Positions 1 to 64,000 of a DNA stretch of 64,000 bases are shown here, piece after piece. Each line of letters opens with the position of its first letter. Position 1 is the stretch's first letter. The DNA is taken from the NCBI RefSeq assembly GCF_000014425.1, contig NC_008530.1:806001-870000 (forward strand), in the 5' to 3' direction. This DNA comes from Lactobacillus gasseri ATCC 33323 = JCM 1131 (lineage in GTDB: Bacteria > Bacillota > Bacilli > Lactobacillales > Lactobacillaceae). Position numbers and translations under genes: made by a program. The notes under the pieces are model-generated. The model was given only the letters and a program-made list of their open reading frames with translations, ran no database searches and was not told the DNA's origin.

Positions 1-661
1 ACCAGCTGTTGATGTTCACGTTCTTCAAGGTGAACGTCCAATGGCAGCAGATGATAAGACTTTAGGACGTTTTGAATTAACTGATATTCCACCAGCACCA
101 CGTGGTGTTCCACAAATTCAAGTTACTTTTGATATCGACAAGAACGGTATTGTAAATGTATCTGCTAAGGATATGGGTACTGGTAAGGAACAAAAGATTA
201 CCATTAAGAGTTCTTCTGGTTTATCAGATGAAGAAATCAAGAAGATGCAAAAGGATGCTGAAGAGCATGCCGAAGAAGACAAGAAGCGTAAGGAAGAAGT
301 TGATTTACGTAATGAAGTAGATCAATTAATCTTCACCACTGAGAAGACTTTGAAGGAAACTAAGGGTAAAGTTCCTGAAACTGAAACCAAGAATGTTCAA
401 GATGCTTTGGATGCTTTAAAGAAAGCTCAAAAAGATAATAACTTGGATGAAATGAAGGAAAAGAAAGAAGCTTTATCAAAGGCTGCCCAAGATTTAGCTG
501 TTAAACTTTACCAACAAAATGGTGGTGCTCAAGGTGCTGCTGGTCAAGCAGGTCCTCAAGGAGCACAAGGTGGTCAACCAAACAATGATAACGGCTCAAG
601 CAACGGTCAAGGTGGTTCAACTGTTGATGGAGATTTTCACAAGGTAGACCCTGATAAGTAA
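1..661 (+). CDS. dnaK: Chaperone protein DnaK, C-terminal part (5' end outside window)
   Basis: This is the C-terminal third of the Hsp70 chaperone, which binds exposed hydrophobic segments of unfolded proteins in the cytoplasm in an ATP-driven cycle with DnaJ and GrpE. The frame is open from base 2, upstream of the first internal ATG at 41, so the gene begins before the window. The beta-sandwich substrate-binding domain is recognisable ([42 protein letters not shown]). A charged helical lid follows, then a low-complexity Gly/Gln/Asn tail ending [11 protein letters not shown]. dnaJ follows after 79 bp, with a terminator between them. The promoter and any CIRCE element would lie outside the window. 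Identification is secure. Confidence 0.97.
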
Positions 662-684
662 AAAGATTTATAATTGAATCAAAC

Positions 685-720
685 AAGAAAAGAACTGCGT
701 GATTGTAGTTCTTTTCTTTT
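685..720 (+). terminator. Hairpin terminator between dnaK and dnaJ
   Basis: A perfect 12-bp stem (AAGAAAAGAACT at 685-696 paired with 707-718) with a 10-nt loop ends in a T-rich 3' arm. It probably attenuates rather than fully stops read-through, because dnaJ starts only about 20 bp downstream. Confidence 0.8.
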
Positions 721-740
721 ATGAATGAAGGAGTTTTCAG

Positions 741-1907
741 ATGGCACAACGTGATTATTATGATGTGCTGGGTGTTGATAAGAATGCTAGTGAAAGCGAC
801 ATTAATAAGGCCTACCGCAAACTGGCAAAAAAGTATCACCCGGACTTAAACCATGAACCTGGCGCTGAAGAAAAATACAAAGAAGTAAATGAAGCATACG
901 AGGTTCTACATGATAAGCAAAAAAAGGCTCAATATGATCAATTTGGTCAAGCCGGCGTAAACGGTCAAGCTGGTTTTGGCGGTCAAGGTTATGGTGGCTT
1001 TGGTGGCCAAGGTGGCTATTCATCGCAAGGATTTGGTGATTTTGGTGATATCTTTGGTGATATCTTTGGCTCAGCCTTTGGTGGTGGACGAAGTCGAGTA
1101 GATCCAACTGCTCCTCAAAAAGGTCAGGACCTAGATTATACAATGACAATTGACTTCATGGATGCAATCAAAGGTAAGAAAACAGATATTACTTATACAA
1201 GAAGTGAAGTTTGCCCAACTTGTGATGGTTCAGGTGCTGAGAAAGGTACTCATCCAATTACCTGTGATAAGTGTCACGGAACTGGTGTCATGACTGTAAC
1301 TCGTCAAACGCCACTTGGTGTCATTCAGCAGCAAACCACCTGTGATAAATGTGGTGGACGTGGCACGATCATTAAACATCCATGTCAGACTTGTCATGGC
1401 AAAGGAACCATTGATAAAAAGCAAACCCTCGAAGTTAAGGTCCCAGCTGGTATTGATAATGGGCAGCAAATTCGCTTAAGTGGCCAGGGTGAAGCAGGTA
1501 AAAATGGTGGTCCTTACGGTGATTTGTATATTGTCTTTAGAGTTAAACCAAGCAAGGAATTTAGAAGAAATGGTACTACTATTTATAGTGAAGCACCAAT
1601 TTCTTTCGCTCAAGCAGCTTTAGGTGATAAAATCCGCGTAAATACCGTTCATGGACCGGTTGATTTAACCATTCCAGCTGGTACCCAACCTAATACTAAC
1701 TTTAAGTTACGTGGTCAAGGTGTGCCTAAGATTAATGGTACTGGAAATGGAGATCAAGAAGTAACGGTTAAGGTTGTTATTCCAAAGAAGATTAATGATA
1801 AGCAAAAAGAAGCTTTAGTTGATTATGTTAAAGCCGGTGGAGGAAACATTTCACCTCAAGAAAAGAACTTTTTTGAACGTTTAAAAGATAAATTAAACGG
1901 AGAATAA
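741..1907 (+). CDS. dnaJ: Chaperone protein DnaJ
   Basis: Hsp40 co-chaperone that delivers substrates to DnaK and stimulates its ATPase. The 388-aa product has the full type I layout. An N-terminal J domain (about residues 1-70) carries the HPD motif in [11 protein letters not shown] Gly/Phe-rich linker runs to about residue 125. The zinc-binding region has four CxxCxGxG-type repeats ([32 protein letters not shown]), followed by the C-terminal substrate-binding domains. The start at 741 has AAGGAG upstream. It follows dnaK, as in most Firmicutes, with a hairpin between them. Nothing looks damaged. Confidence 0.98.
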
Positions 1908-1912
1908 AAGTT

Positions 1913-1957
1913 AAAAGCGTATATCTCTATGAAGGATGAGATATGCGTTTTATTTTT
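1913..1957 (+). terminator. Terminator after dnaJ
   Basis: Inverted repeat around CGTATATCTC and GAGATATGCG (one G-U pair) with a 9-nt loop, then TTTTATTTTT. It separates the dnaK-dnaJ unit from lepA. Confidence 0.75.
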
Positions 1958-1994
1958 AGTAAAAATTATCTTCAAAAATATTACATTAAGAATT

Positions 1995-2022
1995 TTATCT
2001 AAGTATCAGCCTTTGATATAAT
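1995..2022 (+). promoter_or_regulatory. Probable lepA promoter
   Basis: An extended -10 (TGA then TATAAT at 2017-2022) lies 16 bp after a TTATCT -35-like hexamer at 1995-2000, just upstream of lepA. The -35 is weak, so the extended -10 carries the call. Confidence 0.5.
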
Positions 2023-2046
2023 TAATAGAGCGAAAAAGGTGAGAAC

Positions 2047-3885
2047 ATGGATATCAAAAAATTACAAGACTATCAAAAACATATTCGAAATTTTTCAATC
2101 GTTGCTCACATTGATCATGGTAAGTCAACGATTGCAGATCGTATTTTAGAATTAACCGATACTGTATCTGAACGTCAAATGAAAAACCAATTACTTGATG
2201 ATATGCCATTAGAACGTCAACGTGGTATTACCATTAAGCTTAATTCGGTAGAAGTAAAGTATCATGCTAAAGATGGTGAAACTTATATTTTTCACTTGAT
2301 TGATACACCAGGACACGTGGATTTTTCTTATGAAGTTTCACGTTCACTAGCAGCTTGCGAAGGAGCACTTTTAGTAGTAGATGCAACACAAGGTGTTCAA
2401 GCGCAAACTTTAGCTAACACCTATTTAGCAATTGATGATGATTTAGAGATTTTACCAGTCATTAATAAGATTGACTTGCCTTCTGCTGATCCTGAGATGT
2501 GCAAAAATGAAATCGAAGAAATGATTGGACTTGATGCGTCTGATGCTGTTGAAGTATCTGGTAAGACTGGTCAAGGTATTCCTGAACTACTTGAAGAAAT
2601 TGTTAAAAAGGTACCAGCACCAAATGGAGACTTGAATGCTCCTTTGAAGGCCTTAATTTTTGATTCAAAATATGATGATTATCGCGGGGTTGTTTTATCG
2701 GTTCGAATTGAAGAAGGAACTGTAAAGCCAGGTGATAGGATTCGCATTATGAATACTGGAAAAGAATTTGAAGTGACAGAAGTTGGTGTTTCAAGCCCGC
2801 ATCCTGTAAAAAAAGATATGCTTATTGCAGGTGACGTAGGATACTTGACTGCTAATATCAAGTCTGTTCGTGAAACACGTGTTGGGGACACGATTACTAG
2901 TGCTGAAAATCCAACTGAAAAACCACTTCCTGGTTATCGTCAAATTCCACCAATGGTTTATTCCGGTATGTATCCAGTTGATAATCAAAAATATGATGAT
3001 TTAAAAGAAGCACTGCAAAAATTACAGTTAAATGATGCGGCCTTAGAGTTTGAACCTGAAACTTCTCAAGCCTTAGGTTTTGGTTTCCGCTGTGGCTTTT
3101 TGGGATTGCTTCACATGGACGTGGTGCAAGAAAGACTTGAGCAAGAATTTGGGATGGATTTAATTATGACTGCACCAAGTGTAGACTACCATGCAATTAT
3201 GAATGATGGCTCAACTAAATTGATTGATAACCCAGCAGATTTGCCAGATGCTGGCGAATATAAAGAAGTTCAAGAACCTTATGTTAAGGCAGAAGTCATG
3301 GTGCCAAATGACTTTGTTGGTCCAGTAATGGAATTATGTCAACGAAAACGCGGAGAATTTGTAACCATGGATTATTTAGACAAATACCGTGTTAATGTTA
3401 TTTACAATATGCCATTGGCTGAGATTATCTATGACTTCTTTGATGAATTGAAATCTTCAACGAAAGGTTATGCTTCTCTTGATTATGAGATAACAGGTTA
3501 TCGTGCCACCGATTTGGTTAAGATTGATATGCTTCTTAATAAGGAACCAATTGATGCTCTTAGTTTCATTGCTCACCGTGAAGAAGCACAAAATCGTGCT
3601 CGTCAAATGACAACAATGCTTAAGAAGTTAATTCCTCGTCAAAACTTTGAAGTAGATATTCAAGGTGCTATCGGTGCTAAGATTATTTCTCGTGCAACAA
3701 TTAAACCATATCGTAAAGATGTTACCTGGAAAATTCATACTGGTGACCCTGATAGAAGAGCTAAATTACTTGAAAAGCAACGTCGTGGTAAGAAGAGAAT
3801 GAAAGCTGTCGGAAAAGTAGAAGTACCTCAAGACGCATTTATGGCTGTTCTTAAAATGAACGATGACGATATAAAAGGTAAATAA
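2047..3885 (+). CDS. lepA: Elongation factor 4 (LepA), ribosome back-translocase
   Basis: Ribosome-associated translational GTPase that helps ribosomes stalled or mis-translocated during stress. The 612-aa length is typical. The G1 P-loop is AHIDHGKS (about residues 20-27), G3 is DTPGHVDF, and G4 is NKID. The EF-G-like domains and the LepA-specific C-terminal domain (ending near [17 protein letters not shown]) are all present. The start has AAAGGTGAG upstream at 2036-2044. It has its own extended -10 promoter and a downstream terminator, so it is probably monocistronic. Confidence 0.98.
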
Positions 3886-3897
3886 TTGTAACTTCTA

Positions 3898-3930
3898 GAC
3901 GTACCAAGTATTATTGGTACGTCTTTATTT
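3898..3930 (+). terminator. Terminator after lepA
   Basis: Perfect 10-bp stem GACGTACCAA / TTGGTACGTC (3898-3907 and 3914-3923) with a 6-nt loop and a T-rich tail. Confidence 0.9.
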
Positions 3931-4001
3931 GTTTTTTTAAATATATAGTAGTCTCTCAATAAATTATAGCTAACTTGATTTAGTATTTTTTTTGCAAAAT
4001 G

Positions 4002-4010
4002 TGATAGAAT
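4002..4010 (+). promoter_or_regulatory. Extended -10 element for the sortase gene
   Basis: TGA followed by TAGAAT at 4005-4010, 37 bp before the sortase start. No convincing -35 is visible. Confidence 0.4.
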
Positions 4011-4047
4011 TTATAACAGCATTAATAAAATTGAGGACAAAGACAAT

Positions 4048-4737
4048 ATGGCAAAAGAAACAAGAAATACTTCTAAAAAAGCTTGGATAGTTCGAATTGC
4101 TGCAATTATTTTATTAATCATTGGTTTAGGGATGATTTTTAATAGTCAAATCCGAGATTTGATGGTTCGACAAAATCAGACTACTGCTTTGAAGAAATTA
4201 AACAAAGAAACTGTTAAAAAAAATCAAGCAAAAAAAGGAATGTTCGATTTTTCAAAAGTTGAAGAAATTGATTTTGGAAAGGTAACTAAATCAAGGGTCA
4301 ATAATACTGCTGATGCAATTGGCGCAATCGCAATTCCAAGTGTAAAAATGTATCTTCCAATTATGAAGGGACTAAGTAACGATGCCATGTCAACTGGTGG
4401 TGGTACAATGCGTCCAGACCAAGTCATGGGAAAAGGAAACTATCCGTTAGCAGGTCACTATATGACGGCCAAGGGTGTTTTATTTTCGCCACTTGAAGAT
4501 ACTAAATTGGGTGAAAAAGTATACTTGACTAATCTTGATAAGATTTATGTTTATCGAATTTATATGAAAAAGGTTGTAGACCCAACTGCTGTTTGGCTAG
4601 TTGATAATACTAAGCAAAATATTGTTACTTTAATTACTTGTGCAGATGGTGGTGTTAATCGCTGGGCGATTAGAGGAAAACTAATTGCTGAAAAGCCTGC
4701 AACAGATAAGAATTTACAAGTTTTCAAACTTAAATAA
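4048..4737 (+). CDS. srtA: Class A sortase
   Basis: Membrane-anchored transpeptidase that cleaves LPxTG-type sorting signals and attaches surface proteins to peptidoglycan. The 229-aa product has one N-terminal transmembrane segment (about residues 12-32) that leaves the catalytic domain outside. The expected active site is present: His137 in PLAGHYM, Cys198 in TLITC, and Arg205 in NRWAIRG. The start is ATG 4048, preceded by TTGAGGACA. It is flanked by terminators and stands alone, as the housekeeping sortase usually does in lactobacilli. A likely substrate encoded in this window is the surface protein at 49830-50636. Confidence 0.95.
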   Translation: MAKETRNTSKKAWIVRIAAIILLIIGLGMIFNSQIRDLMVRQNQTTALKKLNKETVKKNQAKKGMFDFSKVEEIDFGKVTKSRVNNTADAIGAIAIPSVKMYLPIMKGLSNDAMSTGGGTMRPDQVMGKGNYPLAGHYMTAKGVLFSPLEDTKLGEKVYLTNLDKIYVYRIYMKKVVDPTAVWLVDNTKQNIVTLITCADGGVNRWAIRGKLIAEKPATDKNLQVFKLK

Positions 4738-4776
4738 AGAGGATTTGCTTTTGTTGAAGAAGTAAATCCTCTTTAA
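4736..4776 (+). terminator. Terminator after sortase gene
   Basis: AAAGAGGATTT pairs with AAATCCTCTTT (4764-4774) around a 17-nt loop. The stem begins inside the sortase stop codon. Confidence 0.8.
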
Positions 4777-4780
4777 CTTT

Positions 4781-4789
4781 TGCTATAAT
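4781..4789 (+). promoter_or_regulatory. Extended -10 element for recJ
   Basis: TGC then TATAAT (4784-4789), placed right after the sortase terminator and 43 bp before recJ. Confidence 0.45.
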
Positions 4790-4831
4790 AGAAACTTAGA
4801 TGTTATAAATGATTTAGGTGAACTAAAAATA

Positions 4832-7102
4832 ATGAAATGGCAACAAAGACAAGCAAGTAATTTAGATCAAGAATTAATTGAGGATTATGGATTAACAGAT
4901 ATTCAAGCTAAACTCTTTGCATTAAGAGGTATTAATACCGCAGAGAAGCTAGATTTTTGGTTAAATGCAGATGAAAATGATTTGGCTGATCCTTTTTTAA
5001 TGCATGATATGGAAAAGTCTATTAATCGTATTAATCAGGCAATTGATAATGGTGAAAAAATAACTATTTATGGTGATTATGATGCTGATGGAATTACAGC
5101 AACTAGCATTATGATGGATACCTTAGAAATCTTAGGTGCCGATGTTCACTTTTTTATTCCGGATCGTTTTAAAGATGGATACGGTCCAAGTATGAGCCGT
5201 TACCAAGAAATAGTAGAAGATGGTACAAAATTAATTATCACAGTTGATAACGGTGTGACTGGCGTTGAAGAAGTTAAATACGCCCAAGAACATGGCGTTG
5301 ATGTAATATTAACTGATCACCATACATTTCAGGATCAAAAACCAGCCTCTTTTAGTACAGTTCACTGTAACTATCCTGGTCAAAAATATCCTTTTGATGA
5401 TTATTGCGGAGCCGGAGTTGCTTATACAATGTGTCGGGCATTAATGCAAGATGCAATGCCAGAACTATTAGACTTAGCCATGATCGGAACTATAGGAGAT
5501 ATGGTTAAGGTTACAGGTGAAGGACATATTATCGTTAAGCGTGGTTTAGATATTTTGAACCAAACAGAGCGTCCAGGCTTACGTGCTTTAATTAAGCAGG
5601 CTGGTTTAACCATGGGGCAAATTACAGCAACTGATGTCGGTTTTAATATCGCTCCTAGACTAAATGCTGTTGTTCGTCTGGCAGATGCTAGTTTGGCGGT
5701 TGAACTACTTTTGAGTGACGATGAAGAACAAGCTGAAGAAATAGCAACGAAAATAGAAGAATTAAATAATGAAAGAAAAGAGCTTACAGCTGAAGTTTAT
5801 GAAAAATGTTTAGCCCAAGTTAAAGAAAAAGTTTGGCAGCATCGAAATACGCTAGTATTATATAGTCCAGACTTTCATGAGGGTGTGTTAGGCTTAGTAG
5901 CTAATAAAGTTGTTGAAAAGCTTCATAAACCGACTCTTGTTCTTACTAAGGATGAAAATGGTGAGTTAAAAGGCTCAGGTCGGTCAAGCAACGGCTTTAA
6001 TTTATTTGATACTTTAGAGCCAATGAAAGATGATTTTTTAGATAAATTTGGCGGACATGATTTTGCCTGTGGCTTATCTTTGAAAGCTGATAAACTTGAA
6101 GAACTGCGTTCACGTTTTGAAAAAAGCTTTAAGCCAAATACGGATCTTGAAGTAAAAGATTTCGATTTTGAATTAAATTTAAGAGAAGTTACGCCAGATA
6201 CATTAACGGAAATTAATTTGGTCGGTCCCTTTGGAACAGGAAATCCCGAACCAGTATTTAGTATCAGCGAACCGCACATCAAGAGCCTATTTAAGATGGG
6301 AAAAGATAAGAATCATGTGAAGTTTACTGCAGAAAAAAATAATGGCAAACTAACAATTGTAGGTTTTAATAAAGGTTTTTTGAATCAGAACTTGCTTCCG
6401 TTTATTAAAGAATTATATGTAACTTTATCTCTCAATAGCTGGAAAAACGTTTCTACTGTTCAAGGAATGCTGGCTGGAATTGAATATGGAGCACCTAAAC
6501 TAGCAGTTTTTGACCAAGTGATTGACATGAGGCAAGAAGATTATGTGATGGGATTTGCTGACAGGTATTTGATTTTTGATAAGAATACTATTTCTTGGGC
6601 TAGAAATGGTTTAGGAATTCCAGAGGAAAAGCTTAGCCTTGCTAAAGATTATCATGGAAATTCTGAGATTGTAGCTTTATTAGATACTCCGCGTAATCAA
6701 CTTGAATTAAACACAGCTTTAGAAAATAAATATCATCAGCTCTACCTACGTTTTTTATTTGATAAATTACCAATTAATAATTTGCCTAGTAGGGATGCTT
6801 TTGGTAAAACATTGAAATATATTTATGCTCACCCTAACTTGACTATTGATGATTATCAGGTGGTATCTTCTTATCTTGGTTTGGATTATCAAGCTATTTT
6901 GTTTATTTTAAGAGTATTTTTTGAATTACGTTTTGTTTCATTTATTGATGGAAAAATTATTGGCAATAAGAGTCCTGAAAGCAAAAAATTAACAGCTTCA
7001 AGATATTTTACTAGTGTAGCATCACAGATTAAATTTAAAAATCAGCTTAGAACAATGCCTAGTGATCAACTAATTAGTTACGTTAAACAATATTTAAAGT
7101 GA
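4832..7102 (+). CDS. recJ: Single-stranded-DNA-specific exonuclease RecJ
   Basis: 5'-3' exonuclease on single-stranded DNA that acts in recombination and in mismatch and base-excision repair. The 756-aa protein shows the DHH-family metal motifs in order: YGDYDADG (about residue 80), VDNGV, LTDHH, then the DHHA1 region with GGHDFACG (about residue 410). A long C-terminal OB-fold plus a Firmicutes-type extension brings it to the Gram-positive RecJ length rather than the roughly 580 aa of E. coli. The start uses AGGTGA about 10 nt upstream. apt follows, as it often does in Gram-positives, but 134 bp away. Confidence 0.96.
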   Translation: MKWQQRQASNLDQELIEDYGLTDIQAKLFALRGINTAEKLDFWLNADENDLADPFLMHDMEKSINRINQAIDNGEKITIYGDYDADGITATSIMMDTLEILGADVHFFIPDRFKDGYGPSMSRYQEIVEDGTKLIITVDNGVTGVEEVKYAQEHGVDVILTDHHTFQDQKPASFSTVHCNYPGQKYPFDDYCGAGVAYTMCRALMQDAMPELLDLAMIGTIGDMVKVTGEGHIIVKRGLDILNQTERPGLRALIKQAGLTMGQITATDVGFNIAPRLNAVVRLADASLAVELLLSDDEEQAEEIATKIEELNNERKELTAEVYEKCLAQVKEKVWQHRNTLVLYSPDFHEGVLGLVANKVVEKLHKPTLVLTKDENGELKGSGRSSNGFNLFDTLEPMKDDFLDKFGGHDFACGLSLKADKLEELRSRFEKSFKPNTDLEVKDFDFELNLREVTPDTLTEINLVGPFGTGNPEPVFSISEPHIKSLFKMGKDKNHVKFTAEKNNGKLTIVGFNKGFLNQNLLPFIKELYVTLSLNSWKNVSTVQGMLAGIEYGAPKLAVFDQVIDMRQEDYVMGFADRYLIFDKNTISWARNGLGIPEEKLSLAKDYHGNSEIVALLDTPRNQLELNTALENKYHQLYLRFLFDKLPINNLPSRDAFGKTLKYIYAHPNLTIDDYQVVSSYLGLDYQAILFILRVFFELRFVSFIDGKIIGNKSPESKKLTASRYFTSVASQIKFKNQLRTMPSDQLISYVKQYLK

Positions 7103-7162
7103 TCATTACTAGTCATAAATTAATAAAAAGTTCGGTTTAAAACTGATTTTAATTTGAAAATT

Positions 7163-7171
7163 TGGTAAAAT
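7163..7171 (+). promoter_or_regulatory. Possible extended -10 for apt
   Basis: TGG followed by TAAAAT (7166-7171) lies in the recJ-apt gap. No clear -35 is seen. Confidence 0.35.
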
Positions 7172-7236
7172 ATACAGGTCAAAGGCCGTTAGGTCTGATT
7201 TTTCAATGAAAGTCTAAAATGGAGGTTTCTCTTTAA

Positions 7237-7764
7237 ATGGCAATTGATTTTAAAGAACACATTGCAAGTGTAAAGGATTTTCCAAATAAAGGAATTATCT
7301 TTCGCGATATTACCCCAATTTTGCAAGATGGGAAGCTATATCGAGCTGCTACTCATGAATTAGCTGAGTATGCTAAGAGTCGTGGAGCAGAAGTAATTGT
7401 TGGTCCTGAAGCTCGTGGATTTATTGTTGGCTGTCCTGTTGCAACAGAATTAGGGATTGGTTTTGTACCGGCACGTAAGCCTCATAAGTTGCCACGCGAA
7501 GTAGAAAGTGCTTCTTATGATTTAGAATATGGTTCAAATGTCTTAGAAATGCATAAAGATGCAATTAAGCCAGGACAAAAAGTTGTTATTTGCGATGATT
7601 TGATGGCTACTGCAGGTACTTTACATGCAACTAAGGAATTAATTGAAAACTTAGGTGGAGAAGTAGTTGGTGCAGCATTTTATATTGAATTAACTGACTT
7701 GAAGGGAAGAGAACAATTCCCTGATTTAGATATTTACAGTCTTGTTAAGTACCACGGTGCTTAA
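7237..7764 (+). CDS. apt: Adenine phosphoribosyltransferase
   Basis: Purine salvage enzyme converting adenine plus PRPP to AMP and pyrophosphate in the cytoplasm. The 175-aa length and sequence fit type I PRTase Apt. The N-terminal [15 protein letters not shown] hood, GPEARGFI and the PRPP-binding loop [13 protein letters not shown] (about residues 117-129) are present. The loop reads ATAGT where ATGGT is commoner, a conservative variation. The start ATG has a GGAGG about 10 nt upstream. It is followed by its own terminator. Confidence 0.96.
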
Positions 7765-7772
7765 GAGCTAAG

Positions 7773-7797
7773 AAGGCCAATTAAGGCCTTTTTATTT
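7773..7797 (+). terminator. Terminator after apt
   Basis: AAGGCC / GGCCTT stem (7773-7778 and 7785-7790) with a 6-nt loop, followed by TTTATTTT. Confidence 0.8.
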
Positions 7798-7885
7798 TGC
7801 TCAATTTTAATCGGTTTTGTATTAATTTAATAAAAAGCGCATAATAGTTAATGTTTGTTTGAAAGAGGGAGTGTTTTAGTTTTTT

Positions 7886-9394
7886 ATGAAAAAAGACAAA
7901 TCCGTCAAAATTGGATTAAAAACTCTAGTTTTGATGATCTTTTCAGCCATTTTTGGCTTTAGCAATTCATTAACTGCCTATTATCAAATGGGGTATGCAA
8001 GTATTGTTTGGTATATTATAACCGCAATTTTATTCTTTTTGCCTTCTGCACTTATTTTTGCGGAATATGGAGCAGCTTTTAAGGGAGTTAAAGGTGGAAT
8101 TTTTTCTTGGCTTAAAGGATCAGTTAGTGAAAAAACTGCATTTATTGGTACTTTTATTTGGCTAGCTGCGTGGGTTGTTTGGCTGGTGTCATCGACTCAA
8201 TTTTTCTTGGTATCAGTGTCGACTGCAATTTCAGGTCATGATACAACGCAAAATTGGCATTTTTTAAACTTGTCATCGACACAATTATTGGGAATTTTAG
8301 AAGTAATATTTTTAGTAGTAGTGACTTTTTTTGCCGCTAAAGGTGTCGATAAAATTGCTGCTGTAAGTAATGTTGGTGGCTTTTTTACTTTAGCTATTAC
8401 AATTGGCTTTACTTTAGTATCTATTTTAGTTTTCTTTTTGAATCAAGGACATCTAGCAGAACCGTTGACTGTGCAATCATTAGTTCATTCTCCTAATCCG
8501 GCTTTCCAGTCTCCAATTGCTGTGGTGTCATTCATTGTTTATGCATTATTTGCTTATGGCGGTTTAGAAACTTCAGCGGGAGTAATTGATTCTGTTGATA
8601 AACCTGAAAAGACTTTTCCTAAAGCTTTGATTACAGCTATGGTCTGGATGACAGCTTTATATGTCTTGAATATTTTAATGTGTGGAGTTGCTGCAAATTG
8701 GAGTAGCGAATTAAGTGGCAAAAATGTTGATTTGGCCAATGTGGAATATGTTTTAATCAACAATTTGGGAGTAGAAACAGGAAAGGCTTTTGGACTTTCT
8801 CATTCAGCTTCCCTAACACTGGGTGCTACATTTTCTCGTTTTGCCGGATTAGCTGATGTATTGGCTGGAATTTCAGCAGCATTTTTAATGGTTTATTCAC
8901 CTGTTAAATCGTTTATTGAAGGTTGTGATCCTAAACTTTTACCTAAAAACTTGGTTAAATTGAATAAACATGGCATGCCAGAACGTTCAATGTGGGTTCA
9001 GGCGGTGATTGTTAGTGTTATTATCTTATTTATTTCTTTTGGTGGTAATGCAGCAGGTCAGTTTTATACTATTTTGATGGATATGATGAATGTTTCATCG
9101 TCAGCACCTTACTTATTTTTGATTGGAGCTTATCCTTTCTTTAAGATGAAGCAAGGAATTGATCGTCCATTTGTATTTATTGAGGGAAAGAAGCGTGTCT
9201 GGACGGTAACAATTGTAGTTTGGCTTGTAGTTGCAATTGGTATTATCTTTACTTGTGTTGAGCCACTCTTTACTGGAGATTATGCAACATCCTTCTGGAC
9301 TGCTATTGGACCAGTAGCCTTTGGAATTATTGCTTGGGTATATTATTCATATCAAGAAAGAAAAAGCATTACTGTAGTGGATGAAGAAGAATAA
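7886..9394 (+). CDS. APC-superfamily amino-acid permease (YjeM / glutamate:GABA antiporter-like)
   Basis: Polytopic membrane protein of 502 aa with about 12 hydrophobic segments. It has the APC-type first helix (LVLMIFSAIFGFSNSLTAYYQMG) and a later FAYGGLETSAGVIDSVDKPEKTFPKA loop typical of this superfamily. The overall pattern resembles the YjeM-like branch that transports glutamate, GABA or related amino acids, but the substrate cannot be read from sequence. AAAGAGGGAG lies upstream, with 15-20 nt to the ATG, which is longer than usual. It is convergent with cls and shares a terminator with it. Confidence 0.85.
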   Translation: MKKDKSVKIGLKTLVLMIFSAIFGFSNSLTAYYQMGYASIVWYIITAILFFLPSALIFAEYGAAFKGVKGGIFSWLKGSVSEKTAFIGTFIWLAAWVVWLVSSTQFFLVSVSTAISGHDTTQNWHFLNLSSTQLLGILEVIFLVVVTFFAAKGVDKIAAVSNVGGFFTLAITIGFTLVSILVFFLNQGHLAEPLTVQSLVHSPNPAFQSPIAVVSFIVYALFAYGGLETSAGVIDSVDKPEKTFPKALITAMVWMTALYVLNILMCGVAANWSSELSGKNVDLANVEYVLINNLGVETGKAFGLSHSASLTLGATFSRFAGLADVLAGISAAFLMVYSPVKSFIEGCDPKLLPKNLVKLNKHGMPERSMWVQAVIVSVIILFISFGGNAAGQFYTILMDMMNVSSSAPYLFLIGAYPFFKMKQGIDRPFVFIEGKKRVWTVTIVVWLVVAIGIIFTCVEPLFTGDYATSFWTAIGPVAFGIIAWVYYSYQERKSITVVDEEE

Positions 9395-9398
9395 CAAA

Positions 9399-9440
9399 AA
9401 AAGAAGCATCTATAGTTTAAAAACTAAGAAGCTTCTTTTA
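9399..9440. terminator. Bidirectional terminator between permease and cls
   Basis: AAAAGAAGC pairs with GCTTCTTTT (9431-9439) around a 23-nt loop. A-rich and T-rich flanks allow use from both sides by the two convergent genes. Confidence 0.7.
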
Positions 9441-9452
9441 TTTTGGTCATTT

Positions 9453-10940
9453 TTATAAAATTGGTGATAGTAATCTTGAGAAATATTGTTTAAACTTACG
9501 CCAATGAGATTGTTTATTAAAGTATTGCTTAGTTAATAATGTTGACTCTTTTAGATCTTTTTCAAATATTTCTTTTAATTCAGTTGCAAGGGCAGGATTG
9601 TATGTAAAAGCATTTACCTCAAAATTAAGCTGGTAACTCCGAAAATCTTGATTAGCCGAACCGACTGAGGCAATATTAGAACCACTTACAATAGTTTTAG
9701 CATGGATGAAGCCATTATCATACTTATATACTTTTACGCCATGATTAACTAAGTACTTAGCGTAATATTCGGTTGCTCGATAAACGAAAGCATGATCTGG
9801 CATAGATGGAATCATGATTCGAACGTCTACACCACTCTTTGCAGCAATAATTAAGGCCTCTAAGATGGAGTCACCTGGAATTAAATATGGTGTTTGAATG
9901 TAAACGTAGTTTTGTGCTTGCGCAATTATTTCTTCATAAGCTCGACGAATACCAAAATTACTGTTGTCAGGACCTGAAGAAACAATTTGCATTGGAACTA
10001 AATTTTTTTCCTGGACAACTTTTAATCTGAATTTTTCAATTAAATTATCGACACTATACGTAGGAAGATGGGATTTACGACAACTTGTATTCCAATCCAT
10101 TGCAAACCTAATTTCCATCAGGAGAGCAGCTTGTCCTGTTACTCGTAAATGCGTGTCACGCCAATGACCGAATTTTTTGCTTCGATCAACATACTGGTCT
10201 CCAATATTAAAACCACCAATATAACCAATTTGATTGTCGATGATAACCAGTTTTCGGTGTAAATGATAGTTAGCACGAGGGGTAGTAAAGAAACGATTAC
10301 CAGCTGTTGAAATGAATGGTTGAGCGTTTCCACCTAGTTGTCGAAGTTTATTGAAAAAAGAAGGTTTTGTACCGCGAGAGCCACTAGCATCGTACAGAAC
10401 TCTAACTTTAACACCGCGATTAGCAGCTTTTTCTAGTGCTTTTAGAACTTGGTTACCTAATTGGTCATCATAAAAAGTATAAAATTCAATATTAATACTA
10501 CTTTTTGCTTGGTCGATATTTTTGATAAGATTTTTAAATAAAACTTTTCCATCAATAAAAGTTTCTACTTCATTGTTAAAGGTCAGGAGGGCATCATCAT
10601 TATTTAAATTTAATTCAACAAGTCTTCGTGCCCGGGGATTTTGATCTTTATTAGGTAATAGATCGTGTAATTTTAATAATTTATTTTGCTCATTTAAGAA
10701 TTGGTCTCGGAATTTTTGCTGTTCAGCTTTAATTGAAAAAATATCATCATGAGATAGTTGACGACCAGTGAATAAATATAGAATAAAACCAATATATGGT
10801 AAGAGCGATAGAATTAAAAGCCAAGCCCAGGTTGAGGCAATATCACGATGGCTGCGAAAAACTGTCCAAATAGCTAAGCCAACATTAATTAACCAAAGTA
10901 TTTCAATAATGCGTCTTATGATATCCCAGGTTAAAATCAT
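9453..10940 (-). CDS. cls: Cardiolipin synthase-like phospholipase D family protein
   Basis: Membrane enzyme expected to join two phosphatidylglycerols into cardiolipin. Two N-terminal transmembrane helices (residues 1-60) precede two PLD domains. The first HKD motif is intact (HRKLVIID). The second reads HAKTIVSG (His413, Lys415), so the usual Asp is Gly420, though the following SVGSANQDFRSYQLNFE is typical of bacterial cardiolipin synthases. 495 aa is a normal length. The start ATG has GGAGGG 7 nt upstream. It is convergent with the permease and divergent from thyA. Confidence 0.88.
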   Translation of the reverse strand: MILTWDIIRRIIEILWLINVGLAIWTVFRSHRDIASTWAWLLILSLLPYIGFILYLFTGRQLSHDDIFSIKAEQQKFRDQFLNEQNKLLKLHDLLPNKDQNPRARRLVELNLNNDDALLTFNNEVETFIDGKVLFKNLIKNIDQAKSSINIEFYTFYDDQLGNQVLKALEKAANRGVKVRVLYDASGSRGTKPSFFNKLRQLGGNAQPFISTAGNRFFTTPRANYHLHRKLVIIDNQIGYIGGFNIGDQYVDRSKKFGHWRDTHLRVTGQAALLMEIRFAMDWNTSCRKSHLPTYSVDNLIEKFRLKVVQEKNLVPMQIVSSGPDNSNFGIRRAYEEIIAQAQNYVYIQTPYLIPGDSILEALIIAAKSGVDVRIMIPSMPDHAFVYRATEYYAKYLVNHGVKVYKYDNGFIHAKTIVSGSNIASVGSANQDFRSYQLNFEVNAFTYNPALATELKEIFEKDLKESTLLTKQYFNKQSHWRKFKQYFSRLLSPIL

Positions 10941-11076
10941 TAAAATCCCTCCAAATTGTATAGATAATTAATTCTACCATATCTTAAAATATACAAAATA
11001 TAGTATTTGTATTTACCAAAGCACTAAATATATGATAATTTAAGGTATAATATGCGCAATAGAAAGAAGAAAGATA

Positions 11077-12033
11077 ATGGCAACTTTAGAGCAACCATAC
11101 TTGGATTTACTAAATAAAATTATGATTGAAGGTCATGATAAGGAAGATAGAACTGGCACGGGGACAAGAAGTATATTTGGAGCTCAAATGCGGTTTAATC
11201 TGAGTGAGGGTTTTCCTATTTTAACTACTAAACGAGTTCCTTTTGGTCTTATTAAAAGTGAATTGTTGTGGTTTTTAAGAGGAGATACTAATATTCGGTT
11301 TCTATTAGAACACAATAATCATATTTGGGATGAATGGGCGTTCAAAAACTGGGTTGAAAGTGATGAATATCATGGCCCTGATATGACTAATTTTGGACTC
11401 AGAAGTCAAGAAGACGCCAAATTTAAGCAAGTCTATCAAGAAGAGATGAAGAAATTTGATGAGCGAATCTTAGCTGACCGGGATTTCGCAGTCAAATTTG
11501 GTAATCTTGGAGATGTTTATGGCGCTCAATGGCGTCACTGGCAAAAGCGAGAGGGTGGTTTTATTGATCAAATTCAAAATGTGATTGATCAAATTAAAAA
11601 GACGCCATATTCAAGAAGATTGATTGTTAGTGCCTGGAATCCAGAAGATGTACCAAATTCAGCACTCCCACCTTGTCATGTTTTATTTCAATTTTATGTT
11701 AATGATGGTCGTTTAAGCGTTCAGCTTTATCAGCGATCAGGAGATATGTTTTTAGGAGTTCCCTTTAATATTGCGAGCTATTCTTTACTAGTTAATTTAA
11801 TTGCTCAAGAAACTGGTCTTAAACCAGGTGAATTTATTCATACTTTAGGGGATGCGCATATTTATCGAAACCATTTTGATCAAGTAAAAGAATTATTGAC
11901 TAGAAAACCATATGACTCGCCAAAGCTTTGGCTAAATCCTGATAAGAAAAAGATTGAAGACTTTGAAATGTCAGATATTAAACTCGTTGACTATAAGCAT
12001 CATGGTACTATTAAAGCTCCCGTAGCTGTTTAG
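11077..12033 (+). CDS. thyA: Thymidylate synthase
   Basis: Converts dUMP to dTMP with methylenetetrahydrofolate, producing dihydrofolate for the reductase encoded next. The 318-aa product has the lactobacillus-type insertion near residues 90-140. The catalytic Cys lies in [14 protein letters not shown], and [17 protein letters not shown] and [12 protein letters not shown] are canonical. A TATAAT at 11046-11051 is the probable -10. The ribosome site is a weak GAAAG-rich stretch. folA starts 25 bp downstream, so the two are co-transcribed, which suits the coupled folate cycle. Confidence 0.98.
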
Positions 12034-12058
12034 TTTATATAATTGTGAGAGGGGAAGG

Positions 12059-12574
12059 ATGAGAATGATAAGGTTTATTTGGGCTGAGGATGAAGATGGA
12101 CATATTGGTTACCAAGGGACATTACCTTGGCATTTGCCTGCTGATTTAAAACATTTTAAGGATTTAACTTCTAATCATATAATTGTTATGGGAAGACGGA
12201 CCTTTGAAAGTTTCCCTGGACTGTTGCCTAAAAGACAACATATTATTCTCTCAACTAGTCCAACTTTACAACGTAAATATCAAAATAACGCACATGTTAA
12301 AATTTTTTCTCAACTTAAAGAACTAAAGAATTGGATAAAGGACCATAGTGAACAGACAATTGATATTATTGGTGGAGCAAGAGTTTTTGAAGAATTCATG
12401 GATGAGGTTGATATGATTGAAAAGACTAAGATTCACCATGTCTTCAAAGGTGATACTTTGATGCCAAAGATAAATTATGAAGATTTTGAACTAATCAATA
12501 CTAAAGCTCACCAAGCAGATGAGAAGAATAAATTTGCCTATGATTTTTTAGAATATGAAAGAAAAGAGAAATAA
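12059..12574 (+). CDS. folA: Dihydrofolate reductase
   Basis: NADPH-dependent reduction of dihydrofolate to tetrahydrofolate, recycling the product of ThyA. 171 aa (169 from the second Met). The N-terminal FIWAEDEDGHIGYQGTLPWHLPADLKHFK and VMGRRTFESFP are classic DHFR, and IIGGARVFEEF supplies the cofactor-binding GG. Two in-frame ATGs (12059 and 12065) sit after GAGGGGAAGG. The second has the better spacing (6 nt from the last AAGG) and gives the usual MIxFIWAED start, so 12065 may be the true initiator. Confidence 0.96.
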   Translation: MRMIRFIWAEDEDGHIGYQGTLPWHLPADLKHFKDLTSNHIIVMGRRTFESFPGLLPKRQHIILSTSPTLQRKYQNNAHVKIFSQLKELKNWIKDHSEQTIDIIGGARVFEEFMDEVDMIEKTKIHHVFKGDTLMPKINYEDFELINTKAHQADEKNKFAYDFLEYERKEK

Positions 12575-12587
12575 TAGGCTTATAAAA

Positions 12588-12635
12588 GAGGCTGATAATC
12601 ATTATATAGATGTAATGATTTTTGGCTTTTTTTGA
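12588..12635 (+). terminator. Terminator after folA
   Basis: Imperfect long hairpin centred on ATCATTA / TAATGAT and extended by GGCT and GGCTTTTTTT, with a U-run at 12626-12633. Confidence 0.65.
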
Positions 12636-12643
12636 TACATTTA

Positions 12644-12655
12644 GTTACCGGTAAC
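12644..12655. promoter_or_regulatory. Perfect 12-bp palindromic operator upstream of the sugar transporter
   Basis: GTTACCGGTAAC is self-complementary over 12 bp. It has the form of a LacI-family (MalR-like) operator with a central CG, and it lies just upstream of the putative promoter at 12669-12697. The cognate regulator is not in this window. Confidence 0.6.
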
Positions 12656-12668
12656 ACTTTATTTACCG

Positions 12669-12697
12669 TTGAAAGCAGTTTCACCCTCACTTAATAT
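12669..12697 (+). promoter_or_regulatory. Promoter of the sugar transporter overlapped by a cre site
   Basis: TTGAAA (12669-12674), 17-bp spacer, TAATAT (12692-12697). A cre-like site TGAAAGCAGTTTCA at 12670-12683 fits the CcpA consensus TGWAANCGNTNWCA with one mismatch and covers the -35 and spacer, so CcpA binding there would repress. A second, poorer cre-like half site (TGAAAGCGCT...) sits at 12706-12719, about where transcription would start. Confidence 0.6.
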
Positions 12698-12742
12698 AAA
12701 AATGTTGAAAGCGCTTGTGCGCTAATGATGAGGGAGAAAACT

Positions 12743-14086
12743 ATGAATGAAAATGATAAAGTAGCGGGTTTACCAGAACTTGCTAAAAGCGTGATTTGGA
12801 TGATTAATTTTGGATATTTAGGTATTCAAATTGCTTTTACGCTTGAAACATCGCAAATGAGTCGTATTTTTCAAACTTTAGGTGCAGATCCTACGAAGTT
12901 AGGCTGGTTCTTTATTTTGCCGCCTTTGGCTGGCTTAGTTGTTCAACCAGCCATTGGATCACTTTCTGATAAAACTTGGGCACCTAAGCTTGGGGGAAGA
13001 AGATTACCATATTTATTAATTGGAATGATTTTTGCGGTAATTATGATGCTACTCTTACCAAATATCGGAAATTTTGGCTTAGGCTATGGATCGGTTGAGG
13101 CTCTAGTTTTTGGTGCTATTGCCATTGCTATTTTAGATGTATCTGCCAATATGGCTATGCAGCCCTTTAAAATGATGATTGGTGATATGGTTAATGATGA
13201 ACAAAAATCATATGCATATGGCATTCAAAGTATGCTTTCAAATTCTGGTGCAGTAATTGCAGCATTTTTCCCATTTTTATTAACAATTTTGGGAGTTGCT
13301 AATACTGCTAAAAAGGGTGTGGTACCACAATCAGTTGTAATCTCTTTTTATGTAGGAGCTGCAATCCTTGTTATTACTAGCTTGTTAACAGTAACAAAGG
13401 TACATGAATATGATCCTCAAACTTATGCACGTTATCATGGTATTAATGAAGAAGATAATAAAAAAGATGGAAATTGGTTTGTCTTATTAAAAAAAGCACC
13501 CAAAGTTTTCTGGGAAGTTTCATTAGTTCAATTATTTTGCTGGTTCTCATTTCAATATTTATCAACTTATGCTACTGGCGCAATTGCAGCTAATGTATGG
13601 AAAGCATTTGATCCAGCTTCTGTTGGTTACCAACTTGCAGGTAACTGGTTTGGCGTTTTGACTGCTGTACAATCAATTGCTGCCGTAATTTGGTCATATA
13701 TTTTGGCAAAAGTACCAAATGACCATCATAAGTTAGGGTATGGAATTAGTTTATTGCTTGGAGCTGTGGGATATGGCTCGATCTTTTTTATTCAATCTCA
13801 AAATTTGCTTATCTTGTCATTTATTTTGATTGGAATTTCTTGGGCAGCTATGAATACTTATCCTTTAACTCTGGTTTCGAATGCTTTATCGGGCAAACAT
13901 ATGGGGACGTATTTAGGATTATTTAACTGTTCAATTTGTTTACCGCAGATTATTGCTTCATTATTGAGTTTCGTACTATTTCCACTCTTAAAATGTTCAA
14001 TGCCAGCCATGATGCTGACGGCAGGAATTTCTGGAGTGTTGGGGGCAATTTCCGTTTTATTTATTAAGGAAACGTATGGAAACTAA
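12743..14086 (+). CDS. MFS sugar transporter, SLC45/MalT-like (probable maltose-type permease)
   Basis: Polytopic 12-helix major facilitator of 447 aa. FGYLGIQIAFTLETSQMSRIFQTLGADP, GLVVQPAIGSLSDKTW and GGRRLPYLLIG are hallmarks of the glycoside-pentoside / SLC45-type branch that includes MalT permeases of lactobacilli and streptococci. Earlier in-frame ATGs exist at 12725 and 12728. I prefer 12743 because GAGGGAG (12730-12736) is at proper distance only from it. The upstream palindromic operator and cre site imply induction by a sugar and glucose repression. No maltose phosphorylase or regulator is adjacent, so the exact sugar is inferred. Confidence 0.82.
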   Translation: MNENDKVAGLPELAKSVIWMINFGYLGIQIAFTLETSQMSRIFQTLGADPTKLGWFFILPPLAGLVVQPAIGSLSDKTWAPKLGGRRLPYLLIGMIFAVIMMLLLPNIGNFGLGYGSVEALVFGAIAIAILDVSANMAMQPFKMMIGDMVNDEQKSYAYGIQSMLSNSGAVIAAFFPFLLTILGVANTAKKGVVPQSVVISFYVGAAILVITSLLTVTKVHEYDPQTYARYHGINEEDNKKDGNWFVLLKKAPKVFWEVSLVQLFCWFSFQYLSTYATGAIAANVWKAFDPASVGYQLAGNWFGVLTAVQSIAAVIWSYILAKVPNDHHKLGYGISLLLGAVGYGSIFFIQSQNLLILSFILIGISWAAMNTYPLTLVSNALSGKHMGTYLGLFNCSICLPQIIASLLSFVLFPLLKCSMPAMMLTAGISGVLGAISVLFIKETYGN

Positions 14087-14130
14087 TTTAATTTATTGTT
14101 TTTCATTAAAAATTTATACTTAGAGAGCAA

Positions 14131-14172
14131 AAAAGAAGCAGCCTACTAAAAAATGGTAGACTGCTTCTTTTA
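14131..14172. terminator. Bidirectional terminator between MFS gene and split ATPase
   Basis: AAAGAAGCAGCCTAC pairs with GGTAGACTGCTTCTTT, with an 8-nt A-rich loop and one mismatch. A and T runs flank both sides. Confidence 0.85.
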
Positions 14173-14173
14173 A

Positions 14174-14548
14174 TTATTTATTTTTCATAATTGGTTGATA
14201 GAACAAATCAATTATAATAGCAGCGATTAAAGCTACAATTATTGTTAATCCAAGATTGGCGAAGTTGATTTTAGTCATTGCTAAGCCCAGTATTGCGAGA
14301 GCGAAAGTTAGTAAAACATCAATAATTTGAACAGTCGCAACTGACTTTGATGGAGCTGATTGCCAGAAAAATTTTCTAGTTCTAGTGATTAAAACAATTA
14401 ACATTGCGCTTAGAACGAGGTAAACGTAAACCATTGTTGATACTGTCCCTTGAGCATAATTATGAGAGACAAGGTACCAAACAAAGCCAAAACCAATTAC
14501 AGTCCAACCAGCTGCTAACGAGAAAGCAATTTTAGCTAATTTCAGCAT
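14174..14548 (-). CDS. C-terminal membrane part of a plasma-membrane proton P-type ATPase (separated by frameshift)
   Basis: 124 aa with about four transmembrane helices (WTVIGFGFVWYLV, MVYVYLVLSAMLIVLI, VQIIDVLLTFALAILGLAM, LGLTIIVALIAAIIIDLF). KFFWQSAPSK matches the last cytoplasmic loop of Pma-type H+-ATPases. It is not an independent gene family. Reading upstream in the same frame through the junction gives YKPESWNMLKLAK, which continues the ATPase encoded by 14542-16446. The only ATG overlaps the stop of the larger fragment (ATGCTGA, 14542-14548), so translational coupling could in principle make both halves. There is no good ribosome site of its own. Confidence 0.8.
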   Translation of the reverse strand: MLKLAKIAFSLAAGWTVIGFGFVWYLVSHNYAQGTVSTMVYVYLVLSAMLIVLITRTRKFFWQSAPSKSVATVQIIDVLLTFALAILGLAMTKINFANLGLTIIVALIAAIIIDLFYQPIMKNK

Positions 14549-16446
14549 ATTCCAGCTTTCTGGTTTATAAGTAATATAATATGCGTGTTATCGGTACCAA
14601 TCATCATCGTTACCATGTTATTCATGATCGTGTAAATAACCATTGCATTTAGAGCCATTGGGATGTAGTTGAAACATAAGTAGCCAAATGTCAAAAGCAT
14701 GGTTAATTCTGCTGTACGAGATAATTTGGTTAAAGACCAAGTTGTCATTCTTTGATAAACGCGGTGACCAGCATCTAGAATTTTAACAATTGGAGTAAGC
14801 CCATCTTCTAGGAGCACCATCTTACCACTTCGTTTGGCAACGTCGGCGGCATTTGAAACGGCAATTCCAACTTCAGCTTGTTTTAAGGCTGGTGCATCAT
14901 TGACACCATCCCCAGTCATTCCAACAATATAACCATCTTGCTGGAAGAGTTTAACCATTTTTAATTTATCTTCAGGGAGTACATCAGCAATTCCAGCTAG
15001 GTCATTAACATCAGTTTTGTCATTAAAATCATGAATTGAAATAACTTTTCCGGTTAAACCGACTTCTTTTGCAACTGCTTCAGCTGTCTTGCGATTATCT
15101 CCAGTCAGCATAATTGGTTTAATTCCGCGTCTCTTAAGCTCCTCTAGAGCTTTTTTTGAATCTGATCTAACTTTATCGCGTAGGATAAATACACCTGCAA
15201 GTTTATTATTGATCAAAACAGCAACTGAGCGTCCAGCTGTAAAGTCAATATCTTTTGCCTCTTGATCAGCATTTTTATCGATTAAAGATAGTTGTTTAAA
15301 AGAGCCTAATTTAATGTTGTAGTTTTTAATCTCAGCCATTGAATAACCAGTATTAGAAGTAAAAGGCGTAAAAGAGTTAGGTGTATCAGGAGTAATTCCT
15401 TTTTCTGCTAGATATTCGTCAATAGCAGTATCAATAATGCTTGGACTACGCTTATCTGTTGCAGCTCCTACTAGAGCTAAGACCTCTTTATTTGGGAGGC
15501 TACTTAAGTTGTCCCATTGAGAAACAGCGGTTTTATTTTCAGTGATAGTTCCAGTTTTATCAAGTAAAAGTAAGTTTAAGTTAGCAGCATCTTGAATTCC
15601 TGTTAAGTCTGAAGTTAGAACTCCTTCTTTACTAAGGCGCGTTGCTTCAAAGGAATTAGATAGGGCAAAAGTAGATGGCATTGCAACTGGAATAGAAGCA
15701 ATAAACATCATAGCCAAGAATGGTAACATTTCAATGACATTTTGTCCTCTAATTAAAGCTGCAATTACCAAAATTAAAGTTAAAACTCCATCTAATAAAC
15801 AAAGGTAGTAAATAATTCTGGTAAGGAGTTGTTGCAAGTGACCAGGAGCTGCAGAATTGTTAATTAAATTGATAGTTTTACCTGAGCGAGAATTACTTCC
15901 AGTTGCAGTTACTGTAGCTAAAGCATCACCATCAACTACAGTTGTTCCAGCATAGGCAGTATCGCCAATAGATTTTTTAATAGCCTTTGACTCACCTGTG
16001 ATAGAGCTTTCGTCAACTGTAATTTGACCTTGAACAATTTTTACATCAGCAGCTAAAACATCTCCGCGCTTTAAGCTAATTAAATCTCCCACAGCTAAAA
16101 ACTTTGAATTAAGTTGTTTCCATTTTCCGTTTCGTTTTACTGAAACTGTAGGAGTTAATTCGTGAGAAATTGTATTTAAAACTCGGCGAGATTTTTTCTT
16201 TTGAGTTGCACCGTTAAAGGCCGCAAATAAAAGCATTAGTAAAACAAATAGGGACTGGATCCATTTGCCCAAAATACATTCTAAGATCAACGCAGCTTCT
16301 AAGATCCAAGCAGATAAGTTCCATAATTTTGACATGAATTCTTTAAAGAAATTGAATTCAGGTTCAGGTACCTCATTGAGACCGTCTTTTTCTAGACGTT
16401 CTTTTGCCTGGGCATCGGTTAGTCCGTGCAAGTCTTTAGTTTCCAT
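14542..16446 (-). CDS. Plasma-membrane proton-efflux P-type ATPase, truncated by a 5-bp duplication
   Basis: Would pump protons out at the expense of ATP and help acid tolerance. The 634-aa fragment has the N-terminal actuator domain with TGES (VDESSITGESKA), the phosphorylation motif DKTGT (LLLLDKTGTITEN), the nucleotide domain and MTGDGVNDAPALKQAE, then membrane helices that break off after MMIGTDNTHI. The last nine or so residues are frameshifted. A tandem AATAT-AATAT at 14573-14582 (plus strand) causes this. Removing one copy restores a single 755-aa reading frame, the usual Pma length. The start ATG 16446 has GGAGG upstream. It is divergent from a LysR gene. Confidence 0.88.
   Translation of the reverse strand: METKDLHGLTDAQAKERLEKDGLNEVPEPEFNFFKEFMSKLWNLSAWILEAALILECILGKWIQSLFVLLMLLFAAFNGATQKKKSRRVLNTISHELTPTVSVKRNGKWKQLNSKFLAVGDLISLKRGDVLAADVKIVQGQITVDESSITGESKAIKKSIGDTAYAGTTVVDGDALATVTATGSNSRSGKTINLINNSAAPGHLQQLLTRIIYYLCLLDGVLTLILVIAALIRGQNVIEMLPFLAMMFIASIPVAMPSTFALSNSFEATRLSKEGVLTSDLTGIQDAANLNLLLLDKTGTITENKTAVSQWDNLSSLPNKEVLALVGAATDKRSPSIIDTAIDEYLAEKGITPDTPNSFTPFTSNTGYSMAEIKNYNIKLGSFKQLSLIDKNADQEAKDIDFTAGRSVAVLINNKLAGVFILRDKVRSDSKKALEELKRRGIKPIMLTGDNRKTAEAVAKEVGLTGKVISIHDFNDKTDVNDLAGIADVLPEDKLKMVKLFQQDGYIVGMTGDGVNDAPALKQAEVGIAVSNAADVAKRSGKMVLLEDGLTPIVKILDAGHRVYQRMTTWSLTKLSRTAELTMLLTFGYLCFNYIPMALNAMVIYTIMNNMVTMMIGTDNTHIILLINQKAGIC
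14573..14582. repeat. 5-bp tandem duplication that splits the ATPase gene
   Basis: AATAT occurs twice in direct tandem. Read on the minus strand, one copy gives HITYKPESWNMLKLAK in frame. Two copies shift the frame and create a TGA 29 bases further on, at 14542-14544. Confidence 0.85.
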
Positions 16447-16507
16447 GAAAATCCTCCATTAAATCTTTTTCTTAAAGTATTTTAGCGCAGTTCTTGCTAT
16501 TAAGAAA

Positions 16508-16524
16508 ATATCAAATTAAGATAT
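16508..16524. promoter_or_regulatory. Interrupted palindrome in the ATPase-LysR divergent region
   Basis: ATATC-N7-GATAT is a perfect interrupted dyad, with further GATATT and GATATC words at 16527 and 16542. It lies in the 121-bp divergent intergenic region. This is the position and form expected for a LysR-type regulator site controlling both genes. Confidence 0.45.
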
Positions 16525-16567
16525 AAGATATTAAAAAAATAGATATCAATTAAGAAGATGAACGATA

Positions 16568-17416
16568 ATGAATCTAAAACAATTAAAATATTTTCTAGTG
16601 GTAGCTGAAGAAAGACAAATTACATCTGCTGCTAAAAAATTGTTTATTGCGCAGCCACCTTTAAGTTATCAGCTAAAACAATTAGAAAAAGAAATTGGAG
16701 CACAACTTTTTATTAGAAATGCTCATGGGATGGAATTAACTGAAGAGGGAAAGGTATTTCAAAAGTATGCTGAAAAAATTGTTGACCTTAGTTTGACTGC
16801 AACAAGCCAAATTCGGCAAATTAAAGCAGGCGAATTAGGTAAAATTCGGATTGGAGTTATTTCTTCCTGTGGAGGAGTTGTACCAAATAAGCAATTTAAG
16901 AAATTAATTAACTATTATCCAAATGTATCTTTTGAAATACACGAAGCAAATACTTTTGGAATTATTGAACAATTGCAGGATGGTATTTTAGATTTAGGAA
17001 TTGTAAGAACTCCGTTTAACCTTGAAGGATTAAATTTTAAAGATTTTCATCAAGAACCGATGGTTGCAGTTACAAATGAAAATGATTTTGAGGGAGAGAA
17101 GATTGAACATTTAAGTCAATTAAAAGATAAGCCGATTATTTTATATCGTCGTTTTCAAGAAATATTCAATCGAAGTTTTCGTCATCAAGGGATTCGACCT
17201 TTCTACGCAGTAACTTGCGATGATGCTCGAACAGCAATTCACTGGGCTGATGAAGGACTGGGAGTTGCATTAGTTCCTAAATCAATAGCACAGGCATACG
17301 CAAAAAGTAATATTGTCTCAATTAAACATGCTCACTGGATCACGCATTTAAATATTGTATGGCGTAAAGATAGACAAGTTACACCATTGATGGAAAGAAT
17401 TATTGAAATGTTTTAA
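16568..17416 (+). CDS. LysR-family transcriptional regulator
   Basis: 282 aa with the classic N-terminal winged HTH (MNLKQLKYFLVVAEERQITSAAKKLFIAQPPLSYQLKQLEKEIGAQLF, residues 1-48). A linker helix and a periplasmic-binding-like effector domain follow (IRIGVISSCGGVV...). It is divergent from the split proton ATPase with a dyad between them, which suggests it controls that ATPase and itself. This type of regulator usually responds to a small molecule that I cannot identify. The gene looks intact even though its presumed target is broken. Confidence 0.92.
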   Translation: MNLKQLKYFLVVAEERQITSAAKKLFIAQPPLSYQLKQLEKEIGAQLFIRNAHGMELTEEGKVFQKYAEKIVDLSLTATSQIRQIKAGELGKIRIGVISSCGGVVPNKQFKKLINYYPNVSFEIHEANTFGIIEQLQDGILDLGIVRTPFNLEGLNFKDFHQEPMVAVTNENDFEGEKIEHLSQLKDKPIILYRRFQEIFNRSFRHQGIRPFYAVTCDDARTAIHWADEGLGVALVPKSIAQAYAKSNIVSIKHAHWITHLNIVWRKDRQVTPLMERIIEMF

Positions 17417-17417
17417 C

Positions 17418-17444
17418 TAAAAAAGCCAACCAAAACGGTTGGCT
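17418..17444 (-). terminator. Terminator of the 31-codon minus-strand gene
   Basis: Stem AGCCAACC / GGTTGGCT (17424-17431 and 17437-17444). On the minus strand it is followed directly by a run of T residues (complement of 17418-17424), so it suits the minus-strand transcript better than the LysR gene, though it may serve both. Confidence 0.8.
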
Positions 17445-17450
17445 AGAAAT

Positions 17451-17546
17451 TTAATTGTTTTTAATAATTTTATGGTTTAGGTAACGCTCAATAGCCTGGC
17501 GCATTAATTTGATTTTGCGGGGCTTGTAAATAATGATCTTTGCCAT
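17451..17546 (-). CDS. Uncharacterised 31-aa basic microprotein
   Basis: ATG 17546-17544 to TAA 17453-17451. The product begins MAKIIIYKPRKIKLM and ends ERYLNHKIIKNN, with about nine Lys/Arg and few acidic residues. A clear AAAGGA sits 8 nt upstream of the ATG, TATACT at about 20 bp further upstream could be a -10, and a U-tailed terminator lies 7 bp after the stop. These together argue for a real transcription unit. I do not recognise the family. There is no transmembrane segment. A short hydrophobic N-terminal strand is followed by a cationic, potentially amphipathic helix, which would suit RNA or ribosome binding, but that is only a guess. Confidence 0.6.
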   Translation of the reverse strand: MAKIIIYKPRKIKLMRQAIERYLNHKIIKNN

Positions 17547-17650
17547 AATACGAGTCCTTTCATTGTCAATCAGTATATTTTTAAGATACAGGAAAAATAT
17601 GAAAGAATAGTGACTTTTTAAAGACTAATTTTAGAATTGGCATTTTTTTA

Positions 17651-17679
17651 TTTACCATTTATTTCTTAATTGCTATAAT
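17651..17679 (+). promoter_or_regulatory. Promoter of tRNA-Ser
   Basis: TTTACC (17651-17656), exactly 17 bp, then extended -10 TGC-TATAAT (17674-17679), 15 bp before the mature tRNA 5' end. Confidence 0.75.
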
Positions 17680-17694
17680 AAGAGCGTTGTAATT

Positions 17695-17782
17695 GGAGAG
17701 TTGGCAGAGTGGTAATGCACCGGACTCGAAATCCGGCGAACCGGCTTATACCGGCGCGCAGGTTCAAATCCTGTACTCTCCT
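17695..17782 (+). tRNA. tRNA-Ser (anticodon CGA)
   Basis: Class II tRNA. The acceptor stem GGAGAGT pairs with ACTCTCC (17775-17781). The anticodon arm CCGGA-CTCGAAA-TCCGG gives anticodon CGA, which reads UCG codons. A long variable arm contains paired CCGG blocks, and the T arm contains GGTTCAAATCC. CCA is not encoded. The base after the acceptor stem is T, whereas bacterial serine tRNAs usually carry G there, so the 3' end assignment should be treated with slight caution. Confidence 0.95.
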
Positions 17783-17936
17783 TAATTTTATGTAGCTTTA
17801 CGGTATATTAGTATTACTTAATATTGATATACCGCTTTTTTTATCTTAATTTGTTAAATAAATTTTAAAAACGTATGTCTTTTATTTATTTGCTGTTACA
17901 ATGATCATTAGCACATTTGATTGAGGTTAGATAAAA

Positions 17937-18521
17937 GTGAAATTGCATTGTTTAATTCAATTAATGATTTCAGCAATAATTCTATTAGGATTAATATTTA
18001 ATATTAGAAATTCGCGTCTCTTTAATTTTTATGATCATCTATTGCACCATAAACTTGTTAGAAATAGAGATAGCAAAATTTGGAAGATTATTACAGTTTT
18101 AAATGAACCTAAAGTGATTGTAGTTTGGGATTTTTTGCTAGCTGGACTTTTAGTTTTGCTTGATCATCCCTGGTTAGCAGTCTGGGCACTTGGTACTTTA
18201 GCTGTAACTGATGCAGTTGGCATTTTTTTGAAGCATTCAGTGAAAAGACAAAGACCTTTATCAATGAAAACTTATCGAGATGGATATAGCTTTCCGAGTG
18301 GCCATGTTTTAAGTGCCACGATAATGTCGTTGATGCTTTGGCAGATTTTCGGACATACTATGGGGATTTGGTTGCTAATTACTTTGATAATTGCTTGGGG
18401 ACTAGTGGTTATTTCACGTTTAAACATGCGAGCACATTATCCATCTGACGTTTTAGGAGCGACTAGCTTAGCTCTATTTTGTTTTACAATTGCACAACAA
18501 CTTTTGGGATTGGCCTTTTAA
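17937..18521 (+). CDS. PAP2-family membrane phosphatase
   Basis: 194-aa integral membrane phosphatase of the PAP2 / undecaprenyl-diphosphatase (BcrC) type, acting on lipid phosphates at the outer face of the membrane. The three-part active site is complete: KHSVKRQRP, SFPSGHVLS, and SRLNMRAHYPSD with the catalytic His. Five to six hydrophobic helices are visible. The start is a GTG preceded by GAGG about 10 nt upstream. It is monocistronic between the tRNA and eno. The substrate could be C55-PP, phosphatidic acid or phosphatidylglycerophosphate. Confidence 0.9.
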   Translation: MKLHCLIQLMISAIILLGLIFNIRNSRLFNFYDHLLHHKLVRNRDSKIWKIITVLNEPKVIVVWDFLLAGLLVLLDHPWLAVWALGTLAVTDAVGIFLKHSVKRQRPLSMKTYRDGYSFPSGHVLSATIMSLMLWQIFGHTMGIWLLITLIIAWGLVVISRLNMRAHYPSDVLGATSLALFCFTIAQQLLGLAF

Positions 18522-18561
18522 GGGTCAATCTTTTTTTACAAAAAAATAATTGCTTCTTTAG

Positions 18562-18590
18562 TTTACATACTCACAAAGTTGCTTTAAAAT
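18562..18590 (+). promoter_or_regulatory. Promoter of eno
   Basis: TTTACA (18562-18567), 17-bp spacer, TAAAAT (18585-18590). It would give a leader of about 100 nt before the enolase start. Confidence 0.7.
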
Positions 18591-18696
18591 AAATCTGTAG
18601 TCAAAAGGGCTATGCCTAAAAGCGACGAAAGACACTGACTAGTGCCAATTCGGTTAGTTTGTATTTTTCGCCACAAATTTAAGGAGGATTTTTTTA

Positions 18697-19983
18697 ATGC
18701 TCAAATCAGTTATTGAGAATGTACATGCACTTGAAATCTTTGATTCACGTGGTAACCCAACTGTTGAAGTTTTCGTTACCCTTTCAAACGGTGTCGTAGG
18801 TAAGGCTGAAGTTCCATCAGGTGCTTCAACCGGTGAAAACGAAGCTGTTGAATTACGTGATGGTGGTTCACGTCTTGGTGGTAAAGGTGTTATGAACGCT
18901 GTTAACAACGTTAACACTGAAATCAATGATGCTTTAAAGGGATTAGATCCACACGATCAACCAAACATTGACGCAACTATGATCGCTTTAGACGGTACTC
19001 CAAACAAGGGTCGTCTTGGTGCTAACGCTATCTTGGGTGTATCTATGGCTACTGCTTGTGCAGCTGCTAAGGATAACCACCAACCATTGTACCGTTACCT
19101 TGGTGGTACTGACCTTGAAATGCCTCAAACTTTCCACAACGTTATTAACGGTGGTGAACACGCAGACAACGGTATCGATATTCAAGAATTCATGATTACT
19201 CCAGTTGCTAAGACTTCATTCCGTGATGGTTTTGAAAAGATCGTTAACGTTTACCACACTTTGAAGAAAGTTCTTGAAGACATGGGTTACGAAACTGGTT
19301 TAGGTGACGAAGGTGGTTTCGCTCCTAACATGAAGAACTCAGAAGAAGCTTTAAAGGCATTACATGAATCAATCATTAAGGCTGGTTACAAGCCAGGTGA
19401 AGATATTGCTATCGCATGTGACTGTGCTGCTTCATACTTCTACAACAAAGAAGACGGCAAGTACCACCTTGAAGGTAAAGTTCTTACTGACGAAGAATTG
19501 GCAGATTACTACGACAAGTTACTTGATGAATTCCCAGAATTAATTTCTATGGAAGACCCATACGATGAAAACGATGTTGAAGGTATGGTTAAGTTCACTG
19601 AAAGCCACAAGGACCGTATTCAAATCGTTCTTGACGACTTCATTTGTACTAACCCTAAGCTTTTGAACAAGGCTATTCACGAAGGTGCTGGTAACGCTTC
19701 ATTAATCAAGTTGAACCAAATTGGTACTGTTACTGAAACTCTTGAAACTATTCGTCTTTCACGTAAGAATGGTTACAACACTATGATTTCTCACCGTTCA
19801 GGTGAAACTGGTGATACCTTCATCGCTGACTTCGCAGTTGCTGTTAACGGTGGCCAATTGAAGTCTGGTGCTCCAGCTCGTTCAGAACGTGTTGAAAAGT
19901 ACAACCGTTTACTTGAAATCGAAGAAGAACTTGGTAAGGGTGAACGTTTAGCATTCTTCCCAGACAACGTTGACTTAGATTAA
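18697..19983 (+). CDS. eno: Enolase
   Basis: Glycolytic interconversion of 2-phosphoglycerate and phosphoenolpyruvate in the cytoplasm. It can also be a surface-exposed moonlighting protein in lactobacilli. The 428-aa protein has SRGNPTVEV, PSGASTGENEAVELRDG, GDEGGFAPN, the metal ligands in SMEDPYDEND and LDDFICTN, and the C-terminal signature LIKLNQIGTVTETLE. A perfect AGGAGG precedes the ATG. Codon choice is strongly biased towards C-ending optimal codons (AAC, TTC, TAC) compared with its neighbours, as expected for a very highly expressed gene. Confidence 0.98.
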   Translation: MLKSVIENVHALEIFDSRGNPTVEVFVTLSNGVVGKAEVPSGASTGENEAVELRDGGSRLGGKGVMNAVNNVNTEINDALKGLDPHDQPNIDATMIALDGTPNKGRLGANAILGVSMATACAAAKDNHQPLYRYLGGTDLEMPQTFHNVINGGEHADNGIDIQEFMITPVAKTSFRDGFEKIVNVYHTLKKVLEDMGYETGLGDEGGFAPNMKNSEEALKALHESIIKAGYKPGEDIAIACDCAASYFYNKEDGKYHLEGKVLTDEELADYYDKLLDEFPELISMEDPYDENDVEGMVKFTESHKDRIQIVLDDFICTNPKLLNKAIHEGAGNASLIKLNQIGTVTETLETIRLSRKNGYNTMISHRSGETGDTFIADFAVAVNGGQLKSGAPARSERVEKYNRLLEIEEELGKGERLAFFPDNVDLD

Positions 19984-20002
19984 TTTAAGTTAATATTTCT
20001 TT

Positions 20003-20037
20003 AAAAAGAGATTGATTTTTGATCAATCTCTTTTTTT
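20003..20037 (+). terminator. Strong terminator after eno
   Basis: AAAGAGATTGAT / ATCAATCTCTTT perfect stem with a 5-nt loop and a seven-base T-run. Confidence 0.92.
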
Positions 20038-20100
20038 ATGCTTGAGATAGTTATGGAAAGTAAGTAAACTAGATACTATAGTTATAGAAAGGAAGATTAG

Positions 20101-20382
20101 TTGAAAAAGAAAATTAAATCTTTTGATAATAAAACTGTATTAACAATTGGACGAATTGGATCTGTATTGTCTGTTTTGATGTATGTTTCTTATATTCCTC
20201 AAATTATGAATAATTTGCAAGGAAACTATGGAAATCCAATTCAGCCATTGGTCGCGGCTATCAACTGCCTTATTTGGGTTTTATATGCTCTTTTAAGAGA
20301 GAAGAAAGATTGGCCGTTATTTGTAGCTAATTTTCCAGGAATCTTATTTGGATTAACTACATTTATTACTAGTTTGCATTAA
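20101..20382 (+). CDS. SemiSWEET/PQ-loop family small membrane protein
   Basis: 93 aa with three transmembrane helices. The PQ-loop motif appears as YVSYIPQIMNNLQGNYGNPIQPLVAAINCLIWVLYALLREKKDWPLFVANFPGILFG, which is the bacterial SemiSWEET pattern. Such proteins dimerise to form a facilitative sugar channel. The start is TTG with AAGGAAG upstream. A small intergenic gap precedes the ABC-F gene, but no functional link to it is apparent. The transported sugar is unknown. Confidence 0.85.
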   Translation: MKKKIKSFDNKTVLTIGRIGSVLSVLMYVSYIPQIMNNLQGNYGNPIQPLVAAINCLIWVLYALLREKKDWPLFVANFPGILFGLTTFITSLH

Positions 20383-20437
20383 TTCTTCAGTCGATCGCTT
20401 TCTATAAGAAAAATTAGATGTAAGAGGGGAAAATAAT

Positions 20438-22060
20438 TTGATTACTGTCTCAGATTTAAGTTTGAATTTATCTGGTCGTACTTTATACGAAGATGTTAAC
20501 TTAAAATTTACTCCCGGTAATTGTTATGGAGTAATTGGCGCTAATGGTGCAGGTAAGTCGACTTTTTTAAAACTTTTAGAAGGTAAAATTGAACCTACAA
20601 CGGGAAATATCTCTATTGACGCTAATGAAAGAATGTCTAGTTTAAATCAAGATCACTTTGCCTTTGAAGATTTTACTGTTTTAGATACTGTGATTCAGGG
20701 TCATAAAGAACTTTATCAAGTAATGAAGGACAAGGATGAACTTTATTCTAAGCCAGACTTTAGCGATGAAGATGGGGTAAAGGCAGCAGAATTAGAATCA
20801 AAGTTTGCAGAACTTGATGGTTGGAATGCGGAAGCTGATGCGTCTAAGTTGCTGCAGTCTTTAGGTATTCCAGAAGACTTGCATCAAAGTAAAATGAGTG
20901 AGTTGCCAGAAGCCGAAAAAGTTAAAGTTTTATTAGCGCAAGCCCTGTTTGGTAATCCTGATATTCTTTTGCTTGATGAACCAACTAACGGTTTGGATGT
21001 TCATACTGTAAACTGGCTTGAAGATTTTTTGGCTGATTATCCAAATATTGTCATTGTTGTATCTCACGACCGTCATTTTTTAAACCAAGTATGTACGCAA
21101 ATGTGTGATGTAGATTATGGCAAAATTCAGCTATATATGGGAAATTATGATTTCTGGTATGAATCAAGTAAACTTGCATCTGAATTAGCAGCTAACCAAA
21201 ATGCTAAGAAAGAAGAAAAAATCAAAGAGTTGCAAGAATTTATTGCACGTTTTTCGGCAAATGCATCTAAGTCTAAACAAGCTACTTCAAGAAAGAAGCA
21301 GTTAGAAAAAATTACGCTTGATGATATTAAACCATCTTCTCGTAAATATCCTTATGTCAAGTTTGAAATGCACCGGGACTTAGGAAATGACTTATTGAAA
21401 GTAGAAGATGTGTCCTATAGTGTTGACGGTGAAAAGATTTTAGACCACGTTTCATTTATCGTTCGTCCTGGTGATAAAGTTGCTTTCTTGTCACGCAATA
21501 CCTTGGCAACTACTGCTTTAATGGATATTATTGCTGGTAAAGTAAAGCCAGAAAGTGGTACTGTAACGTGGGGACAAACAACTGCGTTTAACTACATGTC
21601 TCGCGATTTGAATGCTAACTTTAACAATGATGAATTAACGATTTTAGATTGGTTGCGTCAATATGCTACTAAAGAACAAGACGATAACACTTTCTTACGT
21701 GGTTTCTTAGGCCGAATGCTCTTTTCTGGAGAAGAAATAGATAAAAAAATTAAGGTACTTTCCGGGGGAGAAAAGGTGCGCTGTCAGCTCTCTAGGATGA
21801 TGTTAGAACCAGCTAATGTATTGGTAATGGATGATCCTACTAACCACTTGGATTTAGAGTCAATTACTTCCCTTAATGACGCATTAAAGGACTATCAAGG
21901 ATCGATTCTATTTACTTCTCATGATCATGAATTTATTCAAACTATTGCTGATCATATTGTGGAAGTTGGACCTAAAGGAATTGTTAGCCGTGCTGATACG
22001 AGCTATGATGAATTTTTAAATAATCAAAATATTCAAGATCAAGTTGAAAAAATTTACTAA
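20438..22060 (+). CDS. ABC-F family ATPase (EttA/YbiT-like)
   Basis: 540-aa soluble protein with two ABC nucleotide-binding domains and no membrane segments. The first Walker A is GANGAGKST. The second is degenerate (LSRNTLATTA where GxxGxGKST is expected), while LSGGEKVRCQLSRMMLEPANVLVMDDPTNHLD is intact in the C half. In the N half the signature region is SELPEAEKVKVLLAQALF, with LLLDEPTNGLD. Between them is the charged P-site linker. The role is probably translation factor or ribosome protection rather than transport. TTG start after GAGGGGA. The degenerate second Walker A is as in YbiT-type members. Confidence 0.88.
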   Translation: MITVSDLSLNLSGRTLYEDVNLKFTPGNCYGVIGANGAGKSTFLKLLEGKIEPTTGNISIDANERMSSLNQDHFAFEDFTVLDTVIQGHKELYQVMKDKDELYSKPDFSDEDGVKAAELESKFAELDGWNAEADASKLLQSLGIPEDLHQSKMSELPEAEKVKVLLAQALFGNPDILLLDEPTNGLDVHTVNWLEDFLADYPNIVIVVSHDRHFLNQVCTQMCDVDYGKIQLYMGNYDFWYESSKLASELAANQNAKKEEKIKELQEFIARFSANASKSKQATSRKKQLEKITLDDIKPSSRKYPYVKFEMHRDLGNDLLKVEDVSYSVDGEKILDHVSFIVRPGDKVAFLSRNTLATTALMDIIAGKVKPESGTVTWGQTTAFNYMSRDLNANFNNDELTILDWLRQYATKEQDDNTFLRGFLGRMLFSGEEIDKKIKVLSGGEKVRCQLSRMMLEPANVLVMDDPTNHLDLESITSLNDALKDYQGSILFTSHDHEFIQTIADHIVEVGPKGIVSRADTSYDEFLNNQNIQDQVEKIY

Positions 22061-22073
22061 TATTAAATAAAAG

Positions 22074-22128
22074 AAAAAACTTTGACAAATAGAACACAAA
22101 ATTGCAATTCTAAATGTCAAAGTTTTTT
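22074..22128. terminator. Bidirectional terminator between ABC-F and XRE genes
   Basis: AAAAAACTTTGACA pairs with TGTCAAAGTTTTTT around a long loop that includes GAA/TTC. Poly-A and poly-T on the two sides serve both convergent genes. Confidence 0.75.
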
Positions 22129-22516
22129 ATTTATCTTCTTTAGCAAAAGTATTAATTATAGTAATAAAACTCTTAGCTAAAGCTTCTTCCTGTTCAACAG
22201 GAAGTTTTTTCATATCATTTGTAAGCTTGTCAAGAAAAACACGGTCATTACTTAACTTATTTACAAATGTCTGTGATTCAGGAGTTTTTGAGGATTCATC
22301 AATTAAAGTAATTACGGATGTTTGTAGTGCCTTTGCAATCGTATCTAATTTTTGAATACTGATATTTTGGTTACCTGTTCTTTCAATTTTAGAGATGAAA
22401 TTTACTGATAGACTACTGAATTCCGCCAGGTCTTCTTGAGTCATTCTCAAACTCCTGCGTCTTTTTTTGATCGCAGCTCCTAAGTTGTCTATCACTTCAA
22501 TCACAATTCCTTTCAC
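22127..22516 (-). CDS. XRE-family HTH transcriptional regulator
   Basis: 129 aa. Residues about 11-70 form a Cro/CI-type helix-turn-helix (LGAAIKKRRRSLRMTQEDLAEFSSLSVNFISKIERTGNQNISIQKLDTIAKALQTSV). A helical C-terminal tail of unknown function follows. The start is uncertain. GTG 22516 gives the longest form, but AAAGGA lies just inside it, so initiation at a later GTG (22504 or 22495) is plausible. A 9-bp dyad upstream (22561-22597) may be its operator. Next on the same strand are the nuclease and its membrane partner, which it may regulate. Confidence 0.85.
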   Translation of the reverse strand: MKGIVIEVIDNLGAAIKKRRRSLRMTQEDLAEFSSLSVNFISKIERTGNQNISIQKLDTIAKALQTSVITLIDESSKTPESQTFVNKLSNDRVFLDKLTNDMKKLPVEQEEALAKSFITIINTFAKEDK

Positions 22517-22560
22517 ACAGATTTCTGCCTGCGCTTTTTAGAATAAAGTTAAACTGTAAT

Positions 22561-22597
22561 TAAATGAAGAATTTATAATATTATCTTCCTTCATTTA
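22561..22597. promoter_or_regulatory. 9-bp inverted repeat upstream of the XRE gene
   Basis: TAAATGAAG (22561-22569) and CTTCATTTA (22589-22597) form a perfect dyad spaced by 19 bp. On the minus strand, TAATAT/TATAAA words lie in the spacer, so the arms bracket a possible promoter. Confidence 0.45.
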
Positions 22598-22745
22598 GTA
22601 TATTCATACACCAAAACCTGTTGGACAAACGCTAACCATACTGGCGCTATGAGCTATTAAAATATATTTAAACTTAGGAAATTTGAGAGAGGCGAAAAGC
22701 AGTATAACAAATATCAAAATTTTAATGTAGTTATTTTATTAAATT

Positions 22746-23597
22746 TTAAGAAATTTTGCTATTTCCAGTAGCATAATCTAGATTTACCCCATCTTGTACA
22801 TTGAAAATATAAACATGAAAATGAACATCATTGGAATTAATCGATTGTCCTTCCATTTCGACTCCACGGGCGAGTAATTCATTATTTCTAAAAATTGGTG
22901 TTACGCGGTAGCGAACATAATTAGCCGGCGAGGATTTTAAGTAAGTGGCTACTTCATTTTCATACATTAGCATGTCGGGATCATTTAAGTGTCTAGTTCC
23001 AGTCATTAAGTTTTTCCAATTATTATTTTGACCGGTTAATTGGTAGCCAATTAAGTGTGAACGATTAAAGAGCCAATGGTGGTTAATCTTTTTATTGTGC
23101 CAGCCAGTTGGGTTAACATGAAGAGCTTCTCTTTTAGCCTTTGGCATTAATGATTTGTTTAAAAGTGCATTGGCAGCTGTTACTCGATTTTGAGAATCAA
23201 GATCACCATATTTTTGCCAAGCGCCATGGCTGGTATCCAAATCTTCTTTTGAAAAATCAGGATTATTATTATCAACATTAATAATACTTTTACCCTCGTA
23301 GTTGAGAGTAGATAGTTTTTGTTTACTTAAAGACTCAACAGCATTGGGGTTGGTGTAATGTTTTAATTGTTTTTGAAGATCAGCTATTTTTTTGTCCAAA
23401 GAGCTAATTTTCTTTTCAACTTTTTGGTTTTTATTTTTTAAGCGACTAACTTCTTTTTGATTACTATAGTCATACTTATATTTTTTAACAATCTTGATAT
23501 CACTAGCTGAACTTGTCTGTGAGATATATGTTTGACTTGCACCTAACGAAAATAAGAGGGCAGCTGCTAAAAATTGAGTAAATTTTTTATTTATCAT
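22746..23597 (-). CDS. Secreted/membrane-anchored DNA/RNA non-specific endonuclease (EndA-like)
   Basis: 283 aa. An N-terminal signal or anchor (FTQFLAAALLFSLGASQTYIS) is followed by a Lys/Asp-rich coiled coil (about residues 45-95) and then a C-terminal beta-beta-alpha-metal nuclease domain. The active site is in FNRSHLIGYQLTGQNNNWKNLMTGTRHLN, where the conserved His and downstream Asn fit this family. It is related to the competence DNA-entry nuclease of streptococci but lacks direct evidence for a uptake role. Its ATG overlaps by one base the stop of the upstream gene (TAATG), so the two are translationally coupled. Confidence 0.85.
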   Translation of the reverse strand: MINKKFTQFLAAALLFSLGASQTYISQTSSASDIKIVKKYKYDYSNQKEVSRLKNKNQKVEKKISSLDKKIADLQKQLKHYTNPNAVESLSKQKLSTLNYEGKSIINVDNNNPDFSKEDLDTSHGAWQKYGDLDSQNRVTAANALLNKSLMPKAKREALHVNPTGWHNKKINHHWLFNRSHLIGYQLTGQNNNWKNLMTGTRHLNDPDMLMYENEVATYLKSSPANYVRYRVTPIFRNNELLARGVEMEGQSINSNDVHFHVYIFNVQDGVNLDYATGNSKIS

Positions 23598-24301
23598 TAT
23601 CTTTTTGCCTTTCTATAACCAGCATTAATAGCATCTTGTTCGCTGTTAAAATAGACTGCATTAGCTGAATGCATGTGGTAGCCTGCTTGTCCGGGAACGT
23701 GATAGATCATTGAATTGCGATTTCCGACAATTGTACCTTGATTTGCCGTATATAGATCGCCTTGACTGGATGAGCTATCATTATTGGTTTCTTGATTTTG
23801 CTGAGCTTTTTTCTGGGCTTCTTCAATTTCTTTCTTTTTAGCAGCAGCTTCTTTTTGAGCTTGGACTTCTGCGGCTTTTCTTTCTTGTTCAGCTTCTTGT
23901 TTTTGTTTTTCTTCTTTTTCTTGATAGTTATCAAGTTGCTTTTTTAATTTATCATATTCAGCTTGCTTGTTTTTTTCTTCCTGTGTGAGAACTTTAGCTC
24001 TAGCTTTTTCTTTATTTAGTTCATCCGTTCCCACTTTTTTAGTAATTGTCTCAGTAGCAGTCTTATGGGCTACTTTTTTGCTTTTAGTTAAAGTGGTTTT
24101 TTGAGCGGATTGATGGCTTGTAGTATGTGTATTAGGAGAGGTAGCCAGCCCTAATACGAAGAATAGGCCAAGCGTGACGCAATTTGCCCAAAGAATTGGG
24201 TGAGAGGTCTTTTTAAATAAAAATTTTTTAACAAGATAATATGGAATTAGGTAGAACCAAAAGAGGATCCACATGATTATTTTGACAACTTTATTTTTCA
24301 T
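23597..24301 (-). CDS. Membrane-anchored coiled-coil protein with C-terminal sunset-type domain
   Basis: 234 aa from ATG 24301, chosen because GGAGAAAG sits 4-5 nt upstream. In-frame ATGs at 24319 and 24331 would add 6 or 10 residues. Two hydrophobic stretches at the N-terminus (IIMWILFWFYLIPYYLV and LWANCVTLGLFFVLGLA) are followed by a long Lys/Glu/Gln coiled coil (about residues 75-165). The short C-terminal module GTIVGNRNSMIYHVPGQAGYHM...AINAGYRKAKR resembles the sunset / Ada-like module often carried by secreted nucleases and surface proteins. It is coupled to the nuclease gene, so the two products probably act together at the cell surface. The function is inferred only from that. Confidence 0.7.
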   Translation of the reverse strand: MKNKVVKIIMWILFWFYLIPYYLVKKFLFKKTSHPILWANCVTLGLFFVLGLATSPNTHTTSHQSAQKTTLTKSKKVAHKTATETITKKVGTDELNKEKARAKVLTQEEKNKQAEYDKLKKQLDNYQEKEEKQKQEAEQERKAAEVQAQKEAAAKKKEIEEAQKKAQQNQETNNDSSSSQGDLYTANQGTIVGNRNSMIYHVPGQAGYHMHSANAVYFNSEQDAINAGYRKAKR

Positions 24302-24384
24302 CTTACTTTCTCCATTCATAAATATCCTCATGTATCAGGATAATATAATGGTTTCGATAAGAAAATAAAAAATTAAAAAAAGAC

Positions 24385-24413
24385 TTGACGAAAATTGCTT
24401 AAGATTATAATAT
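24385..24413 (+). promoter_or_regulatory. Promoter of the methionine T-box operon
   Basis: TTGACG (24385-24390), 17 bp, TAATAT (24408-24413). An overlapping TATAAT at 24406 gives 15-bp spacing. Confidence 0.65.
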
Positions 24414-24419
24414 ATTTTT

Positions 24420-24710
24420 AACAATTAACTTAAACATTTTGCTAGTTGAGTAAATTAGGAATGTTCTTTTAGAGAGTCTACGTGTGGTGGAAGTAGATAG
24501 GACAGCTAATTGAAGATGGACTAGAAATTAAAATGGTGGTAATGAATTTTAATAATGAGTTATCAACGGAGTTGCGATCGTTAACAACGCAAGGTAATTC
24601 CTATTTGATTGTAGGAGCTACTTACTAAGGTTATTTATGTGAGTAAATAGCAAATTAAAGGTGGTAACGCGAGCACTCGTCCTTTTTAAGGATGAGTGCT
24701 TTTTTGTTTA
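24420..24710 (+). ncRNA. T-box riboswitch, probably methionine-specific
   Basis: This roughly 290-nt leader occupies the gap before metQ. It contains the T-box core GGTGGTAACGCGAGC (24660-24674) and a terminator AGCACTCGTCC / GGATGAGTGCT (24672-24682, 24690-24700) followed by six T. Stem I includes a putative specifier ATG (24516-24518) in GAAG-ATG-GAC, followed by a purine as is usual. The antiterminator bulge base after TGG is T, complementary to the A discriminator of tRNA-Met. Uncharged tRNA-Met would allow read-through into metQNI. Confidence 0.88.
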
Positions 24711-24723
24711 GGAGGAAAGCACG

Positions 24724-25578
24724 ATGCATAAGAAGAGAATTAGAAATCGGATAATTTGGTCAGTGGTAGCAGTTTTAATTGTCATTGCTGGTTGGTTTAG
24801 TTTTGGCCCCACGAGTACTAATACAAAAGATCAAAAAGAAGTAGTTGTTGGGGTAGTTGGTCAAACTAAACAAGACGCAGAGATTTGGAAAAGCGTCGCA
24901 GAAATTGCAAAAGAAGATTATGGTATAAAGATTAAGATTAAGAACTTTACAGATTATAATCAGCCAAATAAGGTTCTTCAAAATGGCGATATTGATCTAA
25001 ATGCCTTTCAGCACTATACATTTTTAAACGCTTGGAATAAGGCAAATCATGGTTCACTAGTTGCAATTGGAAATACTTATATTGCTCCAATCAGATTGTA
25101 TTCAAAGAAATATCAGAATATTAATGAGTTGCCACAAGGAGCTACAATTGCAGTTCCAAATGATGCTTCTAATGAATCAAGAGCTTTATATGTATTAAAG
25201 AATGCTGGTTTAATTAAATTAAGAAAAGGCGTTAAGTTAGCTACAGTTGCTGATATTACGTCAAACCCTAAGGGATTAAAGATTAAAGAAGTCAGTGCTG
25301 AGCAAACAGCAAGAGTAATTGATGATGTCGATGCAAGTATTGTTAATAATACCTACGCAGTTCCAGCTAAGTTAGGTGACAAGCAGACAATTTATATTGA
25401 GCCATTAAATAAGGATTCCGAACAATGGATTAATATTATTGTCGCAAATAAAAAGGATAAGAATAACAAGGTCTACAAGGATTTAGTTAAGGCATATCAA
25501 ACTGAAAAAACTAAGAAGCTATCTGAAAAGCTTTACGGTAAAACTGAAGTTGCAGCTTGGGGATTGAAGTTGAAGTAA
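24724..25578 (+). CDS. metQ: Methionine ABC transporter substrate-binding protein (MetQ/NlpA family)
   Basis: 284-aa NlpA-family binding protein that captures methionine outside the membrane for MetNI. Family blocks include [48 protein letters not shown] and [15 protein letters not shown]. The N-terminus has one hydrophobic segment ([19 protein letters not shown]) but no lipobox cysteine, so the protein is probably held by an uncleaved anchor or released rather than lipidated. The start has AGGAGG upstream. It is controlled by the T-box immediately 5' and followed by metN after 16 bp. Confidence 0.93.
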
Positions 25579-25594
25579 GAGAGGAGAAAGTCTA

Positions 25595-26644
25595 ATGACA
25601 GCACAAATTAATTTAAAAGATATCACTGTTCAATTTGGACCAAATAAGGCAGTTAATAATGTGAATCTAGAAATAAATAAGGGCGATATTTATGGTGTGA
25701 TTGGTTTCTCCGGTGCGGGAAAATCCACCTTGGTTAGAACAATTAATTTACTACAATATCCTTCGGCTGGTTCTGTCGAAGTTAACGGGACAATTTTATT
25801 CAAGGAAGGTAAACTTCAGGTTTCTAAAAAGCAGCTTCAAGAAAAAAGACGGAAAATTGGAATGATTTTCCAAAATTTTAATCTTTTAAATGAAGAAACC
25901 GTAATTGAAAATGTTGCTTTTGCGTTGCAGCATACGCATTTGTCTGACAAAGAATTAGAAGAAAAATCACTTCATTTATTAGAATTGGTAGGTTTAAAAG
26001 ATAAATCTGACTTTTATCCAGCACAATTATCTGGTGGTCAAAGACAACGTGTCGCAATTGCGCGTGCTTTAGCTAATGATCCTGATATTTTGATTTCTGA
26101 TGAAGCAACTAGTGCCCTTGACCCTAAAACTACTAATCAAATCTTAGATTTGCTTTATGATTTGAATAAAAAATTAGGATTAACGATTGTCTTAATTACA
26201 CATGAAATGGATGCAGTAAAAAGAGTTGCAAACAAAATCGCTGTCATGGAAAAAGGAAAAGTAATTGAAAAGGGAGATTTGAGAGAAGTCTTCTTGCATC
26301 CTCAAAAGCAGCTTACACGTCAATTTGTAGGTGGCGCTTTGCAGGCTCAACATATTTTAAATACGTACAACTTTGATAAATTGGCAGATAATGCAGAATT
26401 ATATCAGTTGGTTTATAGCATTAATGATGTTACTAAGTCAGTAGTTGCCGATTTAGATGTTTCATTAAATACTAAAGCAAGTATTTTGTATGGAAATGTA
26501 GAAGTCTTAAGTGGTGAACCAATTGGCACACTTGCTATTTTATTGAACCTTGATGAGCAGAAACAAAAAGAGGCAATTAAATTTTTAGAGAGTAAAAACG
26601 TTGTAGTAACGAAATTAGATAAAGGAGTGCTGACTAATGATTAG
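25595..26644 (+). CDS. metN: Methionine ABC transporter ATP-binding protein MetN
   Basis: 349 aa. Walker [11 protein letters not shown]-loop, signature [15 protein letters not shown] and Walker [13 protein letters not shown] are intact. The C-terminal about 90 residues form the NIL/ACT-like regulatory domain (ending [15 protein letters not shown]) that senses internal methionine in MetN proteins. SD AGAGGAG. The stop codon overlaps the metI start by 8 bp, so the ATPase and permease are translationally coupled. Confidence 0.97.
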
Positions 26645-27338
26645 TTTTTTGACTAAAAACTTTCCTAATGTTGTGGCCCTAGGTTGGGGTGGAGATGCTG
26701 GTTGGGGAACAGCTATTTTCCAAACCTTATTTATGACTTTTTGGTCAGCTATTTTTGGAGGAATCCTTGGTTTGGTTTTTGGCTTACTTCTTGTTTTGAC
26801 GAAACCAAAAGGAATTTTAGCCAATAAAGTTGTTTATTGGATCGTTGATAAACTTGTATCTATCTTCAGAGCCGTTCCATTTATTATTTTGCTGGCTTTC
26901 GTTGCTCCAGTTACTCAGAAAATCGTCGGTACTCAAATTGGAATGAAAGCGGCTTTAGTACCATTAACTTTAGGTGTTTTTCCATTTTTTGCTAGACAAG
27001 TTCAAGTTGCGCTTGAAAGTGTCGATAATGGAAAGATTGAAGCAGCTGAAGCTTTAGGTGCTTCAACTAAAGATATTATTTTTGATGTTTATTTAAGAGA
27101 AAGTAGATCCGAATTAGCTAGAGTGTCGACAGTAACTTTGATTAGTTTAATCGGCTTGACAGCAATGGCAGGTGCCGTTGGAGCTGGTGGTCTAGGTAAT
27201 ACAGCTATTTCTTATGGCTATAATCGATTTAATAATGATGTTACTTTAGTAGCAACATTATTAGTCTTATTGTTAGTGCTAATTGTACAAGTAGTTGGTG
27301 ATTTAGTAGCAAAGAAATTGAATCACCAGGAACGTTAA
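26637..27338 (+). CDS. metI: Methionine ABC transporter permease MetI
   Basis: 233-aa membrane permease with five to six helices. It carries the inner-membrane-component loop [61 protein letters not shown], which contacts MetN. ATG 26637 overlaps the metN end. It is the last gene of the T-box-controlled operon and a weak hairpin follows. Confidence 0.97.
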
Positions 27339-27388
27339 TCAGATGGCATTGAATAAGTATTTTTAGTATAATTTAATACAATTATATT

Positions 27389-27415
27389 AGCGAAGAATTA
27401 TATTCTCCGCTTTTT
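27389..27415 (+). terminator. Terminator after metI
   Basis: AGCG-A-AGAAT / ATTCT-C-CGCT stem with one internal mismatch and a 3-nt loop, followed by TTTTT. Confidence 0.65.
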
Positions 27416-27476
27416 GTATGCCCTTTCATTTAAATGTAGCTTATAATGAAGATAATGAAAACGGAGGACAAAAAAT

Positions 27477-28883
27477 ATGGTAAAAAAAGGTTATCGTGTT
27501 GAAAGTGATACATTAGGTCCAGTGGAGATTCCAGAAAAAGCATTATGGGGTCCACAAACTCAAAGAAGTAAAGATAATTTCCACACTGGAGCATTAATGC
27601 CAATTGGTATTATTCGGGCACTTCTTCAAATAAAACTAGCTGCGGCTCAAGCTAATATTGAAGCTGGTACTGAAACGGAAGAAAAGGGACGCGCAATTAT
27701 TGAAGCAATTCATCAATTACTTGATTTAAATAATGAAGAGTTGCAACCATACTTTCCACTTCATGTTTATCAAACTGGATCTGGTACTCAGACCAATATG
27801 AACGTTAATGAAGTTGTAGCCAATTTAGCTAATCAAAATCATCCTGGCTTAAATATTTTACCTAATGATGACGTGAATATGGGACAATCTTCAAACGATA
27901 CTTTTCCGACTGCAATGAATTTAGTTGCTACGCAAGCTCTGGATGATTTAAAGCCATCTGTCAAACACCTAATTAAAGAATTGAAGGCTAAGCAAGATGA
28001 ATACTGGACTACAGTTAAAGTAGGTAGAACACACTTACAAGATGCTGTTCCATTAACTTTTGGTCAAGAACTATCCGGCTATGTTGCTGCGCTTAATCAT
28101 GATTTGGCTTATATTAATGAACTGGAAGAAACTTTATATGAATTGCCAATTGGAGGAACTGCTGTTGGTACTGGACTTAACGCAGCTCCAGGTATGGCTG
28201 AAGATATTTCTGAGCGTTTATCAAGAAAGTATGGTCACCAATTTGATGTAAAAACTAATAAATTCTTCGGTTTAGCAAATCACTCAGGCTTAAATGTTGT
28301 TCATGGTGCTCTAAAAGCCTTAGCTGCTGATATGTTTAAAATTGCTCAAGATATTCGTTTCTTAGGTTCCGGTCCCAGAGCTGGTTTAGGAGAATTAAAT
28401 TTACCAGCAAATGAACCAGGTTCTTCAATTATGCCGGGTAAAGTTAATCCTACTCAAGCAGAAGCAGTTACTATGGCCTGCTTGAGAGTATTTGGAAACG
28501 ACACAACAATTACAATGGCAGCTTCTCAAGGAAACTTTGAAATGAATGTCTTCAAACTTGTTATGATTGCAGCATTCTTAGAGTCAGCAAATGTTTTATC
28601 AGGAACTATTTCAAGCTTTGCTAATAAGATGATTCATGGTATGACTGTAAACAAGGAAAGAATGGCAAAAGATGTCACGGATTCCTTAATGACCGTTACT
28701 GCACTTTCACCTCATATTGGTTATCACGAAGCAGCTACAATTGCACAAACTGCGGCTAAAGAAAATACAACTTTACGGACAGCAGCTTTAAAGAGTGGTC
28801 TAGTAACTAAAGAACAATACGATAAATGGATGAAGCCAATCACGATGACAAATGCAATGAATACTAAACCAATTGATGATTAA
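27477..28883 (+). CDS. fumC: Class II fumarate hydratase
   Basis: Interconverts malate and fumarate without an iron-sulfur cluster. The 468-aa protein has the superfamily signature GSSIMPGKVNPTQAE (about residue 320), the TGSGTQTNMNVNEVVAN active-site block, the NDDVNMGQSSNDTFPTA region and VGRTHLQDAVPLT. The start ATG has CGGAGGA upstream. The next gene, a fumarate reductase-like flavoprotein, begins 15 bp later, and a malate-type dehydrogenase follows, so fumarase here probably works in the direction malate to fumarate. Confidence 0.97.
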   Translation: MVKKGYRVESDTLGPVEIPEKALWGPQTQRSKDNFHTGALMPIGIIRALLQIKLAAAQANIEAGTETEEKGRAIIEAIHQLLDLNNEELQPYFPLHVYQTGSGTQTNMNVNEVVANLANQNHPGLNILPNDDVNMGQSSNDTFPTAMNLVATQALDDLKPSVKHLIKELKAKQDEYWTTVKVGRTHLQDAVPLTFGQELSGYVAALNHDLAYINELEETLYELPIGGTAVGTGLNAAPGMAEDISERLSRKYGHQFDVKTNKFFGLANHSGLNVVHGALKALAADMFKIAQDIRFLGSGPRAGLGELNLPANEPGSSIMPGKVNPTQAEAVTMACLRVFGNDTTITMAASQGNFEMNVFKLVMIAAFLESANVLSGTISSFANKMIHGMTVNKERMAKDVTDSLMTVTALSPHIGYHEAATIAQTAAKENTTLRTAALKSGLVTKEQYDKWMKPITMTNAMNTKPIDD

Positions 28884-28898
28884 AAGAAGGGGGAAAGT

Positions 28899-30272
28899 AT
28901 GGCATATAAATTTCCAACACAAACAGTAGATAATTTAAAGGAAGAATATGACGCAATTATCGTCGGTAGTGGCGGTACTGGTTTAGCAGCTGCAATCCAA
29001 GCACATCAATATGGTCTAAATGTTGCTATTTTAGAAAAAAATAGCTTTTTAGGTGGAAATACTATGAGAGCTAGTTCAGGGATGAATGCAGCTGAAAGTA
29101 TCGTTCAAGCTCGTCTGGGAGTAAACGATAGTATGCAAAAGTTTTATGATGAAACGCTAAAAAGTGGCGGTTATATGAATGACCGTGAAATGCTCCATTA
29201 TTTTGTTGAGCATGCACCTTTAGCTATTGCTTGGCTTGAAGATTTAGGCATTAAGGTAGATGATTTAACTATTACAGGTGGTATGTCTAAAAAGAGGACG
29301 CATCGTCCGTCTTCAATGGCTCCAATCGGTGCCTTTTTAGTTAATAATTTACTTAAGCTGGCAGATGAACGTCACATTCCAATTTTTATCGATTCAAAGG
29401 TTACTAACTTATTGCAAGATAAAAATAAGAAAATTACTGGTGTAGAAGTTAATAATGAACGTCGAATAAGAGCTAAAGCGGTTTTGCTTGCTACTGGCGG
29501 TTTCGGTGCTGCTAAAGATTTAATTGCTAAATATCGTCCCGATTTACGTGATTACAAAACAACTAATCAAGCAGGTGCTACTGGAGACGGTTTAAAATTA
29601 GCTGATAAAGTTGGGGCACAATTAGAACAATTGGAGTTAGTTCAAGTTCATCCAACTGTGCAGCAAGATACAGATCACGCGTATTTAATTGGCGAAGCAG
29701 TGCGTGGTGAAGGAGCAATTTTAGTTGATCACCAGGGTAAAAGATTTATTAATGAATTAAGTACTCGTAAGATTGTCTCTAATGCGATTACTGAAACTCC
29801 TGAGCATTCTGCATATTTAATTTTTGATCAAGGAGTTAGAGACAGAGTTAAGGCGATCGAATTCTATGACTCAATTAATTTAGTTGTTCATGGAAATACA
29901 ATTGAAGAATTAGCTGAAAATATTAAAGTTCCAGCTGCAAATCTTACAGCAACCCTTCAAAATTGGAATGAAGCAGTTGAAAAGAATAGTGATGAAGAAT
30001 TTGGACGTACGACTGGTATGGCTAGTTTAGATCATGCTCCATACTATGCTATTCATATTGCACCTGCTATTCACTATACAATGGGTGGAATTCATATTGC
30101 ACCTGATACTAGAGTATATGATACTAATGGTAATTTTATTGCTGGATTATATGCCGCTGGTGAAGTTAGTGGTGGCTTGCACGGAAATAATCGAATTGGT
30201 GGTAATTCAATTGCCGAAACAATTATCTTTGGTCGTGAAGCAGGGAAAGCTATGGCAGAGTTAATCAAATAA
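28899..30272 (+). CDS. Fumarate reductase-type FAD flavoprotein (soluble)
   Basis: 457-aa FAD-binding protein of the flavocytochrome c / FrdA family. GSGGTGLAAAIQAH is the dinucleotide-binding loop. Residues matching the fumarate-reducing site are all there: VQVHPT, the Arg in AVRGEGAIL, HYTMGG, and GGLHGNNRIGGNS. There is no haem domain, FMN-binding domain, signal peptide or TAT motif, so it would be cytoplasmic and need an external electron donor. It directly follows fumC with a GGGGGAAAG ribosome site, forming a fumC-frd operon. An activity on another unsaturated acid cannot be excluded. Confidence 0.85.
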   Translation: MAYKFPTQTVDNLKEEYDAIIVGSGGTGLAAAIQAHQYGLNVAILEKNSFLGGNTMRASSGMNAAESIVQARLGVNDSMQKFYDETLKSGGYMNDREMLHYFVEHAPLAIAWLEDLGIKVDDLTITGGMSKKRTHRPSSMAPIGAFLVNNLLKLADERHIPIFIDSKVTNLLQDKNKKITGVEVNNERRIRAKAVLLATGGFGAAKDLIAKYRPDLRDYKTTNQAGATGDGLKLADKVGAQLEQLELVQVHPTVQQDTDHAYLIGEAVRGEGAILVDHQGKRFINELSTRKIVSNAITETPEHSAYLIFDQGVRDRVKAIEFYDSINLVVHGNTIEELAENIKVPAANLTATLQNWNEAVEKNSDEEFGRTTGMASLDHAPYYAIHIAPAIHYTMGGIHIAPDTRVYDTNGNFIAGLYAAGEVSGGLHGNNRIGGNSIAETIIFGREAGKAMAELIK

Positions 30273-30282
30273 AGCGCTTTCA
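30269..30282. promoter_or_regulatory. cre-like site between frd and the dehydrogenase gene
   Basis: ATAAAGCGCTTTCA fits the CcpA consensus at 12 of 14 positions and overlaps the frd stop codon. It lies about 70 bp upstream of the dehydrogenase start, so CcpA could act on the latter. Confidence 0.45.
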
Positions 30283-30352
30283 ATAGATAGCTTATTTGTG
30301 TATACTTAAAGTGTAAAATTTAAGTTTTCATTCAAAGGAGTTATATATAAAA

Positions 30353-31279
30353 ATGAGTCGTAGAAAAGTATTTTTAGTTGGTGACGGTCGAGTTGGCTCA
30401 ACTTTTGCAAATGATTTATTGCAAAATGTAAAAATTGATGAATTGGTAATTTGCGATGTAGTTAAGAAAATTACTGAAGGAGATGCCTTAGACTTAGAGG
30501 ACCTAGCTCCATTTGTTGGTCAATGTACAGTAAAGAGTGGAGATTACAGTGATGCTAAAGATGCAGATATTGCCGTAATTACTGCTGGTGCTGCAAGAAA
30601 GCCGGGGATGACCAGATTAGACTTAGTAAATACTAATGTTAAAATTTTAGAATCAATTGTAAAGCCGATTGTTGATTCTGGCTTTAATGGTATTTTCGTG
30701 GTTTCTGCAAACCCAGTAGATATTTTAACTACTTTAACGCAAAAATTATCTGGGTTTCCTAAGAATAAGGTTATTGGAACAGGAACATCCCTTGATACAG
30801 CACGTTTGCGTGTAGCATTATCACACAAGACGGGTGTGAATGTTGATCACATTGATGCTTATGTTTTAGGTGAACATGGTGATACTTCCTTTGAAAACTT
30901 CGATGAAGCCATCATCGACCATAAACCACTTCGTTCTTATAAAGAATTAGATGAACAAACTTTAGCTGAATTAGAAACTGATGTACGCAAAAAGGGTGGC
31001 AAGATTATTGCTAACAAGGGTGCAACTTTCTATGGTGTTGCAATGTGCTTAACTCAAATTTGTAAAGCAATTTTAGAAAATACTGCGCGCGTTATGCCAT
31101 TATCAGCTCCAATGACTGGCGAATATGGTATTCATGATCTTTATCTTGGAAGTCCAGCAGTTGTTACAGCTAACGGAATTAGTGATGTAATTGAACTTCA
31201 TTTATCTGAAGATGAAAAGAAGAAAATGACTTATTCAGCAACAAAGATGAAAGAGGTTGTTGATGGAATCAATCTATAA
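30353..31279 (+). CDS. LDH-family dehydrogenase, likely malate dehydrogenase
   Basis: 308-aa NAD-dependent 2-hydroxyacid dehydrogenase of the LDH/MDH family with the GDGRVGSTFA Rossmann loop and catalytic His175 in GEHGD. The substrate-specificity loop reads GAARKPGMTRLDLV. Position 82, equivalent to Gln102 of lactate dehydrogenases, is Arg, the residue diagnostic of malate/oxaloacetate enzymes. The remainder looks LDH-like, so this is probably an LDH-derived malate dehydrogenase. It lies 80 bp after fumC-frd with a cre-like element between. An annotation as plain L-lactate dehydrogenase would be doubtful. Confidence 0.82.
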   Translation: MSRRKVFLVGDGRVGSTFANDLLQNVKIDELVICDVVKKITEGDALDLEDLAPFVGQCTVKSGDYSDAKDADIAVITAGAARKPGMTRLDLVNTNVKILESIVKPIVDSGFNGIFVVSANPVDILTTLTQKLSGFPKNKVIGTGTSLDTARLRVALSHKTGVNVDHIDAYVLGEHGDTSFENFDEAIIDHKPLRSYKELDEQTLAELETDVRKKGGKIIANKGATFYGVAMCLTQICKAILENTARVMPLSAPMTGEYGIHDLYLGSPAVVTANGISDVIELHLSEDEKKKMTYSATKMKEVVDGINL

Positions 31280-31297
31280 ACAATAGTTTATAAATAG

Positions 31298-31344
31298 AAA
31301 AAGGTCTTGCACTTACTTAAATTAAGAGTGCAAGGCCTTTTTTC
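31298..31344 (+). terminator. Terminator after the malate-type dehydrogenase gene
   Basis: AAAAAGGTCTTGCACT pairs with AGTGCAAGGCCTTTTT (one G-U) with an AT-rich loop and T-run. Confidence 0.88.
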
Positions 31345-31398
31345 TGTGATAAAATTTTAAAGGTATGATATTTAATCAAAGTTTGGGGACTATGAAAA

Positions 31399-32775
31399 GT
31401 GAAAAACAAGGAAAACAAAATTGAGCGTGTAAATCAATTACACCATCAGCATACTTTGTCGCATCACCATCATATGCGAATTCGTTGGCAAGAATTTTTT
31501 ACGAGTGATAATATTACACCAGCTAAAAATGCTACTTTGGCTGAACGTTCTGTGATTGTAGGTCATATTGGAATGATGCTTTTGTCATATGGAACAGGAG
31601 CTTGGCGAGTAAGATCGGCAATGAATACAATTGCTCGCTGTTTAGATATGACTTGTAGTACTGATATTGGCTTAGTATCAATTGAGTATACTTGTGTTGA
31701 CGCCGATGGTAAGAGCTATACTCAGGCCTTGAGTTTACCAACAACTGGCGTTAATACAACAAAACTGGACCGAATGGAAAATTTTGTTAATCAGTTTAAA
31801 GAAGATGATGGAAACTGGACTATTGGTCAAATTCATAATCGTTTAGAAGAAATTTCAACTATGAAGTCAAGGTATTCACCTTGGCAAGTTGGATTAGCAG
31901 CTGGTTTAGCCTGTGGAGGATTTATCTTCTTACTCGGTGGTGGAATTTTTGAAGTTATTTGTGCCTTTTTTGGAGCTAGCTGCGGAAATTATGTACGCCG
32001 TAAAATGGCAGACCGTCATCTCACTATTTTGGCGAATATTACTGTAGCTGTAGCGGTTGCTTGCGCAGTTTATGTGGGAAGTTTCTATTTAATCAGATTA
32101 TTTTATCCAGTAAGTTTACATCATTTAGATGGATATATTGGCGCAATGCTATTTGTAATTCCAGGATTTCCATTTATTACATCAGGACTTGACCTTTCTA
32201 AGTTAGATATGCGGTCGGGTTTAGAGCGGATGGCTTATGCTATTATGATTATTGTTGTTGCTACAGCGGTTGGTTGGGTAATGGCTTTAGTTTTAAATTT
32301 GCACCCACAGAATTTTGAAAAGTTGAATTTAACGCCGGTAGTTTTGACGCTTTTAAGATTAATAGCTAGTTTTTGCGGGGTCTTTGGTTTCTCAATTATG
32401 TTCAATTCTAAGGTCTCAATGGCAACTGTAGCTGGCCTTTCGGGAGCTGTTGCTAATACCTTGCGTTTAAGCTTAGTTAATTGGTCAAACGTACCGCCAG
32501 CAGTTGCTGCTTTTATTGGGGCTTTCGTAGCAGGGATGCTTGCATCAATTATTAGACGTAAAATTGGTTTTCCAAGAATTGCAATTACTGTGCCTTCAAT
32601 TGTGATCATGGTTCCAGGTTTGTATATGTATCGTGCAATGTTTAATTTGGGATTAACGTCATTGAATGCTGGTGCCTTATGGATGGTGCAGGCCTTAATG
32701 ATTGTCATTTGCTTACCATTAGGACTGATTGCAGCTAGAATTTTAATGGACAAAGATTGGCGTCATGCAGGATAA
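31399..32775 (+). CDS. ThrE-type threonine/serine exporter family membrane protein
   Basis: 458 aa. An N-terminal soluble part (about 1-160, including ERSVIVGHIGMMLLSYGTGAWRV and CSTDIGLVSIEYTCVD) is the DUF1212 cytoplasmic domain. About ten transmembrane helices follow, covering both halves (ThrE and ThrE_2 / DUF3815) in one polypeptide, as in full-length Corynebacterium ThrE. The His-rich N-terminus (HHQHTLSHHHH) is unusual and may bind metal or simply be disordered. GTG start with GGGGA about 10 nt upstream. The likely role is amino-acid efflux. The substrate is not determinable. Confidence 0.85.
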   Translation: MKNKENKIERVNQLHHQHTLSHHHHMRIRWQEFFTSDNITPAKNATLAERSVIVGHIGMMLLSYGTGAWRVRSAMNTIARCLDMTCSTDIGLVSIEYTCVDADGKSYTQALSLPTTGVNTTKLDRMENFVNQFKEDDGNWTIGQIHNRLEEISTMKSRYSPWQVGLAAGLACGGFIFLLGGGIFEVICAFFGASCGNYVRRKMADRHLTILANITVAVAVACAVYVGSFYLIRLFYPVSLHHLDGYIGAMLFVIPGFPFITSGLDLSKLDMRSGLERMAYAIMIIVVATAVGWVMALVLNLHPQNFEKLNLTPVVLTLLRLIASFCGVFGFSIMFNSKVSMATVAGLSGAVANTLRLSLVNWSNVPPAVAAFIGAFVAGMLASIIRRKIGFPRIAITVPSIVIMVPGLYMYRAMFNLGLTSLNAGALWMVQALMIVICLPLGLIAARILMDKDWRHAG

Positions 32776-32783
32776 TTTTTCAC

Positions 32784-32823
32784 AAAAAAGTTGTCATAGA
32801 ATTTAAACTATGGCAACTTTTTT
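32784..32823 (+). terminator. Terminator after the ThrE-type exporter gene
   Basis: AAAAAAGTTGTCATAG pairs with CTATGGCAACTTTTTT (one G-U), 8-nt loop. Confidence 0.9.
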
Positions 32824-32873
32824 CGTATAATTAATAGAACAATAGGATAGTAAATAAAGAATGAGTGACGATT

Positions 32874-33890
32874 ATGCAAAAGAAAATTTTATTGCTTTCT
32901 ACTGGGGGAACAATTGCTTCTGTTGTGTCAGATGCAGGCTTAGTGCCTAAGGAATCTGGAGAACAATTGATCAATATGTTGGGTGAGCTGCCATATGATA
33001 TTACGGTTGAAGATATCTTGCAACTTGATTCTTCTAATATTCAGCCTGAAGAATGGAAGTTAATTGCAGAAAAAATTTTTGAAAACAGAAATAAATATGA
33101 TGGTATTGTAGTTTCTCACGGTACAGATACGATGGCATATACAGCATCGATGCTCGCTTTCATGCTACAAAATATTAATATCCCAGTTGTTCTAACTGGA
33201 AGTCAGGTTCCGATTAACGTGGTTTTAAGTGATGCGCCAGATAATTTAAGACTAGCCTTTGCAGCAGCAGCTACTTGTTGTCCAAATATTTATTTGGCTT
33301 TTGATCGAAAAGTAATGTTGGGATGCCGCAGTGTAAAGGTTAGGACGATAAACTTTGATGCTTTTGAAAGCGTGAATGTACCGCCTGTTGCTAAAGTTAC
33401 ATCCGATGGTCTTGTTTTTTCTGAGCAGAATTTGTCAAAAAATACTAGAGAATGTACTTTAAATACGGAAATTAATCCCCATGTTTCACTAGTAAAATTA
33501 TTTCCTGGTTTTGATCCCAAGTTACTATTTGCAATGGTTAAAAGTGGATGTAAGGGAATTGTTATTGAGGCGTATGGCTTAGGTGGAATGAATTATATTA
33601 GACGAAATATGGTAGGAGCAGTTGGTGAATTAATTCGCCAGGGAATACCAGTAATTGCAAGTAGCCAATGCTTATATGAACGCAGTGACCTTACTAAGTA
33701 TGAAGTAGGTAGAGAAGCTCTTCTTGAAGGCGCAATTAGTGCGCGTGATATGACATCTGAAAGTGCCATTACTAAGTTAATGTGGGGCTTAGGTCAAGGA
33801 TGGGACGTTCATCAAATTGCTGAATTTTTTAATACTGATGTAGTTGGTGAAGTAACAATAGAAAAAGACGATACACTTCGTGTAGATTAG
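32874..33890 (+). CDS. Type I L-asparaginase
   Basis: 338-aa cytoplasmic amidohydrolase converting asparagine to aspartate and ammonia. The two catalytic Thr motifs are LLSTGGTIASV (about residue 10-15) and VVSHGTDTMAYTAS (about residue 90). I start at ATG 32874, just after GAGTGA. An in-frame GTG at 32865 would add three residues. No signal peptide, in keeping with type I. The CtpE-like ATPase gene begins 14 bp downstream, so they are probably one operon. Ammonia release could help acid resistance, but that is only context. Confidence 0.93.
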   Translation: MQKKILLLSTGGTIASVVSDAGLVPKESGEQLINMLGELPYDITVEDILQLDSSNIQPEEWKLIAEKIFENRNKYDGIVVSHGTDTMAYTASMLAFMLQNINIPVVLTGSQVPINVVLSDAPDNLRLAFAAAATCCPNIYLAFDRKVMLGCRSVKVRTINFDAFESVNVPPVAKVTSDGLVFSEQNLSKNTRECTLNTEINPHVSLVKLFPGFDPKLLFAMVKSGCKGIVIEAYGLGGMNYIRRNMVGAVGELIRQGIPVIASSQCLYERSDLTKYEVGREALLEGAISARDMTSESAITKLMWGLGQGWDVHQIAEFFNTDVVGEVTIEKDDTLRVD

Positions 33891-33904
33891 TTTTAGGGAA
33901 ATAA

Positions 33905-36331
33905 ATGAAAAATAATTTTAAACAACCAATTGGGTTAACAAGTGCAGAAGTTGATCAAAGAACTAAAGAAGGAAAAGTAAACCGTGCTGTTAATGATCAG
34001 GCTAAGACGACATGGCAAATTATCAAAGAAAACACTTTTACATATTTCAACTTAATTTTTCTAGTACTATCCATCTTATTAGTAATTGTTGGTGAGTATA
34101 AGGATTTAACTTTCTTACCAGTAATTATTGCGAATATGATCATTGGGATTGTTCAAGAATTACGCGCAAAAAGAGTTTTAGATAAGTTAAACGTAATGAA
34201 TACAACTAAAATTGCTGTAATTCGCGATGGAAAAGAAGAAGTTATTCCTATTGAAAACCTAGTCTTAGGAGATGTAATTGTCCTTCAGACTGGTGATCAG
34301 ATTCCGGCCGACGGACAGGTTATTTCGGGAACCTTACGTGTAAATGAGGCCTTGTTAACCGGTGAAGCAGATGAAATAGAAAAAGACGTTGGTAGCGAAT
34401 TAATGTCTGGAAGCTTTGTAGTGTCTGGGAAAGCATACGCACGACTTGAAAAAGTTGGGAAGAATTCTTATGTTTCTAAGTTAACTTTAGAAGCTAAGTC
34501 AATGAATTCAAAAGAAGGATCAGAGATGGTCCGTTCGATCAATCGATTAATTAAGTGGGTTGGAATTATTATTATTCCATGTGGAATAGCACTTTTCATT
34601 GTTGCTCGCTATGTGAATCACTTGAATTTAGCTGATAGCGTGGTATCGATGGAAGCAGCGGTAATTGGGATGATTCCAGAGGGATTGTATTTGTTAACAA
34701 CGATTGCTTTAGCCTTAGCTGCAATGCGCTTAGCGCGGTCCCAAGTAATGCTGCATGATATGAAGAGCGTTGAAACATTAGCTAGAGTTAATGTTTTATG
34801 CGTTGACAAGACGGGGACAATTACTGAACCAAAAATGGAAGTTGAAAAAATTATCCCGGTTAACACAAGTACAGATAATTTAGCAAAAAATATTTCTATT
34901 TTTGCCCAAAATATGCCCCATGATAATGCCACAATTAAGGCAGTAGCAGACGTTTTTAATCAAAAGTCTGATATCAAAGTAAAAAAGATCATTCCTTTCA
35001 CATCAGTAAATAAGTATAGTGGAGCCGTTGTTGGTGAAAGTACGTTACTTATGGGTGCACCGGAGTTTGTATTACGTGATCAATTTAAAGATTATGAAAA
35101 AGAAATCAACCAATATACTAGTCAAGGCTATCGGGTTTTGGCTTTTGCTCAATATCCAGAAGCCTTGGAAGATGAAAAGCAAAATCTCTCTAAAGCAGTT
35201 GAATTACTCGGCTATATTTTAATTTCTAATCCAATTCGAAAAGAAGCTAAGAGCACCTTTAAGTACTTTGAACGGCAAGGGGTCGATGTCAAGGTTATTT
35301 CAGGGGATAATCCGCTAACAGTAGCTAGAGTAGCTAAGCAAGCTGGAATTAAGGATGCTGATAAACTAATTGATGCTACTGAAATTGGTGAAGGTGACTA
35401 TGAAGAAGTTGTCAAAAAGTACAATGTTTTTGGCCGAGTTAAGCCTGATCAAAAGAAAAAGTTGATTAAGGCACTTCAAAAGAATGGTAATACAGTTGCC
35501 ATGACTGGAGATGGTGTTAACGATATTTTAGCCATGAAGAGTGCAGATTGTTCAATTGCCATGGCATCAGGAAATAGCGCAGCTGTGCAAGCTTCTCAAG
35601 TAGTTTTACTTGATTCTGATTTTGCTAGAATGCCAAAAGTTGTTGATGAAGGTAGAAAAGTAGTTAACAATATTGAAAGATCAGCTAGCTTATTCTTGGT
35701 TAAAAATATTTTCTCGTTCCTGATGGCTATTTTCTCTTTGGTTTTTGCAATGTCATATCCATTAAGGCCGGCACAGATTGCCTTAATCTCGGCATTTACG
35801 ATTGGACTACCATCATTTTTACTTGCTCTTGAAAATAATTACAACCGTATTCGCGGAAAATTTATTCCAAATGTTTTATCTCGCGCAATTCCAGGTGGAA
35901 TTACAGACATGCTTGCTGTGTCGATCTTGGTAGTTGCTGATATGGTTTTAGCTCTAGGGCGACAAGAAGTCGCTACAACTGCCACGATGCTTTTAGTTGC
36001 AGTAGGGATGATGGTTCTATACCATATTTCAAGACCATTGAATAAGTTTAGATGGACAGTATTAGGTGGTTCATTCTTGGCTCTGGTTTTAGCAGTTATT
36101 TTCTTCCATAACTTATTTGCTCTTTCACGTATCTCGGCAACTGCAGTATTTTTACTGTTAGTGTTGTTCTTTGCAGAAATTACTATTTTCAGATTCTTGA
36201 GTAAATTTGCGGACGGAGTAAGGGAAGTCTTAGTTGTTTATGATCAAAAGGGAAAAGATTTGACTCTAAATGATATCAAGCATGCATATAGTAAGGGAAG
36301 AAGTTTGGTGAATATGCCATCAGGTAAATAA
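33905..36331 (+). CDS. CtpE-like cation-transporting P-type ATPase
   Basis: 808-aa P-type ATPase. In order: actuator loop LLTGEADEIEKDVG (Ala instead of Ser, as I recall for CtpE-like members), phosphorylation site CVDKTGTITEPKME, substrate LMGAPEFVL, and hinge MTGDGVNDILAMKSADCSIAMASGNSAA. About ten transmembrane helices are visible, and there is no N-terminal heavy-metal CxxC domain. CtpE of mycobacteria imports calcium, but the ion cannot be assigned here. It follows the asparaginase by 14 bp with a GGGA ribosome site. Confidence 0.88.
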   Translation: MKNNFKQPIGLTSAEVDQRTKEGKVNRAVNDQAKTTWQIIKENTFTYFNLIFLVLSILLVIVGEYKDLTFLPVIIANMIIGIVQELRAKRVLDKLNVMNTTKIAVIRDGKEEVIPIENLVLGDVIVLQTGDQIPADGQVISGTLRVNEALLTGEADEIEKDVGSELMSGSFVVSGKAYARLEKVGKNSYVSKLTLEAKSMNSKEGSEMVRSINRLIKWVGIIIIPCGIALFIVARYVNHLNLADSVVSMEAAVIGMIPEGLYLLTTIALALAAMRLARSQVMLHDMKSVETLARVNVLCVDKTGTITEPKMEVEKIIPVNTSTDNLAKNISIFAQNMPHDNATIKAVADVFNQKSDIKVKKIIPFTSVNKYSGAVVGESTLLMGAPEFVLRDQFKDYEKEINQYTSQGYRVLAFAQYPEALEDEKQNLSKAVELLGYILISNPIRKEAKSTFKYFERQGVDVKVISGDNPLTVARVAKQAGIKDADKLIDATEIGEGDYEEVVKKYNVFGRVKPDQKKKLIKALQKNGNTVAMTGDGVNDILAMKSADCSIAMASGNSAAVQASQVVLLDSDFARMPKVVDEGRKVVNNIERSASLFLVKNIFSFLMAIFSLVFAMSYPLRPAQIALISAFTIGLPSFLLALENNYNRIRGKFIPNVLSRAIPGGITDMLAVSILVVADMVLALGRQEVATTATMLLVAVGMMVLYHISRPLNKFRWTVLGGSFLALVLAVIFFHNLFALSRISATAVFLLLVLFFAEITIFRFLSKFADGVREVLVVYDQKGKDLTLNDIKHAYSKGRSLVNMPSGK

Positions 36332-36409
36332 ATTTTTAAATAAGTATAAATTTTTACTGCTTGAATGATACAATTAAAAAGTTAAGTCAATATTTATCTG
36401 AGGTTAAAA

Positions 36410-38101
36410 ATGAAAAATAGTAATATAGAAAAGTATAAGAGTAAATTAATAGATTATCTTATTCCGATAATTTTAAGTTTAGTAATTGCAACTATCTTAA
36501 TTTGGACGATATTGAGTACTCGATCAGGTCTTACTTTAGATGATACTGCTTTTCATTTTCATCGTTTTTATGATACTAATCAGCAAATTCAAAACCATAA
36601 TTTTTCTTACTTTCAGATGAACTATGGAATGGGTGAAAGTGGTCGAATAGTTAATGCACTTTATGGACCTTTTTTTGCCTATATAATGGGATTCTTACTT
36701 CTGTTTTGTAGTTCTTGGCTTCGCTTTCAAGTTGTGATAACTTATTTGATTTTCCTAGTTGGTGGTCTGGGAATGTATCATTTAAGCCGAAAAGTAAAGA
36801 TGACAAGGACTGTTTCTTCAGTAATTACTGCCTTATTTTTGACGACAGGTTATATTGCTTACTGGTTACGGTCGAATGCTTTTAATTCTTGGGGCGCGGT
36901 TTTAATTCCCTTTGTTTTAATTCAAGGAATTAATCTTCTAAATAATTATAAGAAGAGATTTAGCTGGATTAGTTTAGGCGTCGTGATGGCGATTGTGGCT
37001 CAAGTTCACTTATTGAGCACATTCTTTTCTATCTTAGCTTTAATTCCATTCTTTATTTATGGATTAGTCTTAAGTGAAAATAGACGTCAAATGTGGCTTG
37101 ATGTCTTCAAGGCAGTTGGATTATTTGTTGTTTTAACAGCAAATGTGTGGGGAGCGTTCTTGCTTCTTTATCCGACAAATCAAATGGCATCTCCGATTGA
37201 TTTTTCACCAGTTCTTACTTCTGTCAACCTGTCACTTGCTGGTACAAGTACTATGTGGACGTCAATTACAGAAGTCACTTTATTGCTATTTATTGTACAA
37301 ATAATTTATGTAGCATTTAATTTTAAGTCTTCAAAAATCAACACTTTTGTTACTCTTGAAGGATTAGTATTCTTTTATTTAAGTTCTAATTTATTCCCTT
37401 GGCAGTTTGTTAAAGACAACTTCCCAGCCGTAACTGGCTATTTACAATTTCCAAATCGATTTACTGTTGTAGCTTATCCATTATTATTCCTTGGGGTAGG
37501 TTTAACAATTACAGAACTAGTTACAGAACATGGTAAAAAGCTCAGCTTGTTAGCTAGTGCATTAGCTGTAGTAATAGTTTTATTTAATGTCAGAGCTGAT
37601 TTCAATGAAATTAATAATAATATTTCTTATAATAAAGGAATTATTAGTAATTCAAGAGAGATGCAAGAGAAAGGCTTAGAGGCATATATTAATAAAATTG
37701 ACATTAATACTCCCGATTATCTCCCTGTCCAGAAGAAAATTAAATCTGCTGATGTTACAGGAATGTTAATGAACATGGCGCCACAAAGGAAAAACTTTAG
37801 TAAGAAAGTTTTATCAGGGGGACGCTTAGAAATTAAGTGGAATGGGAAAAATGCTAAGACAACTACACTTCCAGTTTTTATTTACCATCAATCTGAATTA
37901 ACAGTAAATGGCAAAAAGATAAATCCAAAACTTAATGAAATTGGAATGCCAATTGTTCAATCAAAACGCGGTAAAAATACGGCAATTCTTTCATTTAAGA
38001 CGCCAGCATGGTTTACGATTTTACTATACATTTCAATTCTTGGCTGGGTAATGATGTTGATTTACGGCGTGTTTAAATTAGTTAAAATAGCTAAAAAATA
38101 A
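36410..38101 (+). CDS. GT-C-like polytopic membrane protein
   Basis: 563 aa with about 11-12 transmembrane helices in the N-terminal 400 residues and one at the very C-terminus (WFTILLYISILGWVMMLIYGVF). Between them is a roughly 130-aa beta-rich domain that ends in an extracellular loop. The first outside loop contains TLDDTAFHFHRFYD, the acidic/His motif typical of GT-C lipid-linked sugar transferases. The best fit is a large integral glycosyltransferase or YfhO-like protein decorating a cell-wall polymer. No neighbouring glycan genes help to fix the role. ATG start after TGAGGTT. Confidence 0.65.
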   Translation: MKNSNIEKYKSKLIDYLIPIILSLVIATILIWTILSTRSGLTLDDTAFHFHRFYDTNQQIQNHNFSYFQMNYGMGESGRIVNALYGPFFAYIMGFLLLFCSSWLRFQVVITYLIFLVGGLGMYHLSRKVKMTRTVSSVITALFLTTGYIAYWLRSNAFNSWGAVLIPFVLIQGINLLNNYKKRFSWISLGVVMAIVAQVHLLSTFFSILALIPFFIYGLVLSENRRQMWLDVFKAVGLFVVLTANVWGAFLLLYPTNQMASPIDFSPVLTSVNLSLAGTSTMWTSITEVTLLLFIVQIIYVAFNFKSSKINTFVTLEGLVFFYLSSNLFPWQFVKDNFPAVTGYLQFPNRFTVVAYPLLFLGVGLTITELVTEHGKKLSLLASALAVVIVLFNVRADFNEINNNISYNKGIISNSREMQEKGLEAYINKIDINTPDYLPVQKKIKSADVTGMLMNMAPQRKNFSKKVLSGGRLEIKWNGKNAKTTTLPVFIYHQSELTVNGKKINPKLNEIGMPIVQSKRGKNTAILSFKTPAWFTILLYISILGWVMMLIYGVFKLVKIAKK

Positions 38102-38103
38102 TA

Positions 38104-38150
38104 CAAAAAACTTCCTAAAACTAGAAATTCTAGTCTAAGGAAGTTTTTTA
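38104..38150. terminator. Bidirectional terminator between GT-C-like and ybaK genes
   Basis: AAAAAACTTCCT pairs with AGGAAGTTTTTT, with CTAGAAATTCTAG as an inner hairpin. Confidence 0.88.
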
Positions 38151-38654
38151 TTACTCTAATAAATCAACAAAAGTGGCTTCAGTGATTTTTTGTAGATCTT
38201 CTGGATTAATCATAATACTGCGTCCAACTTCACCGCTTGAAACAGCAATTTGATCATGTTCTTTCATACCGCTGTCGAGATAAATTGGAAAATGATGTTT
38301 TTGATAAATACCAATTGGTGTGTTTGCGCCATGAACATATCCCGTTGTAGCAACTAACTTCTTGAGAGGAAGCAGTTCACACTTTTTATTGCCAGAAGCT
38401 TTAGCGAGTTTTTTCATGCTCAAATGTTCAGTAACTGGCACAACGCCAACTACTGGACTATTTTTATTTCCTTCACATACTAAGGTTTTGTAGACCAAAG
38501 CCTCTTCATCGTCTAAAATGGAAGTATCCATTTGTTTAACATCACCCTTTTGAATGGTGTTAAATGATAGTTGTTTATATGGAATTTTTTGTTGGTCGAG
38601 CATTTTTTCGACTAACGTCTTATTAAGTTTTTTCTTTTTATTTTTTTTCGACAT
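38151..38654 (-). CDS. YbaK/EbsC-family Cys-tRNA(Pro) deacylase
   Basis: 167 aa from ATG 38654, selected because AAAGGTGAG lies directly before it. A GTG at 38663 inside that ribosome site would add three residues. The YbaK fold is evident: VYKTLVCEGNKNSPVVGVVPVTEHLSMKKLAKASGNKKCELLPLKKLVATTGYVHGANTPIG. The family removes mischarged cysteine from tRNA-Pro in trans, preventing Pro-to-Cys errors. An unusually Lys-rich N-terminus (SKKNKKKKLNK) may aid tRNA contact. Confidence 0.9.
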   Translation of the reverse strand: MSKKNKKKKLNKTLVEKMLDQQKIPYKQLSFNTIQKGDVKQMDTSILDDEEALVYKTLVCEGNKNSPVVGVVPVTEHLSMKKLAKASGNKKCELLPLKKLVATTGYVHGANTPIGIYQKHHFPIYLDSGMKEHDQIAVSSGEVGRSIMINPEDLQKITEATFVDLLE

Positions 38655-38715
38655 TTTTCTCACCTTTTAATATCATAAACGTGGAAAATTAACATGTCAA
38701 AAGGGGACAAGATTA

Positions 38716-39663
38716 GTGAAATTATTAGCAGTAAAAGTTGAATGTAGTCATGAACTTGAAGACGGATTAAGTTTTTTCATGCAAGATGAACTAGATGCAC
38801 AAGGAATTGAAAGTCGTAAGCGAAGCGATTTTGTTGCTGAAGGCCAAAAGCATGATAGTAGTTTAGTTGAACTTGATGATATTGAAAACTTACCAAAGGA
38901 TTTGGAGTTAACAGCATATTTTAATTACGAAAATGCTGATAAAAAAGAGCTAGTTAAAAAAATTACCGATAAGATTGCGGAGATGAAGGGTTATGGCTTA
39001 AATACTGGCGAAGTTTCAATCAGTACTAAAGAAGTGGCAGATGAAGATTGGAATACAGCTTGGCAGAAATATTATCACGTAATTGATTTTTCTCGTCATC
39101 TGGCTATTGTTCCTGAATGGGAAGATTACCACCCAGCATTTTCTGATCAAAAATTGATTCGCCTAGATCCAGGTCTAGCTTTCGGAACCGGTGGTCATAC
39201 TACAACTCAACTTGTTTTACTTGCAATGGAGCGTGCTTTAGTTAAACCAATGTCAGTTTTGGATATTGGGACTGGATCAGGTATTCTAGCTATTGCTGCC
39301 AGTAAATTAGGGGCAAGTCATGTTTTAGGAACTGATATTTCTGACGAGGCAGTTACAGCTGCAAAAGAAAATATTGCGCTAAATGATGTAAATAATATTA
39401 ATGTGCGCAAGGCTAACTTACTAAAAGACATTGATGATAAATATGATTTGATTGTAGCCAATATTTTAGCTGATATTTTGTTAGAATTAATTCCAGACTT
39501 AGATAGTCACTTAAATAAAGAAGGAAAGGTTATTTTCTCTGGAATTGACTATTTACAGCTACCTAAAGTTGAAAAAGCTCTTGCAGAAAATAATTTTGAA
39601 ATTAAAATGAAAATGCAAGAAGGACGCTGGATTGGTCTATTAATTGCTAGAAAACCAGATTAA
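38716..39663 (+). CDS. prmA: Ribosomal protein L11 methyltransferase
   Basis: SAM-dependent trimethylation of ribosomal protein L11. 315 aa. The N-terminal substrate-recognition domain (about 1-100) precedes a class I methyltransferase domain with LDIGTGSGILAIAASKLGA (motif I), RLDPGLAFGTGGHTTTQL and IVANILADILLELIPDL (motif IV, PrmA-specific NxxxD region). GTG start with AAGGGGA upstream. It leads a run of closely spaced genes into rel and dtd. Confidence 0.97.
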   Translation: MKLLAVKVECSHELEDGLSFFMQDELDAQGIESRKRSDFVAEGQKHDSSLVELDDIENLPKDLELTAYFNYENADKKELVKKITDKIAEMKGYGLNTGEVSISTKEVADEDWNTAWQKYYHVIDFSRHLAIVPEWEDYHPAFSDQKLIRLDPGLAFGTGGHTTTQLVLLAMERALVKPMSVLDIGTGSGILAIAASKLGASHVLGTDISDEAVTAAKENIALNDVNNINVRKANLLKDIDDKYDLIVANILADILLELIPDLDSHLNKEGKVIFSGIDYLQLPKVEKALAENNFEIKMKMQEGRWIGLLIARKPD

Positions 39664-39695
39664 AAATATATATTAAAAGAAAAGGTAAGCAAAAA

Positions 39696-40076
39696 ATGAA
39701 GAAAAATAGTGAAGAAAAGAAAAATTTTAATTTTAAGGCTTGGTGGAGTAAAATAAATGAAAAATCATTTATGCCACTCGTTTGGTTAACTTTATTAGGA
39801 GTAATTGTTTGGATTATTTGTCCATTAGTTCATTTAAGTCGTGTATGGCGAATTGGATTAGTATTCTTTATTTTTAATAGTTATTTAAGTTACCAAATTG
39901 GCCGGATTATGCAAATTAGAAAATTAAGCTATTGGTGGTTGCTTTTATTTCCAGTAGTGTTTGCAATTGCTGTTTTAATTCATTTTGCTAAATACAATTT
40001 TCTTCTTTGCCTAGTATATTTAAGCTTTGAGTTGTTTGGCCTCTGGCATGATGATTTTTACAAAGAAAAGAAATAA
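39696..40076 (+). CDS. Hypothetical small membrane protein
   Basis: 126 aa, four predicted transmembrane helices (FMPLVWLTLLGVIVWIICPL, VWRIGLVFFIFNSYLSYQIG, YWWLLLFPVVFAIAVLIHF, FLLCLVYLSFELFGLW) with basic N- and C-termini, so both ends should be inside. I do not recognise the family. Its position between prmA and rel, 32 bp after the first and 17 bp before the second, indicates co-transcription. AAAGGTAAG before the ATG supports translation. No catalytic motif is visible. Confidence 0.75.
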   Translation: MKKNSEEKKNFNFKAWWSKINEKSFMPLVWLTLLGVIVWIICPLVHLSRVWRIGLVFFIFNSYLSYQIGRIMQIRKLSYWWLLLFPVVFAIAVLIHFAKYNFLLCLVYLSFELFGLWHDDFYKEKK

Positions 40077-40093
40077 AGAATAGGTGATGCTTT

Positions 40094-42346
40094 ATGTCAA
40101 AATATCGTGAGATGACTCATGAAGAAGTTCTTGCAGAATGCAAGAAATATATGAATGATGAACACTTAGCTTTTGTTGAATCAGCATATGAATTTGCTAA
40201 GAATGCTCATGAAGGTCAGTTTAGAGTTTCTGGACAACCATATATAATTCACCCAACTCAAGTTGCGGGAACTTTGGCTACTTTACGACTAGATCCTGAT
40301 ACAGTAGCAGCTGGTTATCTTCATGATACTGTAGAGGATACGCCGGTAACTAATGATGATATCAAGGAAAAATTTGGAAAAGATGTCGCCTTTATTGTTG
40401 ATGGTGTAACAAAGTTAAGTAAGATTCAATATAAGTCGAAGAGCCACGAAGAATATCTAGCAGATAATCACCGTAAGATGCTAATTGCGATGGCTAAAGA
40501 CTTACGTGTAATCATGGTTAAGCTTGCTGACCGCTTACACAATATGCATACTTTAGACCATTTACGTCCTGACAAGCAGAGAAGGATTGCTGATGAAACG
40601 TTAGACATTTACGCACCACTTGCAGACCGTTTAGGTATCGGAACTATTAAGTGGGAACTCGAAGATATGAGTTTGCACTATTTGAATCCTCAGCAATACT
40701 ACCGAATTGTTAACTTAATGCAGTCTAAGCGTAGTGAGCGGGAAGGATACATTGCTGATGCAATTAAAACCTTGAAGCAAACGCTTGATAGCTTAGGAAT
40801 TGAATATGAAATTTATGGACGCCCTAAGCATATTTATTCTATCTATAAGAAGATGGTTAATAAGCACAAAGACTTTAGCGAAATCTATGATTTATTAGCA
40901 GTTCGTGTAATTGTGAAGTCTGTTCGTGATTGTTACGCCGTTTTAGGTGCTGTTCATACCAAGTGGAAGCCAATGCCTGGTCGTTTTAAAGACTATATTG
41001 CTGTTCCAAAGGTTAACGGTTACCAATCTTTACATACGACGATTATTGGGCCTGGCGGCAAACCACTTGAAATTCAGATTAGAACTGAAGCAATGCATCA
41101 AGTTGCTGAATACGGTGTTGCTGCACACTGGGCATATAAAGAAGGCGTTAAGGGCGAAGTTGAGCAAACCGATGCAAACAAGAAGCTTAACATGTTCCAA
41201 GAAATTCTTGAACTTCAAAATGAAACTAAAGACTCGCATGAGTTCATGAAGAGTGTTAAGACTGATATCTTTTCAGATCGTGTTTATGTCTTTACTCCTA
41301 AAGGTGACGTTTATGAACTTCCAAAAGGTTCAGTACCATTAGATTTTGCGTACATGGTTCACTCAGAAGTTGGTGCGCATTCAGTTGGTGCTAGAATTAA
41401 TGGCAAGATTGTTCCACTAGACTATAAACTTAAAAATGGTGACGTAGTTGAAATGCTTACTCAAACTTCAGCTCGTCCTTCCCGTGATTGGGTTAAATTG
41501 GTTAAAACTTCAAGAGCAAGAAATAAGATCAAGCGTTTCTTTAAAGCAGAAGACCGTGAAGAAAATATCGAAAAGGGTCAAAATTTTATTGAGCAGGAAC
41601 TTCTTAACCGCGATTTAGCTCCCAAAGAGTTTATGGACAAGGAACATATTCAGAAGGTAATTAATCATTTCAATTACCATAATGAAGAAGAATTATTTGC
41701 AGCCGTGGGTTACGGAGAAATTTCCGCAGCTACTGTTGCTAATCGATTAACTGAAGACCTGCGCAAGAAGGCTGAAGATGAAAAGCAACGGCAACTTGAA
41801 GAAAAGATTATGAATGCTGGCCAGCAAAGTTCAACTGAAGAAGATGATAATTCTGATGCGCCAGCTGATATTATGCGTGTTAAGCATAATAATGGCGTAA
41901 TGGTTCAGGGTGTTTCTGACTTAATGCTTCACTTAGCTAAATGCTGTAATCCAGTCCCAGGAGATCCGATTATTGGCTACGTAACTAAGGGACGCGGGGT
42001 AACAATTCACCGTGCTGATTGTCCTAACATTACTGAAGAAGCTAAGAAGCAAGGTCGATTAATTGATGTAGCTTGGGAGAACATTGCTAAAGATAAAGAC
42101 AAAGAAAACTACAATGCAGATATTGAGATCTATGGTTTCAATCGTTCGCGTCTTTTAAGTGATGTAATCAATGCTTTAAACTCAAAGACCAAGAATATTG
42201 TTAATATTTCTGGAAAAGTAGACAGTAATAATATGGCACATATTTATGCTACTGTGTCAGTTAGAGATGCAGCACACCTGGAAGATATTTTGAGCCGGAT
42301 GCGTGATGTGCCAAATGTTTATGAAGCAAAGAGGTCAATTAATTAA
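40094..42346 (+). CDS. rel: Bifunctional (p)ppGpp synthetase/hydrolase (RelA/SpoT homologue)
   Basis: Makes and degrades the stringent-response alarmone. 750 aa in the long RSH layout. The HD hydrolase domain ([32 protein letters not shown]) is intact, hence degradation-competent. The synthetase domain contains [12 protein letters not shown] and [14 protein letters not shown]. The TGS domain ([31 protein letters not shown]), a zinc-finger-like [29 protein letters not shown] region and a C-terminal ACT domain follow. Strong AGGTGATG before the ATG. Its TAA overlaps the dtd ATG by one base. Confidence 0.97.
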
Positions 42347-42783
42347 TGCGTGTTGTTATTCAAAGAGTAAATAAAGCTCAGGTTACCATTGATAATGAAG
42401 TTGTAGGTAAAATTAAACGTGGCTTTCTTCTATTAGTTGGATTACGTGAAGGCGATGAGCTAGATCAGGTCAAAAAGGCAGCTAGTAAAATTGCTAAAAT
42501 GCGTATTTTTGAAGATGAAAATGGTAAAACTAACTTATCTTTAAAAGATGTTAACGGAGAAATTTTAAGTGTTAGTCAATTTACTTTGCTAGCTAATACT
42601 AAAAAGGGTAATCGTCCGAGTTTTGTAGAGGCAATGCGACCTCCTAAGTCAAAAGAACTTTGGGAAGATTTTAACCAAGAATTAGAAAATAAAGACTTTC
42701 ATGTTGAAACTGGTGAATTTGGAGCTGATATGCAGGTTAGCCTTGAGAATGATGGTCCATTTACAATTGTTCTTGATATTTAA
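42346..42783 (+). CDS. dtd: D-aminoacyl-tRNA deacylase
   Basis: Hydrolyses D-amino acids mis-attached to tRNA. 145 aa, the usual length. The diagnostic [21 protein letters not shown] block and the start [16 protein letters not shown] are canonical. It is translationally coupled to rel (TAATG overlap), the standard Firmicutes arrangement, and lies upstream of the hisS T-box leader. Confidence 0.97.
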
Positions 42784-42808
42784 TTCTTTAAGTAAAGGCT
42801 TACAAAGG

Positions 42809-42837
42809 TTGACTTTACCGACTGAAAAATATAAGCT
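42809..42837 (+). promoter_or_regulatory. Probable promoter of hisS-aspS
   Basis: TTGACT (42809-42814), 17 bp, TAAGCT (42832-42837). A TATAAG at 42830 gives 15-bp spacing. Transcription would begin just before T-box stem I. Confidence 0.5.
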
Positions 42838-43041
42838 AAAAAGGAATTATCGATGACAAAGAATGTAGATTAGCATGATCTATTTCAGAGACCGCTCATT
42901 TGGTGAGAGAGCGGATAGGTTGCGATCTGTGACACCTTTAACAGATAATGGTTCGTTTCGCGAGCGTTAATCGCAGCAAGCAAAAGGTGGTACCGTGCTA
43001 GTTTACTGCGCCCTTGACTAAGTTCAAGGGCGCTTTTTTTA
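42838..43041 (+). ncRNA. T-box riboswitch of hisS-aspS (Asp, with overlapping His codon)
   Basis: The leader fills the dtd-hisS gap. The T-box core GGTGGTACCGTGC is at 42986-42998, and the terminator GCGCCCTTGA / TCAAGGGCGC at 43008-43033 is followed by seven T. Stem I appears closed by AAAGG and CCTTT (42935-42939). Just inside the 3' strand is TGTGACACC. GAC (42931-42933) is followed by a conserved purine, fitting an Asp specifier, and CAC (His) overlaps it at 42933-42935. The bulge base after TGG is T, which can wobble with the G discriminator of tRNA-Asp but not pair with C of tRNA-His. Confidence 0.85.
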
Positions 43042-43064
43042 TTAATATATTAAAGGATGATTAA

Positions 43065-44351
43065 ATGAAAGTTCAAAGACCAAAAGGTACAGTCGATATT
43101 TTGCCAGCAGAATCTGGTTCATGGGAAAAAGTTGAAACAATCGCGAGAAATTTCTTCAAACGTGCAAATTATCGTGAAATTCGGACACCAAGTTTTGAAA
43201 ATTATGAAGTCTTTTCTCGTTCATCTGGTGAAAGTTCAGATGTTGTAGAAAAGGAAATGTATGACTTTAACGACAAAGGTGGTCGTCACATTGCACTTCG
43301 TCCTGAAGGAACTGCTGGTGTAGTTAGAGCATATGTTGAAAATAAATTATATGGTCCTGATGTAGTAAAGCCATTTAATGTTTACTATATTGACAACACT
43401 TTTAGATATGAAAGACCTCAAGCAGGTCGTCAACGTGAATTTCATCAAATTGGTGTTGAAAGTTTTGGCTCAAATAGTCCTCTTGCTGATGTTGAGACGA
43501 TTATGATGGGACACGATTTATTAGCTGAGTTAGGCGTTAAGAATTATGAATTGCACATTAATACTTTAGGTAATGCACAAGTGCGTAAAGATTATCACGA
43601 TGCATTAGTAAATTACTTTACACCGCTTAAAGATCAGCTTTCAGAAGACTCCCAAAGACGTTTGTCTATGAATCCACTTCGGATTCTTGACTCTAAGGCG
43701 GAGGAAGACAAGCAATTTTTACCTGATGCTCCAAGAATCGTTGATTACCTAGATGAAGATTCTAAGAAAAATTTTGAAACTATTACTGATATGCTTGAAC
43801 AATTGGGCATTAATTATGTATTAGATGATGATTTAGTTCGTGGTCTTGATTACTACACCGGTGTAATCTTTGAATTTATGGTTGAAGATAAAAACTTATG
43901 GGAATCAGCAACCACAATTTTGGGTGGTGGACGCTATAATCACTTAGTTGAAGAATTTGATGGTCCAGAAACTCCAGCTGTTGGTTTTGGTATTGGTGAA
44001 GAAAGATTAATGCTTGTTCTTAAGGAACAAAATCCAGCATTATTTGAAGATGAAGGCATTGATTTCTTTATCACTAATATTGGTGAAGGCACAGAAATGA
44101 AAGCCGTTGAAATTGCACGTTCTCTTCGCAAGCAAGACTTTAAAGCTCAATATGATGTTGATCAAAAGAAATTAAAGCAACAATTTAGAAAAGCAGATCG
44201 TGTGCATGCGAAATTTGTAATTACGTTGGGTGCTAAAGAGCTTGAAAATGGTGTGCTTAACATTAAGCGTTTAGCTGATGGTAAAACTTTAGATTTAAGT
44301 TTAGAAGATCTAAATGACATGAAATCTGTAATGGAAAAGATAGAGGATTAA
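43065..44351 (+). CDS. hisS: Histidyl-tRNA synthetase
   Basis: Class II synthetase charging tRNA-His. 428 aa. Motif 1 and 2 regions are present, with [18 protein letters not shown], the [20 protein letters not shown] motif 2 loop, the histidine-specific signatures [15 protein letters not shown] and GGGRYNHLV, and motif 3 GFGIGEERL. The C-terminal anticodon-binding domain follows. AAAGGATG precedes the ATG. Expression depends on the T-box leader. aspS begins 5 bp after the stop. Confidence 0.98.
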
Positions 44352-44356
44352 GAATT

Positions 44357-46210
44357 ATGATGAAGATGGAAAAAAGAACTGATTATGCTGGTAATATAAC
44401 TAGCGAATACGAAGGACAAGAAGTAAACCTTTATGGTTGGGTACAACGCGTACGTAATTTAGGTAACTTGGTATTTATCGACCTCCGTGATCGTGAAGGT
44501 ATTGTTCAAGTTGTTGTTAATAAAGATTCTGGTAAAGAATTAATGGATATTGCCGATTCTCTTAACAATGAAGACGTAATTGAAGTTAAGGGTAAGGTTG
44601 TTAAGCGTTCTAGCGTAAACCCAGACATGAAGACTGGTGAAGTTGAAGTTGACGCAACTGAAATTGATGTTTTAAATAAGTCAAAGGTACCACCTTTTGA
44701 AATCAAAGATGATATCAATGCAGCCGAGCAAACTAGATTGAAGTATCGCTACCTTGATTTACGTCGCCCAACTTTACAAAAAGCAATTATGCTTCGTTCA
44801 AAGATTTTAAAGGCAACTCACGAATATTTTGATGAAAATGGCTTTATTGATATTGAAACTCCAATCTTAGGTAAGTCTTCTCCAGAAGGTGCGCGTGACT
44901 ACCTTGTTCCATCAAGAATTTACCCAGGTAGCTTTTATGCACTTCCTCAATCACCACAATTATTTAAGCAATTATTAATGGGTGCTGGTTTTGATAAGTA
45001 TTACCAATTAGCACGTTGCTTCCGTGACGAAGATTTGCGTGGTGATCGTCAACCTGAATTTACGCAAATTGATATGGAAACATCATTCACTGATGAAAAA
45101 CAAGTTCAAGACTATACTGAAGGTCTTTTGAAGAAGATCATGAAAGATGTAATGGGAATTGACTTGAAGACGCCAATCAAGCGTATTACTTGGGATGAAG
45201 CAATGAACAAGTATGGTTCTGATAAGCCAGATACTCGCTACGAAATGTTTATTCATGACTTAAGCCCAATCTTTAAGGATTCTGACTTCAAGGTCTTCTC
45301 TGGTGCAATTGCTGACGGCGGTTACGTAAAGGGAATTGCTGTTAAGAATGGTGCTAAGCAATATTCACGTAAGAAGATTGAAGAAAAACAAGATTACATC
45401 AAGCGTTACCACGCTAAGGGATTGGCATGGGTTAAATATGAAGATGGCGAGTTCTCAGGACCTGTTTCTCGTTTCTTAACTGATGAAAATAAAGAAGCTT
45501 TGAAGAAGGAATTTGACCTTGAAGGCGGCGAATTAGTAGTATTTGTTGCTGATAAGTGGAAGGTTGTAACTGATTCTCTAGACCATTTACGTCGTGAATT
45601 TGCGAAGGAAACTGGAATTATTCCAGAAAATGTTTACGACTTTGTTTGGGTTGTTGACTGGCCACTATTTGAATATGATGAAGGTCTAGGTCGCTGGATT
45701 GCTGCTCACCACCCATTTACTATGCCAGATGATGAAGGAATTAAGTTGCTTGATACTGATCCACACAAGGCTCATGCACGTTCATACGATATTGTTATGA
45801 ATGGGGATGAAATGGGTGGCGGATCAATCCGTATTCACAAACGTTCAATTCAAGAAAAGATGTTTAAGGCACTTGGCTTTACTAAGAAGCGTGCTTATGA
45901 ACAATTTGGGTACTTACTTGATGCTTTAGATATGGGATTCCCACCACATGCTGGTCTTGCAATCGGATTAGACAGATTTGCTATGATGTTAGCTCAAAAG
46001 GACAACATTCGTGACGTAACTGCCTTTCCAAAGAATGCATCTGCTTCAGAACCAATGATGCATGCTCCAGCACCGGTTGCTGATCAACAATTAGATGATA
46101 TTGGTATCAAAGTAGAAGACAAGTATGAAGACAGCGTTAAAGAAATTGAAGCACGCCTTGAAAAGGAAGCTCAAGAAGACGCTGATAAGAATTCAACTTG
46201 GGATGAATAA
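44357..46210 (+). CDS. aspS: Aspartyl-tRNA synthetase
   Basis: Class IIb synthetase of 617 aa. An N-terminal OB-fold anticodon-binding domain ([31 protein letters not shown]) leads into the catalytic domain with [32 protein letters not shown] (motif 2), the bacterial GAD insertion, and [13 protein letters not shown] (motif 3). The first of three clustered ATGs (44357, 44360, 44366) is spaced about 9 nt from GAGG and is used here. It is the second gene of the T-box-controlled hisS-aspS operon. Confidence 0.98.
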
Positions 46211-46224
46211 AAACTAGTTTAATC

Positions 46225-46270
46225 AAAAAGAGTAAGGATTATTTTTGAGAGATAGTCCTTACTCTTTTTT
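46225..46270 (+). terminator. Terminator after aspS
   Basis: AAAAAGAGTAAGGA pairs with TCCTTACTCTTTTT, 17-nt loop. Confidence 0.9.
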
Positions 46271-46339
46271 GATTGGCTGAAACTAAATAAAAATGATAAT
46301 ATTAAACTTGAAGATTGTTGTAATGACGGGATTTGTTTA

Positions 46340-46429
46340 GTATTCTCCACGTATGTGGAGATGATCCTAGTGAAAAAACATTGATTAACGGTACTGTTGT
46401 TTATTCTCCACACCACGTAGATCCATCAA
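46340..46429 (+). CRISPR. Relic minimal type I-E CRISPR: one intact repeat, one spacer, one degenerate repeat
   Basis: A 29-nt repeat at 46340-46368 begins GTATTCTCCACGTATGTGGA and ends GATGATCCT, with an internal TCCAC/GTGGA hairpin. It has the form of the lactobacillus type I-E repeat (the Ldbu1-like / L. acidophilus family, from memory) with the ATGATCCT-type 5' handle. A 32-nt spacer (46369-46400) follows, then a second copy at 46401-46429 that keeps TATTCTCCAC and then decays. The 61-nt period is exactly that of type I-E arrays. The AT-rich 70 bp upstream, ending in GATTTGTTTA, resembles a leader end. No cas genes are in the window. Confidence 0.75.
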
Positions 46430-46467
46430 AAAAAGGATGTTTCCATGCACCAGAAACATCCTTTTTA
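46428..46467. terminator. Hairpin terminator for the Ig-like protein gene and possibly the CRISPR transcript
   Basis: GGATGTTTC (46435-46443) pairs with GAAACATCC (46453-46461), 9-nt loop, with poly-A before and poly-T after, so it can act in both directions. Confidence 0.85.
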
Positions 46468-46473
46468 AAATAT

Positions 46474-47313
46474 CTATTTACCAATCAATTGCTGAAAATC
46501 GCTAACTAACTTTTGGAAAGTTGCATTCAAATTTTGCATAAATTCATTTTGATTATTTTTCATTTGATTCAACAAAGAATCAGCTTGATTTGGATTTTGC
46601 TTGATCTGATCAATTGTAGAACCTAATTGATCAATTTGATTTTGTAAAGCTTGATTATTAGCTGCATTATTTTTCAATTGCTGATTTTCATTCTTGATTT
46701 GATCTAATTGATTCTGTAATTCTTCCTTATTTTGATCCTGTTTATAATTATTGATAGCATTCTGCAACTCTTTATTTTGTTGCATTAGTTGCTTATTTTG
46801 CTCAGATAAATTATCTAGTTTGCTATTTGTATTATTGAGCGCATTACTTTGAGCTTGCTCATTTTGAACAGTGTCATTATGTGCTTGGCAAGCAGAAATC
46901 CCAAAAATAATTGCAATTAGTAATACAAGAACGCCAAGTACAATATAGACACCTTTTTTCTTACTTTTCTTTTTTGGACTAGGTGTTTGAGCTGGTGTCT
47001 TATATTGTGGAGCAGGAGTTGGACGGACCGGGGGTCTATCGTTGCTACTTACATTATTCTTATCAGTGACCCAGGCTTGAATTTTCTTAGTTGCATATTC
47101 ATTATTAGAACCGATTGCAGTGATGATTATCGGATAAACGCCTGCTTCTGAACGGTTAACAGCCTTTTTATTAATACTTAAATTGTCATTTGAAATGAGC
47201 TGTCCATTTTCAGTTACAGTTAACTCTAATTGAGAAATTATCTCTTGGTTAGTTAAGTTTTGATTTAGTGGCCATGTGATAGAATCAACACGGGTATTAA
47301 TTTGCAAAGTCAT
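46474..47313 (-). CDS. Membrane protein with N-terminal Ig-like domain and C-terminal Asn/Gln-rich coiled coil
   Basis: 279 aa, family not recognised. Residues 1-90 look like a bacterial Ig-like/cadherin-like beta domain (VDSITWPLNQNLTNQEI...VTENGQLI...AGVYPIIITAIGSNNEYATKKIQAWV). A Pro-rich linker and a basic KKKSKKKG precede one transmembrane helix (VYIVLGVLVLLIAIIFG) that ends in ISACQ, a lipobox-like sequence. Then comes a long Asn/Gln coiled coil to the end. There is no N-terminal signal peptide, and the positive charges predict the Ig-like part inside and the coiled coil outside, which is unusual. It stands alone, with GAAGGAAA before the ATG. Confidence 0.7.
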   Translation of the reverse strand: MTLQINTRVDSITWPLNQNLTNQEIISQLELTVTENGQLISNDNLSINKKAVNRSEAGVYPIIITAIGSNNEYATKKIQAWVTDKNNVSSNDRPPVRPTPAPQYKTPAQTPSPKKKSKKKGVYIVLGVLVLLIAIIFGISACQAHNDTVQNEQAQSNALNNTNSKLDNLSEQNKQLMQQNKELQNAINNYKQDQNKEELQNQLDQIKNENQQLKNNAANNQALQNQIDQLGSTIDQIKQNPNQADSLLNQMKNNQNEFMQNLNATFQKLVSDFQQLIGK

Positions 47314-47434
47314 TTTTAATTTCCTTCTAAAACTCTAATCTATGTATATTAATTATACTAATAAATAAGTATTTAGAAAAATGAATCGATAGTAGTAAAA
47401 TAAAATTTAATTATTATAGAAAGTGAAACCCTAA

Positions 47435-47878
47435 ATGATGAAACGTTCTGAGCCCGTAACTTTAACTAACATGTGTATGATTAAGAAAAAAGATAAAATT
47501 TTAGTTCTTGATCGAAATGATCCTGTTTGGCCTGGTTTAACTTTTCCTGGTGGTCACGTTGAACCGCATGAGTCTTTTCATGATTCCGTAGTTAGAGAAA
47601 TCAAAGAAGAAACAGGTCTCTTTATTAAAGATCCGCATTTAGTTGGAGTAAAACAATTCTTTGATAAAAATGATGAACGATATTTAGTCTTCTTTTATAT
47701 AGCTACTGACTTTACTGGAACAGTAAAGGCTTCTGATGAGGGAAAATTGACCTGGATGACGAAGGAAGAATTGATAAGTAAAAAATTAGCCTATAATTTT
47801 GATCATGATCTCCCAGTTTTCTTTGATAAAAATTTAAGTGAACATCTATTAGACGGAAAAATAGATCAAACCTACTAA
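47435..47878 (+). CDS. NUDIX hydrolase (MutT-like)
   Basis: 147 aa with a complete NUDIX box GGHVEPHESFHDSVVREIKEETGL (GX5EX7REUXEEXGU), so it hydrolyses a nucleoside diphosphate linked to another moiety. The closest general type is the 8-oxo-dGTP diphosphatase-like group, but the substrate is not readable from sequence. Two Met codons begin the ORF (47435 and 47438). The ribosome site is poor (GAAAGTG). It is convergent with the lipoprotein gene via a hairpin. Confidence 0.9.
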   Translation: MMKRSEPVTLTNMCMIKKKDKILVLDRNDPVWPGLTFPGGHVEPHESFHDSVVREIKEETGLFIKDPHLVGVKQFFDKNDERYLVFFYIATDFTGTVKASDEGKLTWMTKEELISKKLAYNFDHDLPVFFDKNLSEHLLDGKIDQTY

Positions 47879-47880
47879 AA

Positions 47881-47905
47881 AAGACACTCAATCGAGTGCC
47901 TTTTA
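47881..47905. terminator. Small bidirectional terminator between NUDIX and lipoprotein genes
   Basis: AAGACACTC pairs with GAGTGCCTT (47894-47902) with one mismatch and a 4-nt loop, A- and T-rich flanks. Confidence 0.7.
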
Positions 47906-47908
47906 ATA

Positions 47909-48541
47909 TTAATCATTTTGAACGTCTTCACTTGATTCGTTTGAATTAGAATCATTATTTTGAGTAGTTGTTGATTGTTTTTCTTCGGTTGAAGTTGAAG
48001 TATCACTAGATGAAGAACTGGAAGTTGATGTACTTGGTTCTGATTTTGAGCTACTTACAGCTGAACTTTGATGGCTTGAATCAGTATTATTATTAGTTGA
48101 CCAATTATTACTGTAATAGTAGTTACTTTTTGGAGTATAGTAGCTATAATTTTGACGAGGAATAGTGTATAAAGCAGTACCAAAATTCGATTTTAAACTT
48201 CTATTGGTTTCAGTACTGCTTTCACGCTTAGAATTATTTAAAGATGGAAGAGCTGAACTGGAACTTTGAGCTTCTGAGCTTGAGTTAGTTTCATTTTTAT
48301 CAAGGGTGTCAATTTGATCATCCATCTTTTTATTTTCATCTTTTGACTTATCTTTTTTCTTTTTGTCTTCGTTCTTCTTTTTAGGTTGTTCCACTTTCTT
48401 ATGTGACTTTTTATGAGAAGAAGATTGAATGATTGCATAATCCTCTGCGGAAGACTTATGTTTAGGTTCCACTAAGTTATTACGGCAACCGGCAAGTAAC
48501 AAAAGACCACAACTTAAAGCACCAACAATTAACTTTTTCAA
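47909..48541 (-). CDS. Ser-rich low-complexity lipoprotein
   Basis: 210 aa from TTG 48541. A GTG 15 nt earlier lies inside the GGAGG ribosome site and cannot be the start. MKKLIVGALSCGLLLLAGC is a textbook lipoprotein signal with lipobox LLAGC. After lipidation, a Lys-rich stretch (about residues 38-65), a short Tyr-rich island (YTIPRQNYSYYTPKSNYYYSNNW) and long Ser/Thr/Glu repeats follow, ending in Asp/Asn. It has no catalytic domain. It probably spans the wall as a spacer or surface-charge lipoprotein. Family not recognised. Confidence 0.8.
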   Translation of the reverse strand: MKKLIVGALSCGLLLLAGCRNNLVEPKHKSSAEDYAIIQSSSHKKSHKKVEQPKKKNEDKKKKDKSKDENKKMDDQIDTLDKNETNSSSEAQSSSSALPSLNNSKRESSTETNRSLKSNFGTALYTIPRQNYSYYTPKSNYYYSNNWSTNNNTDSSHQSSAVSSSKSEPSTSTSSSSSSDTSTSTEEKQSTTTQNNDSNSNESSEDVQND

Positions 48542-48745
48542 ATTAAATTCCTCCACTTAAAACTCCTTTTATTATAACCAAAATTAGTGATATAAGATAG
48601 CAAAATTAAGCGATTTTAACTTTATATGAAAATAATATATTTTTTTCAAATTTAAAAGCTTAAAGAACAAATTTGGGGAGAGAAAAGATATAATAGAAAG
48701 TGTAGTTAATTAGTTTGTTAAATAAAGATGTTGGAGGTCAATCTT

Positions 48746-49147
48746 ATGTATGATCTTGAAGATGTGATGATAAAATCTTTTAGAGATGATAATGGCATCA
48801 GTTCTGCATTTTCTATTGAACCTGTCGACGATAATGAGTACCGGGTTTCTACTAATGTTGTTGATGGATTAAATGATATGATCCACTTTAATTTGATTGT
48901 GTATCCTAATGGAACTTATGCTTTAAATGATCGTGTTTTCACCGCTAGAATGATTGATGATAATATTGGGAGTTTTTCAAGTATTGCGACTGATGTTGCA
49001 CGTTTGGCTAGTGAATTTGGCGTTTTGCTTGATGATCGTGGTGAGTTAACTCGTGATTATATCGATAGTCGCGATTTGAGAAGTGAAGTTAATAACTTTA
49101 CTCAATTATTGAATCGAGTAGTTCAGTTTGCTCAGCTTAACAGATAG
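48746..49147 (+). CDS. Small acidic protein, DUF1828-like (first of a pair)
   Basis: 133 aa from ATG 48746, chosen because GGAGG lies 9 nt upstream. An upstream in-frame ATG at 48728 precedes that site. The product is acidic and soluble, with no signal or membrane segment. The central beta pattern FNLIVYPNGTYALNDRV, then ASEFGVLLDDRGELTRDYI and a terminal NNFTQLLNRVVQFAQL helix, parallels the layout of the next gene by eye (IEKEKDGYRITDDGGT, GFEFDEDTSEIYQIV, SDFTQLQVALTYL). The function is unknown. Confidence 0.65.
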   Translation: MYDLEDVMIKSFRDDNGISSAFSIEPVDDNEYRVSTNVVDGLNDMIHFNLIVYPNGTYALNDRVFTARMIDDNIGSFSSIATDVARLASEFGVLLDDRGELTRDYIDSRDLRSEVNNFTQLLNRVVQFAQLNR

Positions 49148-49154
49148 GATACTA

Positions 49155-49187
49155 AAGGAGTCACTATAATCAGGCTTCTTTTTTTTT
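49155..49187 (+). terminator. Terminator between the two DUF1828-like genes
   Basis: AAGGAGTC pairs with GGCTTCTT (two G-U pairs), 10-nt loop, followed by a run of seven T after the stem. Confidence 0.6.
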
Positions 49188-49231
49188 ACCATTTTAGGTT
49201 ATAATTTGTTGAAAATAGGGGAGTGATAAAA

Positions 49232-49612
49232 ATGAAAAATTCTGAATTAAAATTAATTGAGCAAGCTTCACTTGACTGGTTAAAACAAAATATTCAATTT
49301 ATTCAAGCTGGAGAGGACATTGAAGTTGTGACGCCGCTAATTGGTGCCTATGGTGATTTAGTGTACTGCTGGATTGAAAAAGAAAAAGATGGCTATCGAA
49401 TTACTGATGATGGCGGAACATTATTCAAATTAGATCCAGCTCAAGAAAATTTTGATTTACTTGAAGAAGCTGCTGATATTGTGATTGGTGCTGGCTTTGA
49501 ATTTGATGAAGATACTTCAGAAATTTATCAAATTGTAGCTCAAGAAAATATTGCACAGACTTTAAGTGACTTTACTCAATTGCAAGTTGCTTTAACTTAT
49601 CTAGCTAGCTAA
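49232..49612 (+). CDS. DUF1828 domain protein (second of a pair)
   Basis: 126 aa from ATG 49232, with GGGGAG 8 nt upstream. A GTG at 49223 overlaps that site. The core VYCWIEKEKDGYRITDDGGTLFKL is the DUF1828 hallmark (aromatic strand, DGYRITDDG turn). Acidic, soluble, no membrane segment. DUF1828 proteins are short accessory proteins of unknown function, often found with a DUF1829 extension that is absent here. It is arranged in tandem with a similar-looking gene, with a terminator between them. Confidence 0.75.
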   Translation: MKNSELKLIEQASLDWLKQNIQFIQAGEDIEVVTPLIGAYGDLVYCWIEKEKDGYRITDDGGTLFKLDPAQENFDLLEEAADIVIGAGFEFDEDTSEIYQIVAQENIAQTLSDFTQLQVALTYLAS

Positions 49613-49680
49613 GAAAATAGTTCATCGTAATTTCAAGCGTAAACTTTTGGGTTTTAAAAGTAGATATGATATAAAGATAA

Positions 49681-49694
49681 TGAAAGCGGTAAAA
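49681..49694. promoter_or_regulatory. cre-like site upstream of the surface-protein gene
   Basis: TGAAAGCGGTAAAA matches the CcpA consensus TGWAANCGNTNWCA with one mismatch, about 70 bp upstream of the putative -10. Confidence 0.45.
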
Positions 49695-49707
49695 GTAGCG
49701 ATTTCTT

Positions 49708-49753
49708 AAAATATTACAAAGAATGTAAAAAATCTATTAATTTGTAATATTTT
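49708..49753. promoter_or_regulatory. 13-bp inverted repeat and TGTAA words in the surface-protein promoter
   Basis: AAAATATTACAAA (49708-49720) and TTTGTAATATTTT (49741-49753) are exact inverted copies 20 bp apart. Additional TGTAA words occur at 49724 and 49754. The right arm overlaps a possible -35 (TTGTAA 49742-49747), with TATAAT at 49767-49772. It looks like a regulator binding region. Confidence 0.5.
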
Positions 49754-49786
49754 TGTAAAACTACTGTATAATAAAAGTAAATAGAA

Positions 49787-49821
49787 CAGCAAGTTAAAGT
49801 ATAGCTTACCTTGCTGAGGAG
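49787..49821 (+). promoter_or_regulatory. 5' UTR hairpin abutting the ribosome site
   Basis: CAGCAAG (49787-49793) pairs with CTTGCTG (49810-49816). The 3' arm runs directly into GAGGAG (49816-49821), the ribosome site of the surface-protein gene. It may stabilise the message or modulate initiation. Confidence 0.45.
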
Positions 49822-49829
49822 CGTGAATT

Positions 49830-50636
49830 ATGATGAGACAAATTAATAAAAGAAACATAATGACGGGGTTAGGAGCAGCAGCGTTGCTTGCTTCTTTAAG
49901 TTTGAACGGTACTGCTTTTGCAGCAACTACTGATAGTGCAAATGCAGGTGCTGAGCAAGCCAAGACTTATCAGACTCAGCTTGAGCAACATAAAAACTTA
50001 CAAGCTTATACTAATCCTTTATCAGTCAAAACTTTGACCACTACCAAAGGTGTTTTACCAGATGCAACAAGTGGTATTTCTAATTGGAATACAGTTCCAG
50101 CAGGTACAGTTGCAAATTGGGATCAAACTCCTGAAATTAACAAGGTAGGAACTAGTTACGGAACTGTTTATGTGACTTTTCCTGACGGATCAAGATCAAG
50201 ACTTGCAGTTTATGTAACTGTTAAAGATACTGCAGCACAAGATTCTAAAACAAATAAGTCTAATGTAAAAAGTAGCTCTTCAACTTCAATATCTTCATCT
50301 GATGCAAGTAAGCAAAGTAGCAGTTTAAAAGAAGATGTAGAAAAATCTACTGCTAAAGTTAATACAAACAAGAGTAGTGATGAAAAAGCGAATAAAGATG
50401 TAGTAGTCAAAGATCTTGGTTCTACTACGGTAACTGAAAAGAATGTCAGCGTAGTAAACAATTCTAAAGATAATAAGAAAAATAGTAAAAAAACTTCTAA
50501 TCCTGTTTCAGTTGCTACGCAATTGCCAGAAACTGAAGGAAAGGCTGTTAACCCGTTAGTAGTAATTGGTGGGTTACTAGTAGCAGCAATTAGTGCAGTT
50601 GCTATCTTTGGCAAAAAAATAAAGAATAGACTTTAA
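49830..50636 (+). CDS. Cell-wall-anchored surface protein with Rib-like domain and LPETE sorting motif
   Basis: 268 aa. Signal peptide NIMTGLGAAALLASLSLNGTAFAA, with cleavage near residue 35. A single Rib/alpha-like domain (about residues 62-130: SGISNWNTVPAGTVANWDQTPEINKVGTSYGTVYVTFPDGSRSRLAVYVTV) is followed by a Ser/Lys/Asn stalk. The C-terminus is a sorting signal: QLPETEG, hydrophobic VVIGGLLVAAISAVAIF, then KKIKNRL. The fifth motif residue is Glu instead of Gly. It is a probable sortase substrate. The role may be adhesion or wall structure. Confidence 0.8.
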   Translation: MMRQINKRNIMTGLGAAALLASLSLNGTAFAATTDSANAGAEQAKTYQTQLEQHKNLQAYTNPLSVKTLTTTKGVLPDATSGISNWNTVPAGTVANWDQTPEINKVGTSYGTVYVTFPDGSRSRLAVYVTVKDTAAQDSKTNKSNVKSSSSTSISSSDASKQSSSLKEDVEKSTAKVNTNKSSDEKANKDVVVKDLGSTTVTEKNVSVVNNSKDNKKNSKKTSNPVSVATQLPETEGKAVNPLVVIGGLLVAAISAVAIFGKKIKNRL

Positions 50637-50655
50637 AATTATTATAGAGAATAAA

Positions 50656-50689
50656 AAAAGAGCTTACGACTTAAAATCGTAAGCTCTTT
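50656..50689. terminator. Bidirectional terminator between surface protein and permease
   Basis: AAAGAGCTTACGA / TCGTAAGCTCTTT perfect stem, 7-nt loop. Confidence 0.92.
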
Positions 50690-50704
50690 AATTTATCCAA
50701 ATTT

Positions 50705-52057
50705 TTATTTTATATGTCTTAGCTTAGCTAAGAAGTCGTCATGCTCTTTTTCTAGTTTTTCATCTTTATCAATAAAGAAATAACATGCAGCAGCAAGTAC
50801 AGCAACTACCGCGCCTAAAAGCAATGTCTTAGGCGTAAAATTAGTTACCATGTAGCAAGAAATAATTAAAGCAATAATTGGAACAGTATATTTTCCAGGA
50901 AGAGAAAAGCCATGAGTTGGATATTCATTACTGTGTTTAAACTTGATAACGGCTAAAATTGATGGCACATACTGAACAAATGATGCTAAAACTGTACATG
51001 AAACAAGGAAGAGGTAGCTTTGAGTAGCCAATGCAGCAGATAAAATTGCTGTGAAAATAATACCTACCCAAGGTGCATCATGCTTGTTTTTCTTTCCAAT
51101 CCATTTTGGCAACATTCCATGTTCATTAGCAAGAGAAGCAATTAATGATGGAGTATTAAATGAAGCACTAAAGGCAACGCCAAAAATTGAAATTAGCATG
51201 CCAATGATCATAAAGGCAAAGCCCCATTGACCAACGCCAGTTTTTAAGGCACTAGCTAGAGGATTAGAATAGGATCCTAATTTTTGACCACTCAAGCCAA
51301 TTGCTACTAAAAGCATTAAGCAATCAAGAATTGTGACACTAGTCATTACGGCAATCAAAACTCGAGGAATATTCTTTTCAGGATTGTTCATTTGTTTTGC
51401 AGCGATTGGAATAAATGAAAAGCCAGTAAACAAATAAAAGATTGGTGTAAATGCATCGCCAAAATGTTTGAAAAATGGTGTAACACCAGTTAGTGCCGCA
51501 TGTGGAATTACGGGAGTGAAGTTTGCTTTTTTAATAAAGAAAGCTCCGACGATAATAAAGACGATTAAAGTAATTATCTTTGCGGCTGCTGAAATATTAT
51601 TGACAATTTTTACCCAAGATCTACCGAAGAAATTAATAACTGAAAACAATAAAATTAAGAAAATAATACTACCAATATAGACAGCATTATTTTTAAAAAT
51701 CGGTAGAAAACTCTTGAGGACAGTAAGCAAAGCTACTACTTCAGCTGAAAGAGTTGTGCAACCTAAAAACCAAGTGAAAATGCCGAGCTCATAACCAGCA
51801 AAGCGACCAAAAGCATTATAAGAATAAAGCCATGCTGCTCCTGATTGTGTAAAACGGCTCGATAAGTCAGCATAGCACAAAGCAATCATGCTGACAGTGA
51901 CAGCAGTACATAGAAGAACAAGAATTGCTGTTAAGTTCATGTAACGATAAATTACAGAAGGTAGCAGGAACGTTCCTGATCCAATGACCGCATTAATACC
52001 TAAGAAATATATTGATATAAAGGAGAGTTTCTTAGGTACAGAATTATTATTAGTCAT
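50705..52057 (-). CDS. APC-family amino-acid permease
   Basis: 450 aa, about 12 transmembrane helices. The N-terminal ISIYFLGINAVIGSGTFLLPS (with GSGTF) is the helix-I motif of the amino acid-polyamine-organocation superfamily, and FYLFTGFSFIPIAAKQMNNPEKNIPRVL is the matching helix VI loop. The substrate is unknown. It has a GAGAGG ribosome site. It is divergent from the NmrA-like gene by about 270 bp that contains an operator-like palindrome nearer to the other gene. Confidence 0.88.
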   Translation of the reverse strand: MTNNNSVPKKLSFISIYFLGINAVIGSGTFLLPSVIYRYMNLTAILVLLCTAVTVSMIALCYADLSSRFTQSGAAWLYSYNAFGRFAGYELGIFTWFLGCTTLSAEVVALLTVLKSFLPIFKNNAVYIGSIIFLILLFSVINFFGRSWVKIVNNISAAAKIITLIVFIIVGAFFIKKANFTPVIPHAALTGVTPFFKHFGDAFTPIFYLFTGFSFIPIAAKQMNNPEKNIPRVLIAVMTSVTILDCLMLLVAIGLSGQKLGSYSNPLASALKTGVGQWGFAFMIIGMLISIFGVAFSASFNTPSLIASLANEHGMLPKWIGKKNKHDAPWVGIIFTAILSAALATQSYLFLVSCTVLASFVQYVPSILAVIKFKHSNEYPTHGFSLPGKYTVPIIALIISCYMVTNFTPKTLLLGAVVAVLAAACYFFIDKDEKLEKEHDDFLAKLRHIK

Positions 52058-52168
52058 GTTTTTACCTCTCTATCTAGTAACGTTCTCCTTTATCTATTGT
52101 AATGCTTTAAAAAAGTAAATCTATACGAAATTTGAAGAAAAGCTAATAAAATCAACATCACACAGTTG

Positions 52169-52185
52169 ACTTATTAATAATAAGT
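52169..52185. promoter_or_regulatory. Perfect 17-nt operator palindrome (8-bp arms)
   Basis: ACTTATTA-A-TAATAAGT is a perfect dyad around one base. It starts within a TTGACT -35-like hexamer (52166-52171) and ends just before TATTAA at 52191-52196, so a protein bound there would block this promoter. No regulator gene is adjacent. Confidence 0.6.
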
Positions 52186-52232
52186 ATCACTATTAAATTG
52201 TAAGTAAGAGATAGCTAGGTAAGGAGAAAATT

Positions 52233-52271
52233 ATGACTGAAATTATTCAAATTTGCACATTAGCTAAATAA
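52233..52271 (+). CDS. Possible 12-codon leader ORF
   Basis: ATG ACT GAA ... TAA encodes MTEIIQICTLAK, with AAGGAG 6 nt upstream. It lies between the operator-promoter and the NmrA-like gene. It could be a leader peptide or the remnant of a lost gene. Evidence is only the strong ribosome site and position. Confidence 0.3.
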   Translation: MTEIIQICTLAK

Positions 52272-52328
52272 TAATTTGGGAAGTTTTTATTAGAGTGAAA
52301 TTATGCTTTTTATAATGTGAGGAAAAAA

Positions 52329-52970
52329 ATGACAAAAATTGCTATTTTAGGTGCTGCTGGTCAAATTGCTCAATTAGTTGAACCAATGCTATTAAAGAAA
52401 GACAACATTGATATGATTTTATATCTACGTCACCCAAATAAGTTAAAGCAAATTAATGAAGCTAGAGAAAAGGTAATTAAGGGAGACGCAAGTAATTTTA
52501 ATGAGCTGAAAGAAGCTTTAACGGATGTTGATCTCGTTTATGCAAATTTAGCTGGGGCAAATATTGAAGAGCAAGCAAAAACTGTTGTTAAAGCAATGGA
52601 CGCAAATAATATTAAACGTTTGATCTGGATTTCGTCCTTAGGAATTTATAATGAAGTCCCTGGAAAATTTGGAGAATGGAATAAAAATATTTTGGGCTCA
52701 TATTTAACGACTTATCGGGCAGCTGCTGATCAGATTACGGCAAGTGATCTAGATTACACAATTATTAGACCAGCTTGGTTAACTAATAAAGATGAAATTA
52801 GTTATGAAAAGACTGTTGGTGCCAAAACTCCATTTAAGGGAACAGAGGTATCACGTTTAAGTGTAGCTGACTATATTGCTGATTTAATTGAAAATCCAAC
52901 CAAGGATGTTAAGGCAAATGTTGGATTAGATAAAGCAGGTACTGACGGAGACAAGCCCGCTTGGTATTAA
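52329..52970 (+). CDS. NAD(P)-binding NmrA-like oxidoreductase
   Basis: 213-aa atypical short-chain dehydrogenase. The nucleotide loop is ILGAAGQIAQ (GxxGxxxx), with GDASNFNELKEALTDVDLVYANLAG, LIWISSLGIYNE and YTIIRPAWLTN, the pattern of the NAD(P)H-binding SDR_a5/NmrA group. I start at ATG 52329. The ORF can extend to a GTG at 52317, but AGGA lies in between with ideal spacing for 52329. Such proteins are often redox- or stress-sensing or reductases of quinone-like compounds. It is preceded by a palindromic operator. Confidence 0.85.
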   Translation: MTKIAILGAAGQIAQLVEPMLLKKDNIDMILYLRHPNKLKQINEAREKVIKGDASNFNELKEALTDVDLVYANLAGANIEEQAKTVVKAMDANNIKRLIWISSLGIYNEVPGKFGEWNKNILGSYLTTYRAAADQITASDLDYTIIRPAWLTNKDEISYEKTVGAKTPFKGTEVSRLSVADYIADLIENPTKDVKANVGLDKAGTDGDKPAWY

Positions 52971-52991
52971 AATTTAAAGTTAATAAAACTT

Positions 52992-53019
52992 AAAAAGAAC
53001 GGTCATGACCGTTCTTTTT
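52992..53019. terminator. Perfect 28-bp palindromic terminator
   Basis: AAAAAGAACGGTCA directly followed by its reverse complement, serving the convergent NmrA-like and dedA genes. Confidence 0.88.
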
Positions 53020-53042
53020 GTGTATTGATCTACAGTAAAAAT

Positions 53043-53654
53043 CTACTTCTTAATTCGAGTCTTATACCATTTAATTCCGAAGTAAATAAATAAAATTAAT
53101 AAAAGGGCAATAATTACGAGCGTGTAGTCATCGAAGATTCTAACCACGACTTGCCAATTTTTCCCCATATAATGTCCTAAGCCAACCAAAACACTGTTCC
53201 AAACTAAACTTCCTAAAGTAGTTAAAACTAAAAATTTAGTCCAGCCAACATGAGCGATACCTGCGGGGATAGAAATCAAACTTCTAACGACTGGAATACA
53301 GCGACCATAAAAAATTGCGCCAATTCCGTGTTTGTCGAACCAGTCGATCGCCTTTTGTGCATCATCTTTTTTGAAACCTAAAAGTTTAAATAGTTTAGTT
53401 TCAAGTAGTTTCTCTAATCGCGGTAAGGTTAGATTCCGGCTAATTGAGAATAAAATTATGGCTCCGATAACTGAACCTAAAGTAGAGGCGAGGATAACTC
53501 CAATTAGAGTTAATTTTGTTCCACTAACTAAGAAACCTCCCAGTGTCAAAATTACCTCAGAGGGAATTGGAGGGAAAATATTTTCTACGGCAATTAAAAG
53601 AATAATGGCAATGTAGCCAAAGCTTTCGATAAATTGTGTTAACCAAGTTGTCAT
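53043..53654 (-). CDS. DedA-family membrane protein
   Basis: 203 aa, five to six hydrophobic segments. The DedA/SNARE-associated block is visible: NIFPPIPSEVILTLGGFLVSG (E in the re-entrant loop), TLGSVIGAIILFSISRN, and FYGRCIPVVRSLISIPAGIAHVGWTKF with conserved Arg. DedA proteins are linked to lipid flipping, including undecaprenyl phosphate, and to membrane potential. It follows the nucleoside-hydrolase gene by 8 bp and is co-transcribed with it, though no functional link is evident. Confidence 0.93.
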   Translation of the reverse strand: MTTWLTQFIESFGYIAIILLIAVENIFPPIPSEVILTLGGFLVSGTKLTLIGVILASTLGSVIGAIILFSISRNLTLPRLEKLLETKLFKLLGFKKDDAQKAIDWFDKHGIGAIFYGRCIPVVRSLISIPAGIAHVGWTKFLVLTTLGSLVWNSVLVGLGHYMGKNWQVVVRIFDDYTLVIIALLLILFIYFGIKWYKTRIKK

Positions 53655-53662
53655 CTATATAT

Positions 53663-54589
53663 TTATTGTCTTTCTAAAATTTTGTCTATTTTTTCAAAGA
53701 ATGAATCTTTATCTGCTTTTGTCACTTCAGTAATTTCTTTTCCATTAGGATCAATGAACATTCGTCCGCTTGCTAAGCCTGAAGTAATTACATTGGCTTT
53801 AATCTGACGAGTTTCAACGAGTTCAGGATATAATGCAGACATAGTTGTTAAAACGTCCCACAAGTATAGTTCTGCATTAGGTACAGAGATAATTAGACTG
53901 TATCCTAAGCCAACTAAATCAATAGCTGGATATTTTCTTAAACTAGCCCAGTGCTGTCGAAGTTCATCGGTTAATGGCAATTCTTCAGTACTTTCAAGAC
54001 CTACCATTTGAATGTCGAGGTCTGAATCTAGAACACGTCTTACAGCCTCTGGATCCCAGAAAGCATTCCATTCTTGCGTTTCGTCTGCATCAACACTCAC
54101 TACATTGCCGTGCCCATCTAATGAACCACCCATCCAGTAAACTTTTTCGATTTTTGACTGAATAGAAGCATCTTCATCTAAAGCTCTTGCCAGGTCAGTA
54201 ATTGGTCCGGTCATGATTAGAGTAACTGGACCATCTGCCTTTTTAATTTTATCAATCATATCTAAATGGGCAGGAAGTGGAGCTTCAGGTGTTTTAATTT
54301 CTCCGCTTTCATTCAAAATAGGGAAGTAATTAAAGGAATAAGTTGCCATGCGCCACTCTTTTGGAAATTGATGAATTGCACGTGAATTTGAGCGAGCTAC
54401 TTCTAACTTATCACCGCGTAAGTTAAATTTATCGACCATTTTTCGACAAGCTTCTACTGCTGGATCGATATATCCATCACCATCAATTGCGCTGATTCCA
54501 ATTAGTTTGATATCAGGTGCTTGCAATAGTAAAAGAAGTGAGACCAAATCATCGATGTTTCCATCATGATTAAAATAAATATTTTTCAT
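53663..54589 (-). CDS. Nucleoside hydrolase (IunH family)
   Basis: 308-aa enzyme that splits nucleosides into base and ribose for salvage. Family features: the N-terminal calcium motif here reads NHDGNIDD (usual DxDPGxDD), the ITDLARALDEDASIQSKIEKVYWMGGSLDGHGN block, and DADETQEWNAFWDPEA near the substrate site. The three calcium Asp of the motif remain, but the very first Asp is Asn. Its ATG has AAAGG about 7-12 nt upstream. dedA follows. The preferred nucleoside is unknown. Confidence 0.88.
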   Translation of the reverse strand: MKNIYFNHDGNIDDLVSLLLLLQAPDIKLIGISAIDGDGYIDPAVEACRKMVDKFNLRGDKLEVARSNSRAIHQFPKEWRMATYSFNYFPILNESGEIKTPEAPLPAHLDMIDKIKKADGPVTLIMTGPITDLARALDEDASIQSKIEKVYWMGGSLDGHGNVVSVDADETQEWNAFWDPEAVRRVLDSDLDIQMVGLESTEELPLTDELRQHWASLRKYPAIDLVGLGYSLIISVPNAELYLWDVLTTMSALYPELVETRQIKANVITSGLASGRMFIDPNGKEITEVTKADKDSFFEKIDKILERQ

Positions 54590-54732
54590 TTATTTGCGAC
54601 CTTTCTTTTTGTTTACTTAATTATTTTATAAAAAGATAGGGTAGAAGGTAAATAAAAAAGACATCTTACTTGGTTTTAAGAAGGAACGTGATAAAATACT
54701 ATGGGAATTTTAATAGGAAGGAAAAATAATTA

Positions 54733-56535
54733 ATGGCAACGGAACACATTGAAAATAAATTAAAGCTTCTACCGGACAAACCAGGTTGCTATTTAATGAA
54801 AGATATAAACGGCAACGTGATTTATGTGGGAAAGTCTAAGAATTTGAAGAACCGCGTTCGTTCCTATTTTAAGAGTAAACAAGTTGGTCGGCGTGCTGAA
54901 CTTGTTCGTGAAATTCGTGATTTTGATATTATTACAGTTTCTTCTGACAAAGAATCTTTTTTACTAGAAATTACTTTAATTAAAAAATATCAACCATACT
55001 ATAACGTTCAACTAAAACAAGGTACGGGTTATCCATATATTGAAATTACTAACGAAAGAGATCCGCAAACACGTTTAACTTCATTTGTTCATAAAGATCA
55101 TGGCTACTATTTTGGCCCTTATCCAAATGTTTATGCAGCCCAAGCAACTTTAAAATTTATTCAAAAGGTTTGGCCGCTAAGAAGATGTTCAGGTCATCAG
55201 GGACGCCCATGTCTTTACTATCATATGGGACAGTGCCTCGGCGCATGCTTTAAAGAGGTGCCAAAGAGTGCTTATGATAAGCAAATTAGAAAAATAAAGC
55301 GTTTTTTAAACGGTGATATTTCTCAAGTTAAACAAGATTTAACTGAAAAAATGACTCAGGCTTCAATGAATTTGGAGTTTGAGCGGGCGGCTGAATTTAG
55401 GGATCAGTTAAAATATATTGAACAAACCGTTGAAAAGCAAAAAATTATTTCTAATGACCATACTCAGAGAGATATTTTTAACTTTTACGTTGATAAGTCA
55501 TGGATTTCGATTCAAGTATTTTTCTTAAGACAAGCCAAGTTATTACGGCGGGAAACTAGATTGTTTCCACTAACAGATACTAATGAACCGCAGGATGCGT
55601 TTGTATCGTTTATTGCGCAATTCTATGGTCAAAGAAATCGTGTTTTACCAAAGGAAGTCTTAGTTCCAGCTGGAATTGATAATGAGGCTTTAGCTGAAGT
55701 TTTAGGCGTAGCGGTAAGAACTCCGCAAAGAGGTCAAAAACGGGCTTTATTAGAGATGGCACATGACAACGCTAAGCTAAAACTAGATGAAAAATTCCGC
55801 TTGTTAGAATTAGGTAACCGCAAGACCAAGGGTGCACAAAAAGAGATTTTTGATGCTTTGGGTTTGCCATATGGCCATCGAATTGAAAGTTTTGACCACT
55901 CTCATATTCAAGGTGCTGACCCTGTTTCTGCCTTAGTTGTATTTACTGATGGCGAACCAGATAAACATGAATATCGGAAGTATAAATTAAAAGGTGAAGT
56001 AGAACACCAAAATGCGGCTGACGAAGTAGGAAATACACGCGAAGTGGTTAGAAGACGCTATAGTCGTCTTCTGAAAGAGCACAAGAAAATGCCTGACTTA
56101 ATTTTAATGGATGGTGGTCAAATTCAAGTAGATGCTTGCTTAGATGTTTTGAGAAATGAATTAAACGTCAATATTCCAGTAGCAGGGATGGTTAAAGATG
56201 ACCATCACCGCACCAATCACTTGATTTTTGGTGATCCTACTCAAGGAGAAGAATTAAAACTCATTCCTTTAAATCCAAAATCAGAAGGTTTTTACTTAAT
56301 GACAAGAATTCAGGATGAAGTTCACCGATTTGCAATTACTTTTCATAGAAGAACTCATGCTAAAAATGCTCTTTCAAGCAAATTAGATGAAATTAAAGGG
56401 ATTGGTCCGAAATCTAGAAATAAGCTTTTGCGCAAGTTTGGATCTTTAAAGAAAATTAAAGAAGCTTCAATTGAAGAATTACGAGATGCGGGTTTAACTC
56501 TTCCGCAAGCACAAACTGTTAAATTGAGTTTGTAA
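54733..56535 (+). CDS. uvrC: Excinuclease ABC subunit C
   Basis: Makes the dual incisions of nucleotide excision repair. 600 aa. GIY-YIG domain for the 3' cut (KPGCYLMKDINGNVIYVGKSKNLKNRVRSYF), a cysteine cluster (CSGHQGRPCLYYHMGQCLGAC), a UVR motif (FERAAEFRDQLKYIE), the RNase H-like 5' cut domain (FDHSHIQGADPVSALVVFTDG, LILMDGGQIQ) and C-terminal tandem HhH (LDEIKGIGPKSRNKLLRKFGSL). AAGGAAGG precedes the ATG. Confidence 0.98.
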   Translation: MATEHIENKLKLLPDKPGCYLMKDINGNVIYVGKSKNLKNRVRSYFKSKQVGRRAELVREIRDFDIITVSSDKESFLLEITLIKKYQPYYNVQLKQGTGYPYIEITNERDPQTRLTSFVHKDHGYYFGPYPNVYAAQATLKFIQKVWPLRRCSGHQGRPCLYYHMGQCLGACFKEVPKSAYDKQIRKIKRFLNGDISQVKQDLTEKMTQASMNLEFERAAEFRDQLKYIEQTVEKQKIISNDHTQRDIFNFYVDKSWISIQVFFLRQAKLLRRETRLFPLTDTNEPQDAFVSFIAQFYGQRNRVLPKEVLVPAGIDNEALAEVLGVAVRTPQRGQKRALLEMAHDNAKLKLDEKFRLLELGNRKTKGAQKEIFDALGLPYGHRIESFDHSHIQGADPVSALVVFTDGEPDKHEYRKYKLKGEVEHQNAADEVGNTREVVRRRYSRLLKEHKKMPDLILMDGGQIQVDACLDVLRNELNVNIPVAGMVKDDHHRTNHLIFGDPTQGEELKLIPLNPKSEGFYLMTRIQDEVHRFAITFHRRTHAKNALSSKLDEIKGIGPKSRNKLLRKFGSLKKIKEASIEELRDAGLTLPQAQTVKLSL

Positions 56536-56642
56536 AATAACGATAAAAGACCTGATTTAATAGGGCTTGATATGGTATCATAGTTAAGAAACTTTAAGAA
56601 TTTTTTTAATTATAACTTGATATATAAAAGGAGGCATACTTA

Positions 56643-57929
56643 ATGTTTGTCGACCAAACAAAAATAGATGTACAAGCAGGAAAAGGCGGCGATGGTGCAG
56701 TTGCTTTTCGTCATGAAAAATATGTTCCACTTGGCGGTCCAGCTGGTGGAGACGGTGGCCGAGGCGGCAGTATTATTTTAGTTGCTGATTCCGGTTTGAG
56801 AACTTTAATGGATTTTCGCTTTAGACGTAAGTTTAAGGCTGATAATGGTGAAAATGGTCGCATCAAATCTCAATATGGTCGCGGAGCTAAAGATGTCCGC
56901 TTAAAGGTTCCAATGGGAACAAGTGTCTATGACTTTAATACTGGTGAACTTTTAGGTGACTTGGTTAAAAATGGTCAAGAGCTTGTAGTAGCTCGTGGCG
57001 GTAAGGGCGGCATAGGTAATATTCACTTTGCTACTCCAACTAGAACAGCTCCAGAAATTGCTGAAAATGGTGAACCAGGAGAATTTCGTACCTTACGCTT
57101 AGAATTAAAGGTATTAGCAGATGTAGGACTAGTAGGGTTTCCATCAGTTGGGAAATCAACGCTTTTGTCTGTTGTAACTAAAGCAAAGCCAAAGATTGCA
57201 GCTTATGAATTTACTACTTTGACGCCAAACTTAGGAATGGTTGTTCTGCCGGATGGCCGCGACTTTTCAATGGCGGACTTGCCCGGATTAATTGAAGGTG
57301 CATCTAAGGGGGTAGGCCTTGGAATTCAATTTTTGCGCCACGTTGAACGTACAAAGGTAATTTTACACTTAGTTTCAATGGATCCAAATAATGGTAGAGA
57401 TGCCTATGAAGATTATGAAACAATTCGCAAGGAATTAGCAGGCTACACTAAGGATTTAACAAGTAAGAAAGAACTTATTGTAGCAACGCAAATGGATATT
57501 CCTGGAAGCGAAGAAAAACTAGCTGAATTTAAGAAGAAATTAGGAGATAAGACTGTATATCCTATTTCTAGTGTTACCCATCAGGGTGTCAGCGAACTAA
57601 TGGGTAAGACAGCAGATCTTGTTGAAGAAGTTGCAAAAGAAGAAGCTGAAAAACCAGCAGAAATTAAAGTTGCCGAAAAAGAATATGTTTATAAAAAGCC
57701 TGAAGATGATGGATTTAAGGTTGAGCGAACTGGCGAGCATAGCTTTATTGTTACTGGCAATAAGTTAGAGCGTCTTGTTCAAAGAACGAATCTGGATCAT
57801 ACTGATGGAATTATGCTTCTAGCTCGTAAATTAAAGCGGATGGGTGTAGATGATGCTTTAAGAGAAAAGGGAGCAGTAAACGGCGACGATGTATCAATAG
57901 CTGACTTTACTTTTGAGTTTGTAGATTAA
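56643..57929 (+). CDS. obg: GTPase Obg (CgtA)
   Basis: Essential GTPase acting in 50S subunit assembly and stress control. 428 aa. The Gly-rich Obg fold (about residues 1-155), P-loop [11 protein letters not shown], switch [11 protein letters not shown] and [13 protein letters not shown] (the NKxD equivalent, here TQMD) are seen. The Firmicutes C-terminal OCT domain is present ([20 protein letters not shown]). AAAGGAGG before the ATG. Its start region is followed by four closely packed genes, forming an obg-led operon. Confidence 0.97.
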
Positions 57930-57957
57930 TAAAAATTAAAAGTTGGGAGTAAGACTT

Positions 57958-59883
57958 TTGAAAAGAAAGAACCGCTTTATTACAGGCTATGCCGGACTTC
58001 GTGCTTTAGCTGTTATTGGAGTAATTCTATATCACCTTAATCCAAATCGATTTATGGGTGGATATTTGGGTGTGCCGATATTTCTAGTACTGTCTGGATA
58101 TTTAGTTACAGACCATATGTTTCATGCCTATGAAGAGCGGGGAAAATATGACTTTAAATCTTTTTATATAAGACGAATCAAGAAATTATACCCCCAAATG
58201 ATTGCTCTGTTATGGGGATGTAGTGCCTATATCTTACTTTTTCAGCAAAATCTTTTAGCTAAGTTAAATCAGATAGTAGTTGCTAACCTCTTAAATGTTT
58301 ATAATTTTTGGCAAATAAAGAATGGTCAGAGTTATTTTGAACGTTTTGCCTCCAATGAATCTCCATTCGTTCATTTATGGACAATGTCAATTGAAGGACA
58401 GTTTTATATTATTTGGCCTCTGGTAATTTTTCTATTAGTTAAATTAGCCAAAAAGAAAAAGATAATTTTTTGGATTATTACAGTCTTAACTGTATTTTCT
58501 GCTTTAGAGATGGCCTTTTTATTTAAGCCAGGTGTTGATACAAGTAGAATTTACTATGGAACAGATACGAGATTCTTTTCATTAGGCTTGGGTGCAATGT
58601 TAGCAGTATTTTGGCCAACATGGAAGTTAAATGCCAACCTTGAAAAGGGAGATAGACGACTCTTAAATATAATTGGGAGTGTAGCCCTAGTCGGTATTTT
58701 ATTGATGGCTACTAGTCCAATCTTTAACCCGCAAAAAGCTTTTGCTTACCGTGGCGGGATGTTTTTATTCTCCTTAGTAACAATGATTTTTGTAGGCGTA
58801 ATTGCTCATCCTGGTAGTAGTTGGAATAAATGGCTGACTAATCCTGTATTTAGCTGGATTGGGTCCCGGTCATACGGAATTTATTTATATCAGTTCCCAG
58901 TGATGATTTTCTTCGAAGATAAGGTCAAAGATATTGCAGACCATGTAATTTTGTACCATTTAATCGAAGTTGTTTTAATTTTAATAATTGCAGAATTAAG
59001 TTATCGTTTTATTGAAAAACCATTTGGACGGATTGATTGGGAAAAACTACGTCAATTTTTATCAAAAGCCTTAAATTTTCAAGCTAACCATTATCAATCA
59101 AAAGCATTATTTGCGACTGGAATAGTTGTCTTTATTTTAGGTAGTTTTGGAATTCTTAAGGCACCAACTGTAAAGGCCGAAAATCCCAATCATTCAGAAC
59201 TAGCAACTCAAATTAAATCGAACCGAAATAAACAACTTAAGAAGAATAAAAAGTTAATTAAAGAAGCACAATCTAAAAAGAAAAAATCAGCAACTTCAAA
59301 ATCAAAAATCCTAAAGCAAGCTAAGAAAGCAGCAGCAACCAAACCCGTAAATAAGGATTTTGAAAAATATGGCATTTCTCAAGTTGACTTGCAATTAGCG
59401 CAAAAAATCCAAGTAACTGCAATTGGGGATTCCGTGATGGCAGGCTCTAGTCAAAATTTGCAAAAGTTAATGCCGCATTTGATTGTTGATGCAGCTGTTT
59501 CTAGACAATTGGGTGACACAATTCCTCTTTTTGAACAGTACAAGAATAAAGGTGCTTTAAACAATAATGTATTGATCGGTTTAGGAACAAATGGTGCTTT
59601 TGCTCCTAAAGAACTTGATCGTTTAATGCAAATTATTGGACCAAAGCGGCATGTTTTTTGGATTAATACGCATGTTCCAACACGTGATTGGCAAGATCAA
59701 GTTAATAGTGAATTGGATGCAGCGGCTAAAAAATATCCTAACCTAACCATTATCAAATGGCATGAGTTTGCCGGGAGTCATCAAGATTGGTTCTATGATG
59801 ATCATACGCACCCAACTACAGCAGGATCAAAATATTATAGTGCTTATGTAACTAAAATGTTAGTTACAAAAGGAAAGTATTAG
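57958..59883 (+). CDS. OatA-like membrane acyltransferase (peptidoglycan O-acetyltransferase type)
   Basis: 641 aa from TTG 57958, which has GGGAG 8 nt upstream. An in-frame TTG at 57943 overlaps that site. Residues about 5-350 are an acyltransferase-3 domain with ten helices ([46 protein letters not shown]). The Lys-rich linker leads to an extracellular SGNH esterase-fold domain ([19 protein letters not shown]). This two-domain layout is that of OatA, which O-acetylates peptidoglycan and confers lysozyme resistance. The acceptor could also be another wall polymer. Confidence 0.88.
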
Positions 59884-59896
59884 AAATAGGGTTTTC

Positions 59897-60826
59897 ATGG
59901 AAATACAATTTTTAGGAACAAGTGCTGGGCAGCCGTCAAAAAGCAGAAACGTTTCTTGTACCGCACTTAAATTATTAGATGAATTAAATGAAGTATGGTT
60001 ATTTGATGTAGGTGAAGCTACACAGCATCAAATTTTAAAAACTAACATTAGACCTAGAAAGGTAACGCGAATTTTTATTTCGCATACTCATGGCGATCAT
60101 ATTTTTGGTTTGCCAGGTTTTCTTTCATCTCGTTCCTTTCAAGGCGACGGTGGTCCATTGACAATTTATGGACCTGCTGGAATTGAACAATTTGTGCAAA
60201 CTTCTTTGAAAGTTTCAAGAACTCGCGTATCATATCCAATTAAATACGTTGTTTTGAAAGAAGACGGTTTAATTTTTGAAAACAATCTTTTCGCCGTTTA
60301 TACTGCCCGTTTAGATCACCGCGTACCAAGTTTTGGCTTTCGTGTGGTTGAAAAGCCACGTCCTGGTGAATTATTGATGGATAAGGTTGCAGAATATAAT
60401 GTGCCAAATGGGCCACTTCTTGGTCAATTAAAAGCCGGGAAGACAATTACATTAAGCGATGGTCAAAAATTAGATGGGCGAGATTTCCTTGGCAAAGAGC
60501 GTCCAGGACGAGTTGTTACAATTATCTATGATACACGTCCAACAGAAAACATTGGTAAGCTAGCTGATCATGCAGATGTTTTAGTTCATGAATCTACTTT
60601 TAATGGTGATGAAGAAAAGATGGCGCATCGCTATTTCCATTCAACTTGCTTAGATGCTGCTCGTATAGCAAGAGATCGTCATGTACGAAAGCTTTATTTG
60701 ACCCATATTTCTGCGCGCTACACGGGAAAAGCAGGTAAAGAATTAGAACATGAAGCGAGAAAGATCTTTAAGCATACTCGTTTAGCTAATGATTTAGATA
60801 GTTTTGAAATTACATTGAGGGGATAA
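59897..60826 (+). CDS. rnz: Ribonuclease Z
   Basis: Zinc-dependent tRNA 3' processing endonuclease. 309 aa, the short tRNase Z form. Metallo-beta-lactamase HxHxDH motif [15 protein letters not shown], and further ligands in [18 protein letters not shown] and [23 protein letters not shown]. Genes encoding tRNAs without CCA, such as the tRNA-Ser in this window, need this processing. It starts 13 bp after the acyltransferase. Confidence 0.97.
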
Positions 60827-60830
60827 TAAT

Positions 60831-61625
60831 ATGAGTAATTCGTTAAGGGATAAAGTCGTAGTAGTTACTGGAGCTTCAAGTGGTATTGGTCGCTCGATTG
60901 CGTTAGAGAGTGCTAGCCGAGGAGCAACTATCATTTTAATGGCTCGTCATCAAGATAAATTAGAAGAAATTGCCAATGAAGCTCGTCAACTTTCAGGAAA
61001 CGAAGTATTTGTATTTCCAACTGATATTAGTAAAGCTGATCAAATCGACCGTGCCTTTAATGAAATTATTAGTCATGTTAACCACATTGATTATCTCGTT
61101 AATGCAGCTGGTTTTGGCGTCTTTAAAGAATTTTTAGAAACTTCACCTCAGGTAGTGACTGAAATGTTCCAAACTAATGTCTTAGGTTTAATGTACTTTA
61201 CCCGTCTTGTTGCACGGGTAATGATTGATCAAAAAAATGGTCAAATTATCAACTTTGGCTCAATTGCTGGAATTGTACCTACTACTAAAACTGCAGCATA
61301 TAGTGCAACTAAGGCAGCTATTATTCAATTTTCAAATGTTTTACGTTTAGAATTAAAGCCATTCGGTGTTAAGGTGATGACAGTAAATCCTGGACCAGTT
61401 TATACGAATTTCTTTAATACCGCAGACGAAAGTGGATCTTATGTAAATAATGTACAACGTTTTATGCTTGATCCTGATGATGTAGCTTGGCAAGTGGTTC
61501 ATTTCTTTGGTTCTAATCGTCGTGAATTGAATTTACCATTAAGTCTAGCTACTTTAGCAAAACTTTATCAGATTTTCCCACGCATTGGTGATTGGGCAAG
61601 TTTGAAATTTGCTAGTAGAAAGTAG
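60831..61625 (+). CDS. Short-chain dehydrogenase/reductase (DltE/YqjQ-like)
   Basis: 264-aa classical SDR. Cofactor loop TGASSGIGRSIALES, NAAGFG, catalytic Ser in FGSIAG, and YSATKAAI (Tyr-x-x-x-Lys). The C-terminus is hydrophobic. It lies 4 bp after rnz with GAGGGGAT overlapping the rnz end, so they are translationally close. The substrate is unknown; the rnz-SDR pair is common in lactobacilli. Confidence 0.9.
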   Translation: MSNSLRDKVVVVTGASSGIGRSIALESASRGATIILMARHQDKLEEIANEARQLSGNEVFVFPTDISKADQIDRAFNEIISHVNHIDYLVNAAGFGVFKEFLETSPQVVTEMFQTNVLGLMYFTRLVARVMIDQKNGQIINFGSIAGIVPTTKTAAYSATKAAIIQFSNVLRLELKPFGVKVMTVNPGPVYTNFFNTADESGSYVNNVQRFMLDPDDVAWQVVHFFGSNRRELNLPLSLATLAKLYQIFPRIGDWASLKFASRK

Positions 61626-61634
61626 GGAAAAATA

Positions 61635-61961
61635 ATGAATAAGCAAAGAAATTTAGTAATTGGACTAATAATCGTTTTAGTGCTTGTAATTTTCGCCTGT
61701 TTAAATACTGAACCAGTAGCAATCAATTTTGGCTTTTTCCAACCTAAAATGCCTTTAATAATTGTCTTAGTTATTATGCTTTTACTGGGAGCTTTAGTTT
61801 CACTTTTAATTGGAAGAGGAGAAAAAGTTTCTCCAGATGTAAAAAAAGCACTAGCAAAACAGAAGAAAGAATTAGATAATAAATATCGGAGTGAAATTGA
61901 ATCTAAAGATAAGCAGATTGCTGAATTAAAGAAAGTTAACAATTCTGAAGCTACAAAATAA
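61635..61961 (+). CDS. LapA-domain (DUF1049) small membrane protein
   Basis: 108 aa. Two hydrophobic helices (NLVIGLIIVLVLVIFACLNTEPVAINFGFF and MPLIIVLVIMLLLGALVSLLIG) with the NTEPVAINFGFF connecting loop typical of LapA/DUF1049, then a charged coiled coil. The family contributes to envelope assembly in Gram-negatives; in Firmicutes the role is unclear. It is the last gene of the obg-led cluster, 9 bp after the SDR, with a GGGAAA ribosome site. Confidence 0.88.
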   Translation: MNKQRNLVIGLIIVLVLVIFACLNTEPVAINFGFFQPKMPLIIVLVIMLLLGALVSLLIGRGEKVSPDVKKALAKQKKELDNKYRSEIESKDKQIAELKKVNNSEATK

Positions 61962-62077
61962 GATTGGACTTGATTTATCAGCTCTTAGATTGTATTATTG
62001 AAATACGTGAGTATTTAGTGAATTTGTTTATTCAAAGGTTCGCAAGTCTCAATTCTATAAAAAAGGAGATCTAACTA

Positions 62078-62269
62078 ATGGCAGTTCCTGCAAGAAAAAC
62101 TTCTAAGCAAAAGAAACGTTCACGTCGTGGTCATATTAAATTAGCCACACCAGCAATGCATTACGATGCTACTACTGGTGAATACCGTTTAAGCCACCGC
62201 GTTTCACCAAAGGGCTTTTACAAAGGCCGTCAAGTTGCTAACGAAAACAAGCAACAAAATAACGATTAA
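62078..62269 (+). CDS. rpmF: 50S ribosomal protein L32, zinc-free form
   Basis: 63-aa L32. [22 protein letters not shown] is the canonical start. The body lacks the paired Cys-x-x-Cys motifs of zinc-binding L32 ([32 protein letters not shown]), so this is the C-minus paralogue type. Strong AAAGGAG before the ATG. It has a terminator immediately after and about 115 bp of AT-rich 5' region. Confidence 0.96.
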
Positions 62270-62271
62270 TT

Positions 62272-62297
62272 AAAGACACCTTGGGGTGTCTTTTTTT
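62272..62297 (+). terminator. Terminator after rpmF
   Basis: AAAGACACC / GGTGTCTTT stem, 4-nt loop TTGG, T-run. Confidence 0.93.
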
Positions 62298-62328
62298 ATG
62301 TAATTTTTGATTAAAGGAATAGGTATTA

Positions 62329-63894
62329 ATGAAATTAGTTATTTTACATTCAAGTGATACGCATGGCTTTTTAATGCCAACTGATTATCAAAATAAAGAC
62401 AACTACGATGCTCCAATTTCTCTTAGTCGCGTAAGTAGCGTGGTTAAAAGTGAAAAAGAAAAATACGGTGCTGAAAATGTCTTAGTTACTGATAGTGGAG
62501 ATTGTTTGCAAGGCTCTCCTTTAGCTAGCTACACTCAAAAGTTGCCTGAAGATGAAGGATTGCGTAAATTTACTGAAGCTTATAATGAAGTTGGATATGA
62601 TGCACGTGCATTAGGCAATCATGACTTTAATTATGGTTTAGATTATTTATCCTACTACGTTGATAACAATCGTGCTCCATTTATCAATGATAATATTTTA
62701 GACGCAGCAACAAATGTACCTTTCTTTGGAAAAGAATATACGATTATTGAAAAAGCTGGTCTAAAAATAGGAATTATGGGAATTACTACCCAGTATATTT
62801 CTCATTGGGAATCAGAAGATCATATCAAAGGTTTAAAGTTTGTTTCTGGTTATGATGTACTTTCTAAATTAGCTAAAAAATTGCGCCCACAAGTAGATAT
62901 TCTTTGTGCTCTATATCATGGTGGCTTTGAAAGTGACCCATTGACTGGAGAAGCAACTGAGCCTCATACAGGCGAAAATGAAGGTTATAAAATCTTAACT
63001 GAGATCCCGGAAATTGATGTCTTTTTAACTGGACACCAACATCGTCGCCTAAACTTAGTTACGCGTGATACGGCAATTGTTCAGCCAGGCTATCGCGGAG
63101 AAGCAGTTGGTAAAGTGGTCATTGATTTTGATAAGGATACGAATGGTAAAGTTAAAATCAATAATATGACTACTGAATTGATTGATAGTAAAGATTATGC
63201 ACCAGATCCAGCAATTGAAAAGATCGTTAAGAATCTAGATGAAGAAACACAAAAATGGCTAGATCAACCTATTGCACACTTATCTGAACCAGCGCCAATT
63301 GAAGATGCTATTAAAGGAAGAATTGAGGGAGCACCTTTTATCAATCTTATTCAGCAAATGCAACTTTGGTTTACCGGAGCAGATGTTTCGGCAACAGCAA
63401 TTATGTCTGAATCTGCTCATGGTTTTTCAAAGAATGTAACGATGCGAGAAGTATTATTAAACTATCCATATGCAAATCAACTCTGCATTGTTAAGTTGAC
63501 TGGAAAAGAATTAAAGGAAATTATTGAATACTCAGCTGGATTCTTAGAAAAAGATAAAAACGGTAAAATTAAGTTTATTGATCGTTGGATTACGCCAAAG
63601 CCAATGCTTTATCATTTTGATCTTTTCTATCCAGTAAAATATGAAGCTGATCTTTCAAGACCAGTTGGTCATCGATTGACTAAAGTAATCTTAAATGGCA
63701 AAGATCTTGAAGATGATAAGGTATATAAGTTAGCCGTTAACAACTATCGTGCTTTAGGCGGAGGATTTTATCCAGCTTATAGTATGGATAAGATTGAAAA
63801 AATCTTTGATCAGGACTACGTACAAATGTTTAGCGAGTACTTAACTCATGGTGATATCAAAGTAGATACTACTAAGAACTATAAATTTTATTAA
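62329..63894 (+). CDS. Metallophosphatase / 5'-nucleotidase family protein (cytoplasmic)
   Basis: 521 aa. The dinuclear-metal phosphoesterase motifs are HSSDTHGF, DSGDCLQGSP, ALGNHDFNYG, LYHGGFESD and LTGHQHRR, followed by the 5'-nucleotidase C-terminal domain (MREVLLNYPYANQLCIVKLTG...). No signal peptide or LPxTG signal, in contrast to secreted UshA-type enzymes, so it is probably cytoplasmic, like Bacillus YunD. The likely activity is hydrolysis of nucleoside mono- or diphosphate sugars. AAAGGAATAGG upstream. It stands between rpmF and a convergent gene. Confidence 0.9.
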   Translation: MKLVILHSSDTHGFLMPTDYQNKDNYDAPISLSRVSSVVKSEKEKYGAENVLVTDSGDCLQGSPLASYTQKLPEDEGLRKFTEAYNEVGYDARALGNHDFNYGLDYLSYYVDNNRAPFINDNILDAATNVPFFGKEYTIIEKAGLKIGIMGITTQYISHWESEDHIKGLKFVSGYDVLSKLAKKLRPQVDILCALYHGGFESDPLTGEATEPHTGENEGYKILTEIPEIDVFLTGHQHRRLNLVTRDTAIVQPGYRGEAVGKVVIDFDKDTNGKVKINNMTTELIDSKDYAPDPAIEKIVKNLDEETQKWLDQPIAHLSEPAPIEDAIKGRIEGAPFINLIQQMQLWFTGADVSATAIMSESAHGFSKNVTMREVLLNYPYANQLCIVKLTGKELKEIIEYSAGFLEKDKNGKIKFIDRWITPKPMLYHFDLFYPVKYEADLSRPVGHRLTKVILNGKDLEDDKVYKLAVNNYRALGGGFYPAYSMDKIEKIFDQDYVQMFSEYLTHGDIKVDTTKNYKFY

Positions 63895-63905
63895 TTATGG
63901 TACTA

Positions 63906-63938
63906 AAAAAGCTGTTTCATTATGAAACAGCTTTTTAA
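63906..63938. terminator. Bidirectional terminator after the 5'-nucleotidase-like gene
   Basis: AAAAAAGCTGTTTCAT / ATGAAACAGCTTTTTT near-perfect palindrome. Confidence 0.93.
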
Positions 63939-63958
63939 AATATTCAAATTTAATTCAA

Positions 63959-64000
63959 TTAAAGTTTATTGTACTTACTCTTGTCTTTGTAACTCTTAGC
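63959..64000 (-). CDS. C-terminal end of a gene entering from the right (partial)
   Basis: On the minus strand the frame stays open from the window edge to TAA (63961-63959), reading AKSYKDKSKYNKL. It is followed 20 bp later by the shared palindromic terminator, so it is very probably the end of a real gene. The basic tail gives no family clue. Confidence 0.5.
   Translation of the reverse strand, partial: AKSYKDKSKYNKL

Follow-up and report, generated by a model that had tools for sequence, protein, structure and literature searches.

A probable hybrid CRISPR relic beside aspS in Lactobacillus gasseri, at one end of a proposed inversion of about 281 kb

The window considered here is a stretch of 64,000 nucleotides of the Lactobacillus gasseri ATCC 33323 chromosome (NC_008530.1, positions 806,001 to 870,000), and it was compared with 75 genomes of the same genus, one per species, denoted by G numbers. 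A CRISPR relic is situated between the aspartyl-tRNA synthetase gene aspS and a convergent gene, below the 46474 gene, whose product has only sub-cut-off matches in Pfam (Table 1). The initial annotation had described a repeat, a 32-nt spacer and a degenerate second repeat at 46340-46429, and all of these are real. A consensus terminator scan made no call at either of the hairpins flanking the relic (46225-46269 and 46430-46466). Four Rfam matches to microRNA families, all under the gathering score, fall on these two hairpins and were rejected. An open reading frame spanning the relic on the minus strand (46219-46416) has no Pfam match and was taken as a chance frame.

Table 1. Features of the relic, its surroundings and the second junction (window positions unless marked as genome positions)
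Feature	Position	Strand	Basis
aspS (aspartyl-tRNA synthetase), left neighbour, locus A	44357..46210	+	Pfam tRNA-synt_2 1.3e-119, GAD, OB-fold
Hairpin 3' of aspS, 18-nt arms, 94% complementary, terminator-like by eye	46225..46269	.	inverted repeat I2
Leader A, last 60 nt, ending TTTAGT	46282..46341	+	similarity to other leaders
Intact repeat, probably type I-E, locus A kind (ATGATCC handle)	46340..46368	+	29/29 to G020 array A repeats; hairpin -10.7 kcal/mol
32-nt spacer	46369..46400	+	length
Degenerate trailer-end repeat, probable locus B origin	46401..46429	+	homology to locus B of G020 and G033
Hairpin, 14-nt perfect arms, between relic and 46474 gene, terminator-like by eye, locus B side	46430..46466	.	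inverted repeat I6
46474 gene, 279 aa, coiled-coil-like, right neighbour, convergent, locus B	46474..47313	-	homologues near htpX
Aminotransferase gene (locus A side), now beside htpX	genome 1,131,937-1,133,346	-	
htpX	genome 1,133,561-1,134,542		

The first unit, GTATTCTCCACGTATGTGGAGATGATCCT, is 29 nt long and is predicted to fold into an RNA hairpin whose energy was equalled by none of 200 shuffles; no fold was obtained for the second unit. The pattern TATTCTCCACNNNNGTGGAGNTGATCC, at up to three mismatches, has one match in the window, none in 100 shuffles, and one in the whole genome of 1,894,360 bp. The repeat is therefore not a generic dispersed one, a possibility that had been raised in the initial annotation. 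The second unit has the exact stretch TATTCTCCAC in common with the first. The 61-nt spacing holds, and only the first repeat is intact, the second being decayed. By itself, the spacing of two units is modest support for CRISPR in this AT-rich window, where in-register runs of at least 10 nt at spacings of 60-62 occur at 40 of 63,880 overlapping positions. Compared with the repeat, the second unit has a score of 8, which none of 3000 shuffles reach. The counterpart of this unit in G020 is TATTCTCCACACCACGTGGAGTCATC, with the stretch TATTCTCCACACCACGT in common, and scores 12 (0/3000 shuffles), and that in G033 scores 4 (7/3000). Homology to these relatives decides that the second unit is a decayed trailer-end repeat common to all three genomes, in agreement with the earlier description of a terminal repeat degenerate at the trailer end.

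The repeat is preceded by a leader, recognised by its similarity to nine of the ten leaders compared. It agrees with the leader of the orthologous locus in G020 at 51 of 60 positions, and with eight further leaders at 34-42 of 60; in each of these comparisons none of 5000 shuffles scored as high. The similarity to the second leader of G033 (leader B), 20/60, is at the chance level (2098/5000 shuffles). Orthologues of aspS precede the same leader in G020 and G033. In G020 the leader end ...TTTAGT is followed by GTATTC, and the border in the window lacks two bases (GT). A promoter-like site at 46273-46300 overlaps the leader; two such sites were found against a shuffle mean of 1.5, and promoter-like sites are no commoner here than in shuffles.

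The repeat pattern, with at most two mismatches, was observed in 25 of the 75 genomes, and Cse1 (PF09481) in 24. The exact ATGATCC variant was found in one stretch of the GTDB species collection, from Candidatus Lactobacillus pullistercoris, in a search that may omit records of the genome itself and of close relatives. Downstream of aspS in G020 the same leader is followed by 15 repeats with a period of 61-62 nt and then by a degenerate terminal one. Lactobacillus phage records contain matches to five of this array's spacers with E values no higher than 0.02, and one of the five is identical to prophage Lj928 at 32 of 32 positions; therefore this locus would once have been a working memory. 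The window repeat differs from the repeats of the main array of G023 by one mismatch (A for G), and the G023 locus is of type I-E by its cas genes. Homology to such intact loci thus indicates that the window repeat and leader are of type I-E, as initially proposed. The relic resembles Lactobacillus type I-E CRISPR-Cas systems in repeat, leader and 61-nt period. It differs from them in having one intact repeat and one spacer, in its halves, which seem to come from two loci, and in the cas genes, since Cse1 and Cas1 were not found and no Cas3 exceeded the cut-off. Type I-E systems were reported in 12 of 13 new isolates of L. gasseri in the excerpts available of one study (PMC6998098).

No credible target of the spacer was found. 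Among 50,697 phage records, 51 had matches at E up to 10, the best at E 0.9. Enterobacterial phages, with 85-89% identity over 26-27 nt, make up the 20 that were listed; three of the 51, outside these 20, are Lactobacillus or Lactiplantibacillus phages. Plasmids yielded 18 matches in 72,556 records, none credible (best E 0.7 over 19 nt), one of them in an L. paragasseri plasmid (90.9% over 22 nt, E 9). With up to three mismatches the spacer occurs in one of the 75 genus genomes, as the relic itself, and exact pieces of 23, 21 and 20 nt had no matches in IMG/VR (0, 0 and 0).

Alignment with G020 and G033 divides the relic between two chromosomal loci. Locus A is the interval between aspS and an aminotransferase gene, and it would have supplied aspS, the leader and the first repeat. 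Locus B is the interval between htpX and the 46474 gene, the probable source of the degenerate repeat, the following hairpin and the 46474 gene. The window aligns with locus A of G020 up to position 46367 (90.5% identity) and with that of G033, which has no array left there, up to 46320 (94.3%). The rest of the alignment is with locus B in reverse orientation, starting at 46401 for G020 and at 46404 for G033; the hairpin at 46430-46466 is present in locus B of both. The distance between the two loci is about 336 kb in G020 and 313 kb in G033, and their orientations are opposite. The halves of the relic thus come from separate CRISPR loci that an inversion has brought together.

The other product of this event is the interval near 1,133.47 kb, which separates the aminotransferase gene from htpX. 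It contains a leader of the locus B kind, one repeat-like unit beginning at 1,133,468 on the minus strand, and the trailer of array A, the latter agreeing with G020 at 41 of 60 positions. This leader agrees with ten other leaders at 33-51 of 60 positions, at most one of 5000 shuffles scoring as high, the agreement with G033 leader B being 33/60 (1/5000). CRISPR sequence is therefore present at both junctions, at 46282-46429 of the window and at about 1,133,440-1,133,530 of the genome. Inside the segment, at 985-1000 kb, the best-scoring matches are reversed in G020 and G033, and weaker matches, most of 66-83% identity, lie elsewhere on the other strand. Given both junctions and the reversed interior matches, about 281 kb (from ~852.4 to ~1,133.5 kb) are inverted relative to these genomes. 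Both stubs are eroded, so that the crossover cannot be placed, and the repeat-like unit may be a whole trailer repeat of array A or a chimera.

The direction of the change is suggested by the other genomes. Among the matches listed, aspS and the aminotransferase gene lie in this order on one strand and within 3 kb of each other in at least 46 of 75 genomes, in 43 with a gap and in three as a single unbroken match. They are on one strand and 3.4-9.5 kb apart in three genomes (G006, G037, G065), on different contigs in two (G004, G062), and on opposite strands of one contig in the genome with the relic; in 23 others one of the two pieces is absent among the matches listed. Similarly, htpX and the homologue of the 46474 gene share a strand in eight other genomes (G020, G022, G023, G033, G058, G059, G069, G070), where they are either adjacent or separated by up to about 13 kb; in G067 they are on different contigs. 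Since aspS and the aminotransferase gene are neighbours in 46 of 75 genomes, the order in the relic genome is the derived one. The segment is reversed relative to the relatives and the outgroups polarise the change, so the inversion arose in the line of the relic genome.

The interval between htpX and the 46474 homologue in G023 contains arrays and eight cas genes, with NCBIfam matches to Cas3, Cse1, Cse2, Cas7, Cas5, Cas6e, Cas1e and Cas2e; Cse1, at 65.8 bits, is just below the NCBIfam cut-off of 70.05 and above that of Pfam. In this one annotated intact I-E locus of the kind, the cas genes are situated at htpX and not by aspS. In the relic genome Cse1 (PF09481) and Cas1 (PF01867) have no matches, and the best match of the Cas3 core reaches 49.3 bits against a cut-off of 102.45, the positive control G023 scoring 208.7. 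The Cas3 core exceeds the cut-off in one of nine genomes (G023). Five sub-cut-off Cas3 matches in the relic genome, in open frames of other lengths, were read as other helicases because they have equivalents in the relatives and the control genomes also give sub-cut-off matches. The initial suggestion that the cas genes were lost or lie elsewhere is thereby supported as regards loss of Cse1, Cas1 and Cas3, the three genes of the genome-wide search. G033 likewise has no Cse1 or Cas1 match; G020 has no Cse1 but has Cas1 at 903.3-904.0 kb, some 9-10 kb from locus B.

We therefore consider the relic to be, with a probability of about 0.88, a hybrid CRISPR stub at one junction of an inversion of about 281 kb, both ends of which lie in CRISPR loci. 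The ancestral chromosome would have had two type I-E loci in opposite orientation. One, A, would have been a satellite array with aspS and the aminotransferase gene as its neighbours; the other, B, would have been flanked by htpX and the 46474 gene, where the relative G023 still has a cas operon. Recombination between A and B, most likely a RecA-type exchange at common repeats, would have flipped the interval and swapped the ends. The product at aspS would be leader A, repeat, spacer and trailer repeat B, and that near 1,133.47 kb leader B, repeat and trailer A. The cas genes and most spacers would have been lost before or after the flip, and both hybrids presumably eroded. The stub seems to retain no immune function: being without cas genes, it is probably dead DNA, perhaps still transcribed from its leader. 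Several points weigh against this reading. Locus B of G020 is itself rearranged, with a mini-array and its leader of the B kind beyond htpX and with an additional stretch of about 390 bp separating htpX from the trailer repeat; leader B of G033 is not recognisably similar to leader A; the crossover cannot be placed; and each species is represented by a single genome.

According to the initial annotation, one array had collapsed in place, and the relic would be what is left of a single orphan I-E array by aspS, reduced to one spacer and still holding its own trailer-end repeat. The leader, repeat, spacer and degenerate last repeat are indeed in the correct order, and G020 has a longer array at this site. 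However, the sequence from 46401 on corresponds to locus B of G020 and G033 and not to the trailer of array A, which this genome has at 1,133.4 kb, and the genomes examined show the aminotransferase gene next to aspS, not the 46474 gene. Synteny with G020 and G033 and the reciprocal junction thus assign the halves to two loci, and collapse in place is very improbable. That the relic resembles a CRISPR unit by chance is a negligible possibility, although only one unit is intact and the two-unit spacing is not rare in an AT-rich window: the repeat matches those of the 15-repeat array at the orthologous site at 29 of 29 positions, and the leader is conserved.

Both junctions lie inside repeats, as would be expected if contigs had been misjoined at CRISPR repeats and the inversion were false. 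Such an error is extremely improbable, as 29-nt repeats, of which there are few copies here, are short compared with usual reads, and the genome is a single contig, 99.98% complete. Inversions in this group are also in print, in the accessible part of one paper (PMC3080392). A real inversion might also have had another cause than recombination of repeats, namely breaks in the two CRISPR loci that arose through end-joining or through an action of Cas proteins (Cas1-Cas2 integration, self-targeting). The repeats are eroded and the crossover is not resolvable; moreover, 29 nt is a short repeat length for homologous recombination to be efficient, which counts against an exchange at repeats. On the other hand, the order of leader, repeat and trailer is kept at both junctions, as repeat exchange predicts, and breaks of this kind are quite unlikely. 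It is also unlikely that the I-E machinery itself, while it was still there, provoked the inversion, by half-site integration of Cas1-Cas2 or by self-targeting breaks at two arrays. If it did, the chromosome was remodelled by CRISPR immunity, which exchanged leaders between a pair of arrays before its own loss.

Neither relics of CRISPR arrays nor inversions linked to CRISPR are new, and the inversion proposed here adds a clean case. In Thermotogales, CRISPR loci are associated with inversion sites, according to an excerpt of a review (PMC5052741) that cites DeBoy 2006 and calls the exact role of the arrays unknown. The two cases are alike in that a large inversion has CRISPR sequence at its ends; unlike the Thermotogales case as given in that excerpt, both reciprocal hybrid junctions are recognisable here in one genome and outgroups polarise the event. 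Extracts of a second paper (PMC3080392) report X-shaped inversions across the terminus between species of this group of lactobacilli, and link ISLjo2 to a large inversion, symmetrical in form, in L. johnsonii. The latter is also a large inversion in the same group, but it is ascribed to 1,460-bp inverted repeats with an insertion element and not to CRISPR repeats. Among the records listed by searches of a partial literature collection, no title or beginning of an abstract describes a CRISPR-flanked inversion in L. gasseri.

As a relic, the locus is ordinary; it is more interesting as one of two matching inversion scars. Both exchange products are readable in one finished chromosome, as a pair of stubs whose leaders and trailers have changed places and a flip of about 281 kb between them, a record of how CRISPR loci can reshape a chromosome. 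The pair also cautions against taking every orphan CRISPR relic for a single collapsed locus, and shows that the flanks of a relic can polarise a rearrangement. It bears on the loss, in one L. gasseri strain, of the I-E system present in most of the newly sequenced isolates according to the available excerpts of PMC6998098.

Several minor observations concern the same loci in relatives. The G020 array (L051:5926-6872), with near-identical repeats and phage-matching spacers, is an orphan array that is still intact, in a genome with neither a Cse1 match nor a Cas3 match over the cut-off. In G033, locus A (L053, about 8190-8210) keeps part of the leader and then passes straight into the aminotransferase side; the array was probably deleted whole, a third fate of the site. 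G070 and G071 match G033 through locus A unbroken and therefore have no array there. Within this small group, locus A has the appearance of a satellite array. G020 has, in addition, a mini-array (L052:10442-10591) in which a leader similar to leader B is followed by one intact repeat, one spacer of 32 nt and one degenerate repeat; it is on the side of htpX opposite to the locus B trailer, a second rearrangement of this locus. In G023, Cas2e is fused to a DnaQ/DEDD-type exonuclease domain (L097:4632-5510). Finally, a lone putative 36-nt repeat of type II-A was observed in the relic genome at about 1,135,765-1,135,797 (L067, about 11766-11798). Over 32 nt it is about 97% similar to repeats of G020 (L052, from 16962 on), which are spaced mostly by 66 nt and have Cas1 nearby. 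The relic genome may thus contain remains of two types of CRISPR, separated by 2.3 kb.
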